A stretch of DNA of 22,373 nucleotides, taken from positions 1 to 22,373 of the IMG/VR virus record IMGVR_UViG_3300007513_000220; one strand, 5' to 3'. The notes under the pieces were generated by a model that did not search any database, had not been told where the DNA came from, and saw only the letters and a list, made by a program, of their open reading frames with translations. Positions 1 through 22,373 of this stretch are shown here, piece after piece. Within the stretch, counting starts at the first letter, position 1, and each line of letters begins with the position of its first letter. This DNA is from a virus. Both the position numbers and the translations under genes were made by a program.

Positions 1-1
1 T

Positions 2-790
2 GCTTATATAGCTGATGCATATAGAGCAGCTCTAGATACAGACAGTATATGTTACGCCGAACCGTCCGCTGATAATCCAATTGCCGGTATCTTCAATAAC
101 ACTGAGCACACATGGACTACCACACAAACAACACACAATAGAGGCTATATGATACTCAAGCCTAAAGGTGCAACCGCAGATTGGGTAGAGAGTGAATTAT
201 CTAGTCAGGAGATATCTGCAGAGAACGTTAGAATATTAGCATATCACAGTGAAGTTGATGACGCCACAGATGAATACTATGCTGGGTTATTACAGAGCCA
301 TTCCGCCGCGATCCTCGAAGGCGCGTCGATAGATGATCTCCAAACGATTGACACCGCGCTAGTTGGTAGCATAAGTACTAACAACGAGCACACTAACGAT
401 GAAGTCTGGAATAGCCAAAAAAATATTCAATCGTTCTTTGATCCAGACAGAAATAGCGTAGTAAGGGCATTTGAGTCAACAAGAGGCGAGGGGCTCGCCG
501 GTGTAATTACACAGTTAGACATTGCAAATGAAGAGTCACTATGGGGTACAGACCAAGAAAGAAACTTGAGAGCACCAATGGTTGTTCAGATAACAATAGG
601 CTTCTCACCAATCCACGACTTGCCTATAGGTTTAGACTCACAGGGAATGATGACGTCTGCTCCGTATGGCGTCGGTAATATTGTTAGAGATCGTTTTGGT
701 CACCCATACGAAGATGGAAATCAAGAATCCACCAGTGACACAGTTATAGCGCCGCCAAACGAAGTAACAGTAACAGCACCTGGAAGTTAA
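2..790 (+). CDS. Phage virion structural protein, 5'-truncated
   Basis: The reading frame is open from base 2 with no stop, so the gene very likely begins before the window; the ATG at 149 is only the first internal Met. From that Met 213 residues remain. The C-terminal part carries the segment FSPIHDLPIGLD (nt about 611-646) and ends in a Pro/Thr/Val-rich tail. I recall similar segments in structural proteins of marine myoviruses, but cannot name a T4 counterpart. No catalytic motif, signal peptide or membrane segment is visible. It lies 2 nt before a LysM/gp53-like baseplate gene and a baseplate-hub-like gene, so a tail or baseplate role is inferred from position. Function otherwise unknown. 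Confidence 0.6.
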   Translation, partial: AYIADAYRAALDTDSICYAEPSADNPIAGIFNNTEHTWTTTQTTHNRGYMILKPKGATADWVESELSSQEISAENVRILAYHSEVDDATDEYYAGLLQSHSAAILEGASIDDLQTIDTALVGSISTNNEHTNDEVWNSQKNIQSFFDPDRNSVVRAFESTRGEGLAGVITQLDIANEESLWGTDQERNLRAPMVVQITIGFSPIHDLPIGLDSQGMMTSAPYGVGNIVRDRFGHPYEDGNQESTSDTVIAPPNEVTVTAPGS

Positions 791-792
791 CA

Positions 793-1089
793 ATGTCAAT
801 ATCTAGATATAAACGATCATCAAGAATACGCGGAGGGTCTATCCTGAGCACTTCTGATACTAACACACGTCTTAGAAAAGCAGCTGAGTCTGGAAGGCTG
901 TCGTCAAGAATTCACGTCTCAAAAGAAAACGAGCGATTAGACATCTTAGCCGGTAGATACTTGGGATCATCACAATACTGGTGGGTTATTGCAGCATGCA
1001 GCGGAGTGGGATGGGGCTTGCAAGTTCCGCCAGGCACAAGACTTATAATCCCTAAAGATATATCACAAGTTGAAGAGTTGATAGGCTAA
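793..1089 (+). CDS. Small baseplate protein with LysM-like domain (gp53-like)
   Basis: 98 residues. The N-terminal third is basic and Ser/Arg-rich. The rest reads as a LysM-type fold: ERLDILAGRYLGSSQYWWVI, then a Gly-rich turn, then PPGTRLIIPKD. That is the usual 'L..iA.ryyG...ywwvIa..N.i..p..l.pGt.L.IP' pattern of phage baseplate wedge proteins of the T4 gp53 type and of small LysM tail proteins. T4 gp53 is about twice as long, so this would be a reduced version. The start codon lies 2 nt after the stop of the previous gene, and the stop overlaps the start of the next gene by one base, indicating tight translational coupling in a tail operon. The domain call is fairly secure; the exact wedge role is inference. 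Confidence 0.6.
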   Translation: MSISRYKRSSRIRGGSILSTSDTNTRLRKAAESGRLSSRIHVSKENERLDILAGRYLGSSQYWWVIAACSGVGWGLQVPPGTRLIIPKDISQVEELIG

Positions 1090-4000
1090 TGTCACTAACA
1101 CTGGGAACAGCTACAAAGCTAGATGAAGCACTAGACGGAATAGCACTTTACTACGGCATTCTAAGAAAAGATGCATTCAACACACTTCTTATGAGTGATA
1201 CTGAAAGTACAGATTTAGGATTTTCACCACCCGATCCCAGTATAGAAGACTCTGCAGTGTCATTATTGACAAACATAGTAGAAGGTGGGCTCTTCATAAA
1301 TGAGTACTTAGGAAAGATTGCTGAGACAAGCGCGGGAGAAGACGGGACAACATTTAGTGATAAAATCAATCAATATGTATGTATTACGTCTGACTATAAT
1401 GACCTAGCGGGCGGAACAGTGCCTCAAGACATTCCCGGCTATAATGCTAGTAATAATGGAAACTTCCGAGGCCAAGGTGACGCTACTAACATTCCTGTTG
1501 ACGGAAATGCTGGAAATATTTTATTTGACATTGACCATTCTATGACTGATTCTGAATCTGATGTTGCCTCTGCTGGGCATGCCTTTCTAAATATCAATAC
1601 AGCGAATCCAACAAAATCAGAACCATCGCTGGGTGTTATTCAAATATTTCCCCCTAAGTTTGACCCATCAAATAATAATACTGATGCTATGGCATTTTTC
1701 TTAGCAGGAATTCCAACGCTCGAGCTTTCCCGTGCAGTACCGTACATAGACGTACGATTGATAACAGAAGGGTCTTCGTCATCATTATTTCCCGAATCAG
1801 ACAGCCGCTATATAAACACCGGTACACCAAACCTCACAGGATTTTTATACGGTCGCCATGACGTTGGTGTCGGAGATGATACAGCTGCAGAGGGAATAGT
1901 AAGTGGAAGAGACACAGACTTTGACATCACAAATGAAGCAAATAACAATATATCCACTTCTGGAATGGAGCTATTCACAGCACCGCAAACACTAGTTAAT
2001 GCCAACGAATCACATAGAGAAATAAGCAACAATACTGACTCATCCGTGAGAAGCACCCCTGTAATTGACAAATTTAGACCCTTGATGACTCTCAATAATC
2101 TAAAATTCACAGTAACACCCTCAGTCGGTCTTTTCTCCCACAAAACAGGTGCTATGACTATTACACTTCATGATCGAAGTCGACTTCATGAAGTAGCACA
2201 CTTGGTCAAACCATCACTGTACGGAAAGCTTAAGCTAATGATTACTTACGGCTGGTCACACCCGGACGGTAAACTGGACAGTACTTCAACATTATCTAGC
2301 AAGTATGGACAGTTTATTGATGCACTCAAAGTAAAAGAATTCTATCAAGTTGTCAATACGAGCTACTCTTTTACTGCTGACGGTCAAGTAGAAATTCAAG
2401 CTAAACTGAGCATGTTAGGTCAAAACGCGCTAAATACTACTAAGGTTTACTTGGGAGAAGGGCTTGTTGAAGAAGCGGAAGCAATTCAGGCAATAACTGA
2501 AGCGATCTCTGTTATAAGAAGCCGGCTTTCTAATGCAGCCGGTGGCGTATCAGAACTAGAAGGCTTCGGCTTTTTAGAGTCTGTTTCATCTGATAGAACA
2601 GCAGCAACCTTAGACGATGAAACAATGCAAGAAGTCAGAGCGTTTATAAATTCAAATTCAAATAGTGAAGAATTGCAAGAATTGGGTAACTTGAGAGACT
2701 TACTCAAAGATCTTTACGGCACCGCCGGCGACGGATCAAATGGTGCACTAAGATCTCTAGAGACTTCAATAGCTTCATCTATAGGGGGCAAAATAACTGA
2801 TCTAAAGAGAAACGATCCCTTCTTCCGCCCAGTCAACCTACCCGCAGAAGCCGGAAAAACAATCAGCTGGCATTTTCGAGGAAACCGTCGAAGAACGAAA
2901 AAGTATGTATCGTTCGGCATGGTATTATCATCATTTTTAGGTGTCCCACTAGCAAAAACGGGACAATTTGATGAAGTACAATTACTATTCTATAGCTTTA
3001 ATGACAAAGCATCATTCATGAAAGACTTCAATATAGCACAATATCCAGTATCAATATCTGACTTTGATACATTCATAAGCGAAGAGTTGAAAAAAAATCC
3101 AAAAATGACAGTCAACTCTTTTGTTGGGTTCATGAATAAATATTTTTTCTCTGATCAAGGCCAAGCTGCTTATGGCATGAGTGGAATATACGCTGGGAGA
3201 GATGAAGAAGATGCAACACAGAGAGTTCTTGCTACACAGTACATGTCTGGTGAAGAAGTGAATACAACGAAGCTGCTTTCTGCAAAGCAACGAATACTTC
3301 GAGAAGCTTATGGTGACGACGATGATCTAACATTTCGAAAGCCCGTAATTCAAATGCGTATGGAGTCAGTTCCACACCAGAGCATACCTAACAAAGTAAT
3401 ACTTCGAGTTTATGTCACAGATCAAGTACAGACATCACATTCTGGGCCTATTCAATTATTGAGTGCAGCAAGGAACTCACAAATAGGTATGATAAATATT
3501 GAGTCAAGAAATATAACATCAGGCGACAGTGAATCACTCAGCGCTGATCATGCATCAGATTACCATGCTATGATACGAGACGCTATAGATCGAGGTTTAC
3601 TTGAGCCATTTCCTGTGCAAACTGGTATAGCTTCACCCATATCACTTGATGAGATGAAGGGAAAATCATTTAGGCTCAAGGGCGGAATTAGCGCAATTAA
3701 AGGGTATCTTAGATCAGTTATGCCTTATTTTCGTTACGGGACAGGCACTAGCGGCGTTCACTCAGCAAATTTGCAGTCTATGCAAAACTCTGCGCTAGCA
3801 TCTGTCAACATGCTTAGAAACGGATCATCAGATGATGAACCATCAGGATATCAAAATACAGGTGTGCCGCTAAGGGTAGCACCAATGGAGCTTACTCTAG
3901 AGTGTATGGGCTTCCCGTTAGCCACTGTAGGACAGCAGATATTTTGTGATTTTGACACAGGAACCACAGCGGATAATATCTACTCAATTACAGGAATTGA

Positions 4001-4145
4001 GCATTCTATTAAACAAGGTGAGTTTGGAACATCACTCAAGTTAGTCAATATGCCAGATGCGTACGGTAAGTATGAGACACTGTTTGATATGGTTGGTAAG
4101 GCAATAAAGCAGATAGGTGAGCTTGATCCTGAGAGTAATTCATAA
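1089..4145 (+). CDS. Large baseplate/tail protein, hub-like C-terminal domain
   Basis: 1018 residues. A central segment (around nt 2105-2440) contains FTVTPSVGLFSHKTGAMTI and an ITYGWSHP motif, which I associate with virion structural proteins of marine myoviruses. The last ~80 residues (VPLRVAPMELTLECMGFP, GQQIFCDFDTG, NIYSITGIEHSIKQGEFGTS) resemble the beta-barrel end of tail-hub proteins (gp27/gpD/VgrG type), where '...G.p.l..Gq.i...tg..d..Y.v.gv.H.i..G.f.t.l.l' recurs. No lysozyme or protease motif is evident. It follows the gp53-like gene with a 1-nt overlap. Best reading: baseplate hub or a large hub-associated protein of the central tail. An alternative is another wedge component. Confidence 0.5.
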   Translation: MSLTLGTATKLDEALDGIALYYGILRKDAFNTLLMSDTESTDLGFSPPDPSIEDSAVSLLTNIVEGGLFINEYLGKIAETSAGEDGTTFSDKINQYVCITSDYNDLAGGTVPQDIPGYNASNNGNFRGQGDATNIPVDGNAGNILFDIDHSMTDSESDVASAGHAFLNINTANPTKSEPSLGVIQIFPPKFDPSNNNTDAMAFFLAGIPTLELSRAVPYIDVRLITEGSSSSLFPESDSRYINTGTPNLTGFLYGRHDVGVGDDTAAEGIVSGRDTDFDITNEANNNISTSGMELFTAPQTLVNANESHREISNNTDSSVRSTPVIDKFRPLMTLNNLKFTVTPSVGLFSHKTGAMTITLHDRSRLHEVAHLVKPSLYGKLKLMITYGWSHPDGKLDSTSTLSSKYGQFIDALKVKEFYQVVNTSYSFTADGQVEIQAKLSMLGQNALNTTKVYLGEGLVEEAEAIQAITEAISVIRSRLSNAAGGVSELEGFGFLESVSSDRTAATLDDETMQEVRAFINSNSNSEELQELGNLRDLLKDLYGTAGDGSNGALRSLETSIASSIGGKITDLKRNDPFFRPVNLPAEAGKTISWHFRGNRRRTKKYVSFGMVLSSFLGVPLAKTGQFDEVQLLFYSFNDKASFMKDFNIAQYPVSISDFDTFISEELKKNPKMTVNSFVGFMNKYFFSDQGQAAYGMSGIYAGRDEEDATQRVLATQYMSGEEVNTTKLLSAKQRILREAYGDDDDLTFRKPVIQMRMESVPHQSIPNKVILRVYVTDQVQTSHSGPIQLLSAARNSQIGMINIESRNITSGDSESLSADHASDYHAMIRDAIDRGLLEPFPVQTGIASPISLDEMKGKSFRLKGGISAIKGYLRSVMPYFRYGTGTSGVHSANLQSMQNSALASVNMLRNGSSDDEPSGYQNTGVPLRVAPMELTLECMGFPLATVGQQIFCDFDTGTTADNIYSITGIEHSIKQGEFGTSLKLVNMPDAYGKYETLFDMVGKAIKQIGELDPESNS

Positions 4146-4160
4146 ATAAATGTACTTAGT

Positions 4161-5411
4161 TTGTTTGTGTGGTATTATTTTCACGTGAAACTTTGTATTA
4201 GAAAAGATGTGATTGGCACATCGCAACACTTAATTGTTGATATAGCAGAGAGTATATCATATAGCTGGTGTAGTCTGTCTCCTAACAATATTTGGACAGT
4301 TGGTGCAGCTATAGATGAGTACGTATTGTCTATTGAGGCAGCTGCAAAAATCACAGGCCAAGTTATCCCGCATATCGCGGCTGAGAAACACATTGAAGCA
4401 TTCAAAGCTTTGGGAAGTGAAGATTTGAGCTCAATCCCATGGCGACTAGTACTGGGACAAAATCTATTCGATAGCGGTCTCAATTGTATCATCCAAGCAG
4501 CTCAGAATGTCATCTGTGGACTCGATCGTACGAACTATACTAAAACATACACAGACGCTAGAGGATTTCTTCTAAGCCTTTCTAGAGCTACTACGTCAAA
4601 AGACAAAATTAATCGGTACGTCAATGAGACAAGCTCTGGTCCGTCAGTTATATCATCATTACAATCATTTCTTCCAGACAACAATATGTTGTCAAGAAAA
4701 GTGTTATATGATCAATCAGCTACTGTCACAGGCCGGTTGACAGTGCAATCTGGGCCTGCGATTTTGACGCTTCCACAAAAATATCGTAATGTTATTCAAA
4801 GTAGCTTTAAGCGTGGGAAAATAATTCAAATTGACTTTGTGTCAATTGAGCCTCGAGTTTTGTCGTTAGTATTGGGGGGATCTCCCCCGGCTGATATATA
4901 CACTCATATAAATCAGAATCTTTTTGATGATCGGATGACTAGAAGTCAGGTTAAATTAGCTGTTCTTGCTGCTATGTACGGAATTTCACACAAAAAGCTT
5001 TCTGAGATGATTCCCACAGAAAATTCTAGAGCAGTTATTAGAGCTGTAAGAAATTTCTTCGGTTTGGGAAGATTAGAAAACGAGCTAACCCTTGCAGCAA
5101 CTTCAGGAAAGCTTACTAATTACTTCGGCCGACCTCTAGCGTCAGATGTATCTAGAAAAAGCATACTTATAAGTCATTACATTCAATCGTCAGCATCAGA
5201 TCTTGCCTTGACAGGTTTTTCTAAATTAGTGAATGTACTCGACTATAACAATGTATCATTTAAGCCAATATTTGTTATTCATGATGCTCTAATAATTGAT
5301 GTCGACACAACATGTTTAGATAAAATTGAAAGCATATGTGCTGAAGGCTATAAACATGATCTGGGAAACTTTCCATTATCAGTAACTACTATCACTTCCG
5401 GGAATACTTAG
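4161..5411 (+). CDS. polA: Family A DNA polymerase, polymerase domain only (Leu at the 762-equivalent position)
   Basis: About 410 residues, all polymerase domain; the proofreading and 5' nuclease domains of Pol I are absent. Ordered motifs: a TGRL segment (nt about 4726-4740); motif A as QIDFVSIEPRVL (nt about 4828-4863, catalytic Asp, Glu and Arg kept, versus DYSQIELR); motif B as RSQVKLAVLAAMYG (nt about 4941-4982, R-x3-K-x3-L-x3-YG); motif C as VIHDALIID (nt about 5275-5301, the His-Asp pair). The residue equivalent to E. coli F762 is Leu. There is no ATG start: TTG 4161, GTG 4167 or GTG 4185 are possible and none has a clear Shine-Dalgarno, so the N-terminus is uncertain. It directly follows the hub gene, an unusual late/early junction. 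A 5'-3' exonuclease is supplied by a separate gene at 9771. Confidence 0.85.
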   Translation: MFVWYYFHVKLCIRKDVIGTSQHLIVDIAESISYSWCSLSPNNIWTVGAAIDEYVLSIEAAAKITGQVIPHIAAEKHIEAFKALGSEDLSSIPWRLVLGQNLFDSGLNCIIQAAQNVICGLDRTNYTKTYTDARGFLLSLSRATTSKDKINRYVNETSSGPSVISSLQSFLPDNNMLSRKVLYDQSATVTGRLTVQSGPAILTLPQKYRNVIQSSFKRGKIIQIDFVSIEPRVLSLVLGGSPPADIYTHINQNLFDDRMTRSQVKLAVLAAMYGISHKKLSEMIPTENSRAVIRAVRNFFGLGRLENELTLAATSGKLTNYFGRPLASDVSRKSILISHYIQSSASDLALTGFSKLVNVLDYNNVSFKPIFVIHDALIIDVDTTCLDKIESICAEGYKHDLGNFPLSVTTITSGNT

Positions 5412-5418
5412 CATTATC

Positions 5419-5910
5419 ATGGCAAACAATACAGAAAACTTTATCTTTAAGCAAATACAAAGAATTATCCAAGAAGAAAGAAAATCTTCAGGTGACAGTT
5501 CATCTAATGTCCAGCGAGGTTATGTTGGAAAAGGTGGTATCAAGGCAAATATTCGTAGGGCAAAAGCACTAGCTCATCAAAATCCTCATAAGCTAATGGA
5601 AGAACTAAGAATACCTAATAAAATTGAGGGTAATACAACTCCAAAAATCGTACTAAACTTAATTCGTGCGGCAATTTATGGGACTGATCTTATGCGTAGG
5701 GCATATTCTGGTGCTGTTTTAGATGAAATGCCAAAGAAATCTATTATTAGAGTTTCTACGTCGGAGATTACACCACGAGATGGGACACTTTACATGACAC
5801 ATACACTTTATGGCGCTGAAAAAGCTAAATTGCTTAAAGCTACTGATCATAAAATTGTAGTAAATAGATCTTCTAATGGAGTTGAAATTGTACTTACTAA
5901 AATATCGTAA
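5419..5910 (+). CDS. Hypothetical protein, 163 aa
   Basis: Not recognised. The protein is basic, with a predicted helical N-terminus (NFIFKQIQRIIQEERK), a Ser-rich linker, then a Gly/Lys/Arg stretch (VGKGGIKANIRRAKAL) that could contact nucleic acid. The C-terminal ~60 residues look like alternating beta strands. No Cys, no nuclease motif and no membrane segment are obvious. It starts 7 nt after the polymerase stop and is followed 15 nt later by the HD-domain gene, so it belongs to the same transcription unit. A DNA-replication accessory role is only a guess from position and charge. Confidence 0.6.
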   Translation: MANNTENFIFKQIQRIIQEERKSSGDSSSNVQRGYVGKGGIKANIRRAKALAHQNPHKLMEELRIPNKIEGNTTPKIVLNLIRAAIYGTDLMRRAYSGAVLDEMPKKSIIRVSTSEITPRDGTLYMTHTLYGAEKAKLLKATDHKIVVNRSSNGVEIVLTKIS

Positions 5911-5925
5911 TAATAAGGGTGAAAA

Positions 5926-6498
5926 ATGAGCATTGATAGAATTCAGGATAACTGGAACACATATGAAAAGTTGTGTGGAAAATTAGAAGATAGCAATCTA
6001 GACAAACTTTTAGACACTGTTGGTGAACGAATGATTATGTCACCAGCATCGCCAAAAGAAGATCAATACAATTGTGCACCTGGAGGTCTAATTGAACATT
6101 CGCTAGATGTAACGCTTACAATGAGAACTATGTGTAAAGCTTTAAGTTTAGATGTGGATACTAATTCTATATTGAAAGTTGGTCTCCTCCATGATATTGG
6201 AAAGGTAGGAGACACAGAGACTGATTATTTTATTGAACAAGACTCATTGTGGCACCGTGAGAAACTGGGCCAGCTTTATAAGTACAATGATAACTTACAG
6301 AAGATGTCGGTTTCACATAGAACACTGAATCTATTACAGCATTTTGGAGTAACACTTAGCACAGATGAGTGGCTGGCAATTCAGCTAGCACAAGGCTCAC
6401 ACTTTGAAGAAAATAGATTCTATGTAGGACATGAACCGTCTTTAGCGCTTCTTCTTCAACAATCAAAACAGCAGGTTATACATAGGAATAGAGGGTAG
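5926..6498 (+). CDS. HD-domain metal-dependent phosphohydrolase
   Basis: 190 residues, close to the size of small stand-alone HD proteins. The metal-binding signature is clear: a first His in GGLIEHSLDV (His58), then the HD doublet in LLHDIGKVGD (His89-Asp90). Further His residues downstream (WHRE, SVSHRT, GSHFEE) could complete the site. Such enzymes hydrolyse phosphomonoesters or phosphodiesters of nucleotides; within a phage DNA-metabolism cluster, nucleotide turnover or defence-signal degradation would both be plausible. Substrate cannot be read from the sequence. The start is supported by an AAGGGTG Shine-Dalgarno 5 nt upstream of the ATG. Confidence 0.75.
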   Translation: MSIDRIQDNWNTYEKLCGKLEDSNLDKLLDTVGERMIMSPASPKEDQYNCAPGGLIEHSLDVTLTMRTMCKALSLDVDTNSILKVGLLHDIGKVGDTETDYFIEQDSLWHREKLGQLYKYNDNLQKMSVSHRTLNLLQHFGVTLSTDEWLAIQLAQGSHFEENRFYVGHEPSLALLLQQSKQQVIHRNRG

Positions 6499-6517
6499 CA
6501 CTTATATATTTAGCTAT

Positions 6518-6838
6518 ATGAGACTACTAAGAGCATATATTCGTGCACTCATTGCTGAAAATGCAAAAGAAGATAAGCGCAAACACAAAACAGATAAGTT
6601 ACTAACTGAGCCTGATGAGACTGCCGGCCGAGAAAATGGTGATGAACATCATGATGAAGCAAGTGCAATAAGCACTGGCGCCGGTTCAATGCAGTCTGCA
6701 GGCACAATTCAAGGCGTAACAACTCCTTTGGGCACTGGACCAGCGCATCCAAAAAAGTCTAAGAAGAAAAAGAAAAAGTCTCCAGGAGAGGCTTATGCGA
6801 GTTCTTTTGCTCGTGCGTCTGCTGTTAAGAATATTTAG
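6518..6838 (+). CDS. Small Lys-rich hypothetical protein, 106 aa
   Basis: Not recognised as a named family. The N-terminus MRLLRAYIRALIAENA forms an amphipathic helix; openings of this 'MRLLR.YIR.L' type recur in small marine phage proteins (from memory). The middle is acidic and His-rich followed by a low-complexity Gly/Ala/Thr segment, then a run of lysines (KKSKKKKKKSPGEAY) and a hydrophobic/basic end. No Shine-Dalgarno is evident before the ATG, which lies in TTTAGCTATATG. The low complexity makes a coding call less sure, but the frame is intact, codon use looks ordinary and it fills the gap between the HD gene and the gp32 leader. Confidence 0.5.
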   Translation: MRLLRAYIRALIAENAKEDKRKHKTDKLLTEPDETAGRENGDEHHDEASAISTGAGSMQSAGTIQGVTTPLGTGPAHPKKSKKKKKKSPGEAYASSFARASAVKNI

Positions 6839-6962
6839 ATACTTTCTATTAACTACATTGAACATTTGAATCACTATACACTACTATATAACTGACACTA
6901 ACAAAGAATTTGCAATAGCAAACTAACAAACTAACAAACTAACAAACTAAGGAGTTAGAAAC
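6839..6962 (+). promoter_or_regulatory. gp32 leader region with candidate autogenous operator
   Basis: The 124-nt gap before the SSB gene is AT-rich and poor in G. It ends in four perfect tandem copies of CAAACTAA (6919-6926, 6927-6934, 6935-6942, 6943-6950), followed immediately by the GGAG Shine-Dalgarno (6951-6954) and ATG at 6963. T4 gp32 represses its own translation by binding an unstructured repeat-containing leader next to the start site. A G-less, unstructured repeat of this sort is a natural equivalent; that function is inference. A CTAA/TTAG pairing (6947-6950 with 6955-6958) could place the Shine-Dalgarno in a small loop. Confidence 0.5.
6919..6950 (+). repeat. Four perfect 8-bp tandem repeats (CAAACTAA)
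   Basis: Four exact, contiguous copies of CAAACTAA abut the GGAG ribosome binding site of the gp32-like gene. The unit contains no G, so the RNA would be largely single-stranded. Confidence 0.95.
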
Positions 6963-7757
6963 ATGGCAATCGATTTCGATGCAATTCGTAAGAAGCTGGG
7001 ACAACTTTCCGGCAGAAGTTCAAAACGCAACACAATGTGGCGACCACAAGAAGGTGAGGAACATACTGTTCGTTTGCTTTCATTTCCAGATAATGATGGG
7101 CAACCATTCAAGGAACGCTGGTTCTATTATAACATTGGAAATAATCCAGGTCTTCTAACACCTCACCAGTTTGGAAATCCTGATCCGGTTCAAGAGCTAA
7201 TCAATAAACTCCGTGACGATGGCAGTAAAGAGTCATATGAACTCGCCAAGAAGCTGTATCCAAAGATGCGATCATATGCACCTGTTGTGGTTCGAGGAGA
7301 AGAAGATAAGGGTGTACGTCTCTGGGCATTTGGAAAGACAGTATATCAGTCACTTCTGAACATTATGCTAGATGACGACTATGGAGATATCACAGATCCA
7401 ACGGATGGCAGAGATGTTAAAGTAATTTGCACAAAACAGCCCGGCAGAATGTGGGCTATGACTGAAGTTCGCCCACGTGGTAAGCAGTCTACTCTTGCTA
7501 GCAGTACTGATCAAGCGCAGCAATGGGTAGGAGCAATCCCAAACTTAGATGACTTGTTTACTCTTAAGACATATGACGAGCTAGAGAAAATTGTCAATGA
7601 TTGGTTGAACGGCGATGCAGATGATGAGTCAGAAGGCTCTACGAGAGGGAATACATCTTCGAGTACTTCTACTTCAACTACAGGTACATCTACTACAGAA
7701 ACATCTAGCAAGTATAAAAGTCTTGATGATGCCTTTGCTGACTTAGAAGATCTGTAA
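6963..7757 (+). CDS. gp32: Single-stranded DNA-binding protein, T4 gp32-like
   Basis: 264 residues, near T4 gp32 (301). The N-terminal basic segment (FDAIRKKLGQLSGRSSKRNTM) matches the cooperativity region. The core OB-fold shows VRLLSFPDNDGQPF, KKLYPKMRSYAPVVVRGEED, GVRLWAFGKTVYQSL and DITDPTDGRDVKV, all typical of gp32 relatives. The Cys/His zinc site of T4 gp32 is not present. A Ser/Thr linker leads to an acidic tail ending SLDDAFADLEDL, the usual protein-interaction tail. It coats ssDNA for replication and loads UvsX, whose gene follows. A strong ribosome site (AAGGAG) and an upstream repeat suggest high but regulated translation; a terminator hairpin follows the stop codon. Confidence 0.9.
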   Translation: MAIDFDAIRKKLGQLSGRSSKRNTMWRPQEGEEHTVRLLSFPDNDGQPFKERWFYYNIGNNPGLLTPHQFGNPDPVQELINKLRDDGSKESYELAKKLYPKMRSYAPVVVRGEEDKGVRLWAFGKTVYQSLLNIMLDDDYGDITDPTDGRDVKVICTKQPGRMWAMTEVRPRGKQSTLASSTDQAQQWVGAIPNLDDLFTLKTYDELEKIVNDWLNGDADDESEGSTRGNTSSSTSTSTTGTSTTETSSKYKSLDDAFADLEDL

Positions 7758-7767
7758 AACTTATAAC

Positions 7768-7795
7768 GGGGGCGGAAACGCCCCCCAAATTTCTT
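7768..7795 (+). terminator. Hairpin terminator after the SSB gene
   Basis: A 7-bp perfect GC stem GGGGGCG (7768-7774) / CGCCCCC (7779-7785) closes a GAAA tetraloop, 10 nt after the SSB stop codon. A T-containing but imperfect tract follows (AAATTTCTT). It fits a partial rho-independent terminator or a 3'-end stabilising hairpin, as expected after a highly expressed gp32 gene. Confidence 0.75.
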
Positions 7796-7811
7796 CACAT
7801 ACATTACATAT

Positions 7812-8597
7812 ATGGATACCTGTATGGCAAAAAAGTCAAACGAATCAAAAGATTTCACTAGTGAGCTAATAAAATCGCTTAACAAAGAACATGGAACACG
7901 TGTTGCATACAATTTGTCATGTGATGATTCACCAACACATGTCAAGCGATGGATATCGACAGGGTCCCGACTTCTAGACTATATCTGTTCAAACAGGAGA
8001 GACGGCGGCTTACCAGAAGGAAGAATTGTTGAAATATTTGGCCCGCCGTCAATTGGAAAGTCGCATATCGCTACTCAAATTGCAGCGTCTACACAAAAGA
8101 TGGGCGGAATTGTAGTATATATCGACACAGAAAATGCAACAAGTGTAGAAAACCTTGCAATGCTTGGAGTTGACGTATCAAAGAGATTCGTCTATGTTGA
8201 TACACACTGCACGGAAGAAGTATTTCAGGTTGCAGAGTCTACAATCTTAAAGGCACAAGGGCTGGACAAAGATGTACCCATTACTATTATTTGGGATAGC
8301 GTTGCTGCTTCTTCACCTAAAGCAGAGCTAGATGGCGATTATGATAAGAATTCTATAGGTCTTAACGCTAGAGCTATATCCAAAGGAATGCGAAAAATTA
8401 CTGGTGTTATCGGTCAAACAAACACACTGATGGTATGTTTAAATCAGACGAGAACCAAGATAGGCGTAATGTACGGGGATCCCACGTGCGTCGACCCGTT
8501 TACGACTAAAATTAAAATTCGTTACGACGAAAACTCACTTTTCGCGGAGAGGTTCCGTGAATATAATGCCAAAGGAGATAACGATGGCACTAACTGA
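7812..8597 (+). CDS. uvsX: UvsX recombinase, N-terminal part fused to a short split-intein N fragment
   Basis: Residues 1-225 are the RecA/UvsX N-extein: Walker A GPPSIGKS (residues 77-84), ETENAT-like strand (YIDTENATSVEN), Walker B region TIIWDSVAASS, and the conserved NQTRTKIGVMYGDPT leading into loop L2 (compare RecA NQIRMKIGVMFGNPETT). At that point Cys (nt 8487) begins a 36-residue intein N fragment (CVDPFTTKIKIRYD...), which stops at TGA 8595-8597. The rest of UvsX lies in the next two segments. Start: ATG 7812, or ATG 7824 with a weak GGAT ahead; neither has a strong Shine-Dalgarno. UvsX drives strand exchange in recombination-dependent replication together with gp32 and the gp41 helicase encoded here. 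Confidence 0.9.
   Translation: MDTCMAKKSNESKDFTSELIKSLNKEHGTRVAYNLSCDDSPTHVKRWISTGSRLLDYICSNRRDGGLPEGRIVEIFGPPSIGKSHIATQIAASTQKMGGIVVYIDTENATSVENLAMLGVDVSKRFVYVDTHCTEEVFQVAESTILKAQGLDKDVPITIIWDSVAASSPKAELDGDYDKNSIGLNARAISKGMRKITGVIGQTNTLMVCLNQTRTKIGVMYGDPTCVDPFTTKIKIRYDENSLFAERFREYNAKGDNDGTN
8487..8594 (+). mobile_element. Split intein IntN of uvsX, 36 residues
   Basis: Begins with Cys1 directly after GDPT in the L2 loop and shows the block A pattern CVDPFTTKIKI. It ends before any block B (TxxH) motif, which is instead found on the C fragment as TAVH. This is the 'atypical' split position known from AceL-TerL and VidaL inteins (very short IntN), not the common ~100/40 split. Its last 14 nt overlap the start of the IntC ORF. 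Confidence 0.8.
8571..8586 (+). promoter_or_regulatory. Ribosome binding site and start of UvsX IntC inside the IntN ORF
   Basis: AAAGGAG (8571-8577) lies 6 nt before ATG 8584, inside the end of the IntN reading frame, whose stop is at 8595-8597. This decides the IntC start over upstream in-frame ATGs (8557, 8566) and implies translational coupling, giving near-equal amounts of both halves. Confidence 0.75.
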
Positions 8598-8946
8598 AAG
8601 AGAAATGACTTTTTCTGAATACGCAAGTATTTTAGGGATTGATGATTTTGAAACACCCTGCGAATACGATCTAACTGACGTTGGTACTATGATTGAAGGT
8701 CAAAATGGTTTTACACCTATGACCAACTTCGTAGTAAAACCAGCTGTAGATATTTCGTATTTATTAGGAGATTTAAACGGGACAGCTGTTCACAGAACAC
8801 TTGTTGATGGAAGATGGACAAAGCTAAGGGATAATCCGGCAGCCAAACAACTGCATGGGAAAATGAGTGTAGTTGATGTTTCGGTTCCAGATGGAAACGC
8901 TTACATTGCTAACGGCCACATTAACCATAACACAACTCCGGGTGGT
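8584..8946 (+). CDS. uvsX: UvsX split intein C fragment plus five UvsX residues, up to the intron 5' splice site
   Basis: From ATG 8584 the first 116 residues are IntC: FTPMTNFVVKPAVDISYLL, a block B-like GTAVHRTLVDGRW (TxxH = TAVH), and the C-terminal block VVDVSVPDGNAYIANGHINHN with the splice-competent His-Asn pair. The extein then resumes with Thr+1 as TTPGG (8932-8946), which joins to MYGDPT to recreate the RecA L2 motif GDPTTTPGG. Without splicing the frame would run into the intron and stop at 8974-8976 after ELLASQARV, residues that do not fit any RecA protein. After intron removal it reads on into the exon at 9269. Confidence 0.85.
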
Positions 8947-9268
8947 GAATTGCTTGCCTCCCAAGCACGAGTATAAAATGCAAACTCATCCCGTGAATTG
9001 TCTGGGACACCCTGAAGCCTTTATCACTACAACGTGGCGAGTAATTGCGAGCGTGATAGTTCAAAAAGATAGAGGATTGGGCAATCAGCAGCCAAGTCTC
9101 CTGGTGACAGGTTAAAGGTTCAGAGACTAGTGCATGGAGTCTTCAATGAAGATGGTAAAGCACCACGAGCGCGGGACAAAATATTAATGAGCGATCTAAA
9201 TAAGCTTTCACACAATAGTATTTTTGAAGATATAGTCCATGCTAGTTAGAAATAACCAGAACAGAATG
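8947..9268 (+). ncRNA. Group I self-splicing intron in uvsX, 322 nt, no ORF
   Basis: Core elements in order: P1 formed by exon GGGTGGT (8940-8946) with guide GCCTCCC (8956-8962), giving the required U-G wobble at the 5' splice site; the CCTGAAGCC region; the Q element GGGCAATCAGCAGCCAAG; GGTTCAGAGACTA (5' strand of P7) and AAGATATAGTCC (3' strand of P7). The intron ends in G at 9268. Joining 8946 to 9269 gives PGG-AAIPFHSSIRL, which aligns without gaps to RecA GGNALKFYASVRL. The boundaries are therefore fixed both by P1 and by protein continuity. It contains no homing endonuclease gene. Open frames inside it are incidental. Confidence 0.92.
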
Positions 9269-9769
9269 GCTGCGATTCCATTCCATTCATCAATTCGCCT
9301 AAAATTGGGTGCTGGTCAGCAAATTAAAAATGGTGATGACGTTATAGGCATAAATGTTTCGGCAAAAACAATAAAGAATAAAGTGGCAGCCCCATTCCGG
9401 ACAGTTAAGTTCCAGATACATTTCGGAAAAGGTATTATAGAGCATGAAGAAATATTTGATATTCTCAGAAAGCATGGTCCAGTAACTGTCGACGGCAAAG
9501 TCATTGAAATTTCAGGAAATGGCGCCTGGAAGCACTACACACTAGCAGATGAGCTAACAGGTGAAGTGTTAGATGAGAAGAAGTTCTATAAACAAAAATT
9601 CAACGAATTGTTAGAGAAGCCAAAGTATTCTGCCTATATTGACAAACTTCTAGAAGTTGCTATGGTAAAAATTCTTGACAGTAACGAAAGTATCGATGTC
9701 AATGCTGAGTCTTACGAAGAAATACGTGCTATAGCTATGGAGCTCAAAGAAGATATTTCAGGGGAATAA
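9269..9769 (+). CDS. uvsX: UvsX recombinase, C-terminal exon
   Basis: 166 residues beginning AAIPFHSSIRLKLG, then the RecA-family KNKVAAPFRTVKFQIHFGKGI segment (compare RecA [21 protein letters not shown]) and a UvsX-type C-terminal region ending in an acidic tail. With the N-extein (225) and five linker residues the spliced protein is about 396 residues, close to T4 UvsX (391). An ATG at 9239 could open this frame but lies inside the intron and would add ten intron-encoded residues; it is unlikely to be the natural start. The stop is 1 nt before the GTG of the exonuclease gene. Confidence 0.9.
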   Translation, partial: AAIPFHSSIRLKLGAGQQIKNGDDVIGINVSAKTIKNKVAAPFRTVKFQIHFGKGIIEHEEIFDILRKHGPVTVDGKVIEISGNGAWKHYTLADELTGEVLDEKKFYKQKFNELLEKPKYSAYIDKLLEVAMVKILDSNESIDVNAESYEEIRAIAMELKEDISGE

Positions 9770-9770
9770 A

Positions 9771-10724
9771 GTGTCAGAAAGACCTGTTCTTATAGTTGAC
9801 GCGTTAAATGTCTTTACAAGGCACTTTGTAGTAAATCCATCAATGAGTGATCAAGGTCATCATGTGGGAGGCTTTATGGGATTCATGAAAGGTCTTAGGC
9901 TGCTATGTGAAAGAATAAGACCCAGTAAGGTTGTTGTTGTCTGGGAAGGCGGTGGTGCACCCAGAAAAACTGCTATTTTCAAAGACTATAAACAAAGCCG
10001 AAGACCTCAAAGGTTAAATCGATTTTATAGTGACATACCTGATACAATTGAAAATAGAAATCGACAAGTTACCCTTACTGTTGACGCACTCAAAAATGTA
10101 CCTATAGTGCAGATGTATGTATCTGATTGCGAAGCGGATGACGTAATAGGATACTTGGTAAAATATGCCTTCAAAGATAACGGTGTTGTAATAGCATCGT
10201 CAGACAAAGACATGTATCAGCTAGTGAACAATAGAGTGACTCAGTGGTCACCAGGGCAGAAAAAATTCATAGACACAGAAACTATTATTGACAAATTCGG
10301 AATTCACCCGAATAATTTTTGTACTGCTAGATGCTTTATTGGTGACCCATCTGATGGTCTTCCAGGGATAAAGGGTGCAGGTTTCAAAACAATGGCAAAA
10401 AGGTTTCCGGAGCTTCGATTGGAAGCTGATGTTTCTGTAGATGACATTATAAAGAAATCACAGGAATCAATATTGACTAGCAAGGTAAAAGTATTCCAAA
10501 GCATTGTCGATAATTCTACCGTAGCTAGAAGAAATTGGAAGGTGATGTTTTTAGGAACCAGCAATCTTTCAGGCACACAAATAAATAAAATATGTGGTGT
10601 GATCAATACATTCAAACCCAATAGGGATAAGATTAGTCTCATGCGCCTTTTGCTTCGTGAGGGTATCAATGACTTTGATGTCGACACTTTTTACATGACA
10701 ATTAACAGTTCATATGCAGGATAA
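9771..10724 (+). CDS. rnh: 5'-3' exonuclease / RNase H (FEN/T4 Rnh type)
   Basis: 317 residues (T4 RNase H is 305). PIN/FEN-like nuclease residues are in order: LIVDALN near the N-terminus, VVVVWEGGG, the acidic cluster SDCEADDVIGYL, ASSDKDMYQL, and IGDPSDGLPGIKGAG, which also forms the helix-hairpin-helix (H3TH) for DNA binding. It removes RNA primers and flaps during lagging-strand synthesis and supplies the 5' nuclease that the compact polymerase lacks. Start is GTG 9771, with GGGG a few bases upstream, 1 nt after the uvsX stop. Its 3' end runs up to the helicase gene, so it sits in a tight replication operon. Confidence 0.88.
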   Translation: MSERPVLIVDALNVFTRHFVVNPSMSDQGHHVGGFMGFMKGLRLLCERIRPSKVVVVWEGGGAPRKTAIFKDYKQSRRPQRLNRFYSDIPDTIENRNRQVTLTVDALKNVPIVQMYVSDCEADDVIGYLVKYAFKDNGVVIASSDKDMYQLVNNRVTQWSPGQKKFIDTETIIDKFGIHPNNFCTARCFIGDPSDGLPGIKGAGFKTMAKRFPELRLEADVSVDDIIKKSQESILTSKVKVFQSIVDNSTVARRNWKVMFLGTSNLSGTQINKICGVINTFKPNRDKISLMRLLLREGINDFDVDTFYMTINSSYAG

Positions 10725-10728
10725 ATTA

Positions 10729-13167
10729 ATGTTACCTGGTGAAAATTCTCATCACTTTAGAAGTCATGGAAAGCAATTTCAAGAAAAGATCTTTCAATGC
10801 TTAATTAACGATCATCGCTGGGCTACACAAATGATCGAAGTAATGGAGCCCGGATTTTTTGATGTGCGATATCTAACATACCTTACCAGCAAGTACTTTA
10901 ATTATTTCGAAAAGTATAAATGCTTTCCGACAATGTCTTTGCTAGTAAATGTAGTCAGAGAAGATCTTTCTGACGGTAATGATTTGATATTGAGAGATCA
11001 GATAGTTGAATTTCTTCACAGAATGAAATCAAATCCCAACCCGGGTGATTTACACTACGTAAAAGACAAGTCTCTAGATTTCTGTAAACGTCAGGCATTT
11101 AAAGAAGCACTGGAAAAGTCTGTTGAGCTTATTCAAACTGATAAATTTGAAAGTGTGATTGACCTTATGAAAAATGCAGTAGCTGTTGGCATGCCGTCAT
11201 CGATTGGTCATGATTTTTTTGAAGACATAGAGGCAAGGTTTGTTGCATCACGACGAAGAGTTTGTCCGACAGGAATTTCCAAGCTTGACAGCGAAGAAAT
11301 ATTACAAGGCGGCCTCGGCAGAGGTGAATTGGGAGTAGTAACAGCAAACACAGGTGTTGGAAAGAGTCATTTTTTAGTACAGATGGGTGCAAATGCACTT
11401 AAGGCTGGAAAGTGTATAGTACACTATACATTCGAGCTAACAGAACATGCTGTAGGTCTTAGATATGACTCTAATTTATGTGATATTCCCAGTAATGAAG
11501 TACCAGGACATAAAAGCAAAGTAATAGAGAGATACAAAGATAATGACTTGGGTAAGCTAATTATAAAAGAATTTCCAACAGGATCAGCATCTGTCATAAC
11601 ACTAAGAAATCATATAGAAAAAATATCTATGAAGGGATTTGTGCCAAGTGTTGTAATTATTGATTATGCAGATGTTATGAGGGCTACAAGATCATATGAC
11701 TCTCTTCGGCATGAATTAAAACTAGTTTATGAAGAACTAAGAAATCTTGCTATGGATCTTAACGTCCCAGTTTGGACAGCTTGTTTTCATGGTGACACAG
11801 TAATAAGCAGCCCAATCGGGAAATTTAAGATAAGGGACATGGTGGGTAAATGTAACTTCCCAGTGTTTTCATACGATCATGAGCAGGGTAAAATAGTCTG
11901 CAAGACAGTAAAGTCTGTTTACAAATCTGGCGAAGGACAGGAGTTATGGAAAGTAACGTTGGATAATGGAAATGAGGTTATTGTTACACCCAACCATAAA
12001 TTTATGCGTAGAAATGGCGAATATGAAGAGTTGCGAAATTTGAAGATTGGTGATTCTTTAATGCCGTTCAACAGACGAATTAGAGACAATAGAAAGCAAA
12101 TTTATCTAAATAATGGCAAATGGGAAAATCAGTGCAAGATTGTTGCGGAGTGGAAATTTGGTGAAATTCCAAAGTATCATCAAGTTCATCATATTGATAT
12201 GAATAAATTTAATGATCATCCAGATAACCTCGAGGTTCTTACAATTTCTGAGCACTATAGAGTTCATGGAAAAGAAAGCTGGAATAAAGATAACCCGGGC
12301 GGCATAGAACATCTTCGCGAAGTATATTTAGAAAGGATGAAGAGCAACAACCCGATGTTTAACCCGAAAACTCGCGAGAAAATGGCACAGTCTAGAAAGG
12401 GCAAGTGTATGGGTGATGATAATCCAATGAAGCTTGATGAAAACAGGAAAAGGGTTTCTGATGCACTAGAAAACAGTCAAGCTTTTAGTGATTATATAAA
12501 AGCTGTACCAGAAAAGATGAGAAAGGTTTGGAAAGATAGGCCAGATGAACAACCAAATAAAATGGTAACTAAATCTGAAATTTCTAAATGGGGATCATCA
12601 CGTGATGATAGAATCATTCAACATCAAGAGCTTGCGCTGCTATGTCAAACATACAAGGAGTTTATAAAGAAGGCTAAGCATATTCCACTGCGAAGCAGTA
12701 ATAAGCGACAAGTTTGGAAGAATAAAAATCACAAGATCGTAAAAATTGAGTTTTATGGTCATGACGACGTATATAACATGGAAGTTGAAGATTTGCACAA
12801 TTATGCACTTGATGCAGGAATAGTTGTTAAGAATTCTCAGGCCAACAGAGACTCAGCAAATTCAGACATTGTCGGCCTCGAGAACATGTCAGAAGCATAT
12901 GGTAAAGCAATGGTTGCTGATTTTGTTGTTTCACTATCTAGAAAAGCAACAGAAAAAGCTGATGGCTCTGGTCGACTTTTTATAGCTAAAAACCGCGCCG
13001 GAAAAGATGGTTTGGTATTCCCTATTCACATTGACACCGCGTTATCTAAGATCGAAATACTGGACGGGGATCATATGACTTTGAATGAGGCGGTTCGTCA
13101 AGATGACAATGCAATGAAGTCATTGCTTAAGCAGAAGTGGAAAGAAATGAACGGAAAAGAAGATTGA
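10729..13167 (+). CDS. dnaB: Replicative DNA helicase (DnaB/gp41 family) with an in-frame HNH intein
   Basis: 812 residues, of which about 461 are extein, close to T4 gp41 (475). The N-terminal helical domain is followed by Walker A TANTGVGKSHF (Lys about residue 212), Walker B VVIIDYAD (Asp about 312), then NVPVWTA, where the intein interrupts. After it SQANRDSANSDIVGLENMSEAYGKAMVADF (given here in pieces: SQANRDS, then ENMSEAYGK) restores the DnaB motif that senses nucleotide (compare SQLNR). It is the hexameric motor of the replication fork. ATG 10729 has AGGA seven nt upstream; ATG 10714, overlapping the exonuclease stop, is the alternative. The intein must excise to give an active helicase. 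Confidence 0.9.
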   Translation: MLPGENSHHFRSHGKQFQEKIFQCLINDHRWATQMIEVMEPGFFDVRYLTYLTSKYFNYFEKYKCFPTMSLLVNVVREDLSDGNDLILRDQIVEFLHRMKSNPNPGDLHYVKDKSLDFCKRQAFKEALEKSVELIQTDKFESVIDLMKNAVAVGMPSSIGHDFFEDIEARFVASRRRVCPTGISKLDSEEILQGGLGRGELGVVTANTGVGKSHFLVQMGANALKAGKCIVHYTFELTEHAVGLRYDSNLCDIPSNEVPGHKSKVIERYKDNDLGKLIIKEFPTGSASVITLRNHIEKISMKGFVPSVVIIDYADVMRATRSYDSLRHELKLVYEELRNLAMDLNVPVWTACFHGDTVISSPIGKFKIRDMVGKCNFPVFSYDHEQGKIVCKTVKSVYKSGEGQELWKVTLDNGNEVIVTPNHKFMRRNGEYEELRNLKIGDSLMPFNRRIRDNRKQIYLNNGKWENQCKIVAEWKFGEIPKYHQVHHIDMNKFNDHPDNLEVLTISEHYRVHGKESWNKDNPGGIEHLREVYLERMKSNNPMFNPKTREKMAQSRKGKCMGDDNPMKLDENRKRVSDALENSQAFSDYIKAVPEKMRKVWKDRPDEQPNKMVTKSEISKWGSSRDDRIIQHQELALLCQTYKEFIKKAKHIPLRSSNKRQVWKNKNHKIVKIEFYGHDDVYNMEVEDLHNYALDAGIVVKNSQANRDSANSDIVGLENMSEAYGKAMVADFVVSLSRKATEKADGSGRLFIAKNRAGKDGLVFPIHIDTALSKIEILDGDHMTLNEAVRQDDNAMKSLLKQKWKEMNGKED
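11782..12834 (+). mobile_element. Contiguous intein with HNH/NUMOD3 endonuclease in the helicase
   Basis: 351 residues from Cys1 (CFHGDTVISSPIGKFKI) to VVKN, with Ser+1. Block B is VTPNHKFM (TPNH). The C-terminal block is VYNMEVEDLHNYALDAGIVV-KN, with Lys rather than His before the terminal Asn. The inserted nuclease has an HNH motif of the VHHIDMN...NLEVLTISEHYRVH type (12184-12267), followed by a NUMOD3-like DNA-binding stretch (NNPMFNPKTREKMAQSRKG ... DDNPMK). The insertion point, TA|SQANR in the helicase core, is a highly conserved active-site loop, as usual for inteins. Confidence 0.88.
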
Positions 13168-13183
13168 TATATAAGGAAGGCAA

Positions 13184-14032
13184 GTGACTTACTCTTTTAG
13201 TGACGTATACGAAAAAACATTAATATATTTTGATAATGATGAACTTGCTGCAAGTGTTTTTCCAACAAAATATGCCCTAACAGACAAAGAAGGAAATCTA
13301 CACGAGGAGACACCAGATGATATGCACCACAGAATGGCAAAAGAGTTCGCAAGAATAGAGGCAAACTACAAAAACCCGCTTTCTGAACAAGAGATCTATG
13401 ATATGTTCTCATCATGGGAAGTTGTCCCGCAGGGCTCCCCAATGTCAGGAGTAGGAAACCCATATCAGATTCAGTCATTATCAAACTGTTTTGTAATCGA
13501 CAGCCCAGAAGATAGCTACGCCGGAATACTACATACCGATCAAGAGCAAGTTCAGATTATGAAACGTCGTGGCGGCGTAGGCTTTGATATCTCGAAGATC
13601 CGCCCGAAAGGAATGGCTACATCAAATGCTGCTCGTACCACTGATGGTATTGGTATTTTTATGGAGCGTTTCTCTAACTCTACGAGGGAAGTAGCGCAGG
13701 GTGGCAGACGTGGTGCACTTATGATTTCAATCAGCTGTTTTGTTGGTGATACTTACGTGTTGACAGAAGATGGCTGGATGAGAATTGATAAAATTGTCAA
13801 TGAAGAATATTCAGGAAGAGTTTGGACACATGAAGGCCTAAAACCAATAACAGCATTTCAGAAATTTGAGAATAGAGAAGTGTTTGAAATAGAGTGTGAA
13901 AATGGCAGAAAGATTACTGTCACACCTGATCATGAGTTTGTTGTAAAAAATATAGTAACAGGCGAGGAATATCTCAAGCCGATTATCGAAGTCGACCCAG
14001 ATACTGAAGAATTAGTTTTCTATGATGAGTAA
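13184..14032 (+). CDS. nrdJ: Class II ribonucleotide reductase NrdJ, fragment A, with split-intein N half 1
   Basis: Residues 1-184 are the reductase N-extein; the remaining 98 are IntN1. The extein shows the substrate-site Cys in QSLSNCFVIDSP, the segment MKRRGGVGFDISKIRPKG and the loop GGRRGALMISIS, characteristic of B12-dependent reductases. The splice junction SIS|C matches the conserved SI..HPDI strand, which resumes at 15219 as CNHPEIETFINIK. The start is GTG 13184 with AAGGAAGG ahead, 16 nt after the helicase stop. NrdJ reduces ribonucleotides to deoxyribonucleotides by an adenosylcobalamin-generated thiyl radical. The fragment cannot act alone: the catalytic Cys/Asn/Glu are on fragment B. 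Confidence 0.9.
   Translation: MTYSFSDVYEKTLIYFDNDELAASVFPTKYALTDKEGNLHEETPDDMHHRMAKEFARIEANYKNPLSEQEIYDMFSSWEVVPQGSPMSGVGNPYQIQSLSNCFVIDSPEDSYAGILHTDQEQVQIMKRRGGVGFDISKIRPKGMATSNAARTTDGIGIFMERFSNSTREVAQGGRRGALMISISCFVGDTYVLTEDGWMRIDKIVNEEYSGRVWTHEGLKPITAFQKFENREVFEIECENGRKITVTPDHEFVVKNIVTGEEYLKPIIEVDPDTEELVFYDE
13736..14029 (+). mobile_element. NrdJ split intein 1, N half (98 residues)
   Basis: Starts CFVGDTYVLTEDGWMRID (block A) and has block B as TPDH (13922-13933). It ends at a TAA stop after LVFYDE. The fragment is strongly acidic (23 Asp/Glu against 10 Lys/Arg by my count), while its partner IntC1 is basic, the charge complementarity seen in classic split inteins such as DnaE. Confidence 0.88.
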
Positions 14033-14084
14033 ATATTTACTTTTTTAGTGCACTGATGTATATTTTTTATATGAGGCACACAGA

Positions 14085-15101
14085 ATGTTAATTAATTTTG
14101 AGTTAGCTAGAGTTGTAAAGAACCACAAGACAGAAAAAGAAATATTTGTAATAATGATGAATGAGATAAAAATTGATGAAAGTATTTTTAACCTGAGGAA
14201 ATCAGCAACATCAAATATTTCCAGAGTCATTGGTAAACAGAGTTTTGAAGAATTAATGAAGAAATCAATATTAAGAAAACATGATCTAATTTGCAAAGCT
14301 AGTACATGCAGCAATCGTGTACATTTTAACTTTCATCGCAAGAAAATGACTGTCTATAGCTATTGTTCACATAGCTGTTTTATGAATCGGCCAGATCGTC
14401 TAAGACGTATAGAAGATAATAAAACTAGTATATGCCGCTACTGTCATTCAAAATTTAAAACCAAAGAAGTGAGACAAAAATCTCATAGAGAAAATGCTCT
14501 ATGTCATAAAATAGAATGTAGAGATAGAATGAACGACGATCGATCACAAAAAATAAAAGAAAAACACTGGACAAAAACTCACCCACATGCGAAAGAAATA
14601 AGAAGCCGCATGGATAAATCACGATCAGTTGCATATCAAAAAAAGCGAGAAGCAGGAAACCCTGTAATTCCCTGGAACAAGGGCAAGACAGGTATTTACT
14701 CTAAAGAAACAATAGAAAAAATTAGAAACGCAACAATTAAACAGCTCGAGAATCAAGTTTTTAAAAAAACGTCTATTGAAAAAACAGTTGAAAATTTTTT
14801 GATCGAGTCAGACATAAAATACAAATATTCTTTTATCTTAAATCGAAGACAGTTTGATTTTATTTTGCTAAACTCTAAGTGCGTTGTTGAATGCGATGGT
14901 GATTATTGGCATGCAAATCCAGCGATATATGAGCGCTTGGGAAGGGAGCCATCTGAAAAGCAAAAAATGAAGCGTCTAGATGACAAGATTAAAAATAAAA
15001 TAGCAGAAGATAATGGATATAAGATTTTAAGATTTTGGGAACATGATATTAACAATAATTTTGAGTACGTAAAGAACGCAATACTGAATGTGGAAAAATA
15101 A
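14085..15101 (+). CDS. Free-standing Vsr-like homing endonuclease 1 in nrdJ
   Basis: 338 residues. Two Cys/His pairs-of-pairs look like zinc fingers (CSNRVHFNFHRKK...YCSHSC, then CRYCHSKF...CHKIEC). A NUMOD3-like segment follows (PWNKGKTGIYSKETIEKIR). The C-terminal third is a Vsr/EDxHD-type nuclease: RRQFDFILLNSKCVVECDGD, then YWHANP, and further on DNGYKILRFWEHDI. This family was described with 'fractured genes' from marine metagenomes. It sits between IntN1 and IntC1, exactly where an in-frame endonuclease would lie in a contiguous intein. ATG 14085 has GAGG eight nt upstream. It probably cuts nrdJ alleles lacking the intein at this site; inferred. Confidence 0.85.
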   Translation: MLINFELARVVKNHKTEKEIFVIMMNEIKIDESIFNLRKSATSNISRVIGKQSFEELMKKSILRKHDLICKASTCSNRVHFNFHRKKMTVYSYCSHSCFMNRPDRLRRIEDNKTSICRYCHSKFKTKEVRQKSHRENALCHKIECRDRMNDDRSQKIKEKHWTKTHPHAKEIRSRMDKSRSVAYQKKREAGNPVIPWNKGKTGIYSKETIEKIRNATIKQLENQVFKKTSIEKTVENFLIESDIKYKYSFILNRRQFDFILLNSKCVVECDGDYWHANPAIYERLGREPSEKQKMKRLDDKIKNKIAEDNGYKILRFWEHDINNNFEYVKNAILNVEK

Positions 15102-15218
15102 ATGAATAAAACGACATCAAAAATACTAAAGATAAACCCAAAGGGAAGAGAAACTGTATATGATTTTACAGTCAAAGATACACACAGGATTCTTGCAAAT
15201 AATTTTTATACGTCAAAT
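15102..15218 (+). mobile_element. NrdJ split intein 1, C half (39 residues)
   Basis: MNKTTSKILKINPKGRETVY then DFTVKDTHRILANNFYTSN, with extein Cys+1. Block F (VYDFTVKDTHRILANN) is textbook. The penultimate residue is Ser (TSN) instead of the usual His that assists Asn cyclisation, a known but minority variant. The fragment is basic (7 Lys/Arg against 3 Asp/Glu). Confidence 0.88.
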
Positions 15219-16469
15219 TGCAACCACCCAGAAATAGAAACATTCATCAATATCAAACGTGATCTCACAAAAGTAACCGGTGCAAACATCTCAGTCAGGC
15301 TCAATGATGAATTCATGCACGCGGTTAAAAATGATGAAGAATTCCAGCTACAATGGCCAGTAGATTCAGATAACCCTGAAATAACAAAAACTGTTAGAGC
15401 TACTGATATCTGGGATCAAATAATCGATTCAGCTCATCAAATGGCAGAGCCCGGAATCTTCTTCTGGGATAACGTAATCAACAACTCTATTCCAGATTGC
15501 TATGCAGATTTAGGCTTCAAAACGGTTAGCTCAAATCCTTGTGGCGAGATAATTTTGAGCCCACTAGACAGTTGCCGGTTGATGGTGGTCAATTTAGCCA
15601 AGTTTGTGCAAAAACCATTTACCAAACATGCACGCTTCAATTGGGATAAATTTTCATCAACAGTTCAAAAATCTCAACGTCTAATGGATGATCTGATTGA
15701 TTTAGAAATAGAGCAAGTAGATAAAATAATAAACAAAATCCAAGAAGATCCAGAGCCTGAAAACGTAAAACAAATAGAGCTAGAGCTGTGGCAAGGAATC
15801 AGAGAGCAGGCCCTGAAAGGACGTAGAACAGGGCTCGGGGTAACTGCTGTTGGCGATACACTGGCAATGCTAGGCCAAAAATACGGTTCAGAAGAATCCG
15901 TTACTACTATAGAAAAAATCTACAGGCATCTCGGGGTAAACGCTCATATCTCTTCATGCATTCTCGCTGGCGAGCGTGGCACGTTCCCAATATTCGACCA
16001 TACAAGAGAAATAGGAAATAAGTATTTAGAAAAAATACTAGCAGCTGATAATGAGCTAGGTGCCCTGTATTCTAAACATGGTCGCAGAAATATTGCACTA
16101 ACTACGACGGCGCCAGCTGGTTGCTTGGTTGCCGAAACAGAGGTCAAGACAGACATCGGAGTAATGACGCTGGAAGATATTTTCTATGAAAACGATATTG
16201 ATATTAATGACCTGCAAAGCGAGTCACGGATCTGGTTTGAAGCAACTAAAGAAATAAATGTTTTTGATGTTCATGGACAAGCGCATTCAATAACTAGATT
16301 ATTTTGGAATGGAAAATCAGAAGGAAAAATTATAAAAACATCTGCTGGTAATGAGATAAATTGTAGCGATGAGCACAAGATGCTGATTCTGTCAAAATGC
16401 GGAAAATTTGGAATCTGGAAACGAGCAGATGAGATCATTCCTGGTGACAAAATTGTAAAAGTTTCATAA
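15102..16469 (+). CDS. nrdJ: NrdJ fragment B (catalytic core) flanked by IntC1 and IntN2
   Basis: Three parts: IntC1 (39 residues), reductase extein (301 residues, 15219-16121) and IntN2 (115 residues). The extein opens CNHPEIETFINIKRD, carries the active-site block SSNPCGEI (15525-15548; radical Cys, plus Asn and Glu) and SRLMVVNLAKF-like strand (CRLMVVNLAKF), the GRRTGLGVTAVGDTLAML segment, and ends RRNIALTTTAPAG. Resumption occurs at 17961 as SVSTLTQTTSGIEP. Both ends of this polypeptide must be trans-spliced, so it is a double-ended intein precursor. The start codon follows the endonuclease 1 stop with no gap, so its translation probably depends on ribosomes finishing the endonuclease. 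Confidence 0.9.
   Translation: MNKTTSKILKINPKGRETVYDFTVKDTHRILANNFYTSNCNHPEIETFINIKRDLTKVTGANISVRLNDEFMHAVKNDEEFQLQWPVDSDNPEITKTVRATDIWDQIIDSAHQMAEPGIFFWDNVINNSIPDCYADLGFKTVSSNPCGEIILSPLDSCRLMVVNLAKFVQKPFTKHARFNWDKFSSTVQKSQRLMDDLIDLEIEQVDKIINKIQEDPEPENVKQIELELWQGIREQALKGRRTGLGVTAVGDTLAMLGQKYGSEESVTTIEKIYRHLGVNAHISSCILAGERGTFPIFDHTREIGNKYLEKILAADNELGALYSKHGRRNIALTTTAPAGCLVAETEVKTDIGVMTLEDIFYENDIDINDLQSESRIWFEATKEINVFDVHGQAHSITRLFWNGKSEGKIIKTSAGNEINCSDEHKMLILSKCGKFGIWKRADEIIPGDKIVKVS
16122..16466 (+). mobile_element. NrdJ split intein 2, N half (115 residues)
   Basis: Starts CLVAETEVKTDIGVMTLEDI directly after APAG. Block B reads SDEH (16365-16376), Ser in place of the usual Thr. It carries an acidic insertion (YENDIDINDLQSESR) before the second strand and ends KIVKVS at a TAA stop. 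Confidence 0.85.
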
Positions 16470-16480
16470 GCTTCACTATA

Positions 16481-16509
16481 GCTCCATATTTATATGTGAA
16501 TGCTGGAGC
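16481..16509 (+). promoter_or_regulatory. Hairpin masking the ribosome site of endonuclease 2, promoter-like loop
   Basis: GCTCCA (16481-16486) pairs perfectly with TGGAGC (16504-16509). The 3' arm contains the GGAG Shine-Dalgarno for GTG 16514. The 17-nt loop holds the AT-rich TATTTATATG. In a read-through transcript the ribosome site would be paired; a transcript starting within the loop would leave it free. Confidence 0.5.
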
Positions 16510-16513
16510 AGTT

Positions 16514-17833
16514 GTGAAAAAAAGAAATATAAATAAAAAATTATATCCAACAAAATGGAATGAGTTTTCTAATTCATTTGACGAGAATGAAGCGATCGAA
16601 CAATACTACAAATTTTGTAGATCGTTTTGTTTAGAAAAATATCAATTAAAATTTGGAACAGAAGAGGGCGAGCGCTTGTTTTACGAAAAGAAAAACTCTA
16701 TACGCCGCGGAATGTCACTTGAAAATTGTGTAGCAAGGCACGGAAAAGAAAAAGGCCAGCATGCATACGACGAATGGAAAAAAGGTGTTAAAAATACAAG
16801 GCAAAACTTTATTCGAAGACACGGTCAGAAAAAGGGTGTAGCAATGTGGGAATCATACGAAATGAATAGAGATAAGCTTCTTGTTTCATATAATGAAGAC
16901 CGCCCTAACGATCAATTTAACACAAAGATAGAATATTGGTTGAAAGCAACTGGTGGTGACCAAGCGCTAGCAGAGGTGTTACTGTCAAAACGTCAAGCAA
17001 CATCAACACTTGAAAAACTCATTCAGATTTATGGTATCAGTGAAGGGCCAAAAAAATATAAAGAATGCAGTGCTAAAAAAGCCACAAGACTCATTGATTT
17101 TATTGAAAAATACGGTGAGAGTGAAGGCGTTCAAAGGTATGAAGAAAGAAACGCAAAAGTTGTTTATTCGAATTCTTTATCTGGAATGATTGCGCATCAT
17201 GGTGAAATAGAAGGGAAACGCAAATACCAAGATGCTTGTAGAAAAAAAGCGCACACGTTAGAAAACTTTATCAAACGCCACGGCGAAATCTCTGGAAAAG
17301 AAAAATGGGATAAATATCTTGCTAAAAAAAGTTTTGCAGGGACATTGCTTGGGTATATTGATAGGTACGGGCCTGTTCTCGGTAAGACAAAATTTGATGA
17401 GCGTATAAAAAACTGGCAAGGTGATTTTACACAAATTAATTATTCAAAAATATCATTTGAATTTTTTACAGAAGTTGAGAAAAAACTTAAAGAGCAGAAC
17501 TGCAATGTAACGATGTTGTTTGGAGAAAGTGAAAAAAGGTTTTATGTTAAAACGCATGACAGAAAAGTAATTCAACCCGATTGCTTGATTGAAAATATTA
17601 AGCTTGCTATTGAGTTCTACGGTGATTATTGGCACAAAAATCCAAAGATATACGAGGGTAAAGCTGCAGTAGAAAGAAATGAAGAAGATATACGTCGAGC
17701 ATTGATCCTAAAAGAGCAGCATTCAATTGATACGATCGTAGTTTGGGAAAATGATTACAAAACGAACAAAGAAGAATCAATTAACAGAATAAGTGATATA
17801 ATAATAAAAAGGATAAGCAATGGAGACAATTAA
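16514..17833 (+). CDS. Free-standing Vsr-like homing endonuclease 2 with tandem DNA-binding-like repeats
   Basis: About 439 residues. Roughly nt 16652-17420 encode about eight degenerate repeats of 26-36 residues with core (R/K)(H/Y)G-x-x-x-G-x-x-x-(Y/W), for example RHGKEKGQHAYDEW, KYGESEGVQRYEE and RHGEISGKEKWDKY, mostly helical and basic. The C-terminal region has the same Vsr-type signature as endonuclease 1: VIQPDCLIENIKLAIEFYGD then YWHKNPKIYEG, and later TIVVWENDY. GTG 16514 with TGGAG five nt upstream is the best start; GTG 16496 is also in frame. It lies between IntN2 and IntC2 and overlaps the IntC2 ORF by 14 nt. The repeats are probably its target-recognition part; inferred. Confidence 0.82.
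   Translation: MKKRNINKKLYPTKWNEFSNSFDENEAIEQYYKFCRSFCLEKYQLKFGTEEGERLFYEKKNSIRRGMSLENCVARHGKEKGQHAYDEWKKGVKNTRQNFIRRHGQKKGVAMWESYEMNRDKLLVSYNEDRPNDQFNTKIEYWLKATGGDQALAEVLLSKRQATSTLEKLIQIYGISEGPKKYKECSAKKATRLIDFIEKYGESEGVQRYEERNAKVVYSNSLSGMIAHHGEIEGKRKYQDACRKKAHTLENFIKRHGEISGKEKWDKYLAKKSFAGTLLGYIDRYGPVLGKTKFDERIKNWQGDFTQINYSKISFEFFTEVEKKLKEQNCNVTMLFGESEKRFYVKTHDRKVIQPDCLIENIKLAIEFYGDYWHKNPKIYEGKAAVERNEEDIRRALILKEQHSIDTIVVWENDYKTNKEESINRISDIIIKRISNGDN
16652..17420 (+). repeat. Protein-level tandem repeats (YG-x3-G-x3-Y type) in endonuclease 2
   Basis: About eight copies of a 26-36 residue unit, spaced irregularly by one longer linker after the third copy. The conserved positions are a His/Tyr-Gly pair, a second Gly four residues on, and an aromatic residue four residues later. 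Nucleotide identity between copies is low, so the repeats are old. Confidence 0.75.
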
Positions 17834-17960
17834 TCTAGAAAATGTAGCATTTGACACGGTAGATATTTTATCGATAGAAAATACAAAAAATGTGACAATG
17901 GACATTGAAGTCGCTGGCACACATTATTATACTCTTGGAACAGGTGAAGTATCACACAAT
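17820..17960 (+). mobile_element. NrdJ split intein 2, C half (47 residues)
   Basis: METINLENVAFDTVDILSIE leads to block F VTMDIEVAGTHYYTLGTGE and the canonical VSHN end, with Ser+1. By my count it is acidic (8 Asp/Glu, 1 Lys), the reverse of the usual basic IntC, and IntN2 is also net acidic. This pair therefore does not follow the opposite-charge rule seen for pair 1. Confidence 0.88.
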
Positions 17961-18578
17961 TCAGTCTCAACTCTCACGCAAACGACATCAGGAATAGAGC
18001 CTGCATTCATGCTCAAATACACCCGTCGCCGTAAAATAACACACAGTGAAAACGTTGAAGCAGATTTCATCGATGATATGGGAGATAAATGGGTTGAGTA
18101 CGATGTATATCATCATGGTGTAAAACAGTGGATGGAAGCTACAGGGCTGACTGACATTGAACAATCGCCATATTTTGGCGCAACTGCTAATGATCTTGAC
18201 TGGAAACAAAGAGTAAAAATACAAGCAGCTGCTCAAAAATGGATCGATCACTCAATTTCAAGCTGTGTTTCCAAAGATACACTATTTGAAACTGACAGAG
18301 GGCTGCTTTATTATGATGAAATTGTTGACATAAATAATACAAATGAAGGCTTCAAAGAGTATATTGGTAATATTTCTTTAAAGACAGAAAGTGGTGAATT
18401 TATAATGCCTGATTATATTTTTAATAATGGCATCAAGGATACACTGGAGATAGAATTTTCTGAAGGGAGTGTCCTGAATTGTACAGAGAATGAGCTTTTA
18501 CGATGCATTATAGGTGATCGTTTAGTTTGGGTACGAGCTGATGAGCTTGAAGAAGGAGATGTTATTTTTAGAAGATAG
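17820..18578 (+). CDS. nrdJ: NrdJ fragment C flanked by IntC2 and IntN3
   Basis: IntC2 (47 residues), extein of 101 residues (17961-18263) and IntN3 (104 residues). The extein SVSTLTQTTSGIEPAFMLKY ... AAAQKWIDHSISS is the class II reductase segment after the catalytic barrel strand (compare TGTIS...GIEP and W.D.SISKTINLP). More than half of the polypeptide is intein. ATG 17820 has AAGGATAA ahead and lies inside the last codons of endonuclease 2 (stop 17831-17833), so translation is coupled. Like fragment B it needs two trans-splicing reactions. The short central extein would be difficult to fold on its own, which suggests splicing accompanies folding; inferred. Confidence 0.9.
   Translation: METINLENVAFDTVDILSIENTKNVTMDIEVAGTHYYTLGTGEVSHNSVSTLTQTTSGIEPAFMLKYTRRRKITHSENVEADFIDDMGDKWVEYDVYHHGVKQWMEATGLTDIEQSPYFGATANDLDWKQRVKIQAAAQKWIDHSISSCVSKDTLFETDRGLLYYDEIVDINNTNEGFKEYIGNISLKTESGEFIMPDYIFNNGIKDTLEIEFSEGSVLNCTENELLRCIIGDRLVWVRADELEEGDVIFRR
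18264..18575 (+). mobile_element. NrdJ split intein 3, N half (104 residues), unusual block B
   Basis: Starts CVSKDTLFETDRGLLYYDEI after the conserved SISS. The block B position reads TENE (18483-18494), with Glu where nearly all inteins have the His that assists the first N-to-S acyl shift. It ends ADELEEGDVIFRR at a TAG stop. The remaining fold pattern is intact. Confidence 0.83.
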
Positions 18579-18589
18579 TCCAATAAAAG

Positions 18590-18632
18590 CTTGATCATGC
18601 ACACTTATATACATACATACTATGATCAAGGG
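18590..18632 (+). promoter_or_regulatory. Hairpin masking the ribosome site of endonuclease 3, promoter-like loop
   Basis: A perfect 9-bp inverted repeat: CTTGATCAT (18590-18598) with ATGATCAAG (18622-18630). The 3' arm runs into the AAGGG Shine-Dalgarno (18628-18632) for ATG 18640. The 23-nt loop contains CACTTATATACATACATAC, an AT-rich, promoter-like element. The layout matches the described control of T4 I-TevI, where read-through RNA hides the ribosome site and a promoter inside the element relieves it; the function here is inferred. Confidence 0.6.
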
Positions 18633-18639
18633 ATAAATA

Positions 18640-19638
18640 ATGGGCTGCAAATCTGAAAGACATATAAAACTAATGAAAACTTGCTTATCCAGACACGCAA
18701 ATCAAACAAGAGAATTTCTCGATAATATTTCGATCGAAGAACTTTCATCGCTTTATAGCGAGTGGAAATCTCAAAAAACAAAAGCAGCCTACAGCAAGTG
18801 GAAAAAGTCAAATGATGAACGTGAAGAAAGCTTTTCCGAAAGATCTTTACGAGGTATGAGAAGCTGGGCTAGAAAAAACTGCAAAAAAGACCTAACTGAT
18901 ACTGAAGCATATGAGTTCGCAAAAAGCAACATGAAGCCTACCAATCATGGCTTGTTAATTAAACAGGGTTTGGCAAAAAAACATGGTGATAAAATATCTG
19001 ATGAATTTAGGCGAAGAAGAATACAGGCTATAGCAAACTATTTTGATGTGTCAGCAGCAAACGTGACAGAAGAGATGAATAAAGAGTTTTCTAAAAAGAA
19101 TGCAATAAAATCAACTGCACTAGAATGGAAAACATCTCATATTAGAAATATTGGTAAAAACATCGACGAAATGTCACCAGAAGAGATTGAAATAGCATAT
19201 TCAGAATATCTAAGCTTACGATATAAAAGAGAAAGTTTAGATCACAACAATGGCTACAAAAGATCAAAAAAAGGGTGGTTTAAATTTGCAACAGGCGTAG
19301 ATGTGTATTGCAGGTCATCATGGGAATTTAAATTTTGTAATATTGTGAATGAAAAAATAATCCAGCGTCCAGATCTTACTGCTAGATCACCAGATCGGAT
19401 TATGTATTTTTGCACAGCAACAAAGGTAAACAGGCACTATTATCCAGATTTTTTACTTACTTCTCCGCTTGGAAAGCTAGTGGTAGAAATAAAACCACTA
19501 AGCAAAACAACAGATCAAACAAATGTAGATAAATTTTTGGCTGCATCAAAGCTGCATGGTAAAGATTTTGTGGTTGTTACTGAGGAAGAACTTTTTCGTG
19601 ATAGCAAAATACAAGAAATAATTGAAAGGATATTGTAA
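18640..19638 (+). CDS. Free-standing TnsA/gp4-like PD-(D/E)XK endonuclease 3 in nrdJ
   Basis: 332 residues. The N-terminal ~210 residues are basic and helical, with no domain I recognise. The C-terminal domain shows VYCRSSWEFKFCNIV, then RHYYPDFLLTSPLGKLVVEI followed by KP, and later KFLAASKLHGKDFVVVTEEE. The spacing RSSWE...PDF...VEIKP...VVTEEE is that of TnsA-type nucleases and the T4 gp4 head-completion/DNA-end family, with catalytic Asp (PDF) and Glu-x-Lys (EIK). This is a different nuclease class from the two Vsr-like enzymes in the other gaps. ATG 18640 has AAGGG ahead, masked by a hairpin. The stop shares one base with the start of fragment D. Confidence 0.8.
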   Translation: MGCKSERHIKLMKTCLSRHANQTREFLDNISIEELSSLYSEWKSQKTKAAYSKWKKSNDEREESFSERSLRGMRSWARKNCKKDLTDTEAYEFAKSNMKPTNHGLLIKQGLAKKHGDKISDEFRRRRIQAIANYFDVSAANVTEEMNKEFSKKNAIKSTALEWKTSHIRNIGKNIDEMSPEEIEIAYSEYLSLRYKRESLDHNNGYKRSKKGWFKFATGVDVYCRSSWEFKFCNIVNEKIIQRPDLTARSPDRIMYFCTATKVNRHYYPDFLLTSPLGKLVVEIKPLSKTTDQTNVDKFLAASKLHGKDFVVVTEEELFRDSKIQEIIERIL

Positions 19639-19925
19639 TGGATTTTTTAAAAAACGGTAGATTACCATCAAAAATTAGAAGCTCAAAGAAGGCTGCGCTG
19701 ATGTTTCTTGTCGATATAGAGCAAGAATTTCGCCGCGTAGATGTAACAAATCCCGATATTTACACTTTGGCTAATTGGTGTGAGTATCCGTTCTTTGGAA
19801 ACGAGCTTCATACGTCAAATGTATCAATTGTAAAAAGTATAAAAAGTGGAAAAACTATAAGCACGTACGATTTTTCTGTTCCTGGCGCTCACAATTATAA
19901 TGCATCAAGCGTTATTTGTCATAAT
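19638..19925 (+). mobile_element. NrdJ split intein 3, C half, with a 60-residue N-terminal extension
   Basis: The last ~35 residues are a normal IntC (VSIVKSIKSGKTISTYDFSV through SSVICHN, Thr+1). Ahead of it lie about 60 extra residues (MDFLKNGRLPSKIRSSKKAA and onward, through TLANWCEYPFFGNEL) that typical split IntC fragments of 35-50 residues do not have. They may be a relic of an internal endonuclease or linker, or an added DNA- or protein-binding piece. Confidence 0.82.
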
Positions 19926-20627
19926 ACTTGTAATTTACCAGAAGACGCAACTCCAGAAAATGTCCGTGAAATCTATGAATCTGCTTGGGAATCTGGTTGT
20001 AAAGGTTTCACTGTTTATCGTGAGGGGTCACGTTCAGGTGTCTTAATCGACAAATCAAAACAAAAAGACAGCACCAAGTTCACATCACAAAGCGCACCAA
20101 AGCGCCCTGACGTTCTTAAGTGTGACATACATCATGCATCAATACAGGGTGAAAGGTGGACAATACTAGTAGGCTTATATGATAAAAAACCTTATGAGCT
20201 ACTTGGGGGACTTTCAGAGCTAATAGAGATACCTAAGAAATATCGATCAGGCTATATCGTCAAACACCCACGAAAAACAATGAACAGCATTTATGATCTC
20301 CACTTCGGAGAAAATGGAGACGAAGTAATAATTAAAAATTTGGTAAAGGTTTTCAACAATCCAAATTACTCATCATTTACAAGAGTGATATCTCTTGGTT
20401 TGCGCCACGGAGCTCCTGTTCACTATGCTGTAGAGCAGCTTCAAAAAGATAAAGATGCTGATATGTTTTCATTTAGCAAGGTAATAGCACGCGTGCTCAA
20501 GAATTACATAGACGATGGGACAAAATCATCTGAAAGAAAGTGTAGCAATTGTGGAGCAGAAGGGACAATGGTGTTTCAAGAAGGTTGCGTATCATGCACA
20601 GCATGCTCATCATCAAAATGTGGGTAA
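19638..20627 (+). CDS. nrdJ: NrdJ fragment D (C-terminal part) with IntC3
   Basis: IntC3 (96 residues) precedes a 233-residue reductase C-extein that begins TCNLPEDATPENVREIYESA, recreating SISS|TCNLPE (compare SISKTINLP). WESGCKGFTVYREGSRSGVL follows, the usual phosphate-binding end of the barrel. The tail carries CSNCG and CVSCTACSSSKCG-type Cys clusters (20539-20624), used for re-reduction of the active site and likely zinc binding in class II enzymes. Fragments A-D together give about 819 reductase residues, a normal class II length. ATG 19638 overlaps the endonuclease 3 stop by one base. Confidence 0.9.
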   Translation: MDFLKNGRLPSKIRSSKKAALMFLVDIEQEFRRVDVTNPDIYTLANWCEYPFFGNELHTSNVSIVKSIKSGKTISTYDFSVPGAHNYNASSVICHNTCNLPEDATPENVREIYESAWESGCKGFTVYREGSRSGVLIDKSKQKDSTKFTSQSAPKRPDVLKCDIHHASIQGERWTILVGLYDKKPYELLGGLSELIEIPKKYRSGYIVKHPRKTMNSIYDLHFGENGDEVIIKNLVKVFNNPNYSSFTRVISLGLRHGAPVHYAVEQLQKDKDADMFSFSKVIARVLKNYIDDGTKSSERKCSNCGAEGTMVFQEGCVSCTACSSSKCG

Positions 20628-20660
20628 ACACAAAGAATCTATAACTAGAGGAACAGCTTA

Positions 20661-21263
20661 ATGAAGTGGACAACAAATATCTCGCCCTTGCTCAAAGAGT
20701 TTGAGCTAAGAAAAAATCCCGTGATAGTTCGAGTAAATAAATTTGACGAAAAATCTGCAAAAGAGTTTCAAGAGTCTATAGCACGTGCTCATAATACGGG
20801 CCAGTCAATAATTCCAGTTGTAATTGACTCATATGGCGGACAAGTCTATGCGCTCATGACAATGATATCAGCTATCAAGCATTCAGAGATCCCAGTAGCA
20901 ACAATTGTTGAAGGCAAAGCAATGAGCTGTGGCGCCATACTGTTTTCTTGTGGTGAACAAGGTCTGCGATTCATGGATCCTGACGCAACTCTAATGATTC
21001 ATGATGTGTCTTCCATGGAGTACGGTAAAGTAGAAGAGATAAAAGCATCTGCAGAAGAAACAGCGCGATTAAATCAGAAAGTCTATGCATTGATGGCCAG
21101 AAATTGTGGAAAGAAAGATGATTATTTTTTGAAACTTGTACATAAAAAGAGCCATGCAGACTGGTTTTTAGATGCTGAAGATGCAAAAAAACACGGCATG
21201 GCAAATCAATTGCGAGTACCCAAGTTCAATATCTCAGTCACTGTTGACATTGATTTTGAATAA
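20661..21263 (+). CDS. clpP: ClpP-like serine protease
   Basis: 200 residues, the size of bacterial ClpP. The oxyanion-loop motif IDSYGGQVYALMTM, nucleophile Ser89 in KAMSCGAIL, His114 in LMIHDVSS and Asp167 in ADWFLDAEDAKKHG form a complete catalytic triad in the right order. No Clp ATPase is visible in the window, so it could work as a stand-alone peptidase, associate with host ClpX/ClpA, or act as a prohead protease as some phage ClpP-fold enzymes do. It lies 33 nt after nrdJ with an AGAGGA ribosome site, so it is probably co-transcribed with fragment D. It is also possible that it processes the many splicing intermediates, but nothing in the sequence shows this. Confidence 0.85.
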   Translation: MKWTTNISPLLKEFELRKNPVIVRVNKFDEKSAKEFQESIARAHNTGQSIIPVVIDSYGGQVYALMTMISAIKHSEIPVATIVEGKAMSCGAILFSCGEQGLRFMDPDATLMIHDVSSMEYGKVEEIKASAEETARLNQKVYALMARNCGKKDDYFLKLVHKKSHADWFLDAEDAKKHGMANQLRVPKFNISVTVDIDFE

Positions 21264-21317
21264 ATAAATCAATTATTATCTCCTAAAGATGAACAAGCAG
21301 CACTGAATTATAATTTG

Positions 21318-21359
21318 GCACTTAAGTGAATTAAATATGATATAATTCATACGAAGTGC
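21318..21359. repeat. 42-nt imperfect inverted repeat
   Basis: Arms GCACTT (21318-21323) / AAGTGC (21354-21359) and TGAATTA (21327-21333) / TAATTCA (21343-21349) give 13 bp interrupted by a 3/4-nt internal loop, with a 9-nt apical loop. There is no T-run after it, so a terminator is less likely than an operator or RNA stem. Confidence 0.75.
21338..21346 (+). promoter_or_regulatory. Candidate sigma70-type promoter, extended -10 (TGATATAAT)
   Basis: TGA then a perfect TATAAT hexamer. A TTGGCA (21315-21320) lies 20 nt upstream, too far for an ideal -35, but an extended -10 can work without one. The hexamer lies within the palindrome, so a bound repressor would block it. It would transcribe the structural gene at 21573. 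Confidence 0.4.
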
Positions 21360-21499
21360 ATATATATAACTGTATGGACACTTTCTTAAGTCTGTTCATT
21401 CCAGAATACGTTAACTTTTGTTTTTTCAATAGCAGCACAGCAAAACGATAAGCTGGTGCCGCTACATTGATAAGTTTGTTAGTAATGAAATGGTCTATG

Positions 21500-21526
21500 T
21501 TGTATATGTTGTATATGTTGTATATG
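21500..21526 (+). repeat. Three perfect 9-bp tandem repeats (TTGTATATG)
   Basis: Three exact contiguous copies, preceded by a degenerate fourth (GGTCTATG) and followed by TGAC. They lie 46 nt before the start codon of the structural gene. The purpose is unknown; they could be a regulatory protein site or a slippage-prone spacer. Confidence 0.9.
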
Positions 21527-21572
21527 TGACAGTAGATCACAATTATCAATTCGAATAAAGGAAATTATAAAA

Positions 21573-22373
21573 ATGGGTTATAAAACACAAATAAAAGCCG
21601 GCCAGCTTACGGGATCGATCCCGACAGATACTGAAACAGCAGCTGCTGCTAGTTCACTGGTCATATCTGACCTTGGCGGAATTCTCGATCATATGGCATC
21701 AGCCATTAAAAGAACACACGGCGCTGCTACATGGTCAGCAGCATCATCTGGATCTTTCTCTACTAACATTTACCCAGCATCTTCAGATGGTGCTTCTCTA
21801 GGTTTTACAGACAAAGAGTGGTCAGATCTTTATCTTGCTGACGGCGGCGTTGTTTATCTCGGTGCAGATCAAGATGTCTCTCTAACTCACGTTGCTGATA
21901 CAGGTGTTCTTTTGAATGCTGGTATGGAACTACAGTTTAGAGATTCTGCTTTAGGCATCAAGTCTTCAACAGACGGACAGTTAGATATTGCTGCTGACGC
22001 TGAGCTTGAAATCGTTGCGCCAATTGTTGACATCAACGCCTCAACAAGAGTAGATATTTCAGCTCAGCTGACAATCGCCGGAAACGTTATTCCAAATGCA
22101 GCAGGTGGTTCAAATCTTGGGTCAGCGACAGCAGAATGGGGTGATGTTTACCTTGCGGATGACAAAAAAGTAACCTTTGGTAGTGATCAAGATTTCGAAA
22201 TAGAGTATGATTCTACCAACTCTGTTGGTCGTCTAAGTGGTGTAAATGTACGTGTAGGACACGGCGCAGAAAGCGAACTTCAGTTTAGAGATTCTGCCAT
22301 CAAAATATTCTCACCTGCTGATGGTCAAATGGAGCTTGAAGCTGATTCAAAAGTACTTGTTGACGCACCGACA
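21573..22373 (+). CDS. Modular tail-fibre/virion structural protein, 3'-truncated
   Basis: ATG 21573 is preceded by AAAGGAAA, and the frame is open to the window end (267 residues seen). After an N-terminal domain that may attach it to the virion, the protein is built of repeated beta modules: EWSDLYLADGGVVYLGADQD and EWGDVYLADDKKVTFGSDQD; MELQFRDSALGIKSS and SELQFRDSAIKIFSP, each followed by a DGQ(L/M) and an 'A.VDI/VDAP' strand. I know this style of repeat from large marine phage fibre and structural proteins, where it forms a trimeric beta-helix shaft. No tip domain is visible because the gene leaves the window. Confidence 0.7.
   Translation, partial: MGYKTQIKAGQLTGSIPTDTETAAAASSLVISDLGGILDHMASAIKRTHGAATWSAASSGSFSTNIYPASSDGASLGFTDKEWSDLYLADGGVVYLGADQDVSLTHVADTGVLLNAGMELQFRDSALGIKSSTDGQLDIAADAELEIVAPIVDINASTRVDISAQLTIAGNVIPNAAGGSNLGSATAEWGDVYLADDKKVTFGSDQDFEIEYDSTNSVGRLSGVNVRVGHGAESELQFRDSAIKIFSPADGQMELEADSKVLVDAPT

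What the first reader, a model, noticed from the sequence alone, without database searches (positions are those of the whole stretch)
13184..20627. One ribonucleotide reductase encoded as four ORFs by three consecutive split inteins, each gap holding its own endonuclease
Seen: exteins 13184-13735, 15219-16121, 17961-18263 and 19926-20624 join at SIS|CNHPEIE, APAG|SVSTL and SISS|TCNLPE to give a complete ~819-residue class II reductase. Each junction has Cys1 on one ORF and Asn followed by Cys/Ser/Thr+1 on a later ORF. A complete endonuclease ORF sits in every gap. Known: single fractured genes with split inteins and free-standing Vsr-like endonucleases come from marine metagenomes (gp41-1, NrdJ-1, IMPDH-1). 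Inference: a triple fracture in one gene, needing four polypeptides joined in order, goes well beyond the usual case. The two middle fragments are intein at both ends.
Basis: partly seen in the sequence, partly recalled or inferred. Interest (0 to 1): 0.95.

Follow-up and report, generated by a model that had tools for sequence, protein, structure and literature searches.

The report
One phage enzyme in four pieces
A phage gene for the enzyme that makes DNA building blocks has been broken into four separate genes by three self-splicing protein elements, each travelling with its own DNA-cutting gene, so four proteins must stitch themselves together to make one enzyme; single breaks of this kind were known, but I found no description of stacked ones in the papers I could read.

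Summary
A class II ribonucleotide reductase gene (nrdJ) is encoded as four extein pieces that join without gap to an 819-residue protein. Intact, syntenic nrdJ genes (up to 90% identical) lack all three insertions, so the empty sites are directly visible. Each break is a split intein with an endonuclease gene between its halves: two Vsr-like, one TnsA-like. The three units are separate mobile modules: each occurs at the same site in other phages, alone or in other combinations. Among 156 non-redundant nrdJ genes in a search-biased sample, 22 have at least one split intein, 4 have two or more, and this window is the only triple.

Two further findings. Hairpins before the endonucleases sequester or contain their likely ribosome-binding sites, and related gaps carry a promoter-like ATAYTTAT motif, resembling control of T4 I-TevI. 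The third intein has Glu instead of the near-universal block-B His, conserved in two orthologues, plus a conserved ~58-aa domain on its C half.

Best reading: the known "fractured gene" arrangement stacked three times. Splicing is inferred, not shown; the third junction is the least certain.

The parts
13184..13735 (+). nrdJ extein 1 (184 aa, GTG start; ORF runs to 14032)
   Evidence: Pfam RNR domains; gap-free match to intact nrdJ
13736..14032 (+). N-half of split intein 1 (98 aa, Cys1, block B TPDH), with stop codon
   Evidence: 61% identical N-half at the same site in L014; alignment
14033..14084 (+). Gap before EN1; hairpin pairing the GAGG ribosome-binding site
   Evidence: z -2.5; Shine-Dalgarno pairing 0.75
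14085..15101 (+). EN1, 338 aa, DUF559/Vsr-like endonuclease
   Evidence: Pfam DUF559 1.1e-7; relative in the same gap of L014
15102..15218 (+). C-half of split intein 1 (39 aa, ends TSN)
   Evidence: 74% identical in L014
15219..16121 (+). nrdJ extein 2 (301 aa, carries NPCGE)
16122..16469 (+). N-half of split intein 2 (115 aa, block B SDEH), with stop codon
   Evidence: 40-45% identical at the same site in L094, L095, L097, L098
16470..16510 (+). Gap before EN2; hairpin with GGAG in its stem and ATATTTAT in its loop
   Evidence: z -2.0; motif
16496..17833 (+). EN2, 445 aa (start uncertain), Vsr-like endonuclease with repeated helical motifs
   Evidence: Alignment A3; Foldseek to 1vsr, probability 0.99 but E 0.11
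17820..17960 (+). C-half of split intein 2 (47 aa, ends SHN)
   Evidence: 41-57% identical in relatives
17961..18263 (+). nrdJ extein 3 (101 aa), intein at both ends
18264..18578 (+). N-half of split intein 3 (104 aa, block B TENE, no His), with stop codon
   Evidence: Orthologues in L332 and L333, also with Glu
18579..18639 (+). Gap before EN3; 10-bp hairpin pairing most of the ribosome-binding site
   Evidence: z -2.2; Shine-Dalgarno pairing 0.75
18640..19638 (+). EN3, 332 aa, TnsA-like endonuclease
   Evidence: Pfam Tn7_TnsA-like_N 3.6e-6, above cutoff; orthologues in the same gap of L332, L333, L261, L392
19638..19925 (+). C-half of split intein 3 (96 aa: ~58-aa extension plus ~38-aa C-intein ending CHN)
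   Evidence: Extension conserved in L332, L333, and related in L261, L392
19926..20627 (+). nrdJ extein 4 (233 aa, C-terminal Cys motifs), with stop codon

Best explanation
nrdJ of a tailed phage has been invaded at three highly conserved sites by three different homing modules. Each module is a split intein whose halves flank a free-standing endonuclease gene. The four nrdJ ORFs are presumably translated from one operon. Each N-intein binds only its own C-intein, and three independent trans-splicing reactions join E1-E2-E3-E4 into one 819-residue class II reductase. The endonucleases cut empty nrdJ alleles of co-infecting phages, and repair copies the module in. Their start sites are hidden in hairpins, probably until a promoter inside the hairpin makes a shorter transcript. 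Shown: gene order, exact junctions, intein motifs, empty and singly filled alleles, purifying selection on exteins, predicted hairpins. Inferred: trans-splicing, orthogonality, homing, timing.
For: Spliced sequence matches intact syntenic alleles as one stretch. Intein motifs and +1 nucleophiles at all three junctions. Each module occurs separately in other phages: a in L258, L262; c in L094, L095, L174, L180; d in L332; combined in L014, L190, L261. Exteins strongly constrained versus L002: dN/dS about 0.03-0.12, dS near saturation for E3 and E4. Catalytic Cys and NPCGE intact and on different pieces, so no piece alone could be active. N-halves only 21-28% identical to one another, which suits orthogonality. 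Inserted DNA is lower in GC (0.28-0.36 versus 0.40-0.43). At site a the +1 Ile of L002 is Cys here, as splicing needs. No group I intron in the gaps.
Against: No protein data. Intein 3 lacks the block-B His. C-half 2 is acidic (-7) like N-half 2 (-6), so the usual charge attraction is absent. Intein 1 has Ser instead of His before the final Asn, though its relatives do too. The record is a fragment, so a second RNR cannot be excluded.
Confidence: 0.82

Rival explanations
1. The pieces assemble without splicing, as the two NrdA pieces of phage Aeh1 do; the inteins are relics or only cleave.
For: Aeh1 split NrdA works unspliced and split gene 43 products co-purify (PMC2988022). Intein 3 has lost the block-B His.
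Against: Cys1, terminal Asn and a +1 nucleophile are kept at all junctions and in the relatives. pN/pS of the intein halves is below 1 (0.27-0.52), though synonymous sites are saturated. The sites lie in conserved motifs of the barrel, where ~100-aa intein tails should obstruct folding (inference).
Confidence: 0.07
2. Two junctions splice, but the third is slow, cleaving or conditional, so extein 4 is joined poorly or only under some conditions.
For: TENE in place of TxxH in intein 3, conserved as TPNE in L332 and L333. Block-B His is essential in many inteins, though a small natural group compensates (PMC6333167).
Against: Conservation of the Glu across three diverged phages with intact exteins suggests a working, compensated site. 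Extein 4 is under purifying selection (pN/pS 0.17).
Confidence: 0.09
3. Assembly chimera or a dead, decaying gene.
For: Single metagenome contig; no second copy of the exact triple arrangement was found.
Against: All frames are open, every break recurs in other contigs with the same architecture, and the double-split L190 type is seen in three separate assemblies. Extein dN/dS about 0.03-0.12 versus L002.
Confidence: 0.02

Closest known systems
Fractured genes with split inteins and free-standing endonucleases (Dassa et al. 2009; gp41-1, NrdJ-1, IMPDH-1)
   Same: Conserved phage DNA-metabolism gene broken by a split intein with an endonuclease gene between the halves; Vsr-like endonuclease family. 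The paper is cited in papers I read but is not held; its details are from my own knowledge.
   Different: Those loci are described (from memory of the abstract) as broken in two. Here one gene is broken in four by three different split inteins, one with a TnsA-like endonuclease.
Phage MIJ3 split PolB intein with an HNH gene between the halves (PMC6892783)
   Same: Same plan in a named phage.
   Different: Single break, HNH endonuclease.
Phage Aeh1 nrdA in pieces by mobE insertion (PMC2988022)
   Same: RNR gene split by an endonuclease gene and still functional.
   Different: No intein; the pieces stay separate.
Brochothrix phage A9 nrdE (PMC3653736)
   Same: RNR gene in four ORFs.
   Different: Interrupted by three introns and an intein-encoded endonuclease, not by split inteins.
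T4 I-TevI translational control (PMC2988022)
   Same: Hairpin hides the endonuclease ribosome-binding site, with a late promoter placed so that late transcripts cannot form it.
   Different: I-TevI lies in a group I intron; here the host element is a split intein, and promoter activity is not shown.
Engineered orthogonal split-intein chains (PMC7090010)
   Same: Several orthogonal split inteins join many fragments in one pot.
   Different: Artificial; this is a natural three-intein version.

Membership tests
Fractured gene (split intein + free-standing endonuclease) | Conserved enzyme gene broken within a continuous coding region | tested here: met
   Intact syntenic alleles
Fractured gene (split intein + free-standing endonuclease) | N-intein at the end of one ORF and C-intein at the start of a later ORF | tested here: met
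   All three junctions
Fractured gene (split intein + free-standing endonuclease) | Endonuclease gene between the halves | tested here: met
   EN1-EN3 by family, alignment and fold
Fractured gene (split intein + free-standing endonuclease) | Protein trans-splicing | not testable with these tools
   Needs expression of the fragments
Fractured gene (split intein + free-standing endonuclease) | Gene broken in two (single break) | tested here: not met
   Three breaks, four pieces; this is why it is called a variant
Class 1 (Cys1) intein | Cys1, block-B His, C-terminal Asn, +1 Cys/Ser/Thr, for inteins 1 and 2 | tested here: met
   Intein 1 TPDH; intein 2 SDEH, His kept
Class 1 (Cys1) intein | Block-B His in intein 3 | tested here: not met
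   TENE; TPNE in L332 and L333; TxxH in L261, L392, L212
Class II ribonucleotide reductase | Barrel domain with NPCGE and redox Cys, closest to adenosylcobalamin-dependent NrdJ | tested here: met
   1xje E 1.5e-56; SNCFV, NPCGE, DSCRL; B12 dependence itself not tested
Vsr-like homing endonuclease | Vsr/MTES_1575-type domain in EN1 and EN2 | tested here: met
   EN1 by Pfam; EN2 by homology and Foldseek probability 0.99, E 0.11
Vsr-like homing endonuclease | Vsr-like domain in EN3 | tested here: not met
   EN3 matches TnsA N-terminal domain instead
Homing module | Endonuclease cuts the empty allele and the module is copied in | not testable with these tools
   Only the distribution of empty and filled sites was seen

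The most novel reading that the evidence does not exclude
Intein 3 and its orthologues form a natural split-intein group with a new active-site arrangement (conserved Glu for the block-B His, and a ~58-aa helper domain on the C half), and the serial fracture makes assembly of NrdJ a controllable step in the phage cycle rather than a neutral burden.
Probability: 0.25. Interest if true: 0.88.

Novelty: new variant of a known kind. Interest (0 to 1): 0.76.

Why it matters
It shows that gene fracturing can be stacked: one enzyme rebuilt from four polypeptides by three natural split inteins, a ready-made candidate orthogonal set for protein engineering. The two middle pieces carry an intein half at each end, so any cross-talk would cyclise or misjoin them; selection for orthogonality can be tested directly. 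The set of empty, single, double and triple alleles across phages lets one follow how fractures accumulate. The hairpins suggest that intron-borne and split-intein-borne endonucleases share the same kind of control. The His-less third intein tests how far intein chemistry can vary.

Tried and rejected
Group I intron in the nrdJ gaps: rejected, Rfam finds only one intron, in uvsX. Close nucleotide relatives among named phages: none. EN3 as Vsr-like: rejected, TnsA-like; its AlphaFold model was poor and not used. Relatives of EN3 from a single-sequence scan: none, later found through the site-d C-half alignment. EN3 family in bacterial and archaeal genomes: none. T4-type late promoter TATAAATA upstream of ORFs in these loci: none; ATAYTTAT was found instead. 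Some site-a gaps (L014, L259, L261, L262) and two others (L180, L190 site b) showed no strong hairpin with the start codons I used, so the hairpin is not universal. crAss-like records with a broken nrdJ (L175, L176) have no intein halves at the break and were not counted as split inteins. The uvsX split intein had no meaningful match among solved structures. Searches failed technically and were redone; one search was a report that was not accepted for format.

Full report
Observation. The window is a whole 22,373-base IMG/VR record. Joined, they give 819 aa. This product matches intact nrdJ genes from viral contigs as one uninterrupted stretch, at 90% (L002), 84-85% (L003, L004), 76% (L005-L007) down to 49% (L012), and Thermotoga class II RNR 1xje over residues 96-628 (E=1.5e-56). 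L002, L004, L005, L258, L261, L264 and L336 keep the gene order, with gp41 before nrdJ and a protease-like gene after it, so they are true empty or partly filled alleles. At site a the empty allele reads ISID|IRHPE and the window ISIS|CNHPE: residues on both sides differ, and the +1 residue is the Cys that splicing needs.

Inteins. Intein 1: Cys1, TPDH, ends YTSN|C. Intein 2: Cys1, SDEH, ends SHN|S. Intein 3: Cys1, TENE, ends CHN|T. Similarity to solved inteins is weak but in the expected positions. The N-halves are only 21-28% identical to each other.

Endonucleases. EN1 matches DUF559 and Vsr. EN2 is homologous to other Vsr-like gap proteins around EFYGDYWH, and its model matches Vsr 1vsr with Foldseek probability 0.99 but a weak E-value of 0.11. 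EN3 matches the TnsA N-terminal domain above the curated cutoff. In each gap the endonuclease stop abuts or overlaps the start of the C-intein ORF (by 0, 14 and 1 nt), and the same is seen in many of the relatives.

Modules in other phages. Scans with the exteins, endonucleases and C-half alignments brought in about 470 loci. A profile of intact NrdJ was run on them. Four insertion sites recur, numbered by the spliced protein: a=184, b=292 (NP|C), c=485, d=586. Site a with a split intein, an EN1 relative between the halves: L014, L258, L259, L261, L262. Site c with an EN2 relative: L094, L095, the L097 group, L098, L174 (a 462 kb GenBank phage), L180, L190. Site d with an EN3 relative: L332, L333; a variant shifted by one residue in L261 and L392; and a single-chain LAGLIDADG-like intein at the same place in L212 (the LAGLIDADG assignment is from reading the sequence). 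Double splits: L014 (a+b), L190 and two further assemblies (b+c), L261 (a+d' plus a single-chain intein at b). After removing near-identical copies, 156 near-complete nrdJ genes remain: 116 uninterrupted, 22 with at least one split intein, 4 with two or more, one (this window) with three. The sample was assembled by searching for such elements, so these are not population frequencies. The 298 kb record of L014 has no other nrdJ.

Third intein. The window, L332 and L333 have Glu where other inteins have the block-B His, and the C-half carries a conserved extension of about 58 aa; L261 and L392 keep His but carry a related extension. The extension aligns loosely with the region before block F of the L212 intein, so it may be a remnant of an older endonuclease domain; this is an inference from one alignment. 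Natural inteins lacking block-B His are a very small group with compensation (PMC6333167).

Control of the endonucleases. The three gap regions of the window fold better than shuffled sequence (z -2.5, -2.0, -2.2). In gaps a and d the Shine-Dalgarno is mostly paired; in gap c a GGAG lies in the stem (the start codon there is uncertain). Of 20 gaps tested, 14 have z below -2, while most control gene starts are unstructured, one exception being the start of uvsX (z -3.5). ATAYTTAT occurs in 9 of 20 gaps versus 0.42 expected in shuffles (maximum 3 in 1000); the motif was chosen after seeing some of these gaps, so the contrast is somewhat flattered. In the L014 phage record, independent of the gaps, 8 of 15 copies of ATACTTAT lie upstream of ORFs (22-fold; one of the eight is the gap itself), two of them before genes matching tail sheath and head-tail adaptor families, as expected for a late promoter. 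This matches the control described for I-TevI (PMC2988022). In the window the motif is exact only in gap c, with one mismatch in a and d.

Selection. Versus L002, exteins have pN/pS 0.08-0.17 (dN/dS about 0.03-0.12, dS near saturation for E3 and E4); intein and endonuclease comparisons are saturated or nearly so at synonymous sites.

Mechanism. Class 1 trans-splicing at three orthogonal pairs would give E1-E2-E3-E4 in any temporal order. The middle pieces, each with a C-half in front and an N-half behind, would cyclise if their two halves cross-reacted, so orthogonality is required, not optional (inference from known intein chemistry).

Known and new. Single fractures of this type are established; RNR genes interrupted by multiple introns or inteins are known (PMC3653736). 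In the held literature I found no natural gene broken by more than one split intein; subscription papers and the original Dassa paper could not be read, so absence is not proof. I rate it a new variant of a known kind.

Noticed in passing
window 7812-8931: uvsX (RecA-like) appears to have a further split intein cut near its N end: N-half 36 aa (8487-8594), C-half 116 aa (8584-8931), ORFs overlapping, no endonuclease between. The C-half is 98% identical in L002 while the downstream uvsX extein is only 62%, suggesting recent transfer.
   Followed up: partly
window 8937-9259: A group I intron (RF00028, E 1.9e-16) starts 5 nt after the uvsX C-intein, so intein and intron interrupt nearly the same conserved spot of one gene. 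The downstream uvsX exon continues at about 9260.
   Followed up: partly
window 11782-12834: The gp41 (DnaB-like) helicase carries a single-chain 351-aa intein with an HNH domain; it is absent from all 12 relatives checked. The 22 kb fragment thus holds five inteins and one intron in three neighbouring genes.
   Followed up: partly
L097 2-2898 (similar contigs L099, L110, L114): The DnaB-like helicase next to the split nrdJ is itself apparently broken by a split intein with a Vsr-like gene between.
   Followed up: no
L112 1026-7615: A divergent nrdJ with apparently two split inteins and two single-chain inteins; one stretch has a TAG in frame.
   Followed up: partly
window 13391-13618 and 15459-15596: DNA identity to L002 along nrdJ is patchy: about 100% over residues 70-145 and 265-310, 60-90% elsewhere, a sign of recombination among these phages.
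   Followed up: no
window 7767-7825: The start region of uvsX folds strongly (z -3.5), unlike the other ordinary gene starts tested.
   Followed up: no

What the first reader, a model, noticed from the sequence alone, without database searches (positions are those of the whole stretch)
18483..18494. NrdJ intein 3 lacks the block B histidine (TENE instead of TxxH)
Seen: the codon at 18492-18494 encodes Glu where the nearly invariant His should be. Known: this His promotes the first N-S acyl shift, and inteins without it are usually slow or use an alternative route. Either intein 3 works by a variant mechanism or it is decaying, in which case full NrdJ would fail.
Basis: partly seen in the sequence, partly recalled or inferred. 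Interest (0 to 1): 0.62.

Follow-up and report, generated by a model that had tools for sequence, protein, structure and literature searches.

The report
Phage intein with glutamate replacing histidine
A self-splicing protein element in an uncultured phage's ribonucleotide reductase gene lacks the most conserved catalytic histidine of its kind, and because related phages keep the same glutamate in its place, this looks like an inherited and probably working variant rather than a broken copy.

Summary
Codon 18492-18494 is GAG (Glu77 of the N-half) at block B position 10, and the N-half contains no His at all. Structure and sequence alignments fix the register. The decay reading is not supported. 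A wider search found two same-site orthologs (L152, L153) and a more distant relative (L154), each on a different phage contig, that also carry Glu at B10 (TPNE, TPNE, TTKE). Their Glu codons differ (GAA/GAG), and both intein halves show purifying selection. The L152 and L153 intein halves are more alike (70-73%) than their host NrdJ segments (56%), which suggests the Glu intein moved between phages and was tolerated. All 57 other N-halves read here, including the nearest relatives (L066, L145, L147, L047, L083), have His. Glu77 goes with Lys4 (4 of 4 Glu inteins, 3 of 53 His inteins) and with a block F His that is Asn in the four His-type relatives whose C-half was readable. Reviews I could read list only two natural His-less inteins: Tko CDC21-1 (active through a Lys) and a dead pseudogene. 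I read this as a His-less variant of class 1 split intein that probably splices using Glu77 and Lys4. Splicing was not tested.

The parts
18264..18578 (+). N-half of NrdJ intein 3 (104 aa and stop), fused to NrdJ extein segment 3
   Evidence: translation; profile, phmmer and structural matches to inteins
18264..18266 (+). Cys1, first nucleophile (preceded by Ser at -1)
   Evidence: alignment
18273..18275 (+). Lys4, found in all four Glu-type inteins of this family
18483..18485 (+). Thr74, block B position 7
18492..18494 (+). Glu77 (GAG) at block B position 10, where other inteins have His
   Evidence: conserved as Glu in L152, L153, L154
18640..19638 (+). free-standing nuclease ORF between the intein halves (probable homing endonuclease; TnsA-like, related to T4 gp4-type head-closure nuclease family)
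   Evidence: Pfam PF08722, phrog_218, homologs in the same place in L066, L152, L153, L154
19638..19805 (+). N-terminal extension of the C-half ORF, conserved in the relatives; its start codon overlaps the nuclease stop codon
19806..19925 (+). C-half splicing core (about 40 aa): block F Asp 19869-19871, block F His 19890-19892, penultimate His 19920-19922, terminal Asn 19923-19925
   Evidence: TIGR01443 match
17961..18263 (+). NrdJ extein segment 3, ending ...WIDHSISS
19926..20627 (+). NrdJ extein segment 4, starting at Thr+1 (TCNLP...)
   Evidence: constraint

Best explanation
NrdJ intein 3 is a class 1 split intein of a mobile 'fractured gene' cassette (N-half, nuclease, C-half) in which Glu replaces the block B His as an inherited, conserved trait. 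It most likely still trans-splices NrdJ. Inferred route: Thr74, the block F Asp and a strained junction act as usual; Glu77 takes the place of the His beside the scissile amide, as hydrogen-bond acceptor or base and possibly as acid if its pKa is raised; the co-occurring Lys4 orients Glu77 or stabilises the oxyanion, much as Lys58 does in Tko CDC21-1; the block F His is the remaining active-site imidazole before Thr+1 attack and Asn cyclisation. Shown here: the substitution, its register, its conservation, the co-occurring residues, and constraint on the intein halves and host protein. Inferred: that it splices, and the roles of Glu77, Lys4 and the block F His.
For: Register by structure and sequence. 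Glu at B10 in L152, L153 and L154, with mixed GAG/GAA codons. Purifying selection on N- and C-halves (L152/L153 N-half pS 0.82, pN 0.19; C-half dS 2.55, dN 0.16). L152 and L153 intein halves 70-73% identical against 56% for their NrdJ segment 4, so the cassette probably moved after Glu was fixed. In L152 it is the only intein seen in nrdJ. All other catalytic residues are present. NrdJ segment 4 is constrained with no rate excess on the window branch for most outgroups. Lys4, Pro49 and Glu77 are the only N-half positions that separate the four Glu from the five His members. Precedent: Tko CDC21-1 is active without the His by way of a Lys (PMC4031507).
Against: No splicing data. In most inteins tested the His is essential or important (PMC3196547, PMC6333167). 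Lys4 also occurs in three His-type inteins. Four Glu members are few, and L154 is only about 30-36% identical to the others. dS is near saturation, so selection estimates are qualitative. One partial outgroup (L017) gives a rate excess in segment 4.
Confidence: 0.7

Rival explanations
1. Intein 3 is decaying: the His was lost by mutation, splicing fails and NrdJ is not assembled.
For: The His is essential in most inteins tested; the Arth_1007 intein without it is a dead pseudogene (PMC3196547).
Against: The same residue is Glu in three other phage contigs with synonymous codon changes; intein halves and NrdJ segment 4 are constrained; everything else is intact.
Confidence: 0.07
2. The N-S shift runs without help from Glu77: other features (junction strain, block F Asp, block F His) suffice and Glu is a tolerated neutral residue in a slow intein.
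For: PMC6333167 shows that strain alone can replace the His in an engineered intein; block F His is present in all Glu types.
Against: Glu specifically, not varied residues, is kept in four members; the -1 residue here is Ser, not bulky; Lys4 co-occurs with Glu.
Confidence: 0.12
3. A different nucleophile or route is used, for instance the clade-shared Cys81 or the Cys before the penultimate His.
For: Both Cys residues are shared by the window, L152 and L153 and absent from the His types.
Against: L154 has Glu but neither Cys; Cys1 is intact in all; the class 3 signature (Cys at block F position 4) is absent, that position being Asp.
Confidence: 0.05
4. The Glu is an assembly or sequencing artefact of a metagenome contig.
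For: Single metagenome record, with patches of exact identity to L003 inside nrdJ that could reflect chimerism.
Against: At least two base changes would be needed; the site is outside the identity patches; L152, L153 and L154 repeat the Glu.
Confidence: 0.02

Closest known systems
Tko CDC21-1 intein (Thermococcus kodakaraensis; Tori et al. 2012, as described in PMC4031507 and PMC7765530)
   Same: Natural intein without the block B His that keeps Cys1; a lineage-specific basic residue is proposed to compensate.
   Different: Contiguous archaeal intein in CDC21; compensating Lys58 lies outside the motifs, whereas the candidate here is Lys4 in block A together with a conserved Glu at B10.
NrdJ and gp41 split inteins of 'fractured genes' in marine phage metagenomes (Dassa et al. 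2009, not held; cited in PMC3653736; NrdJ-1 structure 8ubs)
   Same: Phage nrdJ split by an intein whose halves flank a free-standing nuclease ORF.
   Different: NrdJ-1 has the block B His (TPDH in the alignment); this cassette has Glu and, as far as the library shows, is undescribed.
His-type sister cassettes L066, L145, L147
   Same: Homologous N-half (and, where readable, nuclease and C-half) at nearly the same NrdJ position.
   Different: His at B10, no Lys4, Asn in place of the block F His (L066, L145), and insertion one codon downstream with Cys at +1 (L066, L145).
Ssp DnaB M86 H73A with bulky -1 residue (PMC6333167)
   Same: Shows that the N-S shift can proceed without the block B His.
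   Different: Engineered, and needs a large -1 side chain; here -1 is Ser (Asn in L152 and L153, Thr in L154).
Arthrobacter FB24 Arth_1007 intein (PMC3196547)
   Same: Lacks the block B His (Asn).
   Different: A degenerate class 3 pseudogene that stayed dead when the His was restored; here the rest of the motif set is intact and the substitution is conserved.

Membership tests
Class 1 intein | Cys/Ser/Thr nucleophile at intein position 1 | tested here: met
   Cys1 at 18264 in the window and in all relatives
Class 1 intein | Block B Thr (B7) | tested here: met
   Thr74 on Thr90 of Pho PolII
Class 1 intein | Block B His (B10), near-universal but not absolute | tested here: not met
   Glu77; Glu also in L152, L153, L154. 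Tko CDC21-1 is an accepted exception, so the class is kept with the label 'variant'
Class 1 intein | Block F Asp and His, penultimate His, terminal Asn, and Cys/Ser/Thr at +1 | tested here: met
   YDFSVPGAHNY...CHN|T
Class 1 intein | Demonstrated splicing | not testable with these tools
   needs a wet assay
Class 3 intein | No nucleophile at position 1, and Cys at block F position 4 | tested here: not met
   Cys1 present; block F position 4 is Asp
Class 2 intein | Non-nucleophilic residue at position 1 | tested here: not met
   Cys1 present
Split intein in a fractured gene | Halves on separate ORFs flanking a free-standing endonuclease gene | tested here: met
   same layout in L066, L152, L153, L154; nuclease activity not tested
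Tko CDC21-1-type compensation | Compensating basic residue at the Lys58 position | tested here: inconclusive
   Tko sequence not available to map; Lys4 is a candidate at a different place

The most novel reading that the evidence does not exclude
A natural family of phage split inteins has replaced the near-universal block B histidine by a Glu77/Lys4 pair that drives the N-S acyl shift, a solution reached (or lost) more than once within one cassette family.
Probability: 0.4. Interest if true: 0.8.

Novelty: new variant of a known kind. Interest (0 to 1): 0.66.

Why it matters
The block B His is described as the most conserved intein residue, and whether it acts through strain, as a base or as an acid is still argued. 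A conserved natural Glu lineage, with His-type sister inteins at nearly the same insertion site, gives a ready-made comparison and two co-occurring positions (Lys4 and the block F His) to mutate. If active, it also offers a split intein whose N-half has no His.

Tried and rejected
Decay and artefact: rejected after L152, L153 and L154 were found. Another His filling B10 in the window N-half: none exists. Rescue by a bulky -1 residue: -1 is Ser. Class 2 and class 3 signatures: absent. Searches that led nowhere: the window N-half alone in viral contigs and in phage DNA; the two-sequence N-half and nuclease profiles recovered, as cassette relatives, only the His-type L066 (the other hits were a head-closure nuclease, a class I reductase intein and an unrelated ORF). 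Junction patterns found L083 and, L145-L147 plus one intein-less NrdJ (L148); one search recovered L047 and three loci that are not NrdJ on reading. Cultured phages: no close cassette, and the three intein hits read have His. The nuclease model was too weak to search for folds (pLDDT 59) and its profile had no PDB match. Exclusivity of Lys4: rejected, since three His-type inteins also have it. A first attempt to place Tko Lys58 at 'B10 plus 23' from a review sentence was dropped, because in the Pab chain residues near 58 lie before block B.

Full report
What is there. The window is one whole uncultured virus record of 22,373 bases. Its nrdJ gene (class II ribonucleotide reductase) is broken into four extein segments by three split inteins, each with a free-standing ORF between the halves. 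The third cassette is: N-half 18264-18578, nuclease ORF 18640-19638, and a C-half ORF from 19638 whose splicing core ends at 19925, followed by extein segment 4. Joining segments 3 and 4 gives HSISS+TCNLP, exactly the uninterrupted sequence of the closest relative, L003.

The observation. 18483-18494 encodes Thr-Glu-Asn-Glu; the block B position is Glu77, codon GAG. phmmer aligns TENE with TPSH of the Pho RadA intein. AlphaFold of the N-half, with an alignment drawn only from the window and permitted viral loci, gives a confident block B region (pLDDT 89-95). VIA-align puts residues 59-104 on Pho PolII mini-intein residues 75-120, 46 pairs at 1.1 A, so Thr74 falls on Thr90 (B7) and Glu77 on His93 (B10) in the PolII numbering of PMC8175363. 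Foldseek alone gave only weak matches to inteins.

How unusual it is. [quoted passage not shown] Lys58 compensates) and Arth_1007 (Asn; a dead pseudogene) lack it. PMC6333167 adds that a bulky -1 residue can substitute in an engineered intein; here -1 is Ser. No report of Glu at B10 turned up in the held library, which lacks most subscription papers, the original fractured-gene paper among them.

Decay or inheritance. The first searches found only His-type relatives. L066 carries a homologous split cassette with TLDH; L145 and L147 carry the same kind with TLDH and TNDH; L047 and L083 are contiguous inteins at the window's own insertion point with TPRH and TTQH. On that evidence the Glu looked like a private change. 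A profile of four N-halves then found three more. L152 (53% identical) and L153 (48%) lie at the same insertion point, have the same nuclease and C-half layout, and read CTPNEPIACF. L154 (37% in the tblastn match, about 31% over the whole N-half), at the neighbouring insertion point used by L066, reads VTTKEQF. So the Glu is shared by four phage contigs.

Selection. The Glu codons are GAG, GAA, GAG and GAA. Between L152 and L153 the N-half has pS 0.82 and pN 0.19 and the C-half dS 2.55 and dN 0.16; window against L152 N-half gives dS 2.5 and dN 0.39. dS is near saturation, so these are qualitative. The L152 and L153 N-halves are 73% identical, but their NrdJ segments 4 only 56%; the simplest reading is that a Glu-type cassette moved into a divergent nrdJ and was tolerated. 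In L152 it is the only intein seen in nrdJ. In the window, NrdJ segment 4 has dN/dS about 0.05 against L003, and a relative-rate test finds no excess of amino-acid changes on the window branch in segment 4 with most outgroups (the partial outgroup L017 gives an excess). Part of that constraint may predate the intein. Together these facts do not fit a decaying intein.

What goes with the Glu. Across the four Glu and five His members of the site-3 group, exactly three N-half positions separate the two sets: Lys4, Pro49 and Glu77. Lys4 is in 4 of 4 Glu types and in 3 of 53 His-type N-halves with a readable residue 4 (L130, L157, L166; my count). The Fisher value printed used preliminary counts and ignores relatedness, so it should not be leaned on. 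In the C-half, the block F His is present in all four Glu types and is Asn in L066, L145, L047 and L083; among other inteins a His there is common. The tree joins window, L152 and L153 (support 0.98) and puts L154 with His-type L066 and L145 (0.90 on intein halves, 0.98 on the nuclease). Glu and Lys4 therefore either arose together twice or were lost together; either way they appear coupled. Window, L152 and L153, but not L154, also share Cys81 and a Cys before the penultimate His.

Mechanism, with steps marked. Shown: Cys1, Thr B7, block F Asp and His, penultimate His, terminal Asn and Thr+1 are present, so the class 1 pathway is available; class 2 and class 3 signatures are absent. Inferred: Glu77 occupies the place of the His beside the scissile amide and can accept its hydrogen bond or take a proton; Lys4, three residues after Cys1, may orient Glu77 or stabilise the oxyanion, by analogy with Tko Lys58; the block F His supports the later steps. 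Whether splicing is slow cannot be told from sequence.

Insertion-point shift. Window, L152, L153, L047 and L083 interrupt NrdJ before the Thr or equivalent of SIS(S/N)-T; L066, L145, L147 and L154 interrupt one residue later (SISKT-C), with Cys instead of Thr at +1 where the C-half could be read. Both give the correct joined protein.

Verdict. Observation confirmed; 'variant mechanism' favoured over 'decay'. It is a new variant of class 1 split intein, conserved in a small phage group. Function is likely but not demonstrated.

Noticed in passing
window 7812-9769 (group I intron 8937-9259): uvsX is interrupted by an atypically split intein (short N-half ending at 8597; C-half ORF 8557-8976 overlapping it in another frame and carrying a likely block B TAVH) and, right after it, by a group I intron (RF00028).
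   Followed up: partly
window 8508-9243 versus L003 1816-2551: The uvsX intein C-half and intron are almost identical to L003 while the flanking genes differ by 15% or more, as expected of recent homing or exchange.
   Followed up: partly
window 13362-13629, 15447-15613, 20001-20070: Patches of exact identity with L003 inside an nrdJ that otherwise differs by about 20%: recombination, or assembly chimerism.
   Followed up: partly
window 18640-19638 and L085:3498-3944: The cassette nuclease is related to the T4 gp4-type head-closure nuclease family (phrog_218), hinting that this homing-type nuclease and a virion assembly nuclease share an origin.
   Followed up: no
L145:3040-4082 (minus strand): In L145 the nuclease of the homologous cassette is split into two frames while both intein halves look intact, as in a cassette that has lost mobility but must still splice.
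   Followed up: no
L087:241-5353: A ribonucleotide reductase gene of another phage appears broken by several split inteins, with hardly any sequence between the halves and no nuclease ORF there.
   Followed up: no
window 18590-18632; also 16481-16509 and 14048-14078: Hairpins lie between each NrdJ N-half and the following nuclease ORF; only modestly better than shuffles (z -1.6 to -2.7). They might regulate nuclease translation.
   Followed up: no
window site 3 (18263/19926) versus L066, L145, L154: Homologous inteins sit one codon apart in NrdJ with the +1 nucleophile Thr or Cys, an insertion-point shift that keeps the spliced product correct.
   Followed up: partly
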